Shown here one piece after another: positions 1 to 31,696 of a stretch of DNA of 31,696 nt. Position 1 is the stretch's first letter, and the number at the start of each line of letters is the position of its first letter. The notes beneath the pieces were generated by a model. It saw only the letters and a program-made list of their open reading frames with translations, did not search any database and was not told where the DNA came from. The DNA comes from a virus, in IMG/VR virus record IMGVR_UViG_3300042311_000164, positions 1-31,696 of that record, one strand, 5' to 3'. Both the position numbers and the translations under genes were made by a program.

Positions 1-76
1 CTCCAAATTTACCTTTTTTTTGTTTGTAAAATTCAGTTAATTCTTTTTCTTTTTTACATTTTCTACATACTTTCAT
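1..76 (-). CDS. HNH endonuclease, 5' end (duplicate of the start at 31645)
   Basis: The first 25 codons of the HNH gene appear here because of the end overlap. The start codon is at 76, which equals 31645 on the circle, and the rest of the gene is at 31115-31569. This is not a second gene. Confidence 0.9.
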   Translation of the reverse strand, partial: MKVCRKCKKEKELTEFYKQKKGKFG

Positions 77-87
77 ATAATACTATT

Positions 88-113
88 TAAAAAGGGTGGC
101 TATTACACCACCC
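88..113 (-). terminator. Intrinsic terminator after ssb
   Basis: On the minus strand a perfect 6-bp GGGTGG/CCACCC stem (94-99 with 108-113) with an 8-nt loop is followed by a T run. It lies between the ssb stop (121) and the HNH start (76), so it ends the 56-aa/ERF/SSB transcript. A second copy lies at 31657-31682 through the end overlap. Confidence 0.85.
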
Positions 114-120
114 GATTAAT

Positions 121-423
121 TTAAAATGGCAAATCCACTTCTACTGCTGCTTGTTGTGTTGCAGGTTGTCCTTCTTTTTTAACTGCTTTAATGTTTCCAT
201 CAGTCCAAACTACATTTCCATTGCCAAGGTAGTTTTTAGCTTTTTTAGCATCACGTTCTTCTTTAGTTTGTGAATCAGTTAACGATACGTTTTGACCCCA
301 TTGGTTAGCTTCATCGTTAATGTTTAATGTGCAGTTATAATAAACGGCTCCATCTTTACCCATTACAAACTTTTCTTTTGGTAGTTTGTCAACTCTAATG
401 CTCAAATTGATAATTGAACTCAT
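121..423 (-). CDS. ssb: Single-stranded DNA-binding protein
   Basis: A 100-aa protein that probably coats single-stranded DNA during replication and recombination. The N-terminal part alternates polar and hydrophobic residues like a minimal OB fold, followed by a flexible Gln/Ala stretch. It ends in EVDLPF, close to the bacterial SSB tip DDDLPF that recruits partner proteins such as RecQ, RecO and exonuclease I. It is shorter than cellular SSBs. It lies 52 nt below the ERF gene in one operon, and SSB with ERF is a common phage recombination pair. The call rests on tail, size and context; the OB fold itself was not verified. Confidence 0.75.
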   Translation of the reverse strand: MSSIINLSIRVDKLPKEKFVMGKDGAVYYNCTLNINDEANQWGQNVSLTDSQTKEERDAKKAKNYLGNGNVVWTDGNIKAVKKEGQPATQQAAVEVDLPF

Positions 424-475
424 AATATATAATTTTACTTTGCCTACCTTTTTTTTCTGTTGTCGGCTATTCAGT

Positions 476-1051
476 TTATTTTACTTTTAACAATTCTTGT
501 TTTGTTTTCGCTGCTAATTTATACTTTTTTTCGATAACTTCAATAGTTCCACCACTTTTTAAATATTCAATCGCTTTTGTAAACTCGGGTGTATTAACGT
601 TTAACCATTTTTGGTCTTCTTCAGTTGTCGCATTTTTTGCACCATCTCGTCCGTGTGTATTAGTTGCATCAGCATCTTGTGTATCATCAATAAGTAATAA
701 GTTACCTAATGCGTATTTTTTACCATAAGATGAAGCTGAACCATATTGTTGAGGCACTTGCATACCTTTTTGATTTAAATCTACACCAACTATTGCAATA
801 GCTTTTATTTCATTAATACCATTGTTATCAATAATTTTAGCAGTTGATTTTAATACAGGTGGGTCAAAGCAAATTAACTTTTCAGTAATTGTAAAAGATA
901 CACCATATTTTTCATTATAAGGCTTTAACGCTTCTAATATATCTTCAGCTGAACGGAAGTTGTATTTTCCAAAAGAATTAAATTTTGATTTGTTAGCTTT
1001 AAATTCTAATTGAATTTTTGATAGCTTTTCGTTTAACATTAATTGTTTCAT
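476..1051 (-). CDS. erf: ERF-family single-strand annealing recombinase
   Basis: A 191-aa protein of the ERF superfamily, which anneals complementary single strands in phage recombination and can circularise terminally redundant genomes. The family signature is clear at about residues 104-131: GSASSYGKKYALGNLL followed by an acidic DTQDADATN segment. The C-terminal third (about 140-191) is charged and helical. The ATG overlaps the stop of the upstream 56-aa gene (ATGA), implying translational coupling. ssb follows in the same operon, and a RecB/RecE-like nuclease at 24682-25446 could supply the single-stranded substrate. Confidence 0.87.
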   Translation of the reverse strand: MKQLMLNEKLSKIQLEFKANKSKFNSFGKYNFRSAEDILEALKPYNEKYGVSFTITEKLICFDPPVLKSTAKIIDNNGINEIKAIAIVGVDLNQKGMQVPQQYGSASSYGKKYALGNLLLIDDTQDADATNTHGRDGAKNATTEEDQKWLNVNTPEFTKAIEYLKSGGTIEVIEKKYKLAAKTKQELLKVK

Positions 1052-1218
1052 AGTTCGTAAGTTTTTTGTTTAATAATTGTTTTATACTCTTGTGGACATT
1101 CTTCATCACATAATTCAAATATGTGTGCTTTAACATCGTTTAATTTTGTTTCAAGTTCGCAAATACGCTTTTGTAATGCTTCAACTTGAAATCTTTGGTA
1201 GTCGATTAAATCTTTCAT
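1048..1218 (-). CDS. Small coiled-coil protein upstream of erf (56 aa)
   Basis: ORF of 56 codons beginning MKDLIDYQRFQVEALQKRIC. Residues 8-35 form an amphipathic heptad-like helix, and Cys20, Cys37 and Cys41 are present. The stop overlaps the erf start by 4 nt (ATGA). A promoter with a perfect TATATTTG -7 element lies 25 nt upstream of the ATG, making this the first gene of the 56-aa/erf/ssb operon. I do not recognise the family. Coupling to erf suggests an accessory role in recombination or replication, which is inference only. Confidence 0.75.
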   Translation of the reverse strand: MKDLIDYQRFQVEALQKRICELETKLNDVKAHIFELCDEECPQEYKTIIKQKTYEL

Positions 1219-1242
1219 TTGTAATTGTTTTTAATTATGAAG

Positions 1243-1294
1243 CAAATATATAATGAATTTTAATACAAAAATAAACTTTAACAAAACTTTAACA
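1243..1294 (-). promoter_or_regulatory. Promoter of the recombination operon with tandem TGTTAAAG boxes
   Basis: Read on the minus strand: two TGTTAAAG boxes (1287-1294 and 1276-1283, 11 bp apart), 4 nt, TTTTTG (1266-1271), 15 nt, then TATATTTG (1243-1250), a perfect Bacteroidota -7 element. The whole layout matches the plus-strand promoter at 8106-8159 base for base in spacing. Confidence 0.75.
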
Positions 1295-1296
1295 TA

Positions 1297-1322
1297 AAAA
1301 AAGAGTAGCCGTTAAACTACTC
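1297..1322 (-). terminator. Intrinsic terminator after ninG
   Basis: Minus-strand hairpin GAGTAG/CTACTC (1317-1322 with 1303-1308, 8-nt loop) followed by a run of seven T. It lies 41 nt below the ninG stop and just above the next operon's promoter. Confidence 0.85.
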
Positions 1323-1362
1323 CTTCTTCAAACAATTAGAAAACAATCAGAAATTATAGAAA

Positions 1363-1737
1363 CTAAAGAAATTCTTTTAACTTATCTTTGTAGTGTTGTA
1401 TCATATCCTGCAAATCATCATCAGTGAATTTAACAATTTGTCTTGATTTTAAAACCATTTCTTCAGCTTTATCTAAACCCAAGTATTTAGCAAATAAGAA
1501 TTGTTGGCCTTGATTTGTAATATTACAACCATAACATTGAACACCTGCGTTATTATCATCCCAACGTGTTGAATAATGTCTTCTTGATTGGAAGTGACCG
1601 CATTGCAACTTTTTCCAATGGTCTTTTTTACCACAAGTAACGCATTCAGCAATTTCGTTTTTAGCATAACGTAAACGAATGTATTGTGAAAATACAGTAT
1701 CTAAATTTTTTACTATCGTTGAACGTTTTACTTTCAT
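1363..1737 (-). CDS. ninG: NinG/Rap-like recombination endonuclease
   Basis: A 124-aa protein resembling lambda NinG (Rap), a structure-specific nuclease that cuts branched recombination intermediates. Zinc ligands are visible as Cys32-x2-Cys35, Cys46-x-His48 and Cys68-x2-Cys71, with the family's HFQSRRHYSTRWDDNN stretch at about 48-63 and CYGCN after it. Length is near the usual one for the short family members. It has its own TAnnTTTG element immediately upstream (1742-1749), leaving almost no 5' leader, and its own terminator. It may resolve joints made by ERF. Confidence 0.82.
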   Translation of the reverse strand: MKVKRSTIVKNLDTVFSQYIRLRYAKNEIAECVTCGKKDHWKKLQCGHFQSRRHYSTRWDDNNAGVQCYGCNITNQGQQFLFAKYLGLDKAEEMVLKSRQIVKFTDDDLQDMIQHYKDKLKEFL

Positions 1738-1741
1738 TTGT

Positions 1742-1767
1742 CAAATGTAAAAAATGTTTATTAACAA
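1742..1767 (-). promoter_or_regulatory. ninG promoter with almost no leader
   Basis: TACATTTG (1742-1749 on the minus strand) fits TAnnTTTG, with TTG (1765-1767) 15 nt upstream. Only 4 nt separate the element from the ninG ATG, so the transcript would start at or next to the start codon: a leaderless mRNA, unless a downstream start is used. Confidence 0.55.
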
Positions 1768-1789
1768 GTAAGTTAATAATTGAAGTACT

Positions 1790-1801
1790 CGCGCGTGTGC
1801 G
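1790..1801. other. Short G+C hairpin below the lysis genes
   Basis: A GCGC-GTGT-GCGC hairpin stands out in an otherwise A+T-rich region, between the spanin stop (1828) and the ninG promoter. It could pause or end the lysis transcript, but there is no T run after it on the minus strand. Confidence 0.3.
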
Positions 1802-1802
1802 C

Positions 1803-1918
1803 TTATTTAATAATATATATAATAATATTATAATATAATTTTAATATATTTTTTATATATATAATATAATATAATTAATAATAATATAAATAATAATATA
1901 TAATAATTAAATATATTA
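1803..1918. other. 116-bp tract of only A and T
   Basis: Every base from 1803 to 1918 is A or T. Positions 1828-1918 encode the C-terminal membrane segment and tail of the candidate spanin, using codons such as ATA, TTA, TAT and AAA; 1803-1827 is noncoding. It could be an easily melted element or just mutational drift in a hydrophobic segment. Confidence 0.95.
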
Positions 1919-2319
1919 CTATCTCTTTTAATTTCTTTTTGTTTAATTACTTCTTTAGATTTAATATTTGATTGTTTAGATTGTGTCTTAACAACTTTAA
2001 TATCTTTTTTATATAAACTATTATCTTTTTTCTTTTCGTGCTTTAAAACAACGTTAAAATACGTTTTACCATTATAAGTAAATGGTTTTAAATTATCTTT
2101 AGCTTCAATAGTAAAAGTTTCTAATTGATAGTTAAATTTAATTTCTACATTTGATGTATCAGTTGTAATTGTTTTTTCTGTTACAACTTCTTCTTTTTGT
2201 GTGATATGTTCGTTTTTAACCACTTTACGTGACCCACACGCAATTAAAAATATAAAACTATATAAACATATAACTTTAAAAAGAAAGTGCGTTAAATCGT
2301 GTTTATTTGCGTTATTCAT
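1828..2319 (-). CDS. Candidate unimolecular spanin (lipoprotein with C-terminal membrane anchor)
   Basis: A 163-aa protein with a lysine/threonine-rich middle. The N-terminus has a type II signal peptide with lipobox LIAC, lipidated Cys28. Residues about 136-155 form a strongly hydrophobic helix followed by a short basic tail. An outer-membrane lipid anchor plus a C-terminal inner-membrane anchor is the defining topology of u-spanins (phage T1 gp11), which fuse the two membranes in the last step of Gram-negative lysis. The ATG at 2319 lies 1 nt after the amidase stop; an in-frame ATG 11 codons upstream is rejected because it lies inside the amidase gene. Last gene of the holin-amidase-spanin cassette. 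Unconfirmed by homology. Confidence 0.68.
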   Translation of the reverse strand: MNNANKHDLTHFLFKVICLYSFIFLIACGSRKVVKNEHITQKEEVVTEKTITTDTSNVEIKFNYQLETFTIEAKDNLKPFTYNGKTYFNVVLKHEKKKDNSLYKKDIKVVKTQSKQSNIKSKEVIKQKEIKRDSNIFNYYILLFILLLIILYYIYKKYIKIIL

Positions 2320-2320
2320 T

Positions 2321-2731
2321 TTAAATGTCTTTATATTCGCTTTTAGCATCAAATGATGGACAAGCCTTAACTACACCTTTGAAATCTTTGTGACCTTGAA
2401 CAATAGCATTTGGGAATTGCTTTTTAGCTTGTTTAATTAAATACAATAAACTTTCTTTTTGTTTAATTGTACGTGTGTCTTTTGGTCTACCTGATTCATC
2501 AATACCACCTATGTAACTAAAATGAATTGAATTTGAATTGTAACCTTTTACACCATTTGTTACTTGCTCGTATTTAGCTAATTCGTGAATAACTCCATTA
2601 GCATCAATTAAACGATGATAACCTACTGTTTTCCACTTTAAAGTATTTTTCCAATAATTTAAAATAGCTTCTTTTTTAGTGTTTGGTTGAGTAGCAGTAC
2701 AATGAATGGTTATATATTGGATTTCTCTCAT
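2321..2731 (-). CDS. Endolysin: N-acetylmuramoyl-L-alanine amidase, T7 lysozyme-like
   Basis: A 136-aa amidase of the T7 lysozyme/PGRP type, cleaving the bond between muramic acid and L-alanine in peptidoglycan. Visible zinc ligands: His10 in ITIHCTAT, His114 in VQGHKDF and Cys124 in KACPSFD; Lys115 matches the catalytic lysine position, and VGYHRLID at about 36-43 is the family's Tyr-His motif. There is no signal peptide, so release depends on the holin. Start overlaps the holin stop by 4 nt (ATGA), and the spanin starts 1 nt after its stop. Length is typical for single-domain phage amidases. Confidence 0.9.
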   Translation of the reverse strand: MREIQYITIHCTATQPNTKKEAILNYWKNTLKWKTVGYHRLIDANGVIHELAKYEQVTNGVKGYNSNSIHFSYIGGIDESGRPKDTRTIKQKESLLYLIKQAKKQFPNAIVQGHKDFKGVVKACPSFDAKSEYKDI

Positions 2732-3162
2732 TTTATTTCGTCAATATCGTCTTTAACTTCTTTTGCTCTGTTTAATAACGCTTTTAGCATTTTCCAAATA
2801 TCTATTTTTAATGCTTCTTCTACGTTTTCTTTAATGCTTACAAGTTCAATAAAAATTAATAAAATAGCAACTAATTTTGTAAACATAAAATCAATAGTAA
2901 AATGTAACTTAACAAACTCGTTTAGTAAGAATTTATCAATTACATACAATAGTAAAATAGTTGTTTGGTATAATAGCATCTTGCTTATAATGTGCGATAA
3001 TCTACGTGAACGTATAGAACACAAACCATTTAGTTTAATGCTTTTAAATACACCTGTAAACGTGTCAAGAATGATACCAAAGGCTACCGCAATTAGTAGC
3101 CCTTGTATCGGTGCAAAAAATAATATTAAACCACTTAAAATATAATTAAGATATGATTTCAT
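2728..3162 (-). CDS. Holin
   Basis: A 144-aa membrane protein with hydrophobic segments at about residues 6-33, 57-80 and 93-111, and a charged C-terminal helix rich in Lys/Asp/Glu (about 118-144). Topology, size and position directly before the amidase fit the toxin-secretion/phage-lysis holin group (phage_holin_4-like), which forms the inner-membrane lesion that frees the endolysin. The start overlaps the preceding gene by 17 nt. Confidence 0.8.
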   Translation of the reverse strand: MKSYLNYILSGLILFFAPIQGLLIAVAFGIILDTFTGVFKSIKLNGLCSIRSRRLSHIISKMLLYQTTILLLYVIDKFLLNEFVKLHFTIDFMFTKLVAILLIFIELVSIKENVEEALKIDIWKMLKALLNRAKEVKDDIDEIK

Positions 3163-3520
3163 TATTTACGTTTTCAAATCTTAATAATTCAATTGGTCCG
3201 TCTGCGTCTTGTTCGTAACCCGCAAACGAATGACAACAATTCTTTGGGAATATTTCAGCACTTCCAAAGTCTATTTTGTCAATACTCATAACATCGTAGT
3301 GGTAACCATCTGCATATATTGGCTCTTCGATAACTTCCATTCCATCCATTACAGGTGGCGTAATCATTATTAAACCAATTTCAACTACTGCTTGTATTCC
3401 TTGTCCGTATTGTAAGGTAATTTCTTTTTCAAGGTTTTCTACTTCAATATAAACTTTCTTAGCTAATAAGTCAGCTATAGCAGTTTCTTTATCTGTGTAT
3501 TTTAATTTTGCTATGTTCAT
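3146..3520 (-). CDS. Unknown protein between tail fibre and holin (124 aa)
   Basis: I recognise this protein type from Bacteroidetes phages but know no function. The N-terminal 35 residues look like a short strand and helix, the middle is hydrophobic and beta-rich, and a Cys-Cys-His group occurs around residue 95. No signal peptide or membrane segment. Start overlaps the tail fibre stop by 1 nt (TAATG), and its end overlaps holin by 17 nt, so it belongs to the fibre-lysis transcript. A fibre-associated or assembly role is a guess from position. Confidence 0.75.
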   Translation of the reverse strand: MNIAKLKYTDKETAIADLLAKKVYIEVENLEKEITLQYGQGIQAVVEIGLIMITPPVMDGMEVIEEPIYADGYHYDVMSIDKIDFGSAEIFPKNCCHSFAGYEQDADGPIELLRFENVNNEIIS

Positions 3521-5142
3521 TATATAGTTGTTAATTGTGCTAATTCTGAATTGCTTAAACGTGTTTTGAATAATAAAGAAGTATTTACACTCATTGCTTC
3601 TATATAAGTATTAAGATTTTCAGCATAACTAAAATAACTCATACTTTGGTCTATAAAAGAACAACTTGTGTCAGTAGCTACTTGAACACCATTTTTATAA
3701 ACAACTACATCATTGTTTTTATAAGCAATGGCTATTTTATATCTACTTCCAATTGATACACCACCAACGGATAAATAAAACACATTAATTCCGTTATTAT
3801 TACCCAAAGCATATAAAGCGGTATCGTCACATCTTAAATCAATTTGAGCAGTACCCGATACGTTTCTTAATTGACTTAATATTTGAAATGTCTTATTGTT
3901 TCTACAAACAAAATCAATAAACATAACACCCTCTGTTTGACCAATTAAACTACTTATTCCTGTTTTAGAAATAACGTCTGCATTACGAGTCACAGAACTT
4001 GCTATTGTTGGAATGTAACTTGTGGCGTAACTTCCTACCTCAAATTGAGCACCCCAAAAGTAAAGAGTTTCATTACTACCAAATGGTAAAATCTGAACAT
4101 TACCTGTTCCACCTGAAGTAAAAGTTCTTGTTAATATTTGCCTAAACCAACCATTTCCAACATTTATTGAAGAATAAACATCAGTTCCACTTAAACTTGC
4201 TCCACCAAATATAATTTTTTGAGTTGCTGTTTTACTATAAATAGAAAAAGTTGCACTTACTGCAGATGTTATTGATTTTAATTGATATAAATAACCATTT
4301 AAACCAAATACAACTTTATCAGCATTTTGTGTACCATCGGGACTAATAACATTATTTGCAGTTACTGTAGCATTTGAGCTTGCTGAAGTCCACGCTGAAT
4401 TATCAAATTGTTCGCTATAAGTAACTAAATTCGTTCTCTGAGGCTCAACTAAAATACTCGGACAACTTGAATTTGTATAATCTAATCTCGGTACGTCTAA
4501 TCTATCAGTTGTAGGAAAGTATTCAGTAGCAGTTGAACCATTATCAATTTGAAATCCCCAAGCATAAAAATCAGGTGCAGCGTCTGCTCCTGTTACTAAT
4601 GTGCTATTACATAATTGAGGCTCCTCATTAACTGCAGCAGCATTTGATGTAAAAGTATATCTTACCCATTCATTAGTAAAACTCCAAATTGCAGAAAATC
4701 CATTTTGACCACTTCTTATTCCAACTTTACCTGTTCCACTTACTGATTTTATCCAACAACTAAAAGTATATGGTTGTCCAACTGTTAAACTTTTTCCTGT
4801 ATTAGATTGTAATATTCGTGCGTTTGTAGCTGAATTAATTTGTATCCTGTCGGCTGTTAATGTTCCGTTTGGAGCAGTAGTTGCGTTTGCAGTAACAGTT
4901 GTATTTGGTTTGCTCCACGCAGCATTATCAAACTGCTCAGAATATTGAACTAAATTTCTCGGTACTACTTCAATAAGTCCGTCACTATTAACTCTCGTTG
5001 CAGTCGTTGCTCTTGTTACGGCTAAACTAAAAGCCGTTTTTGGCAATACTCCTATTTCAAAATCAGGTTTTAACGTGTAAAGTTTGTCCTCTTTGTAACC
5101 CGAAGGCGTAATAACTACAGAAGCACTATCAAATAAACTCAT
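3520..5142 (-). CDS. Tail fibre / receptor-binding protein with repeated lectin-like modules
   Basis: A 540-aa probable adhesin. Residues 1-60 are an attachment-type region ending in TRATTATRVNSDGLIEV. Two copies of a carbohydrate-binding-like module follow: one begins NLVQYSEQFDNAAWS (about 63), the other NLVTYSEQFDNSAWT (about 240). Each has a [AS]PDGT-like turn and ends with a FYAWG/LYFWG strand (FYAWGFQIDNGS, LYFWGAQFEVGS). From about 390 the protein looks like a concanavalin/LamG-type beta sandwich. Cysteines are few and no membrane segments occur. It is the best candidate for the host-range determinant. Start overlaps the 78-aa gene by 4 nt. Confidence 0.72.
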   Translation of the reverse strand: MSLFDSASVVITPSGYKEDKLYTLKPDFEIGVLPKTAFSLAVTRATTATRVNSDGLIEVVPRNLVQYSEQFDNAAWSKPNTTVTANATTAPNGTLTADRIQINSATNARILQSNTGKSLTVGQPYTFSCWIKSVSGTGKVGIRSGQNGFSAIWSFTNEWVRYTFTSNAAAVNEEPQLCNSTLVTGADAAPDFYAWGFQIDNGSTATEYFPTTDRLDVPRLDYTNSSCPSILVEPQRTNLVTYSEQFDNSAWTSASSNATVTANNVISPDGTQNADKVVFGLNGYLYQLKSITSAVSATFSIYSKTATQKIIFGGASLSGTDVYSSINVGNGWFRQILTRTFTSGGTGNVQILPFGSNETLYFWGAQFEVGSYATSYIPTIASSVTRNADVISKTGISSLIGQTEGVMFIDFVCRNNKTFQILSQLRNVSGTAQIDLRCDDTALYALGNNNGINVFYLSVGGVSIGSRYKIAIAYKNNDVVVYKNGVQVATDTSCSFIDQSMSYFSYAENLNTYIEAMSVNTSLLFKTRLSNSELAQLTTI

Positions 5143-5375
5143 ATATTTTCTATTAAATTAATTAAACATTGTTTAGCCTCAAACGTACCACTATCGGTAG
5201 CTATTCTTGCAATAAAATCAATTACCGCTTCAATTTCGTTTCCTAAGATTTCAGTTTCACCCGACCAACTTACAGAGTAAACAGAACCCCAACCAATATC
5301 GTTGTTTATAGCACCTTGACCCCAACCAATATCGTTGTTGTTTACGCCTTGCCCCCAATCTATGTTATTTGCCAT
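5139..5375 (-). CDS. Small repeat-containing virion-associated protein (78 aa)
   Basis: The first 30 residues hold three copies of an N-[NI]-D-I-[GD]-W-G unit (IDWGQGVNN, DIGWGQGAINN, DIGWGS). The C-terminal 30 residues (FIARIATDSGTFEAKQCL) match residues 23-40 of the large tail protein at 14718-17072. I know related repeats from Bacteroidetes phage structural genes, with no defined function. It sits between connector and tail fibre and overlaps the latter by 4 nt. Confidence 0.72.
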   Translation of the reverse strand: MANNIDWGQGVNNNDIGWGQGAINNDIGWGSVYSVSWSGETEILGNEIEAVIDFIARIATDSGTFEAKQCLINLIENI

Positions 5376-5463
5376 TTTCTTTTTTTGTTAAAAATAATTC
5401 TAACTTCTTTTTGTTTTCTTCTTTAGGCTTATTATATGTGCCTACCTTTTTTCTTTTTTTCAT
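5365..5463 (-). CDS. Tiny lysine-rich ORF (32 aa)
   Basis: Open frame of 32 codons, MKKRKKVGTYNKPKEENKKK and 12 more residues, with a third of its residues lysine. Its ATG overlaps the connector stop (TAATG) and its stop lies inside the next gene, the same tight packing as the accepted genes around it. The basic N-terminus would suit nucleic acid or surface binding. It could be a chance frame in A-rich DNA. Confidence 0.45.
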   Translation of the reverse strand: MKKRKKVGTYNKPKEENKKKLELFLTKKENGK

Positions 5464-5975
5464 TACAACACCCACGACCCAAAGAAATTATCTGTATCCG
5501 GATACATATCACCGTTTGAATTTGAATTATATTCAGGAAAATCTGAATTTACAAAACACATATAATCAATAAAACGTTGTGTATAGTGTTGTGCAATATC
5601 ACGCTCTTTTTCTACCAAGTAATCAATTTCACTTTTTTCAACACTTGTAGCGTTTTCAGATGTGTGTTTAAATACTCCTTTGTTAGCTATTGTGTAAGCA
5701 GCAAAAGGCAAGTATTGAACCATAGCAAAATGAATCAACATTGGTTTAATGTAATCAGTAAGCAAGTTCTTATACTTTAAATTAGCGTTTAAACTAATAT
5801 CGCCACTTATAATTAACGTTTGAAATTTGTTATATAAATCAGTTCCTAAATAGTTTTGGATTGTTATATCTTGTGCTATTTTGATATATTGGATAAAATC
5901 GTCCACGTCTAAATTTCCATTTAGTATGCTGAACTTCTTTACATCCTCTGTTGAAATTAGTAATGCGTATGCCAT
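5463..5975 (-). CDS. Head-tail connector / head completion-like protein
   Basis: A 170-aa mostly helical protein starting MAYALLISTEDVKKFSILNG. Regions such as DDFIQYIKIAQDITIQNYLG (about 25-44) and the long helices around LTDYIKPMLIHFAMVQYLPF are typical of a Bacteroidetes-phage head-tail adaptor-like family (I believe DUF6712). The portal lies 9 nt upstream. Adaptor proteins of this size bind under the portal ring. Assignment is from pattern memory and synteny. Confidence 0.6.
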   Translation of the reverse strand: MAYALLISTEDVKKFSILNGNLDVDDFIQYIKIAQDITIQNYLGTDLYNKFQTLIISGDISLNANLKYKNLLTDYIKPMLIHFAMVQYLPFAAYTIANKGVFKHTSENATSVEKSEIDYLVEKERDIAQHYTQRFIDYMCFVNSDFPEYNSNSNGDMYPDTDNFFGSWVL

Positions 5976-5984
5976 ATCTATTTA

Positions 5985-7763
5985 TTATTTAACGTAAGCA
6001 CCTCTATTCGGTGTGTCTATTGGTCTTGTTGAAACTAATTTGTCATTTTTAACTACATATCCAAAATCTTCAGCTTTTTTTGAAGCAATTTGTTTTGCTC
6101 TTGGACTATTTACATCAATATTAGTTCCTTCAAATGAAGCATAAACTTGTTTATTCCAACGATGATGGCAGTATTTTCCGCCTTTCCAATGCCATATATT
6201 GTAATTGTTAGCACCTTCAATTCCGAAACCTTTATTAACCGCTTGTTCCGACATTCTAATAATATCTTCTTTACGATAAATTTTATTAGCTTCTGTCATC
6301 TTTTTGCAAAACAATCTACTTTTATCGTTTGTATCACCTGCGTAAACGTAACGTGTTATAAAACGAATACCATCAATGTTTTCATCTTGTTCACTTTTAG
6401 CGTTTGGTCTTGCTGAACCTGTACTTACAAAATTGTAAACTTTGCTTAATAAACTTTGTTTTTGTTCTTTATTTAATAATTCATTTTCAGCGTCATCGTT
6501 ATCGTAATCAACTTCGTTTTCGTCAATTAATAACCAATTTTCGTTAGGTGTTTCTCCTAAATCAATTAAATCATTTGCAACCTCAGAATCTAAGTTTGAA
6601 TAAGTAGAACAACATACCTTGTCAGAAGCCATTTTAACGCCTGTTTCTTCTTCGTTTGTAGTTGCGTTCATAGTATTTACGTCTATAAAATCAAGTGGCT
6701 GTATTGTCTTAAAATATAGGTTTAAAGCAATGTCGTTAACCGCTAATATTTCATCTAACGCTTCAATGATTTCTAATTGGTATGGTCTAATAACAATATT
6801 ATCAAACAAACGTGTTGCAGTTTCAATTTCATCAGCATTGTTTCCTAAACCACCACCTGATTCACGAATACCTAAAAGCATTGGCGAAGTAACTCTATGA
6901 CCAACGATTAACTTTTCAAAACATTCAGTACTCAAATACTCGTAATGTGCCGGTGCATCGTTTAAAGGAATATCATCAACAGTTGTTTTGTTTTCTGCAC
7001 TTGCGTTAAAAGATACAATTACCTTGTCTCCTTTTGCACCTGTTAATTTGCGTTTAACCTCATTAGCAATTTCTTGACGTTTTTCTTCTTGTGGTACATT
7101 GTTATTAAAGTTAATTACTTTAGTACCGCTAAAACCATTCATAACATCGTTAATCAAGTAATCAGAAATCTCTTGCTCAAGCATTGCGTAAGGCAAAGCA
7201 CCACTATAATCAATTGGCGTGTAATAATGATAACCCGAAACGTATGGTTTAATAATATATAATTCAACTTCTTTTCCGTTACCGAATTTAAAAGCAGGAA
7301 TACGTTTTAATTCATCACCTTTTTTATATTTTGACCAATCAGGATGATAAAACCAAGCTTCAATTTCGCCTTTATCGTTGCACTTTTCAGCACGTAATGT
7401 GTGTATAGGAAAATGCTCAACAGATTTAACTTGTCCGTTTAAGTAAATAACTTGCATTGCAGCCATACCCAACAACTTACGTTCCAAAGCTACTTTACGC
7501 AAACAATCCTTTTTTACAATAGACATCATTTGAGCGTATTCGTTTGGCTTTCTGTTTGAATCAGTAGCATCAATTCCTTTACCATAAACCATATTGGCAA
7601 TACCTGTAATAATAGCGTGGTTTGTATTTGAGTACAAATATCTATCAATTAAATATTGAAAATAGTTATTGTCATCTCCGTACTCTACGAAATCTTTGTT
7701 TTTAGATTCTGTAATTGTAGGCGAATTGTAAGCACTTAAATTTAAAATGTGTACGTTATTCAT
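5985..7763 (-). CDS. Portal protein with C-terminal metal-binding-like extension
   Basis: A 592-aa portal candidate that would form the ring at the packaging vertex. Residues 1-420 fit portals: FVEYGDDNNYFQYLIDRYLY near the N-terminus, a long alpha/beta wing, and a ring region with HRVTSPMLLGIRESGGGLGN followed by helices. From about 450 there is an extra domain with Cys/His-rich motifs (KSRLFCKKM, then KYCHHRW about 50 residues later), recalling minor head proteins of the Mu gpF/SPP1 gp7 type. The start overlaps the upstream 109-aa gene by 8 nt. Portal call fairly firm; the identity of the extension is inference. Confidence 0.75.
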   Translation of the reverse strand: MNNVHILNLSAYNSPTITESKNKDFVEYGDDNNYFQYLIDRYLYSNTNHAIITGIANMVYGKGIDATDSNRKPNEYAQMMSIVKKDCLRKVALERKLLGMAAMQVIYLNGQVKSVEHFPIHTLRAEKCNDKGEIEAWFYHPDWSKYKKGDELKRIPAFKFGNGKEVELYIIKPYVSGYHYYTPIDYSGALPYAMLEQEISDYLINDVMNGFSGTKVINFNNNVPQEEKRQEIANEVKRKLTGAKGDKVIVSFNASAENKTTVDDIPLNDAPAHYEYLSTECFEKLIVGHRVTSPMLLGIRESGGGLGNNADEIETATRLFDNIVIRPYQLEIIEALDEILAVNDIALNLYFKTIQPLDFIDVNTMNATTNEEETGVKMASDKVCCSTYSNLDSEVANDLIDLGETPNENWLLIDENEVDYDNDDAENELLNKEQKQSLLSKVYNFVSTGSARPNAKSEQDENIDGIRFITRYVYAGDTNDKSRLFCKKMTEANKIYRKEDIIRMSEQAVNKGFGIEGANNYNIWHWKGGKYCHHRWNKQVYASFEGTNIDVNSPRAKQIASKKAEDFGYVVKNDKLVSTRPIDTPNRGAYVK

Positions 7764-8085
7764 AAATTATAAATTCGTTTTCTGAAGTTCTTTGTGTGTA
7801 AACATTATTGTTTATACTAAATTCTTCAATTATTTGATTTGTGCAAAAGATTTTATCTTTATAAACTACATCAGTACCATTTAAAATAGTAAGCGTGTAG
7901 AATTTATTTTGTTTTATCGGGAAAACCAAATTAGTAACTGCGTAATATTTGTCAATTGAAAATACGCACTCAATAGTTTCTTCTGTATTTGCTTCTTCAT
8001 CTCTTAAAACAATAGCATCGGCTTCTAAACCATCAATAGTGGCGTAAAGATTTTGTGCTGCTTCTTGCTCTTTTAGAATTATCAT
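7756..8085 (-). CDS. Unknown protein upstream of portal (109 aa)
   Basis: A small beta-rich acidic protein. Strands alternate with short turns, as in a small Ig-like or beta-sandwich structural protein: IIEEFSINNNVYTQ near the end, YTLTILNGTDVVYKDKI before it. No signal peptide or metal motif. It overlaps the portal start by 8 nt, so it is probably coexpressed with head genes. Its start faces the divergent plus-strand pair across an 88-nt shared spacer. Function not recognised. Confidence 0.7.
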   Translation of the reverse strand: MIILKEQEAAQNLYATIDGLEADAIVLRDEEANTEETIECVFSIDKYYAVTNLVFPIKQNKFYTLTILNGTDVVYKDKIFCTNQIIEEFSINNNVYTQRTSENEFIIYE

Positions 8086-8105
8086 TGTTTTATTTTAAAA
8101 ATAAA

Positions 8106-8159
8106 TTTGTTAATGTTTTGTTAATGGTGTTTTTTGTATTGTGAAAGTATTTATATTTG
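8106..8159 (+). promoter_or_regulatory. Promoter of the plus-strand pair with tandem TGTTAATG boxes
   Basis: Two TTTGTTAATG repeats (8106-8115 and 8117-8126, 11-bp period), 4 nt, TTTTTG (8131-8136), 15 nt, then TATATTTG (8152-8159). Spacing is identical to the minus-strand promoter at 1243-1294. The ATG of the first gene follows 14 nt after the -7 element, so the leader is very short. Confidence 0.78.
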
Positions 8160-8173
8160 TAAAAAAAATAATT

Positions 8174-8305
8174 ATGGAAATAGGAACAAAATATAAGTTT
8201 TCTAATACATCAATAGGAACTTTAATAAAGAAAGATAAAAACTTTGGATTGTTTAAATTTGAAGATGGTAGTAAATTTGTATTTAACTTAAATAAATTAA
8301 AATGA
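8174..8305 (+). CDS. Small plus-strand protein 1 (43 aa)
   Basis: ATG ORF of 43 codons beginning MEIGTKYKFSNTSIGTLIKK, basic, with alternating strands that could make a tiny SH3-like barrel. It follows a clear promoter and overlaps the next ORF by 4 nt (ATGA), good evidence that both are translated. Family and function unknown. It and the next gene are the only ones opposing the rest of the genome. Confidence 0.7.
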   Translation: MEIGTKYKFSNTSIGTLIKKDKNFGLFKFEDGSKFVFNLNKLK

Positions 8306-8502
8306 AACTAATAAATTTAATAAAACAATTAGAAAAATTACCACAAAACAAACAAGTTTATATTATTTACGATGGAGCACCAAGAATGAAAGCAAATAAA
8401 GTTTTTTTGTCTAAAAATGGAAAAATTATGATAACAAATATAGATGAAACAATATATGATGAAAATCATAAAGAAAAGGTTGAATACGTTAGCAATAAAT
8501 AA
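8302..8502 (+). CDS. Small plus-strand protein 2 (66 aa)
   Basis: A 66-aa protein with a helical N-terminus (LINLIKQLEKLPQNKQ) followed by short strands and turns, net basic at first and acidic later. The N-terminal pattern recalls small phage or plasmid accessory proteins, but I cannot name a family. Second gene of the plus-strand pair, coupled through ATGA, and followed by hairpins and a bidirectional terminator. An early host-directed or regulatory role is speculation. Confidence 0.72.
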   Translation: MKLINLIKQLEKLPQNKQVYIIYDGAPRMKANKVFLSKNGKIMITNIDETIYDENHKEKVEYVSNK

Positions 8503-8511
8503 AGACTGTGT

Positions 8512-8530
8512 ATAGGAAGCCGAATCCTAT
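8512..8530 (+). other. Short hairpin after the plus-strand pair
   Basis: ATAGGA/TCCTAT arms (8512-8517 and 8525-8530) around a 7-nt loop, starting 9 nt after the last plus-strand stop. No T run follows, so it is not a terminator alone; it may protect the 3' end of the mRNA. Confidence 0.4.
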
Positions 8531-8545
8531 TTGCCGACATTCAAC

Positions 8546-8578
8546 AAAAAAAAGGGTAGCATTTAAGTTACCCTTTTT
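8546..8578 (+). terminator. Bidirectional intrinsic terminator
   Basis: GGGTA...TACCC stem (8554-8558 with 8569-8573), extendable through a G-T pair, flanked by A8 on the left and T5 on the right. It can stop the plus-strand pair and, from the other side, transcripts leaving the 126-aa gene. Confidence 0.82.
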
Positions 8579-8583
8579 AATTT

Positions 8584-8621
8584 GAAAAAACTATTTAAGT
8601 GTGCATTAAAGCATAAATAGT
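8584..8621 (-). terminator. Second terminator-like hairpin for the minus strand
   Basis: Perfect 8-bp arms ACTATTTA/TAAATAGT (8590-8597 and 8614-8621) with a nested TGC/GCA pair; on the minus strand it is followed by six T. It lies directly below the 126-aa gene stop (8625), in tandem with the bidirectional terminator. Confidence 0.6.
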
Positions 8622-8624
8622 GTA

Positions 8625-9005
8625 TTATAATTCAGGAATTTTAGCTATACCATTAAAAAAAGATTGATATTCTTTAATTGTTTTTTGAAGTTGTTCTAAT
8701 TCTTTAACTTCTTTAACATTAGAAACATCAACTCCTAAATCTTTAGCTTTAGCGTTAAAATCGTTTATTTGAGATTTTACGAACTCACCAAGTGATAATA
8801 TACTTTTAACTGAATCTCCTAATGAATTTTTTGTTTGTTGTGCTTTAGATAATTCTGAAGCTAATTGATTACCAATTTTTTCAACTGCACCAATACCACT
8901 ATTAATATCAGAAATACTTTTTTGTAATTCTTTTACAGAAGCCAATTCAACTTTTTGAGTACCTAAAAATAATTTATTACCTATCTTTTTTAATTCAGGT
9001 GTCAT
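8625..9005 (-). CDS. Coiled-coil protein next to tail-tube candidate (126 aa)
   Basis: Almost entirely helical with heptad-like patterns (SISDINSGIGAVEKIGNQLA, then LEQLQKTIKEYQSFFNGI). No cysteine, signal peptide or membrane segment. It lies between the tail-tube candidate and the convergent terminators and seems to be the last gene of the capsid-tube block. A structural or assembly role is plausible from position alone. Family not recognised. Confidence 0.72.
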   Translation of the reverse strand: MTPELKKIGNKLFLGTQKVELASVKELQKSISDINSGIGAVEKIGNQLASELSKAQQTKNSLGDSVKSILSLGEFVKSQINDFNAKAKDLGVDVSNVKEVKELEQLQKTIKEYQSFFNGIAKIPEL

Positions 9006-9017
9006 ATTATAAAGTTT

Positions 9018-9042
9018 TAAAAAGGGGCTTTTACACCCCTTT
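9018..9042 (-). terminator. Intrinsic terminator after the tube gene
   Basis: Perfect 7-bp AAAGGGG/CCCCTTT stem (9021-9027 with 9036-9042), 8-nt loop, T run on the minus strand. It lies between the 175-aa and 126-aa genes and should lower expression of the latter. Confidence 0.82.
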
Positions 9043-9061
9043 GATTATTTAAAGTTGATTA

Positions 9062-9589
9062 TTAAGAACCAACAACTACTGTAAATCCTGCAGAAGTTAA
9101 CGTGTCACCAATGAAGTTTGCAGGTACTTGTTCAGTTCCTGTTAGCGTCAAGGTATATCCACTTAAATCACCCATAGCACCACCTGTTACGATAGTACCA
9201 CCTGTAACATCCATTCCGTGTTCTAAACCTGCATAGAAGAAATTACCATTGTTATCTTCAACGATAACTTGAGGACGCCCATAAGCCATTAATTTCAATT
9301 CTTTGTGGTCTTTAACTGTTAACTTTTTGAAAGTCAACTCTAATACTTGCTCGTAAAACGTTGTTCCGTTTTCTCTTGAGCTATTTACGTTTTGTGTAAA
9401 TGTAGAAGCACCTTTTAAATCGTATTTGTAAGCAGAAGGAGTTCCTGCAACTGCGTCGATTACATCGGTATTTGTAGCATCGTAAGTATAACCTGTAGCA
9501 TCTCCGTAATTAACGAAATAAACCGCTTTTAAGCCACCTACTGAATCTTTACATACTTCTAATCTTCCACTTGATAAATCACAAGCCAT
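9062..9589 (-). CDS. Major tail tube-like protein (candidate)
   Basis: A 175-aa beta-rich protein beginning MACDLSSGRLEVCKDSVGGL, with Gly/Thr-rich strands throughout (YTYDATNTDVIDAVAGTPSA, YTLTLTGTEQVPANFIGD). Size, composition, and placement directly after the capsid gene between two strong terminators fit an abundant structural protein such as the tail tube. I know similar proteins from Bacteroidetes phages annotated only as structural. An alternative is a head decoration protein. Confidence 0.55.
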   Translation of the reverse strand: MACDLSSGRLEVCKDSVGGLKAVYFVNYGDATGYTYDATNTDVIDAVAGTPSAYKYDLKGASTFTQNVNSSRENGTTFYEQVLELTFKKLTVKDHKELKLMAYGRPQVIVEDNNGNFFYAGLEHGMDVTGGTIVTGGAMGDLSGYTLTLTGTEQVPANFIGDTLTSAGFTVVVGS

Positions 9590-9613
9590 ATTGTATATAT
9601 TTATTAATTAGTT

Positions 9614-9645
9614 AAAAAAAGGGATGGCGTTTATTTCACCACCCC
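9614..9645 (-). terminator. Intrinsic terminator after the capsid gene
   Basis: On the minus strand GGGGTGG pairs with CCATCCC (9639-9645 with 9621-9627, one G-U pair), followed by seven T. It lies 23 nt below the capsid stop. Isolating the capsid gene between terminators is common for the most abundant phage transcript. Confidence 0.83.
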
Positions 9646-9667
9646 TTGAAGTTTAGTTTGCTTAAAA

Positions 9668-10600
9668 TTAAGCAGGAGTGTAAAGAACGATGTCAGAACC
9701 AATTCCGTATTGTACACCTGCAGTAAATCTCATTACGATTCTTACATTTTGTGAACCATCGATGTCAGCCATATCAATCACTTTCACTTCATTGTGGTCA
9801 GATAATAAACCTGTTCCGAAATAAAGGTTAGATTTTTGAGCAGCCATCATATAGTTAGAAGCCAATCCGTTTGCAACAAAGATTTTAACACCATCAAAAG
9901 ATAAACTTCCGTTGTTAAACCATTGTGTACCCATTGCGTTAGTACCATTAGCACCTAAACCTGAAGCACCAAATCCACCTAAAGCACGAACATAAGCACG
10001 AGCAACGTTTTGTGAAACATAGATATATAAATCTTCTTGTCCGTATAATGCAGCAGGGATAGCGTCAACCACTTTTCCTAATTCAGCAATAACGTTTGCA
10101 GCAGTTACAGTTGTACCAACAACATCGATAACAGTTGAATCAGCAGTAGCTAAAGTAACGAATCCATCAAACTGACCTGCAGTTGCGTTAGCACCTCTCC
10201 AAATTGAAATTTCATTGTTTTGAGCAGCTTTAGCAGCAACGTGAGCTAATAAGAAATCTTGGAAAGAAGGAGGCATTGAATCAAAAGCAGAATAACCCAT
10301 TTGGATTGATTCCCAATCTGAACGGAAATCTTTTTTACACAATTGTAAATTGATTTGAAACTCTTCGGGAGTAATGATTCTTTCAGTTAAAGTAACTGTA
10401 GAAGTAGCATCGAAATCACAAGTAGCATCTTTAACTAAATCGTTAGTAGCTAATTTTTTGATAACTTCTTTGTAAGCGATGTTTGGTTTTACTTCAATAC
10501 CACCGTTTTCGATAGTAGAAGCAGACAATAAAGCTGCAGAAATATATTTACCTGCAAACTGTCCTGCGTAAGTAGTAGTAATACTTGTTGTAGTAGCCAT
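9668..10600 (-). CDS. Major capsid protein (HK97-fold candidate)
   Basis: A 310-aa protein consistent with an HK97-type capsid subunit. The N-terminal region is Thr/Ala-rich (MATTTSITTTYAGQFAGKYI), followed by a segment with FQINLQLCKKDFRSDWESIQ, a spine-helix-like stretch (FQDFLLAHVAAKAAQNNEIS), a central domain with VYVSQNVARAYVRAL-type sequence, and a C-terminal beta region ending GIGSDIVLYTPA. It follows a scaffold-like gene by 6 nt and a protease three genes upstream, the usual capsid order. Codon use is more G+C-rich than in neighbouring genes, as expected for a highly expressed gene. Confidence 0.82.
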   Translation of the reverse strand: MATTTSITTTYAGQFAGKYISAALLSASTIENGGIEVKPNIAYKEVIKKLATNDLVKDATCDFDATSTVTLTERIITPEEFQINLQLCKKDFRSDWESIQMGYSAFDSMPPSFQDFLLAHVAAKAAQNNEISIWRGANATAGQFDGFVTLATADSTVIDVVGTTVTAANVIAELGKVVDAIPAALYGQEDLYIYVSQNVARAYVRALGGFGASGLGANGTNAMGTQWFNNGSLSFDGVKIFVANGLASNYMMAAQKSNLYFGTGLLSDHNEVKVIDMADIDGSQNVRIVMRFTAGVQYGIGSDIVLYTPA

Positions 10601-10606
10601 TTTTAA

Positions 10607-11152
10607 TTATTTAAGGTTTGAAATTTTGTTTAATACAGAATCAAAAGTTGTTCTTGTTCTGTTTTGAGAATATAAATTCATTTCTCTTTTAGTTGTAGCA
10701 TCAGGATTATGTGTTAAAGGCTCAGCAGATAATTCTACTTCTTTAACTTCAACTTTAGCTAATTTTAATTCTTCGATTTCTTTTCTCAAAGATTCGATTT
10801 CAGCAAAGAACATTTCTTTAGTAACTGATTCAATTACTCTTTTAGGCTCTTTTACTTCAGCCATTTCTTGCTCTACTTCAACTTCTACTTCAGCTTCAGG
10901 TTCTTCAACTTCAACTTCCATTTCTTTGATTTCAGCAATAATTCCTTCTTCGGCTACGATTAAAATCATACCATCTTCTAACTTGTATTCTCCAACAGGT
11001 AAAGCAATTCTATCTTCTTCGTTAACGATGAAAACGCCTGCACCTGCTTCAAATACTTCAGCTTCGATAATAGTACCATTTTCTAAAGCCATTTGAGCAA
11101 GTTTTACTTCCATTCCCAATAAGGTTTTGATTTGGTTAATTACGTTTGACAT
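10607..11152 (-). CDS. Glu-rich scaffold-like protein
   Basis: A 181-aa acidic protein. Residues 1-70 look like a small beta domain (YKLEDGMILIVAEEGIIAEI), then comes a run of Glu/Val repeats (about 78-100) and a coiled coil (about 110-140), ending in a basic tail with TTFDSVLNKISNLK. An acidic, helical protein immediately before the capsid gene is the hallmark of phage scaffolds, which are removed by the prohead protease during maturation; that protease is encoded at 12028-12621. The low-complexity Glu region makes homology unreliable. Confidence 0.68.
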   Translation of the reverse strand: MSNVINQIKTLLGMEVKLAQMALENGTIIEAEVFEAGAGVFIVNEEDRIALPVGEYKLEDGMILIVAEEGIIAEIKEMEVEVEEPEAEVEVEVEQEMAEVKEPKRVIESVTKEMFFAEIESLRKEIEELKLAKVEVKEVELSAEPLTHNPDATTKREMNLYSQNRTRTTFDSVLNKISNLK

Positions 11153-11204
11153 TCGATTTTTGTTTTAAAATTAATATTATAAAGATTTGTTATATTTTTA
11201 ACAA

Positions 11205-11402
11205 TTACCCGTTATTTCTAACAATTGTTCTTGGCTCGTTTACGTTGTTGATTAAAGATTCACCACCTTGTGAAAGTGTAGCACCTATTCCTTGCGCTTG
11301 TAAATCACCATTACAACATTCTTTTTTGTAAGTTCCGTCTGTACATAGACAACCTCTGTTACCACCTTGTGGACTTGTTTTTGATTTTGTAGCTTTGCTC
11401 AT
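11205..11402 (-). CDS. Small Cys-rich head-region protein (65 aa)
   Basis: Motif GCLCTDGTYKKECCNGDLQA at about 17-36 puts four cysteines in two close pairs (CxC and CC), suggesting metal binding or a disulfide-like knot. The N-terminus is basic and the C-terminus polar. I know this motif type from Bacteroidetes phages, where it is unnamed, and it lies here between the fibre-like and scaffold-like genes. No function can be assigned. Confidence 0.7.
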   Translation of the reverse strand: MSKATKSKTSPQGGNRGCLCTDGTYKKECCNGDLQAQGIGATLSQGGESLINNVNEPRTIVRNNG

Positions 11403-11407
11403 TTTTA

Positions 11408-12028
11408 TTAGTATTTATGTTTTTGTGTTCTTTGAATAAAATATATTACATCGTGTATATTTCCTGAATGACTTGCTTTCATTTTAACGCTTAAGCCATT
11501 TGTTACTACATCTTCATCAGCATAATATTGAAACGTTTTAGCAAATGTATGTTCTGAATTAGCACCTTTTGGAAAAGTTATTGTGTCTCTAACTCTGTCG
11601 TAAGGCGTTCCATTTCCACCCTCAAGGTATAAGTCAACATATCCGTTTGCGTTGCTTATTTGTGCTTTAAATGCGATTGTAACTATATATACATCGTTTT
11701 CAAACTCAGCTCTTAATTTGTTACTTGCATAATAATCAATATCTGAATGTATATGCGAATCAATTACGTTGCCTTTATTATTTGGTATTGTAAAAGCAGT
11801 TGTAGTAAACGAATAAGGCGAAGCACTTGTGTATTGTGTGTCATCGTATCTTGCCCAACCTAAACCCATTTTATCAGATTGTGGTGGAAATACTCTAACT
11901 TGTTCACCATTGAAACCCATAAATAAAGATTCATCAGTAACCAACATAGCACCTTGTTCTATATTTACATCGTCAACTTCTGTTTGAGTAGCATTACCAA
12001 CGTGAACTTTAAATGCAGTATTTTTCAT
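11408..12028 (-). CDS. Fibre-like or decoration structural protein (206 aa)
   Basis: Starts MKNTAFKVHVGNATQTEVDD; the segment GAMLVTDESLFMGFNGEQVR (about 27-46) resembles the short N-terminal adaptor seen in phage head fibres and tail spikes. The rest is beta-rich (YVDLYLEGGNGTPYDRVRDT) like a jelly roll. Its start overlaps the protease stop by 1 nt (TAATG), and it sits in the capsid block, so a head fibre or decoration role is more likely than a tail one. Inference only. Confidence 0.58.
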   Translation of the reverse strand: MKNTAFKVHVGNATQTEVDDVNIEQGAMLVTDESLFMGFNGEQVRVFPPQSDKMGLGWARYDDTQYTSASPYSFTTTAFTIPNNKGNVIDSHIHSDIDYYASNKLRAEFENDVYIVTIAFKAQISNANGYVDLYLEGGNGTPYDRVRDTITFPKGANSEHTFAKTFQYYADEDVVTNGLSVKMKASHSGNIHDVIYFIQRTQKHKY

Positions 12029-12621
12029 TATACGTTTTTAAGTATTTCTTTTAATTTAGAAATCAATTCTTCTTCTTCAGTAAGTTCTTTTGACAATTCT
12101 TTTTTCTTTTCTAATTGGTCGGCAAAATGTCCTTCCAAACTGAAACCTTTTACTTTACCTGTTTTAACGTAATCGTTCCAAATTTCATCGTTGTCAACTT
12201 TTACACTTGCCATCCAAGTACCAAGTGGAACACTTAAATTATACAAAGCACTTTTGTCTTTACTTAAATCTTCAACTATCCAACTTTCAACAACTGTTAA
12301 ACCTTCAATTGCTTTTGAGTGTTCTAAAGTTGAATTACCTTGATTACCTTTCTTTAAAAACAATTGCGATGCTTTTACGACAGTATCTTTTGAAAAGTAA
12401 ATATAGTATTCATCTTCTCCGTTACGTCTGTAAATAGGCTTTTCAGGAATTAAAACCGCACCCATTAAAATACGTTTCTCTTTGCTTATTTCAGCAAGTT
12501 TAACTTCTTCAGACTTTAACGCTACGAAATCAGATTCAATTGCGGGTGAAGCTACAACGCTAATTGCGTCTACACCTTGCATTTCTTCTTTATCGTCTAT
12601 TATTAATTCGATTAAATTCAT
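12028..12621 (-). CDS. Prohead maturation protease, XkdF-like (Peptidase S78_2 type)
   Basis: A 197-aa serine protease candidate that would cleave scaffold and capsid precursor during head maturation. Recognisable elements: GVDAISVVASPAIE near the N-terminus, MGAVLIPEKPIYR (about 53-65), then EHSKAIEGLTVVESWIVED with His101, and KGFSLEGHF with Ser161. The GFSLEG motif is typical of the XkdF family. The C-terminal 30 residues are a charged helix. Followed in the same operon by the fibre-like, Cys-rich, scaffold-like and capsid genes. Confidence 0.86.
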   Translation of the reverse strand: MNLIELIIDDKEEMQGVDAISVVASPAIESDFVALKSEEVKLAEISKEKRILMGAVLIPEKPIYRRNGEDEYYIYFSKDTVVKASQLFLKKGNQGNSTLEHSKAIEGLTVVESWIVEDLSKDKSALYNLSVPLGTWMASVKVDNDEIWNDYVKTGKVKGFSLEGHFADQLEKKKELSKELTEEEELISKLKEILKNV

Positions 12622-12660
12622 TTGTTTTTATTTAAAAATTAATTTTTGTTTAATTTGTTT

Positions 12661-12680
12661 TGTAAACATATTTGTTTACA
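12661..12680. promoter_or_regulatory. 20-bp dyad upstream of the protease operon
   Basis: TGTAAACATATTTGTTTACA: perfect 8-bp inverted arms around TATT, in the 89-nt gap between tape measure and protease. It could be an operator for head-gene transcription. On the plus strand a T-rich run follows (terminator-like), but no plus-strand gene lies upstream. Confidence 0.45.
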
Positions 12681-12710
12681 TTTTTATTTTTTTTTAAACG
12701 TTTAGATTTA

Positions 12711-14603
12711 TTAACCCATACTTGCGTTTTGAATTATGTTTCTGTCTAACGCTTGAGCAGTTGTTACATTGTTCGCCACTACATACGCTTGTACAGGTTG
12801 CTGAGCACCTAATGTTTGAGCAATTTGATTAACACCACTATTACCTACAACGTTAAAACTTGGAGCAGATACACTTCCACTTGCTGCACTTCCACCACCT
12901 GCAGCTGATATTGAAGGAGCAGATACACCACCACCGCCACCACCACCGGGAACTTTAACGGCAGTAATTGCTTTAACAGATTTAAAACCTGTTGCTAAAA
13001 CGGCTGCAACGTTTACTGCTTTTGCAACATAATCGTAAGGAGAAGGTAAAGTTGATTTTTGTTTCAATACTTCTGAAACCCCAACGTAAGTATTTATCAA
13101 TGCAGTTGCAATACCTAACGCTTTACCTGCTGCAGTTTGTTTTCCTACTAACGCACTAAGATTATTTAATACGTTTGCAGTTTCATTGGCTTGTGCCATT
13201 TTTTGTTCAAACTTTAATCGCTCTATTTCTATTTCTGCATCTGCTGCTGCTTTGTTAGCTGCTATTTGAGTATCATTTATCTTTTGGTTTTCAGCTAATT
13301 TTTTAGCACCCCAATCTTTTAAATCGGTTAAAGATTGTTCTTGTATTTTTAAATTTTCATCTCTACCCGCCCTTATTATTTCATTTTGTTTATTAACTAA
13401 ATCTAAGGTGTCTTGTAATTCTTTATCAGCTTTTTCTTTTGCTTTATCAGATGCTTCTTTAGCTGCTTGATTGTCTATGTTTCTAATTGACAATATTAAA
13501 CCTGCTCTGTCGTTTTTAAGTTTGTTTAAAGCGTTTAAACTTTCTTTTCTTGTTGCTTCTGCTGCTGCTTTTTCGGCTGCAGGGTCGAATATTAAACTTG
13601 CACCTTTGTCTAACAATTTATTAAAGCCTTCAGATAAACCAAAATCTTTACCAACTGCACTACCTATCATATCAATAGTTTTTAATACAGTTTGAAAAGG
13701 AATTGAAAGGAAATCTAAAATACCTTTTAATATTTCTTTATTACGTTCAGCAGCTTCAATTTGTGCTTTAGCAGTTATATCGTTTTGTGTTATTTGTGCT
13801 TCAGTAGCTTTTATAACTTGGTCGGTTTGTGCTAATTTGATTTTTAAAATATCTTTTTCGCTTTTACCTTGAAGTTTTAAAACGTTATCTTGGCTTCCTA
13901 TTGTATCTAACTTAGCTTGTTCAGCTTCTAAATTAGTTTGTACTTTTGCGTTTAAAGATTCTTGTTCAGCACTTACTCCGTTTACTGCTGCTTTAATATC
14001 ATCCCAATACGCTACAATACCACCAAGTGCAACTAATAATAAACCAATACCTGTTGCAGCAATACCTGTTCTAATACCACTTAATGCAGCCTTAGCAGAA
14101 GTACCTAATGCTTTAAACGATGTAACACCCTCACGAATACCACGAACACCTTCAGCAAGTGCCATAGCACCTTGTACTTTTAATAATGCTTCTTCTAATT
14201 CAACAGATTGTGAACCTGTTAAAGCCATTGCACCTTGTACACCTGCAAATGTAGAAGTAACACCTTGTAATGCACCACCAAGTTTTGAATCAAACGTAGT
14301 AGCTGCAGCATCAACAACCATATCGGTTTGCATTTGAACCTTACGATATTGCCCAACTGATGCTAATAAATCTTTGTATTCTTGACTTGCACTTTGTCCC
14401 GCTAAAGCTAATTCGTAAAGTCTATCTTCAGCTTCACCCATTCTTGCGGTTAAAGGTTTTAAATCACCATAAACTTCTTCAAAGGTTGCGTCAACACCTT
14501 TTGCAGCCGTATCTACTTTATCCAACGCTTTTGAAAGGTTATCTAAACCACCAACTGCTTGGAGAGTATTTACATCAATTTCTATTGTTTTTGTAATTGC
14601 CAT
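12711..14603 (-). CDS. Tail tape measure protein
   Basis: A 630-aa helical protein that sets tail length and helps DNA entry. Long heptad-rich helices (about 20-110, 215-300, 350-480) flank hydrophobic segments at about 170-205 (GIAATGIGLLLVALGGIVAY) and 500-560 (GIATALINTYVGVSEVLKQK). The C-terminus has a poly-Gly stretch and Ala/Ser-rich tail. Low cysteine content and this architecture fit tape measures. At roughly 1.5 angstroms per residue it predicts a short tail of about 95 nm. The 47-aa ORF upstream overlaps its start by 22 nt. Confidence 0.88.
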   Translation of the reverse strand: MAITKTIEIDVNTLQAVGGLDNLSKALDKVDTAAKGVDATFEEVYGDLKPLTARMGEAEDRLYELALAGQSASQEYKDLLASVGQYRKVQMQTDMVVDAAATTFDSKLGGALQGVTSTFAGVQGAMALTGSQSVELEEALLKVQGAMALAEGVRGIREGVTSFKALGTSAKAALSGIRTGIAATGIGLLLVALGGIVAYWDDIKAAVNGVSAEQESLNAKVQTNLEAEQAKLDTIGSQDNVLKLQGKSEKDILKIKLAQTDQVIKATEAQITQNDITAKAQIEAAERNKEILKGILDFLSIPFQTVLKTIDMIGSAVGKDFGLSEGFNKLLDKGASLIFDPAAEKAAAEATRKESLNALNKLKNDRAGLILSIRNIDNQAAKEASDKAKEKADKELQDTLDLVNKQNEIIRAGRDENLKIQEQSLTDLKDWGAKKLAENQKINDTQIAANKAAADAEIEIERLKFEQKMAQANETANVLNNLSALVGKQTAAGKALGIATALINTYVGVSEVLKQKSTLPSPYDYVAKAVNVAAVLATGFKSVKAITAVKVPGGGGGGGVSAPSISAAGGGSAASGSVSAPSFNVVGNSGVNQIAQTLGAQQPVQAYVVANNVTTAQALDRNIIQNASMG

Positions 14604-14725
14604 TTTATTGCTTGTTTTAGTTCTTTAATATTTGAAGGTAGTTTATGTTTTCCTTTTGCTATTGCAATCGCTTCGCTATCTTGTGCGTTTAACAAGGGTA
14701 GCATTTCTAAAATTAGTTTAAGCAT
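14582..14725 (-). CDS. Small ORF between tail protein and tape measure (47 aa)
   Basis: ORF of 47 codons, MLKLILEMLPLLNAQDSEAI then a basic helical half ending WQLQKQ. It overlaps the large tail protein stop by 8 nt and the tape measure start by 22 nt, typical of tightly packed tail genes, and has a credible helix. Small genes just before the tape measure are often tail chaperones, but this one is short. The chaperone frameshift itself is at 19218-19226. Confidence 0.6.
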   Translation of the reverse strand: MLKLILEMLPLLNAQDSEAIAIAKGKHKLPSNIKELKQAIKWQLQKQ

Positions 14726-17072
14726 CTTGTTCTATTATTATTTGGTCATTTAAATTACTTGTTATAGTTGCTATTTTAGGCAATCCCGTAACGTTTGCTT
14801 TTACTTGTACGTCAACGTATGTATCACCGTTTAATACTCCTGTTAGCATATCGTCTTCATCAGTTTCTATTGTCCAAGTTAATGGATCAATTGAAGTAGT
14901 ATTGAATCGTAAAGTTTTAACTGTGTTATCAGTTATTCTTAAAGAACTATTGTCGTAATTGATACTTCTAAAATCTTGTATTAGTTCAAAGTCACTTTCA
15001 AACGTTGTTAAATCAGTTGTGAATTGGTTTATGATATATCGTTTATCACGTATTACAATTCTATCGTTTAATTTTAAATTCAACAATTCTAAATAAGGTA
15101 AACGCATTTTAACTTTTACCATTCTTGATTTTATACTATAAAGGTTATTTAAATAATCTAAATAGTAATTAGCAAACAACGTTCTGTAAATGTTTTCAAA
15201 ATATACAGTACTTACTTCAACACCCCAATTTAATGTGTTAGTTTCGTTTCTATTTACGTTTACATCAGCTCCGAATACATTTGCGTAATTAAAATTAAAT
15301 GCAGGATTTACACCATCGCTAAAATGCCAATCAACATCAAACGATTGTCCACCTGTATAATATAAAATAACACCTTTTGGTTTAAATGGTTTTAAATCGG
15401 GTTTAAACGCATAACCTACTTGTGGTAATGAAGTTGTTGAAGGTGTATTGTTCCAATTATTAAATAATAAATTCTCAAATGGTAATTGAATTGTGTAATC
15501 GCTACCATCGTTAAAGAAAGCATAGTTTAAATCGCCATACTCTCTTGCATTTCTATCGTAGAAAGTTCTGTTTAAAACGCTTTCGTTTTTTTGATATTTA
15601 AAATCTATTTTCTTGTATGGTTTTATTCTTGAGTAATCAAAATCAGTAGTTGTGTAACCGCTAAAATCTTTTATATCACCTAAGAAATACCAATTCTCCA
15701 ATTGTTCAATAGTAAAGTTAACACCATCTTCGCTATAACAAGTTAGGTTAAACATTTTTAAAACACCTGCAAAAAATTCGCTTACTTTCATATCAGGTGC
15801 AATAACTGCCAAGTCAATTAAGTTATCCATAACAATAGAACCACTATCACTAAAGGTTGTTTGTAAACCATCTGTTGGTTGTCTTGGATTACTTACAATA
15901 AATTGATTTGCGTTATAAGTATAGTTAAAAGTAGGAGTAGTTAAAGTAAATGCTTTTTTAATTGTAAAATGAAAAACTCCTGTTCCTGTTTGTGAGCCTA
16001 AAGTATAACTGATTGAATTGGTAACGCCTTGAATTGAACCAAAGAACGCACCATCTTTATAAACAGTTAGTGTCATATCATAATTAGTAGCACTTGTAAC
16101 GTTAATCGTAAAAGTTCCGTTGTTTTCAAATCCTACTGCAGTAACTGTGTTGTTTGTAGCATCAGCGTAAAAGTTACCATCATTTTCAGTAGCTTGTATT
16201 TCAATTCTACGTTCTGCACTTGTCATTGTGTACGTTTCAGCTTCGTTATTCTTTAACCATAAATAAGCCTTAGTAAAACGTTCATCATCTAAAAATACAC
16301 CATTAAAGTTTACACCATATCGTGTTTCAAACGCATTGAATATCAAAGGCAATTTAATTGCAGGAAATAACTCGTTGTAAACAATTGGTGTACTACTTGA
16401 TGTTGGAGAATCAGCACCTGCATCCCAAGTTCTTTTGCTACTAATTAAAGGAAACATTACGCCTGTTTGTGAGGCGTCTAACGGGAATGTAACTAATTCA
16501 GCAACCAAATCACCACTATACGGAAGGCTATAATCGTTTAATTCTTTAACGTCTTGTAATTTTTCATCACCAAATTTATCACTCAATGATTTTAATTCAC
16601 CATAGAAAGTTATTTTGTAATCTTCAACACGATTGTTTTTTACACTTGCAGATTCTAATTGCCATTTACCACTTCTGAAAGTTTGCGTATCAATTTCAAT
16701 GTAACCATCATATCTTATTCGTTGGTCAAATCCGTTGTCTAAACTATTTTCGTACCAATGTCTAAATATTTCGTTATTGTTTGCACTTGCAGGAATTGTA
16801 AAACTTTGCGAGTAATCTGTAAACACTTTTGAAATATCGTTAACGTTTTGAATTGACGAAGTAACAGAAATCTTTTCATCGTCAAATAATTCTATACGAT
16901 TGTAAGTTTCTAATTCTGCAAAGCTATTGCCTAACGATTCAATTGTGCTTGTTAAACAACTACCTGCTTCAAATGTGCCACCATTAGCTTCAACTCTATT
17001 TATAAAGTTTGTTAACGTAGCAACATTTGCATTTTGATATTTAGGTGTTTTAATATATAAAGCTACTGTCAT
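14718..17072 (-). CDS. Large tail protein (distal tail or baseplate-like)
   Basis: A 784-aa beta-rich protein. Residues about 23-45 (FINRVEANGGTFEAGSCL) share the GTFEA-x2-CL motif with the 78-aa gene. Residues 55-170 look like a distal-tail N-terminal domain (IELFDDEKISVTSSIQNVND, later ITFYGELKSLSDKFGDEKLQ). The middle has many Tyr/Phe/Asn strands, and the C-terminal part (IVIRDKRYIINQFTTDLTTF) resembles baseplate hubs. Placement before the tape measure suggests a tail tip. Assignment by architecture only. Confidence 0.68.
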   Translation of the reverse strand: MTVALYIKTPKYQNANVATLTNFINRVEANGGTFEAGSCLTSTIESLGNSFAELETYNRIELFDDEKISVTSSIQNVNDISKVFTDYSQSFTIPASANNNEIFRHWYENSLDNGFDQRIRYDGYIEIDTQTFRSGKWQLESASVKNNRVEDYKITFYGELKSLSDKFGDEKLQDVKELNDYSLPYSGDLVAELVTFPLDASQTGVMFPLISSKRTWDAGADSPTSSSTPIVYNELFPAIKLPLIFNAFETRYGVNFNGVFLDDERFTKAYLWLKNNEAETYTMTSAERRIEIQATENDGNFYADATNNTVTAVGFENNGTFTINVTSATNYDMTLTVYKDGAFFGSIQGVTNSISYTLGSQTGTGVFHFTIKKAFTLTTPTFNYTYNANQFIVSNPRQPTDGLQTTFSDSGSIVMDNLIDLAVIAPDMKVSEFFAGVLKMFNLTCYSEDGVNFTIEQLENWYFLGDIKDFSGYTTTDFDYSRIKPYKKIDFKYQKNESVLNRTFYDRNAREYGDLNYAFFNDGSDYTIQLPFENLLFNNWNNTPSTTSLPQVGYAFKPDLKPFKPKGVILYYTGGQSFDVDWHFSDGVNPAFNFNYANVFGADVNVNRNETNTLNWGVEVSTVYFENIYRTLFANYYLDYLNNLYSIKSRMVKVKMRLPYLELLNLKLNDRIVIRDKRYIINQFTTDLTTFESDFELIQDFRSINYDNSSLRITDNTVKTLRFNTTSIDPLTWTIETDEDDMLTGVLNGDTYVDVQVKANVTGLPKIATITSNLNDQIIIEQDA

Positions 17073-18046
17073 TATATTACATCGTTAATTAAACCAAAGT
17101 TGTATTCAAATTCTATTTCGTAATTGATAACCTTATTGTTTAAACTTGTTTTCTTTTCGCTCGATTTTGATTTAACTACTGCAGGTTTACCACCCAATAA
17201 AACAGTTTCACTCAAAAGCAAATCCTGTATTAATTCAAAGTAGTTTTCATCAACCCAACCTGTGTTACATTTGATTGAGTTTTTACCTTGATGATTAAAG
17301 CGTTGTTTCTGCCCTTGTAAGACGTTATAATCTATACTTGAAGGTAACATATTAAACTCTTTATAATCTGTCTCTATTGACTCCATAGACGCTTTAAAGA
17401 ACGTAAGGAATTGCCAACCACCATAACGATTTACAAACGTGCAAGTAATTGGTGTATATTTAGGTTCACAAACTTCAGTTGAATAATATTCATAATACTC
17501 ATCTGAAATTAAATCTTCAGTAAGTGGTATCTTATAAATACTTTCTTCGTCAACAGTTAACGTTCCATAATCTGTTATTTCATAAGTACCTTGTTCATAG
17601 AATACATTAACATACGGCACAATAGCATTTGTTTTTTGAATCGTTATATTATAGTTAACTAAAGGCACAACTATATTAGTATTGCTTTGATTAAATCCAC
17701 CTGAATAAGCATTGTATCCATTTAAACAAACGTAAGTTTCATCGTTAATTTCTACATCATCAGAATACGATATTACTTGCATATAACACCAAGTCTTGTC
17801 TGATTCTTCAGTTGGCGATTCAACAACTACAGGTGAAACAGGTTTAATAAATTCCTTTGCGTAGTTTGATATGTTCCAACTTAATTTGTTTTGGTTTGTA
17901 CTTGGTACGCTTTTAGTTAACGTATAAGTTGGCACACTTGGTTTTGTGCTTTCTTTATTCCAAATGTATAGTTCAACTTTTCCTGTTGTTTGTGCTTCTT
18001 CATCTATTTCGATAAAGTACGGACTGCGAATAAATATTTTCTTCAT
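17072..18046 (-). CDS. Tail component (324 aa)
   Basis: A beta-rich protein beginning MKKIFIRSPYFIEIDEEAQT, with several Cys and Tyr/Trp residues in the middle and a hydrophobic strand pattern through residue 290. The FVNRYGGWQFLTFFKASMES segment (about 210-229) is typical of a Bacteroidetes-phage tail protein I have no name for. Starts within TAATG of the gene above and couples to the 784-aa protein the same way. It may be an adaptor between tail tube and tip. Confidence 0.65.
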   Translation of the reverse strand: MKKIFIRSPYFIEIDEEAQTTGKVELYIWNKESTKPSVPTYTLTKSVPSTNQNKLSWNISNYAKEFIKPVSPVVVESPTEESDKTWCYMQVISYSDDVEINDETYVCLNGYNAYSGGFNQSNTNIVVPLVNYNITIQKTNAIVPYVNVFYEQGTYEITDYGTLTVDEESIYKIPLTEDLISDEYYEYYSTEVCEPKYTPITCTFVNRYGGWQFLTFFKASMESIETDYKEFNMLPSSIDYNVLQGQKQRFNHQGKNSIKCNTGWVDENYFELIQDLLLSETVLLGGKPAVVKSKSSEKKTSLNNKVINYEIEFEYNFGLINDVI

Positions 18047-18552
18047 TATTTTGTAATTGTATATTTTAAAAATTGTTCTACATCTAAACCATAGGCTTCA
18101 ACTAATTCATCGGGTAAACGTTCAAATGCTTTTTCAAATGGTTTGGTAAAAAACAAACTTGGCTTAATTCCGTTTTTAAATATTCCACGAGTAATTAAAA
18201 ATGCAGTTGATTTGTAAGACATAAACTTTCCGCTTTCTGTTCTAAATTGGAAGCCTCGTCTTTTTACCCAATCCTCAATTGGTTTTAAAGGTGGTCGTTT
18301 GCTTTTGTAACTAAACGGAGTATTGTATTTCTTTTTAGTACCACTAACACCTTTGTCTTGAAACACACCATAATCTTCCATTAAGAAAGTAATTCTAAAA
18401 CTATTAGCACTTACTTCAATATCAGCATCAAGTGAATTGTAAAGGCTTTTATTTACGTTCTTGCCTTGCTTAGATAAATTACTTCTACTCTGCTGAATAA
18501 CATATTTAGCAAAGTCATTTAGATATTTGTATGTTTGTTGTTTATCTTGCAT
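18046..18552 (-). CDS. HK97 gp10-like tail completion protein
   Basis: A 168-aa protein with the gp10-like pattern: helical N-terminus, then MEDYGVFQDKGVSGTKKKYN (about 58-77), a proline-rich loop (KRPPLKPIEDWVKRRG), and KPSLFFTKPFEKAFERLPDE before the C-terminal helix. Such proteins close the head-tail interface. Directly follows the terminator-like gene (TAAATG), consistent with a neck cassette. Confidence 0.7.
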   Translation of the reverse strand: MQDKQQTYKYLNDFAKYVIQQSRSNLSKQGKNVNKSLYNSLDADIEVSANSFRITFLMEDYGVFQDKGVSGTKKKYNTPFSYKSKRPPLKPIEDWVKRRGFQFRTESGKFMSYKSTAFLITRGIFKNGIKPSLFFTKPFEKAFERLPDELVEAYGLDVEQFLKYTITK

Positions 18553-18975
18553 TTAGCAAATCGTTACGTCGTTTCTTACTAATACATCAAACGTTACTGC
18601 CCAACCCGCTAAATCGTTTTCAAATCGTTCTGTAAATGGTTCAAACGTTGGGTTACCGGTTAACTCCCAAAAGTCACTACGCAAATCACCTCTGTTTAAT
18701 CTATTTAAAACTCGTGTGCCTACTAACATTTGTGTGTTCCAAATATCAACTTTATTATCATCGTCTTTTTGATTGATAACGTCCATTAATAACATTGTAA
18801 TATTAAACGATAACACATTACCTTGATGCGTTGCTTGGTTAATAATAATGTGGCTTAAAGGAAACATTGTTTGTTTGTTTAAATCAACTGCAAATATATC
18901 GCCCTCTGTAACTGTATTTACAAATGGTTCGTCCAATAATGCTTCTTTGATTTCTCTAATAATTCTATACACCAT
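18553..18975 (-). CDS. Tail terminator-like protein
   Basis: A 140-aa alpha/beta protein, MVYRIIREIKEALLDEPFVN at the start, then strands (FPLSHIIINQATHQGNVLSF) and a C-terminal strand set (LAGWAVTFDVLVRNDVTIC). Size and position next to the gp10-like gene fit tail terminators that cap the tube (gpU type). Its ATG lies inside the end of the -1 frame product, implying coupling to that product. Moderate confidence. Confidence 0.55.
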   Translation of the reverse strand: MVYRIIREIKEALLDEPFVNTVTEGDIFAVDLNKQTMFPLSHIIINQATHQGNVLSFNITMLLMDVINQKDDDNKVDIWNTQMLVGTRVLNRLNRGDLRSDFWELTGNPTFEPFTERFENDLAGWAVTFDVLVRNDVTIC

Positions 18976-19219
18976 TTCTTTTTATATTTTTAATTTCTAT
19001 TTCTGTTTTTTCCTTTTCAAACATTAACCAAGTCATCAATTGTGTTATTGGTAGTTTGGTAACTGAATTGAATCGGAGAATATCGCCTTGAGCTGCTGCG
19101 TAAATTGATTGATACCAACCCCATTTTTTTCCAAAACCTGCTTCGCTTGTTCCGACTGTTCCACTTCGTTCTGTATATAATGGCTCAAAGCGTTCCCGCA
19201 ATCGTTGAGCAAAGTCCAA
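18965..19219 (-). CDS. -1 frame extension of the tail chaperone (gpGT-like C-terminus)
   Basis: 84 codons in the -1 frame relative to the 220-aa gene, overlapping it for 175 nt. There is no ATG; the only start is a TTG lying in the slippery run itself, so frameshifting is the natural way to express it. Translation moves from codon Phe163 into LDFAQRLRERFEPLYTERSG, giving a fusion of about 247 aa. The segment GWYQSIYAAAQGDILRF and the charged end look like real protein. The stop overlaps the next gene's ATG by 11 nt. Confidence 0.72.
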   Translation of the reverse strand: MDFAQRLRERFEPLYTERSGTVGTSEAGFGKKWGWYQSIYAAAQGDILRFNSVTKLPITQLMTWLMFEKEKTEIEIKNIKRNGV

Positions 19220-19707
19220 AAAAAAAGCATAGAACCAAGTGCAATATCTAAAGGCATATACTTTAAAACCTCAGCATACTTGTCTGCAGCCTCGTATTCT
19301 TCTATGATATATAAATCTTTAACCTTGCTTTTAATTGGTCTAAAAAGTACTGCCATTGCTTTGTGCAACGTTTCAGTATCGGATAGGTAGTTTTCTAAAT
19401 CAATATATTCACCCGAAGTAATATCTTCTAATTTAGGAATAAAACCAAACTCGTAAACACCAAGTTTAAATGTTCTTGTTAGTTTAGGTTTCGCTTGTAG
19501 TAATGTGTTTAAATGTGCAAGTAAAGAATCAATATCTGCTATTCTTATACGTGCAACGTCTTTTAATTCAATACCGCAAAATATTTCAATTGTCTTTTGG
19601 TTTACAAAGTGACTTGCTTCGTTATTTTGTATTAACCTTTCAAACTTTTGGTATTGATATAAAGTAATTTCGTTTAATGAATCCGGTACATTAATATCTA
19701 CTTTCAT
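19045..19707 (-). CDS. Tail assembly chaperone, zero-frame product (gpG-like)
   Basis: A 220-aa protein starting MKVDINVPDSLNEITLYQYQ, helical with a few strands (LGVYEFGFIPKLEDITSGEY in the middle). It opens the tail operon. At codons 160-163 (MLFF) the mRNA has nine U, where ribosomes can slip -1 into the 84-codon frame, as lambda G/GT does. After the site the zero frame continues for 57 codons (WTLLNDCGNALSHYIQNEVE onward). Function assigned from the frameshift, operon position and size. Confidence 0.68.
   Translation of the reverse strand: MKVDINVPDSLNEITLYQYQKFERLIQNNEASHFVNQKTIEIFCGIELKDVARIRIADIDSLLAHLNTLLQAKPKLTRTFKLGVYEFGFIPKLEDITSGEYIDLENYLSDTETLHKAMAVLFRPIKSKVKDLYIIEEYEAADKYAEVLKYMPLDIALGSMLFFWTLLNDCGNALSHYIQNEVEQSEQAKQVLEKNGVGINQFTQQLKAIFSDSIQLPNYQ
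19218..19226 (-). promoter_or_regulatory. -1 ribosomal frameshift site (U9)
   Basis: mRNA CUUUUUUUUUGG read as ATG CTT TTT TTT TGG. A U-UUU-UUU heptamer allows simultaneous -1 slippage onto TTT TTT TTG GAC. A sequencing indel in the homopolymer is the main alternative. Confidence 0.72.
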
Positions 19708-19765
19708 TTTTTATTTTAAAAATTAAGTAAACGTGTTATTGTATAAAACTAAAATGCATAGCATT

Positions 19766-19799
19766 TAAAAACAAAAAGACAACCATTTCTGATTGTCTT
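19766..19799 (-). terminator. Intrinsic terminator of the structured RNA
   Basis: On the minus strand AAGACAATC pairs with GGTTGTCTT (9 bp including one U-G pair, 6-nt loop) and is followed by TTTTTGTTTTT. The G-U pair exists only in the minus-strand RNA, and the T run is only on that strand, so the upstream transcript runs high to low. It lies before the tail operon start (19707). Confidence 0.88.
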
Positions 19800-20158
19800 A
19801 ATGTAGTTAATTACCACCACGAAGCGTGTAATTGGGTGGACTGCTGAACTCACGCCCTATTAACTATCAAAATAACTTTATTTAGCACCCCTCTTATGGA
19901 TATGTCAATTCATTTCTTTAATAACCGTTGCACGTATACAACTTGGTCATAAGAGTAGGGTCACGTAGTTAATTTCACTTTCGAAGTTTCTATTGTTCGC
20001 TTCAGTATTACATCATTAACTACTTGCTGAGAACTCATTTGCATTGTTGGAGCATTATAATTGTGCATAATTATAATGTTAAGCTTTCTCAAGGCTTCAA
20101 TACATCTACCATTACTGATAGTATCTTTATGTGAATATATAGGGTTTCCCACATATAA
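19766..20158 (-). ncRNA. Candidate structured noncoding RNA, about 390 nt
   Basis: No convincing gene occupies this stretch. It has its own -7 element at the 5' edge (20163-20170) and a strong terminator at the 3' edge. Paired arms, 5' to 3' on the minus strand: 20150-20160/20125-20133 (9 bp, 2-nt bulge); 20117-20121/20106-20110 (5 bp with a G-U pair only in this strand); 20081-20097 closing on a GAGA tetraloop; 20069-20078/20053-20062 (10 bp, perfect); 20015-20023/19965-19973 (9 bp); 19948-19961/19887-19898 (12 bp, 2-nt bulge, with an inner ACCGTTG hairpin); 19859-19866/19804-19811 (8 bp) enclosing CCACC/GGTGG. TAGTTAAT and its complement occur twice each, allowing alternative pairing. I match it to no known RNA family. 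Confidence 0.72.
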
Positions 20159-20162
20159 AGCA

Positions 20163-20170
20163 CAAAGGTA
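20163..20170 (-). promoter_or_regulatory. -7 element of the structured RNA
   Basis: TACCTTTG on the minus strand fits TAnnTTTG exactly and lies 2 nt before the first helix, placing the 5' end of the RNA at that helix. The upstream -33 region is weak: TTTG is 25 nt away, outside the usual range. Confidence 0.6.
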
Positions 20171-20183
20171 TTCAATGTTTAAC

Positions 20184-20393
20184 CTAAACTAACTTCAAAT
20201 TTAATACTTCATACAATTCAAATACTTTATTCGTTAAAGTTTCGTCTTGTTTATATTTATCGTTTCCTATTTTCTTTGCACCATTTACGTTGATTTCTAT
20301 TTTAACGTAATTGTATTTTCGTTTGCCTACAAAATAAGTATCATCTATTACTATTGGGTAAATAGTGATTCCGTTATTCAGACAATTCTTCAT
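20184..20393 (-). CDS. Small unknown protein (69 aa)
   Basis: Starts at the ATG giving MKNCLNNGITIYPIVIDDTY; a GTG five codons upstream is possible but less likely. It is basic and beta-rich in the middle (YNYVKIEINVNGAKKIGNDK), with a helical end. Overlaps the 45-aa membrane gene by 20 nt. No family recognised. It ends 14 nt before the -7 element of the structured RNA. Confidence 0.65.
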   Translation of the reverse strand: MKNCLNNGITIYPIVIDDTYFVGKRKYNYVKIEINVNGAKKIGNDKYKQDETLTNKVFELYEVLNLKLV

Positions 20394-20511
20394 CGCTTTT
20401 AAGTTCACGATATATAAGATAAAAGGTTAATATTGCAAATGCTCCTTGAACTAAATAATCACTACTTGCCATTGTGATTGATGCTGATAATACTCCTGTA
20501 ATTGTTTTCAT
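20374..20511 (-). CDS. Small membrane protein (45 aa)
   Basis: MKTITGVLSASITMASSDYL then a hydrophobic segment (about 20-35, GAFAILTFYLIY) and an acidic C-terminus. One membrane helix. A longer reading from an ATG at 20583 is rejected because that ATG lies inside a promoter box (20575-20582) and the region between contains the promoter. Follows a promoter with the shared TGTTAA boxes. A small early membrane protein, e.g. host-takeover or anti-lysis, is speculation. Confidence 0.62.
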   Translation of the reverse strand: MKTITGVLSASITMASSDYLVQGAFAILTFYLIYRELKSDEELSE

Positions 20512-20529
20512 AATTGTTATTGTTTGATG

Positions 20530-20543
20530 GTGTAAAATTACAC
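20530..20543. promoter_or_regulatory. 14-bp dyad next to the -7 element
   Basis: GTGTAAAATTACAC has 6-bp inverted arms and overlaps the transcription start predicted from the -7 at 20543-20550. Position suits a repressor operator on the 45-aa gene promoter. Confidence 0.5.
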
Positions 20544-20593
20544 AAAGTTCTGAACATACAAAACTTTTTACAAACTTTAACATAAAATTAACA
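20543..20593 (-). promoter_or_regulatory. Promoter of the 45-aa gene with TGTTAA boxes
   Basis: Minus strand: TGTTAATT (20586-20593) and TGTTAAAG (20575-20582), 11 bp apart; TTTG (20571-20574), 20 nt, then GAACTTTG (20543-20550), one base off TAnnTTTG. The box-to--7 gap is 24 nt, against 25 in the two best copies. Confidence 0.65.
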
Positions 20594-20749
20594 TTTCACC
20601 ATATAAGAAACATTCTGTTTAGCTACTTCATACATTGCTTTCATTTTCTTTATTTCACCTACATTACGAGGCATAGCTATATTTACATTTTGATTTGTAA
20701 TTAAATAAATGTAGCATTCAATTGTAGCAATGATTTCTCCGTACGTCAT
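20588..20749 (-). CDS. Small unknown protein after TerL (53 aa)
   Basis: MTYGEIIATIECYIYLITNQ followed by a basic helical half with several Met (NVGEIKKMKAMYEVAKQNVS). The ATG overlaps the TerL stop (TAATG), so it is cotranslated with the terminase. No family recognised. Confidence 0.68.
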   Translation of the reverse strand: MTYGEIIATIECYIYLITNQNVNIAMPRNVGEIKKMKAMYEVAKQNVSYMVKC

Positions 20750-21915
20750 TAATAAATATAATAGTTTCCTTTGTGTGGATTTTCTAACTGTGAAGTCATA
20801 GCATAACGCATTGCGTCAATAGCGTGATTGTAAGCATCTATTGGCTTGTTCATCTTGTTACCTTGTTTATCTACCATCCAAATATAGTTTCTTAACTCGT
20901 TGATTAAGTTCTTACTTCTTGATGTAACGTAAACCTTATTCTGATTAATTAAATTAAGACCATATACGATACTATCTCTACCTTTGCTAACAGGTAACAC
21001 ATTATGCCCGTAACTATTCAACTCAGCTATTGATTTTGGCTCTGCACTATCGGCATAAACAATATCGTTTACACCATTTGTTTTTAGTAAGTCACTAATA
21101 TCAGAATTTAATAAACCTTTCTGATAAATCAATTCATCAAAGATATAAGCATCGTTGTATTTATACATAGCTACTAAACTTGTTGGGTCGTTACTGTAAC
21201 CCCAATCCATTCCGTAACATAACAACCTTGCTTCAGTTGGTAATTGTATTTCTTGCCAATCAGGAATACATACACCTTCTAATGAACCTGTTAAACCTAA
21301 ACCATACACTTGCCACCAATTAGCCCAATACGATGAAGTCTTTGCTTTTTCTTTTGCTGATTCAATTTCTTTTACTATTGTATCAGATAATGCTTCGTTG
21401 TCTAAATATGTTAACGTAATAAAGTCAACATCTTCTTGATTTATTATTTCTCTATCTACCCAAAATAAACTTGATGGGTTATAATCTAACCATATTTCGC
21501 CACTTGTACGAATAGCTAATTGATAATAAGAATCAAAGTCTACATTGTTACATTCGTTAACATATAATACATTACGTCTTGCACCTCGTAGTTTATCAGG
21601 TTGGTCAACACTAAAGAATTCAATATAACTACCATTAACGAAAGTATATTTTAAAGTTGATTTGTTAAATTGGTTATCGTTGTACCTGCCTAAAGCCATC
21701 ATTATTTTTAAGAAGTCTTTTAATGCACCTCTTCGTAAATGTGGTATTGATTCTGATACCACACTAATTTCTAAATCAGGTGTCTTAATTGCTCTATCTA
21801 TTAGTATAGGTAAAATAGAAAAGGTCTTAGAAGCAGATGTACCACCTCTAACAACCTTTATACGCTTTTTAAGACGCAATAACTTCTTTAATGCAGTAGT
21901 TATTATAAATTCCAT
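20749..21915 (-). CDS. terL: Terminase large subunit (TerL)
   Basis: A 388-aa packaging motor. N-terminal ATPase: Walker A GGTSASKT at 24-31, Walker B VLYVNEC with Glu121 at 116-122, coupling region IWLDYNPSS about 141-149. C-terminal RNase H-like nuclease: Asp237 in YGMDWGYSND, Asp289 in IVYADSAEP, and Asp360/Asp367 in IDAYNHAIDAMRYAM. The terminase_3 (PBSX-like) group fits best. The TerS candidate lies 9 nt upstream. Confidence 0.95.
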   Translation of the reverse strand: MEFIITTALKKLLRLKKRIKVVRGGTSASKTFSILPILIDRAIKTPDLEISVVSESIPHLRRGALKDFLKIMMALGRYNDNQFNKSTLKYTFVNGSYIEFFSVDQPDKLRGARRNVLYVNECNNVDFDSYYQLAIRTSGEIWLDYNPSSLFWVDREIINQEDVDFITLTYLDNEALSDTIVKEIESAKEKAKTSSYWANWWQVYGLGLTGSLEGVCIPDWQEIQLPTEARLLCYGMDWGYSNDPTSLVAMYKYNDAYIFDELIYQKGLLNSDISDLLKTNGVNDIVYADSAEPKSIAELNSYGHNVLPVSKGRDSIVYGLNLINQNKVYVTSRSKNLINELRNYIWMVDKQGNKMNKPIDAYNHAIDAMRYAMTSQLENPHKGNYYIY

Positions 21916-21924
21916 TATCTATCT

Positions 21925-22179
21925 TTAAATGTCTCCTAAATCGTTTATATCAAATATAGGCTGTTCACTAATTAAAGTAACGTCTTTTGTTTCACGTGGT
22001 TTACCTGCATAGTAATTATAGAACAGTTGTGTGAATTTAAAATCACCACGCTCTAAACCTTTCTCTAATGCAGCAAATGCTAATGGCTCTAATGGAGTTA
22101 ACTTCTCAATCAATGCTACTTCTGTAGCTTTACTTGGTCTGCCTGCTCCTTCACGAACACCACCTCTTTTATTTTCCAT
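21925..22179 (-). CDS. Small terminase subunit candidate (TerS)
   Basis: An 84-aa protein with the N-terminal motif RGGVREGAGRPSKATEVALI, common in phage TerS and DNA-binding proteins, then helical LEPLAFAALEKGLERGDFKF and a YNYYAGKP segment, and an acidic tail. It lies directly before TerL, the normal place for TerS, which recognises the packaging site. It is short for a TerS, so the call is from context and N-terminus. Confidence 0.68.
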   Translation of the reverse strand: MENKRGGVREGAGRPSKATEVALIEKLTPLEPLAFAALEKGLERGDFKFTQLFYNYYAGKPRETKDVTLISEQPIFDINDLGDI

Positions 22180-22233
22180 TTGAAATAATTTGTTTATTCA
22201 ATTTAAAAATAATAGTAAAAGGTTATTGTTAAA

Positions 22234-22407
22234 CTAAGAATAATTATTTGGTATCTGTTTTAAATAATCTAAAATATATTCTTCTGAAAAATATTCATCA
22301 CTAATTATAAAGTTAAATCTTTGTCTATCTTTATATTTAGAAATTACTTCCATTGTTTTTTTATCACCTAAATCACCTTTAGTTATTGATATTATTTTAA
22401 TGTCCAT
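22234..22407 (-). CDS. Small unknown protein (57 aa)
   Basis: ORF starting MDIKIISITKGDLGDKKTME, mixed strand and helix, ending in an acidic/aromatic segment (SDEYFSEEYILDYLKQIPNN). It begins 3 nt after the stop of the Cys-rich 50-aa gene. No family recognised. Confidence 0.65.
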   Translation of the reverse strand: MDIKIISITKGDLGDKKTMEVISKYKDRQRFNFIISDEYFSEEYILDYLKQIPNNYS

Positions 22408-22410
22408 ATC

Positions 22411-22563
22411 TTATTCTTTTACTTCCAAATAGTAATCGCATTGTTCATCTTCAATAGGTGCTTCTGTAAAGTAACTTTGATATATACTTGGTTCAGCTTT
22501 GTATCTATAACAGTTTGAAGATAAATCACAATTTTTTCCGTTGCACATTGTTATATCAGGCAT
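22411..22563 (-). CDS. Small Cys-rich protein (50 aa), possible zinc binding
   Basis: MPDITMCNGKNCDLSSNCYR and YQSYFTEAPIEDEQCDYYLE give cysteines at 7, 12, 18 and 42, a pattern I know from many small Bacteroidetes-phage proteins (CNG..C.L...CYR...P..YQSYF...C.Y). Metal binding is likely. It begins 3 nt after the stop of the 85-aa gene. Function unknown. Confidence 0.75.
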   Translation of the reverse strand: MPDITMCNGKNCDLSSNCYRYKAEPSIYQSYFTEAPIEDEQCDYYLEVKE

Positions 22564-22566
22564 ATC

Positions 22567-22824
22567 TTATTTGTTTTTAAATTGTTCAAACCATTCTAAC
22601 AATTCAATTCCACCCATTCCGTAATTATAAGTATGTAATCTTAAATCATTTAATAGTTCTAAAACTTCTTCCTCACTAAACTTATTCTTGTCTTGTTCTT
22701 GTTGAAATTTTTCAAACCAATATTCTTTAGATGCATCTGATTTTGCACCATTAATAAAACCATTAATTGACACTTCATCTTCGTAGTACCTTTCAGCAGC
22801 TTCTTCAAGTGTTTCTTTTTCCAT
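22567..22824 (-). CDS. Unknown acidic helical protein (85 aa)
   Basis: MEKETLEEAAERYYEDEVSI, then INGFINGAKSDASKEYWFEK, and a C-terminal half FSEEEVLELLNDLRLHTYNY ending LLEWFEQFKNK. The ETLEEAAERY and FSEEEVL motifs are common in Bacteroidetes-phage small proteins of unknown role. Fully helical, no metal motif. Member of the small early-type cluster between the DnaA-like gene and TerS. Confidence 0.72.
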   Translation of the reverse strand: MEKETLEEAAERYYEDEVSINGFINGAKSDASKEYWFEKFQQEQDKNKFSEEEVLELLNDLRLHTYNYGMGGIELLEWFEQFKNK

Positions 22825-22827
22825 ATA

Positions 22828-22998
22828 TTATTTGTTTAAATTATTTTTATTATTGTGTACTTCTTTTTCCATTTGTTCAAGATAATTTTTAAATTTATCT
22901 TTTAGTATTTTATAATACAATCTATTTACTGATTCTTTATTACAACCTCTTTTATAATAGAAGTTCATTACTCTTTGTATTCTTTGTAAGTTACTCAT
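22828..22998 (-). CDS. Small basic helical protein (56 aa)
   Basis: MSNLQRIQRVMNFYYKRGCN, basic and helical throughout, ending in an Asn/Lys-rich tail. Spaced 3 nt from both neighbours (genes at 22824 and 23002). The helix-turn pattern GCNKESVNRLYYKILKDKF suits nucleic-acid binding but is not diagnostic. Confidence 0.65.
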   Translation of the reverse strand: MSNLQRIQRVMNFYYKRGCNKESVNRLYYKILKDKFKNYLEQMEKEVHNNKNNLNK

Positions 22999-23001
22999 CT
23001 C

Positions 23002-23328
23002 TTATTTTTCTTTTACAATTTCTATTAGTTTCTTTAAACATTTAAGTTCTGCTTCTTCAAATGTTTGTTCATAATCAGTTATAAAGTTTTCATCTTTATT
23101 TTTTTTATTATTCATTACTTTATGTATAACCCAATCGTATGATAAAATTTCATTAACAGAACAACTACAAGTAATATAGGAATGAAGATTATACTTCTCT
23201 CTAAACCATCTAAATGCTTGTGAGAATGTTGGTGCTGAACAATTGCAACAAGGTTCATCAAATCCTAATTCTTTTAAAGCTAATGCTTGTTCGTAAGGTA
23301 TAAAGTCTTGTTCAATTTCTTTACTCAT
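23002..23328 (-). CDS. Unknown phage protein with FIPYEQALALKELGFDEPC motif (108 aa)
   Basis: The motif FIPYEQALALKELGFDEPCC near residue 9 and the following AFRWFREKYNLHSYI are recurrent in Bacteroidetes phages. Cys27, Cys28, Cys30 and a second pair (Cys54, Cys56) could bind a metal. The C-terminus is an acidic helix with TDYEQTFEEAELKCLKKLIE. Overlaps the DnaA-like gene by 8 nt. No known function. Confidence 0.72.
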   Translation of the reverse strand: MSKEIEQDFIPYEQALALKELGFDEPCCNCSAPTFSQAFRWFREKYNLHSYITCSCSVNEILSYDWVIHKVMNNKKNKDENFITDYEQTFEEAELKCLKKLIEIVKEK

Positions 23329-23776
23329 ATTTTTTATAATATCTTGCTTTTTCGTTAATGTTTAAAAATGCTTCAAACTTTTCTTGTATGTCTTCGTGTT
23401 CTAATAGTGCAGCTAAACGCATAATGTTTTTATTTGTTTGTAGTTGTTCTATTTTTTGTTTCAGTTCTTTTATTTCTATGTCCTTCATTTGTATTTTAAA
23501 CTGTAATGATTCTAATACTAAATCGGGTTTAACTCCATTGATTAAGTTTTCTAATTCTTCTACTCTTGGATTGTAGTGTTTAATCATTGGGTATATTTTC
23601 AAATGGTGTATTATCGTTGCGTGATTTAAGTTTAATTCTTTTCCTATTTGGTGTAACGATAAACCTTTTTGTCTAAATAGATACGATGCAAGTGCTTTCA
23701 TTTCTACTTGTTCTCGTTTCCTGCTTTTGATTGTTACATCAATTCCTGATTCTTGTTTTATTTTTTCTATTATCAT
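23321..23776 (-). CDS. DnaA domain IV-like DNA-binding protein
   Basis: A 151-aa protein whose residues 17-65 resemble the C-terminal helix-turn-helix of DnaA: KREQVEMKALASYLFRQKGL, then SLHQIGKELNLNHATIIHHL, matching the '[20 protein letters not shown]' pattern. The rest (about 75-151) is a coiled coil. It lacks the AAA+ domain, so it would bind DNA without loading helicase. Roles could be origin recognition or interference with host DnaA. The fold is the reliable part. Confidence 0.7.
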   Translation of the reverse strand: MIIEKIKQESGIDVTIKSRKREQVEMKALASYLFRQKGLSLHQIGKELNLNHATIIHHLKIYPMIKHYNPRVEELENLINGVKPDLVLESLQFKIQMKDIEIKELKQKIEQLQTNKNIMRLAALLEHEDIQEKFEAFLNINEKARYYKKYE

Positions 23777-23818
23777 AACTTTTCTATTTCTTGTTTAATT
23801 TATTATATAAGTAAACAA

Positions 23819-24028
23819 TTACCTATAATTATTCCACCATTCTAACATATCATTTACTTGCTTCTTTACTTTACCACATTTAAAATGGTCTTCGTTTTGA
23901 ATCCATAATTTGCCTTCAGCGTTAGAATGAATTTTTCTAACACATTTATTATGTTGGCCACATTCGCAATTATCGCTAACATTATATATACTCAATTTTT
24001 TAAGTTTTTCAATCAATACTTTTATCAT
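23819..24028 (-). CDS. Small Cys/His protein (69 aa)
   Basis: MIKVLIEKLKKLSIYNVSDN then a CECGQHNKC segment (about 22-30), and HFKCGK near residue 50: four cysteines and several histidines suggest a zinc-binding mini-domain. C-terminal helix with aromatic residues. Overlaps the next gene upstream by 4 nt. Function unknown. Confidence 0.65.
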   Translation of the reverse strand: MIKVLIEKLKKLSIYNVSDNCECGQHNKCVRKIHSNAEGKLWIQNEDHFKCGKVKKQVNDMLEWWNNYR

Positions 24029-24249
24029 AAATTTTCTATTTCTTGTTTTACTTCTTGATAGTAATCAATATGTTTGTGTACGTAACCACTTCCTGTTACT
24101 AAAGATATTTCAAAAAGCTCATTTAATATCTCATCAACTGCTATGTATGTACATTCAATTGCGGAATAATTTTTACTTGCCCAACTATTTTGTGGTATAA
24201 ATTCACTAAACTTCTCGAATATTTTTTTTGCTTTCTCTTTTGGTGTCAT
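24025..24249 (-). CDS. Small helical protein, tandem paralogue A (74 aa)
   Basis: MTPKEKAKKIFEKFSEFIPQ at the start and VKQEIENL at the end match the next gene: same start motif, central CxxIAVDE/A pattern (TYIAVDEILNELFE), same end. Helical overall. It looks like a tandem duplicate of the gene at 24246-24458 with diverged middle. Function unknown; such genes recur in Bacteroidetes phages. Confidence 0.72.
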   Translation of the reverse strand: MTPKEKAKKIFEKFSEFIPQNSWASKNYSAIECTYIAVDEILNELFEISLVTGSGYVHKHIDYYQEVKQEIENL

Positions 24250-24458
24250 AACTTTTCTATTTTTTGTTTTACTTCTTCATAATATAATTTACCGCTTGCA
24301 CAACCACAGTGCATTTGTTGAAAACTATACTTAGAGTTCATTGCAAAATCAACTGCTATTAATGCGCATTCCTTAGCTTTTTCTTCAGTATAACCGCAAT
24401 CTGCAACTATTTGATAATACTTATAATATAATTCTTTTGCTTTTTCTTTTGGTGTCAT
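24246..24458 (-). CDS. Small helical protein, tandem paralogue B (70 aa)
   Basis: MTPKEKAKELYYKYYQIVAD, then CALIAVDFAMNSKYSFQQMH, and YYEEVKQKIEKL at the end. Shares start, core and end with the gene directly below, with which it overlaps by 4 nt. It carries a CGC motif (HCGCASGK) that the paralogue lacks. Function unknown. Confidence 0.72.
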   Translation of the reverse strand: MTPKEKAKELYYKYYQIVADCGYTEEKAKECALIAVDFAMNSKYSFQQMHCGCASGKLYYEEVKQKIEKL

Positions 24459-24682
24459 AATTCATCAAATGTTAATTGTATATTGCTTTCTAAATATTCT
24501 TCAACTACTGCAGTTAATGTAAGAAAAGAACTTACTTCGATTGCTAAATGTATTCCTGCACATACTTCAAACTCTTCACGTTCTTCGTAATCAGTTAAAA
24601 CCATCCGCATAGTTTCTAACGATTCACCTTGTGCAATATCGTAAAGAGTCATAGCAAACGCTTCATCTTTTGTCAACTCCAT
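24455..24682 (-). CDS. Unknown acidic helical protein (75 aa)
   Basis: MELTKDEAFAMTLYDIAQGE, then DYEEREEFEVCAGIHLAIEV and an acidic C-terminus. Helical, one cysteine. Its ATG overlaps the nuclease stop (TAATG) and its end overlaps paralogue B by 4 nt. No family recognised. Confidence 0.68.
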   Translation of the reverse strand: MELTKDEAFAMTLYDIAQGESLETMRMVLTDYEEREEFEVCAGIHLAIEVSSFLTLTAVVEEYLESNIQLTFDEL

Positions 24683-25446
24683 TACAACACACCTCTTAAT
24701 ACATATTGGTCTAAGTCAACACCTTCTGTTTGAAAAAAGTATTTAAAGTTACTAATACCTTGCTCAAACTTTTCTTTGCCTTTTGCGTAGAACTCATCAC
24801 TACATTCAAAGATTGCTATGTCTAAACTACCTTTGTCAATTACTACAAATACAAAGTTATCTACTCCAAACATTTCACGATACAACCAAGCCTGTAAATC
24901 ATAACTGTATTTATCTGCTGAGTATCTAAAATCTTTTATACCTGTTGTTGTTTTTAAATCAATAATAGTATTACCTTTTAGTATATCTGCTTTTGCTCTA
25001 ATAGGTATTCCATCAATCATTGCAATTTGTGGTACTTCATATTCTGCTTTTGTTAAATATTCTTTTACTGCTTCGTTTCTTAGTAACGCATCACATAAAC
25101 GTTCAGCAGCTTTCTTTTCTGATTTAGTGTAAACTTCTTTACCTGTTTCTTTTGCAAGTTTGTATTCTTTACTTGCTTTTGTTGCAGCATCTACAAATAT
25201 AATATCGTCTAACTTTTCGGGTTCTAATATCATTGTGTGGAATAGTTTACCATCACGTAACGCTTGTGTTTCACCACTACCATATTTGGTTGTAAAATAG
25301 TATGTTTTAGGCGAAGATAATAATGTTTTAATAGTAGAGCTACTTAAAGCGTTTTGTCCTAAGTAACCATAATAAAAACTATCATCGTACATATTAGATA
25401 ATATTTCTTCTTTATTCCATTGTTTGTTATCAAATGTTGTTATCAT
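24682..25446 (-). CDS. RecB/RecE-like PD-(D/E)XK exonuclease
   Basis: A 254-aa nuclease of the phage PDDEXK_1 (DUF3799-like) type that would resect double-stranded ends for ERF annealing. Motifs: NALSSSTIKTLLSSPKTYYF (about 32-51), GKLFHTMILEPEKL (66-79), Glu137, then the active-site pair Asp154 in AKADI and Asp163-x-Lys165 in IIDLKTT, and Gln185 in YDLQAWLYREMF. Length is normal for the family. Confidence 0.87.
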   Translation of the reverse strand: MITTFDNKQWNKEEILSNMYDDSFYYGYLGQNALSSSTIKTLLSSPKTYYFTTKYGSGETQALRDGKLFHTMILEPEKLDDIIFVDAATKASKEYKLAKETGKEVYTKSEKKAAERLCDALLRNEAVKEYLTKAEYEVPQIAMIDGIPIRAKADILKGNTIIDLKTTTGIKDFRYSADKYSYDLQAWLYREMFGVDNFVFVVIDKGSLDIAIFECSDEFYAKGKEKFEQGISNFKYFFQTEGVDLDQYVLRGVL

Positions 25447-25447
25447 A

Positions 25448-25654
25448 TTATCTTATGTTTAAATCGTTTAAATTGTTCATTGTTTCTTCTTCACGCAATA
25501 CTTCTCTGATTTGTTGGAAGTATAAATCTGATTCGTTCCATTCAGTTAATAATAGCTTTTTAACGTAACGTAATCTGTTTTTGATATATACGTTATCCAA
25601 GTCTTTAGTTAATTGAATCAGTGCGTCTAATTCGTTTATAATTTCTGTTTTCAT
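25448..25654 (-). CDS. Unknown helical protein (68 aa)
   Basis: MKTEIINELDALIQLTKDLD, basic centre (IKNRLRYVKKLLLTEWNESD) and an acidic end. Helical, no metal motif. It overlaps the 63-aa gene by 1 nt and the nuclease starts 1 nt below it. Function unknown. Confidence 0.68.
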   Translation of the reverse strand: MKTEIINELDALIQLTKDLDNVYIKNRLRYVKKLLLTEWNESDLYFQQIREVLREEETMNNLNDLNIR

Positions 25655-25845
25655 TATGCAAATAATTTATCGTACATTTCTTCTTTTAATTCATCTTCGT
25701 CAGCTATACTCATAATAGGTAAAATGTTTACACCATTAAAGTAAACTGCTTCAATAATAATTTCGGGATTGTATTCTTTATCCCCATCGTCGTAGGTGTT
25801 GTATTCAACTTCTACTTCTTCTTGTCTGTAATTAAATGCTCTCAT
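25654..25845 (-). CDS. Small acidic protein (63 aa)
   Basis: Taken from the ATG giving MRAFNYRQEEVEVEYNTYDD. A longer reading from TTG at 25866 is rejected because the -7 element (25864-25871) lies there. Acidic with EYNPEIIIEAVYFNGVNILP in the middle; helical end. First gene of the nuclease operon. Function unknown. Confidence 0.68.
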   Translation of the reverse strand: MRAFNYRQEEVEVEYNTYDDGDKEYNPEIIIEAVYFNGVNILPIMSIADEDELKEEMYDKLFA

Positions 25846-25863
25846 ATTGTTTAATTGTTTGAG

Positions 25864-25914
25864 CAAATATAATACTTATTTTTTACTTATTAACATTTTA
25901 ACAAATAATTAACA
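25864..25914 (-). promoter_or_regulatory. Promoter of the nuclease operon with TGTTAA boxes
   Basis: Minus strand: TGTTAATT (25907-25914) and TGTTAAAA (25896-25903), 11 bp apart, then 24 nt to TATATTTG (25864-25871), a perfect -7. A third TGTTAA (25890-25895) lies 8 bp further. No TTTG at the usual -33 place. The ATG of the first gene is 18 nt below the -7. Confidence 0.7.
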
Positions 25915-25940
25915 AAAAAAAGGTAAGCGTTAACTTACCT
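25912..25940 (-). terminator. Intrinsic terminator after the DUF3310 gene
   Basis: Perfect 7-bp AGGTAAG/CTTACCT stem (25934-25940 with 25921-25927), 6-nt loop and eight or more T on the minus strand. It overlaps the DUF3310 stop and directly precedes the promoter at 25864-25914. Confidence 0.88.
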
Positions 25941-26165
25941 ATTATTTTCAATCCATTCTTCTTGTAACTTTTCGTGGTGTTCTATTTCTCTTAGTAAATA
26001 GTTTAACGCCTTTCGTAAGTCATCAAGTTCGTTATCTTTCTTTCCTGCTCTTGCAAGGTACTTGACTATGTTACCTCTGTTAAAATTCATATCGTACATT
26101 TTACAAAAGTCTATTACATCAACTCTTGATTCTGTCATATAATGTATTGGTGTTATCTTGCTCAT
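25935..26165 (-). CDS. DUF3310 protein
   Basis: A 76-aa protein with the DUF3310 pattern: HYMTESRVDVIDFCKMYDMN, then FNRGNIVKYLARAGKKDNEL and DDLRKALNYLLREIEHHEKL. This small family is common in phages and sits near nucleotide or replication genes; its biochemical role is uncertain. Length normal. Ends in the terminator at 25912-25940. Confidence 0.85.
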   Translation of the reverse strand: MSKITPIHYMTESRVDVIDFCKMYDMNFNRGNIVKYLARAGKKDNELDDLRKALNYLLREIEHHEKLQEEWIENNR

Positions 26166-26166
26166 A

Positions 26167-26910
26167 TTAAAATAATTTAATTGGTGTTTCTTCTATTCTT
26201 TTCTTTGCTATTTCAAAATAATTTTTATCTAATTCTATTCCTATAAAATTTCTATTTGTATTCTTACAAGCCACTCCTGTAGTTCCTGAACCCATTGTAA
26301 AATCTAAAACAGTTTCGTTTTCTTTTGTGTAACTTTTAATTAAGTATTCAATAAGTTCAATTGGTTTTTGTGAAGTATGTAATCCTTTTTTTACCTTTTT
26401 ATATTGTATTATGCTTACAGGATTTTTATCAATATAAATTCTTTCTTTTTTATCAAATGTACTATCGTTTAAAAAAGAACTTATAACTGCATAACCTTTT
26501 ATTGGTTTATCTCTTTTTGTTTTTTGTGGGTTAAATTTTAAATAATTACCTTTTGAATTATATGTTAAATTTCCATTAGAAAAAACAATTATATTTTCGT
26601 GCAATTTCATTGGACTTGTTTTAGCCATTGTAAAGCCTGTTGGTATTTTTTTATTCCAAATCCATTCATATTTAAACATTTTAACATTACTCATTATTAA
26701 AGCACTTGTAAAAGGTTGAGAACCAAATAAAACTATTGCACAATTAGGTTTTATTATTCTATTCAACTGCTCCCACATTAAATCAAAAGATATAACTGAA
26801 TCCCATTTACAAGCAGTAGTTCCGTATGGTGGGTCTGTAATTATAGCATCAATACTCGCATCAGGAATTGATTTCATTACTTCTAAACAATCACCATTAA
26901 ACAATTGCAT
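26167..26910 (-). CDS. DNA methyltransferase, N6-adenine or N4-cytosine type (beta class)
   Basis: A 247-aa methyltransferase. The catalytic motif DPPYGT is at 26-31 and the AdoMet-binding VLDFTMGSGTTGVACKN at about 205-221; catalytic motif before AdoMet motif is the beta-class order. HTSQKPIELIEYLIKSYT (about 180) is the family's S-Q-K-P motif. No recognisable restriction partner. It could protect phage DNA against host restriction. Confidence 0.92.
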   Translation of the reverse strand: MQLFNGDCLEVMKSIPDASIDAIITDPPYGTTACKWDSVISFDLMWEQLNRIIKPNCAIVLFGSQPFTSALIMSNVKMFKYEWIWNKKIPTGFTMAKTSPMKLHENIIVFSNGNLTYNSKGNYLKFNPQKTKRDKPIKGYAVISSFLNDSTFDKKERIYIDKNPVSIIQYKKVKKGLHTSQKPIELIEYLIKSYTKENETVLDFTMGSGTTGVACKNTNRNFIGIELDKNYFEIAKKRIEETPIKLF

Positions 26911-26912
26911 AA

Positions 26913-27263
26913 CTATTCAATTTTAAGAAACTCTGCATTAGCGTGTTCAGTAAACCATTCTTTGTTTTCGTTGTATTTATCTACTACTGCATTAATCATA
27001 ATTAATTCGTCTAATGTACTCGTAGATAATTTAGCAACTAAATCTTCAATAGCGTTTAAAATGTTTGTAGTCATTTCAGGGTCTGTTTTATATATCTTTG
27101 TGTATTCATCAAAGACAACGCTTTCTAAATCTTTATTTAAGCTATTGATTCTGTTCTTAATTTGCTGCTTGTATTGTACTGTAAAGCGTAAATTCTCATT
27201 GCATTCTAAAAGCAATTGTGAAAGTATAACTTGCTTTAAATATTCTAATTGTATTGTGTTCAT
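26913..27263 (-). CDS. Unknown helical protein (116 aa)
   Basis: Helical throughout: LEYLKQVILSQLLLECNENL, then YKQQIKNRINSLNKDLESVV and TILNAIEDLVAKLSTSTLDE-like stretches, with an acidic end. No motif recognised. It overlaps the PD-(D/E)XK protein start by 4 nt and precedes the methyltransferase. Confidence 0.7.
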   Translation of the reverse strand: MNTIQLEYLKQVILSQLLLECNENLRFTVQYKQQIKNRINSLNKDLESVVFDEYTKIYKTDPEMTTNILNAIEDLVAKLSTSTLDELIMINAVVDKYNENKEWFTEHANAEFLKIE

Positions 27264-27661
27264 ATTTCTTTTAATATATTATGTGATTCAATGTATAAGT
27301 AACTAACTTCTTTTGATACTTTATGGCGTGTGCTAAAATGGGTTGATGCAGGATTCTTACTATTGGTTTCCCAAATAGGTTCTACTTTTAAAAGATTCCA
27401 AAAATAGATTCCTCGTGGTGTTGAATTAACATAAATAGGTATGTCTAAATGTTTTTCACATTCTTGTAACATTGCATCAAACTTTTTCTTTTCTAAAAGC
27501 ATTTCGTTAAAATGTCTTGTTCTACACTTTAACTCAATACGATGTTTGAATTGTGGTGAGTAACAATCCCATCTACTCATTGGGTTTTTAGACTTAGTTA
27601 AATCTTTGTAGATATTTTCTTTTAACCAAAGAAATAAATCCTGCTCGTTCCAATTATGCAT
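27260..27661 (-). CDS. PD-(D/E)XK nuclease-like protein (133 aa)
   Basis: MHNWNEQDLFLWLKENIYKD then SRWDCYSPQFKHRIELKCRT: Asp32, Glu43 and Lys45 form a D-x(10)-ExK core typical of small PD-(D/E)XK nucleases (Holliday-junction resolvase or Vsr-like sizes). The C-terminus has strands (LDIPIYVNSTPRGIYFWNLL). Which nuclease subfamily cannot be decided by eye. Confidence 0.6.
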   Translation of the reverse strand: MHNWNEQDLFLWLKENIYKDLTKSKNPMSRWDCYSPQFKHRIELKCRTRHFNEMLLEKKKFDAMLQECEKHLDIPIYVNSTPRGIYFWNLLKVEPIWETNSKNPASTHFSTRHKVSKEVSYLYIESHNILKEI

Positions 27662-28025
27662 TCTGCGTGTCGTAAACTTTTCTTATTTCAGCAATTCTAT
27701 CTCTCCAACAAGAACCACAATTTGATGGTTGTATCGCTTGATTGAATACATTCTTGTAAATATCAATAATTTTGTTTTGTTGTTTAGGTGTTAACTGATT
27801 ATTGTTTGTTTCAAAGAAAACATTTAACCATTCGTTATCTTCATCTGTTAAGCATTCAGCTTGTTTGTAAGGAAACAACTTATTAAGTAAATCCTTTCTA
27901 TCTTCACACCCACAATTTAAGCCTGTTGCTTCAGATACTGCTTCAACTACTGCTTTAATTCCTGTTGCTTCTGTAATCTTTTCTATTGTATCACCTAAGC
28001 CTTTCGATTTTTTTGGTCTTGCCAT
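27654..28025 (-). CDS. Unknown phage protein with Cys motifs (123 aa)
   Basis: MARPKKSKGLGDTIEKITEA, basic at the start, followed by CGCEDRKDLLNKLFPY at about 38-53 and CGSCWRDRI near the end. The CGC and CGSC groups suggest metal binding. I know this type from many Bacteroidetes phages, with no role assigned. Overlaps the nuclease-like gene by 8 nt. Confidence 0.73.
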   Translation of the reverse strand: MARPKKSKGLGDTIEKITEATGIKAVVEAVSEATGLNCGCEDRKDLLNKLFPYKQAECLTDEDNEWLNVFFETNNNQLTPKQQNKIIDIYKNVFNQAIQPSNCGSCWRDRIAEIRKVYDTQNA

Positions 28026-28030
28026 AACTG

Positions 28031-28207
28031 TTAGTTTAAATTAAAATTAGTACTAATAAAAGTAAATAATGCTTGTTCAGTTTCAAAAACATAAATAGGG
28101 AAATTATCTTTTGTAGTACCGTTTAAACTGAAAACGTTATCATTTGTATAAACAATATATCCGTTTACCACTTTTTCAATTTTTAAATTGTAAATTTTTT
28201 TTTCCAT
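28031..28207 (-). CDS. Small unknown protein (58 aa)
   Basis: MEKKIYNLKIEKVVNGYIVY and TTKDNFPIYVFETEQALFTF: alternating strands, one aromatic cluster, helical end. Starts 5 nt below the sigma-like gene (stop at 28212) and ends 5 nt above the 123-aa gene. The fold could be a small antiparallel sheet. Function unknown. Confidence 0.7.
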   Translation of the reverse strand: MEKKIYNLKIEKVVNGYIVYTNDNVFSLNGTTKDNFPIYVFETEQALFTFISTNFNLN

Positions 28208-28211
28208 CTTT

Positions 28212-28733
28212 TTAAAGTTTTAAATTATCGTAATCTTCTTGTAACAATCTTTTCAGTTTTTGCTTATTAGCTTTCAATGTGTGAAATATAGAAACAAAAC
28301 TAATACCGGTTTCTTTTGCTAATTTTCTTATTGATGTTTTATTATCCCGATACAAAGTGAATAGTTTCTTATCGTACCATTCCCAAGAATTAACTTCATC
28401 TTCTGCTTTTGTTCTAAAGCTATCCCATTCTAACTCTTGTTCTTCGCTATAATCATCAATTAAATTATAAATTTCATCGTTTAATTCGCATTTATCAATT
28501 CGTTTTCTAATATTATGAAGTTGAAAATGTATGTTTCTAATTATAATAAAAACATAACCACGATTGACTTTACCGTTGGTAAACATTTGCTGCTCGGTAA
28601 CTTTGTATTTATGCAATAACAGGTACATTTCCTGCACGATGTCTTCTGCAAAATCTTTGTCAAACACTTCAGCAAGTTCTACCCAATCTTTGTGGTACTT
28701 TGCAACTCGTTCTAATATTGATTCGTTTCCCAT
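28212..28733 (-). CDS. Phage sigma-70-like factor (ECF type)
   Basis: Read from the ATG giving MGNESILERVAKYHKDWVEL (173 aa); a start 16 codons upstream is possible but would overlap the membrane gene by 70 nt. Region 2-like: FDKDFAEDIVQEMYLLLHKY. Region 4-like helix-turn-helix at the end: NKTSIRKLAKETGISFVSIF. The ECF-type layout with a linker between fits. It would redirect host RNA polymerase to phage promoters. Which promoters it uses cannot be read from sequence alone. Confidence 0.8.
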   Translation of the reverse strand: MGNESILERVAKYHKDWVELAEVFDKDFAEDIVQEMYLLLHKYKVTEQQMFTNGKVNRGYVFIIIRNIHFQLHNIRKRIDKCELNDEIYNLIDDYSEEQELEWDSFRTKAEDEVNSWEWYDKKLFTLYRDNKTSIRKLAKETGISFVSIFHTLKANKQKLKRLLQEDYDNLKL

Positions 28734-28924
28734 AAAATGTTGATTGATAGTATTCCTACTAATATTTGTAAAGTATGCCATTTTTCATCTTCGGCTTCTT
28801 CTACATCGTATAAAGCACCAATCATAAAACCATTGATAATAGCTAATCTTACATCCTTGCCTTGCTGAACTGCTAAAGTCAAAGAAAATAAGATTAAAGA
28901 AAAAAATAAAAGAATGTATATCAT
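28712..28924 (-). CDS. Small membrane protein (70 aa)
   Basis: MIYILLFFSLILFSLTLAVQ is a hydrophobic N-terminal anchor; a second weaker one follows (LAIINGFMIGALYDV), then an acidic patch and a hydrophobic C-terminus. Overlaps the sigma-like gene by 22 nt when that gene starts at 28733. Likely inner membrane. Function unknown. Confidence 0.65.
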   Translation of the reverse strand: MIYILLFFSLILFSLTLAVQQGKDVRLAIINGFMIGALYDVEEAEDEKWHTLQILVGILSINILWETNQY

Positions 28925-28927
28925 ATT

Positions 28928-29278
28928 TTAAAGATTTTTATTACTATTTAATATTTTCTTCATAACTATTTGTTCGTGTTCGCTAAAATGATGTAATGCT
29001 CTTGCAATTCTTGTTTCATCTTCTTTTGAATGTGCTTCCCAAAAATCCATTAAATTGATTAAACCACTTTTTGATGCTTGACTAATTATTTCATTAGCAA
29101 TTCCTTTTCTGTCTAATTCTGACATAATAGCACATAAACCTGCTTCTAATCTTTTAACCGTATCAGTTAATTTAATTATCTCTTGTTTATCTTTTGGATT
29201 GTCAACTTTAGTTATTATTTCTTTTACAGTTTCTCTATTTCGAGAAGATTCTCCGTGGAATGGGTCGTAACAAGGCAT
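28928..29278 (-). CDS. Unknown phage protein with MPCYDP start (116 aa)
   Basis: MPCYDPFHGESSRNRETVKE at the start and HSKEDETRIARALHHFSEHE at about 84-103 are a combination I recall from several Bacteroidetes phages. Mostly helical with a coiled-coil centre. No function recognised. One base separates it from the 98-aa gene. Confidence 0.72.
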   Translation of the reverse strand: MPCYDPFHGESSRNRETVKEIITKVDNPKDKQEIIKLTDTVKRLEAGLCAIMSELDRKGIANEIISQASKSGLINLMDFWEAHSKEDETRIARALHHFSEHEQIVMKKILNSNKNL

Positions 29279-29279
29279 A

Positions 29280-29576
29280 TTAGTATAATTTAGCGGTGAT
29301 TTTAGCTACTTTTTGTTCTATTGCAGGTTTTAAACTAATGCGTATATCAACATCAGTTAATTCAGAATCTTGCTTTAGAATTGATTTATAAGCTTCTTCA
29401 ATGCTTTGCCAATCTAAAACAGAATCAACTTGTAATAATTGTTCAATCATTTGTAGTTTAAAAGTTACATCTTTAAAGTAAGATAATAATTCAGGGTTAT
29501 CAGAATTGTACAAAAGCATTCTTGATGTGCTTACTTGTAATTCGTGCAAATGATTTTTAATAGTTAAGTTTTCCAT
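29280..29576 (-). CDS. Unknown helical protein (98 aa)
   Basis: MENLTIKNHLHELQVSTSRM then long helices (LQMIEQLLQVDSVLDWQSIE) and a basic end (PAIEQKVAKITAKLY). No motif recognised. Starts 31 nt below the C5 methyltransferase stop, in a spacer with one TGTTAA box but no clear -7. Function unknown. Confidence 0.68.
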   Translation of the reverse strand: MENLTIKNHLHELQVSTSRMLLYNSDNPELLSYFKDVTFKLQMIEQLLQVDSVLDWQSIEEAYKSILKQDSELTDVDIRISLKPAIEQKVAKITAKLY

Positions 29577-29607
29577 TGCGTAAATTTATTAATAAGTTAT
29601 TAACATT

Positions 29608-30264
29608 TTAAAATAATTCTATTTGATTGCTATCTTTTTTACTTACTATGCCTAAAGCTATTTCAAATATTGTTCTACCCGCTTCATAATCTACTAAATT
29701 ACGTGCCATTTTTTGCACACTTTGTTTTCCTTTATATTTTCTAAAATCGTAATCGTGAAATTTAGATAAACTATTTATCAAATCTTTTTCTCTTGCTAAA
29801 TCAGGATTTTTTCTTTCATTAAGATTTGTAGGTAAATTAAAATTAGTCCAATATAAATGCCTACCTCTTTTCTGTGCAGGTACTAATGGCTCGTAAAAAG
29901 GTATTACATTTTCTACACAATATTTTCCTTCAAAAAAATTATCTAAAAAAATTATTTCTTGATATAATTTCATATCAGGATATTCCATTTTTCTAATTGT
30001 TTTCATTGAAGTTTGAAATCTACTATGTGTCGGACAAGGTGGTGAACTCCAAATAAAATCAAACTCTTTATAATGGTCCAATAAATATTGGTGTGCATCG
30101 GCAACTATTACCTTATCGTTTGGAAAACGCTCTTGATATAATCTTGCAGCTTCTTCATCTAATTCAACTGCAGTTACTTCAATTTCAATGTTAGCTTCTT
30201 TTGCTACTTCATCCCACTTGTATCGGTTACCACCTAAACAAGCATATAAATTTAATATTTTCAT
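29608..30264 (-). CDS. DNA C5-cytosine methyltransferase
   Basis: A 218-aa Dcm-like enzyme. Motif I LNLYACLGGN at about 4-13 (usual DLFxGxGG, so slightly unusual), catalytic PPC at 75-77 in WSSPPCPTHSR with Cys77, and motif VI ENV at 118-120 (YCVENVIPF). The C-terminus matches the late motifs (KMARNLVDYEAGRTIFEIAL). It is short for the family, leaving a small target-recognition region. Overlaps the ATPase by 4 nt. Confidence 0.88.
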   Translation of the reverse strand: MKILNLYACLGGNRYKWDEVAKEANIEIEVTAVELDEEAARLYQERFPNDKVIVADAHQYLLDHYKEFDFIWSSPPCPTHSRFQTSMKTIRKMEYPDMKLYQEIIFLDNFFEGKYCVENVIPFYEPLVPAQKRGRHLYWTNFNLPTNLNERKNPDLAREKDLINSLSKFHDYDFRKYKGKQSVQKMARNLVDYEAGRTIFEIALGIVSKKDSNQIELF

Positions 30265-31118
30265 ATTTTTATATCTTTTAATATATCGTATAAATCACCT
30301 TCAACCTGTGGCAATCCAAAATTGTTTACTTTAAAGTTAAAATCTTCAAAACTTGCGTTTCTACTTCTTTTACAACTTACTTTAACAAGTTCTTTATTAA
30401 CTGTGTTTAGTTCTAATTGTATTTGTGTTTCTGCTTTCTTTTCTAAAAAGCTACCTAAATGTCCCGTTGGTTTATCTGTTCCAAAATTTGAGTGAATAAC
30501 TGTTACAATATGGCAATTTAATTCTTTTGTCCAAGTCATAAGTTTCTGAACAACATAGTTACTTTCTTCTATGTTATTAACATCTGAACACAAATCTGCA
30601 ATTCCATCTATTATTATTAAGCCTATATTTTCTTTTTCAAGTTTATCATATAAATACCATTCAATAAAATCAACTCTATCTTTATAACTTAATTGTCTAA
30701 GTGCAAATGTATGGTAACTTTCTAAATTATTAATTGATGCCATTTCAATTGGTCTTCTAAAGCATCTATAAGCATCGAAATTCGACTGCTCAGTATCAAA
30801 ATGTATTATATGTTTTCCGTTTCTATGTCCTTTTAAATCTTTTGTAAATCCGTTTATTTCAGTAGCTAAATAAGCTGCACTTAATAATGACACAAAAAAA
30901 CTCTTTTTACTCTTTGGTGGTGCTTGTACAAAAGAAAAATTCCCATAAGTACCTATTGGTATTGGATATTCAACTATTCCATCTTTTGATTCGTAAGTTT
31001 TAGTTCCACAACTAATTGCAGGAATTGGTGGTGTTTGTTTTACTAATGGGTCAATTATACATTCATCGTATAAAAACTCCATTGTAATTTTGTGTGTATC
31101 TTCATCTACTTGTTTCAT
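30261..31118 (-). CDS. RecA-like (RepA/AAA_25-type) ATPase
   Basis: A 285-aa P-loop NTPase. Walker A is APPKSKKS at 66-73, Walker B LIIIDGIADL with Asp171, and a sensor-like IVTVIHSN about 207-214; HFDTEQS at 106-112 is the usual Glu-containing strand. This fits RepA/AAA_25-like ATPases, hexameric helicases or recombination ATPases. It is the only replication motor visible, and its start overlaps the HNH stop by 4 nt. No polymerase, primase or replication initiator with an ATPase domain is seen nearby. Confidence 0.83.
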   Translation of the reverse strand: MKQVDEDTHKITMEFLYDECIIDPLVKQTPPIPAISCGTKTYESKDGIVEYPIPIGTYGNFSFVQAPPKSKKSFFVSLLSAAYLATEINGFTKDLKGHRNGKHIIHFDTEQSNFDAYRCFRRPIEMASINNLESYHTFALRQLSYKDRVDFIEWYLYDKLEKENIGLIIIDGIADLCSDVNNIEESNYVVQKLMTWTKELNCHIVTVIHSNFGTDKPTGHLGSFLEKKAETQIQLELNTVNKELVKVSCKRSRNASFEDFNFKVNNFGLPQVEGDLYDILKDIKI

Positions 31119-31645
31119 AATATTTTATCTGATTTTCTAAAATTGTCTGATGCCCATAATGGTTGTAAATTTTTATAGTGAAATAAATTACACATTTCTT
31201 CTTCAGTTTTTGCTGAAGCTAAAGGTATTATATGGTCAATGTGCCATTTTCCGTAATTATCCCAATTCATACCATCAGTAAATTTACTTTCTATATGTGT
31301 TTTTGCTTCTTCAAAACTACAACCTAATAAATCTTTAGTTGTATTATTCTTTTGCCAATATTTTGATTTAAAAGCACTATTTGTTCTATGTCTTAAATTT
31401 TGCTTTAATTTAAATAAAACATTTGTTTTCCTTTGTCTTAATTCCCAATCTTTTTTAATTTTAGAAATATGTTGTTTGTTTTCTTCTCTATATTTTTTAA
31501 AATATAATTTTTGATGTTCAGAATTTTCTTTATTATATTCTTTTATGCAAATTTTGCATTCAGGTTTAACTCCAAATTTACCTTTTTTTTGTTTGTAAAA
31601 TTCAGTTAATTCTTTTTCTTTTTTACATTTTCTACATACTTTCAT
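31115..31645 (-). CDS. HNH endonuclease with N-terminal zinc ribbon
   Basis: A 176-aa HNH protein. Residues 4-33 hold a Cys4 zinc ribbon (Cys4, Cys7, Cys30, Cys33), followed by a basic helical linker (about 35-100), then WHIDHIIPLAS with His136/Asp138/His139 and FHYKNLQPLWASDNFRKSDK at the end, an intact HNH nuclease core. Such genes act as homing nucleases or as packaging/restriction nucleases. Its position, not inside another gene and not next to terminase, fits a free-standing homing gene. It crosses the circle junction. Confidence 0.87.
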   Translation of the reverse strand: MKVCRKCKKEKELTEFYKQKKGKFGVKPECKICIKEYNKENSEHQKLYFKKYREENKQHISKIKKDWELRQRKTNVLFKLKQNLRHRTNSAFKSKYWQKNNTTKDLLGCSFEEAKTHIESKFTDGMNWDNYGKWHIDHIIPLASAKTEEEMCNLFHYKNLQPLWASDNFRKSDKIL

Positions 31646-31696
31646 ATAATACTATTTAAAAAGGGTGGCTATTACACCACCCGATTAATTTAAAAT
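31570..31696. repeat. Terminal direct repeat, copy 2
   Basis: Exact duplicate of bases 1-127. Removing one copy gives a circle of 31,569 bp in which the HNH gene is intact and follows ssb. Confidence 0.9.
31657..31682 (-). terminator. Second copy of the ssb terminator (end overlap)
   Basis: Identical to 88-113 because of the 127-base end overlap. Confidence 0.85.

Follow-up and report, generated by a model that had tools for sequence, protein, structure and literature searches.

Between the gene for the terminase large subunit (TerL) and the tail genes of a virus recorded in IMG/VR (IMGVR_UViG_3300042311_000164; its positions 1 to 31,696, the whole stretch analysed, are called the window here), a first-pass annotation had described a structured non-coding RNA on the minus strand. 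The locus thus raises the questions of what this RNA is, where it begins and ends, and whether its place beside a packaging gene says anything about its role. Compensatory changes in 62–77 distinct homologues uphold the description itself. The window RNA belongs to a family of functional RNAs that is almost certainly real and that appears to be undescribed so far.

Extent of the RNA beside terL

We found no conserved gene in 19708–20183, as the first-pass annotation had supposed. The sole open reading frame of at least 60 aa in the region (19961–20152, 63 aa) is not conserved, and across 68 distinct relatives the arm lengths showed no 3-base periodicity and no frame was kept open; a protein-coding gene was rejected for want of a conserved reading frame. 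The minus strand of 19766–20170 folded at −96.4 kcal/mol, against a mean of −81.6 kcal/mol for shuffled sequences (z = −2.60; 2 of 100 shuffles were as good), while the plus strand departed less from its shuffles (z = −1.66).

Relatives of the window phage were collected via TerL, whose best named matches are in Flavobacterium phages (55% identity), and via a tail-side gene. The RNA is a discrete insertion, because the close relative L162 lacks exactly the interval from 19881 to 20184 (Table 1). Window positions 16512–19880 and 20185–20525 are 91% and 94% identical to uninterrupted L162 DNA, the interval between them has no counterpart, and nothing is missing on the L162 side. The comparison shows, at the level of sequence, that the window phage acquired the RNA, a member of an inherited and horizontally acquired family, as a single 304-nt block. 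The element starts with GGUUAAACAUUG and ends with GGGGUGCUAAA, both of which are conservation borders in unrelated phages too, and its first G is borrowed by the stop codon of the upstream 74-aa open reading frame. Imperfect repeats of ~13 bp flank the insertion (window 19860–19884 and 20183–20200; AAGTTAGTTTA and AAGTTATTTTG).

Table 1 Positions in the window of the inserted RNA, its parts and the neighbouring features
Feature	Position	Strand	Sequence or description	Basis
Downstream conserved ORF (g220)	19045..19707	-	220 aa, no assigned function	phrog_32199, E 4.1e-19
Intrinsic-terminator-like hairpin and T run	19772..19799	-	Belongs to the phage locus	Sequence
Native hairpin cassette of the window's phage group	19804..19866	-	Possible H-type pseudoknot	CGUG/CACG and CCACC/GGUGG
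Inserted RNA element	19881..20184	-	GGUUAAAC...GGGGUGCUAAA, 304 nt	Unmatched gap in the alignment of the window with L162
Arm 4	19880..19962	-	GACCC-UA-CUCUUAU...AUAAGA-GGGG-UGCUAAAU	Folding and end pairing
Arm 3	19963..20025	-	Hairpin on AGUAGUUAA/UUAACUACG, optional across the family	Matches arm 3 of L247
Conserved strand	20026..20039	-	AAUGAGUUCUCAGC; 20027-20033 (UUCUCAG) is predicted pseudoknot strand 2	Conservation
Arm 2	20040..20104	-	Basal helix UGUAUUG/CAAUGCA, bears hairpin H4	Compensatory changes
H4 loop	20085..20093	-	CUUGAGAAA, predicted pseudoknot strand 1	Complementarity to 20027-20033
Small hairpin H2	20106..20121	-	CUAUC-AGUAAU-GGUAG	Compensatory changes
Arm 1	20125..20166	-	Exchangeable hairpin, foot UUUG	Own ends pair better than swapped
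Hairpin P0	20167..20184	-	GGU-UAAACAUUGAAU-ACC, loop UAAACAUUGA nearly invariant	Two-sided stem changes
Upstream ORF	20184..20408	-	74 aa	Conserved in close relatives
TerL	20749..21915	-	Terminase large subunit	PHROG phrog_2, E 3.4e-35

These borders revise the earlier picture of a self-contained unit of ~390 nt. The stretch 19804–19866 is a separate hairpin native to the phage group, found without the RNA in L162, L101, L166, L005 and others. The supposed promoter at TACCTTTG is the junction of P0 and arm 1; it changes when arm 1 is swapped and the RNA persists, and what was taken for a −7 element is the foot of that arm. A hairpin with a T run does stand where a strong terminator had been called, and relative L003 keeps it with altered yet complementary bases, but it belongs to the phage locus and, like the native hairpin, is present in relatives without the RNA. 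With the promoter structural and the terminator native, and with only 6 of 61 related elements followed by TTTTT within 80 nt, the idea of a unit carrying both was abandoned. The paired copies of TAGTTAAT and ATTAACTA, read before as allowing alternative folds, form the bases of two distinct hairpins, arm 3 and the native cassette. Since relatives have either of these hairpins without the other, alternative folds may form but need not be assumed.

Core and arms of the RNA

Four arms (three in some copies) project from an almost invariant core. Read from 5′ to 3′, the hairpin P0 comes first, followed by arm 1, the hairpin H2, arm 2 with H4, the predicted pseudoknot strand UUCUCAG, arm 3 where present, arm 4 with its ACCC/GGGU foot, and the tail GCUAAA. 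The covariation for which homologues had been proposed as a check is present: in a first set of 62 distinct sequences, 98.0% of 1426 cells were paired, double-change cells numbered 117 versus 15.7 ± 3.5 in shuffles, and slid registers fell to 37–47% paired. A second set (77 distinct sequences) was chosen largely without regard to H2 and aligned by fitting to the model, which favours pairing; it gave 277 double-change cells versus 48.8 ± 8.0.

Among the 62 sequences, H2 showed double compensatory changes in all five of its pairs with 100% of cells paired, and the basal helix of arm 2 showed compensatory changes at 7 of 7 pairs with 99% of cells paired; H2 varies much more in the independently selected set. 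Stem variants of P0 in relatives include GGU/ACC, GGC/CC, CGU/ACG and GCU/AGC, and its stem scored a mean of 4.6 versus 4.3 with swapped partners, a modest contrast. We recognise members of the proposed family by covariation in the helices of P0, H2 and arm 2 and by loops that hardly vary. In H2, 51 of the 62 sequences have U-G at one pair, which would read C-A in the opposite transcript; since U-G is the commonest state of this pair, the RNA strand is the minus strand of the window, as first proposed. The H4 loop is predicted to form a pseudoknot with 20027–20033. Complementarity and conservation speak for it (98.4% of cells paired in the 62 sequences, with zero double compensatory changes), and the second pattern scan itself selected for part of the H4 loop and for pseudoknot strand 2.

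The ends of arm 1 pair at −5.65 kcal/mol versus −3.32 kcal/mol when swapped, those of arm 4 at −6.53 versus −4.57 kcal/mol on the invariant ACCC/GGGU foot, and arm 4 alone folds at −20.1 kcal/mol. Arm 3 is missing in L170, L172, L179, L212 and others, where CAGC abuts UUGACCC.

How much do the arms matter? The main rival to the reading we develop below would be a scaffold of the ROOL/GOLLD type, in which the core functions, for example by self-assembly or ribosome binding, and the arms are dispensable, changing by neutral drift and recombination. We regard this as a serious possibility that nevertheless falls clearly short of even odds. It would accommodate arms that vary freely in length and sequence around constant core loops and that can shrink to almost nothing; the smallest natural form, L170, has 157 nt, with arm 4 reduced to a 3-nt loop. 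It also has precedent in ROOL and GOLLD, phage RNAs encoded near tRNA islands, which assemble as homo-oligomers; GOLLD has a conserved and a variable part (PMC12286853). Like them, the present family is carried by phages, is highly structured, lies near tRNA or tmRNA genes (in part of the family, not in the window) and has no known protein partner. It differs in that the element does not reach the gathering score of the Rfam covariance models and in size, 157–414 nt versus about 660 and >800 nt. The setting is comparable to that of ROOL and GOLLD; the sequence is unrelated.

Distribution of the family and exchange of its arms

The exact 19-mer UACUAUCAGUAAUGGUAGA, common to the window and its relative L142, occurs in 63 viral contigs, nearly all of which bear the same RNA, and a second pattern retrieved at least 119 stretches; both scans selected for conserved stretches, which in part explains why those exact stretches are invariant. 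The covariance model R1 is limited to H2, arm 2 and the strand that comes next, and a match need not be a complete element; the model recovered 62 of the 63 first loci and, among the matches listed, 88 of 91 further loci. In total, relatives were found with a covariance model of the arm-2 region in at least ~150 IMG/VR contigs of 4–373 kb and in the cultured Cellulophaga phage phi14:2, which R1 matches with E 4.4e-12.

In phi14:2 (L231), a crAss-like phage, the RNA lies at about 3058–3378 (+) of record KC821624. It overlaps gp007–gp009, three hypothetical proteins on the opposite strand that are probably spurious; the RefSeq copy marks these features as removed. A second model match in this phage (L333, E 0.007) was dropped, being weak and situated in apparently protein-coding sequence. 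Tandem double copies of the element were seen at L257:4085–4529 (+) and L276:8424–8868 (−).

The family was seen in phage records only. A blastn search with the window region against phages gave no match, nor did a search of plasmids. Across 50,697 phage records, credible blastn matches were confined to Cellulophaga phages; a single weak match in Streptococcus virus MS1, to one arm only, was discounted. A scan of one genome per species (84,980 species) for one exact 18-mer, which diverged host copies would escape, returned five GTDB hits, all unrelated sequence without the element. A likeness of the A-block to terL coding DNA in L013, L033 and others (7–8 mismatches in 31 bases) was judged to be chance in coding sequence. 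Rfam 15, at gathering score and at loose E-values, gave nothing relevant in the window, in agreement with the first-pass impression that the RNA fits no recognised family, and no Rfam match was found at the element in 14 related loci and L189. No earlier description of the RNA was found in the open-access literature.

Comparison of elements indicates that the arms have very probably been swapped between phages one at a time, as units. Of 49 pairs of elements that have all four arms and at least one arm in common, 44 have just a single arm in common (arm 2 in 14 cases, arm 4 in 12, arm 1 in 9 and arm 3 in 9). The window is itself an example: its arm 3 shows 95% identity over 63 nt with that of L247, in which the type of arm 2 differs, and its arm 1 is 81% identical to that of L220. 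Cassettes also change position. Arm 1 of L312 and arm 3 of L217 share a 53-nt cassette at 98% identity, and arm 1 of L190 matches arm 3 of L207 at 93%. To our knowledge, no separate exchange of arms is on record for GOLLD or ROOL.

Furthermore, cassettes occur free-standing. The native cassette of the window's phage group stands alone in 12 loci and elsewhere forms an arm 3; it is ~80–90% identical to arm 3 of L204, L209 and L223. At its pseudoknot positions, L204 has GUGU/ACAC and CCUCC/GGAGG, with pairing judged by eye. Other arm-3 cassettes stand alone in the slot between terL and g220 (L018:2758–2812, L070:4027–4083 and L076:3866–3923), against 2 hits in a control with reversed arms and 1 in a minus-strand control. 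The phages phi4:1 (L328:3001–3100) and phi17:2 (L329:3001–3098) have an arm-4-like hairpin in an unannotated gap, apparently without the rest of the element.

Such exchange could be no more than neutral recombination between peripheral helices that tolerate change, as a core-only scaffold would have it. What stands against dispensable arms is that some cassettes retain their sequence in another arm or free-standing, which suggests that the cassettes themselves are maintained.

Genomic setting and possible roles

A packaging role had been suggested for testing from the position of the RNA near the terminase gene, and the phi29 packaging RNA had been named. A DNA-packaging RNA partnering the neighbouring terminase would suit an element 565 bp downstream of terL, and the phi29 RNA is likewise a structured phage RNA. 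The wider sample leaves this proposal next to no chance. A covariance-model match was present in only 1 of 98 relatives collected by TerL or the neighbouring gene, and many of the 97 model-negative relatives have a TerL 94–98% identical to that of the window, so that presence does not track the terminase. In L142 the same RNA lies elsewhere, between a tRNA-shaped gene and the 74-aa open reading frame; most members of the family lie in other places, where tmRNA and tRNA genes are the neighbours most often recognised; and Rfam gave no match to any packaging RNA. The one positive among the 98, L079, has a partial element (4472–4572, +; arm 2 and the next conserved strand) in the terL–g220 slot, followed by its own terminator-like hairpin.

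The neighbourhood also bears on an action in cis. As a 3′-UTR element of the terminase operon, acquired by chance, the RNA would serve the stability or termination of the upstream transcript; it does lie between operon and terminator in the window phage, and in related phages this slot is occupied by single hairpin cassettes of other kinds. We consider this improbable, as neighbouring genes differ across the family (no protein family within 2.5 kb at more than 12 of 68 distinct elements) and a close downstream T run is as infrequent as stated above.

Part of the family is associated with stable RNA genes. Among the matches listed, 14 of 115 distinct elements (L169, L172, L173, L179, L206, L207, L214, L217, L223, L232, L250, L254, L258 and L282) had a tmRNA gene downstream, starting 87–311 nt from the UUCUCAGC strand and always on the same strand as the element, with none upstream and none opposite. 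tRNA genes lie near some other elements. The tmRNAs, which contain pseudoknots, are adjacent to the element and do not overlap it; they are separate genes, and neither Rfam nor ARAGORN recognised the element as a tmRNA. Neither tool found a tRNA or tmRNA in the window, for which the translation setting is taken from relatives. Phage T4 offers a further parallel, its tRNA cluster encoding the stable non-tRNA RNA species C and D of unknown function; blastn in 50,697 phage records gave no similarity between these and the element.

The orientation of the tmRNA genes, invariably downstream on the same strand, also argues against a selfish mobile DNA element, a palindromic repeat with no function as RNA. 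A precisely bounded insertion block whose parts also occur separately, flanked in the window by imperfect repeats, would fit such an element. Over the family, however, the flanking repeats scored a mean of 5.58 versus 5.26 for swapped flanks (sd 0.15), a marginal difference, and a DNA palindrome leaves the mostly U-G pair of H2 unexplained. We hold this reading to be very improbable.

Several elements contain stretches that by eye resemble tRNA T-arms and D-arms (L173 arm 3, L186 arm 1 and L168 arm 4). In arm 3 of L173 (~2006–2093, +), a T-arm-like stretch precedes a D-arm-like one, the reversed order resembling a permuted tRNA fragment. We also noted 19 distinct tRNA-Leu-shaped RNAs, for example at L142:617–719 (+), L168:4163–4288 (+), L212:1424–1538 (+) and in three copies in L290 (−), in which acceptor, D-arm and T-arm are conserved and the anticodon arm is replaced by very different stretches. 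ARAGORN called a tRNA in only 4 of the 19. They are candidates for a second scaffold with variable inserts, and comparison of their cassettes with the arms of the inserted RNA gave no match.

We propose that the RNA may be transcribed from the minus strand within a longer RNA and may act in trans, not on one neighbouring gene. It would work as a scaffold whose constant core binds a constant partner, for which another copy of the RNA, the ribosome or tRNA machinery, or a widespread host protein are candidates. The arms would offer variable binding surfaces, most plausibly as decoys or inhibitors, and host variation would drive their turnover. That the family, its structure and the exchange of arms go together with action in trans seems likely to us; a trans-acting scaffold in a translation or stable-RNA setting has, in our estimate, slightly less than an even chance; and arms serving as decoys against host defence would be a rather doubtful extension. 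On a broader view, which we offer tentatively and consider unlikely as a whole, phages of Bacteroidota would share a pool of hairpin cassettes moving between the arms of a constant scaffold, free-standing sites and possibly tRNA-shaped carriers, a modular RNA display recombining under host pressure, with cassettes that might serve, for example, as interchangeable host-defence decoys or inhibitors.

Phage RNAs that are structured but have no known function are few, and surprises have come from them repeatedly. The 157-nt minimal natural form suits structural work, and a member exists in the cultured phage phi14:2. The tmRNA and tRNA genes beside part of the family direct attention to translation or to defences aimed at it, and the arm-by-arm exchange suggests RNA evolution through recombining structural modules. 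Should the arms prove to be decoys, a host target would be indicated by each cassette.
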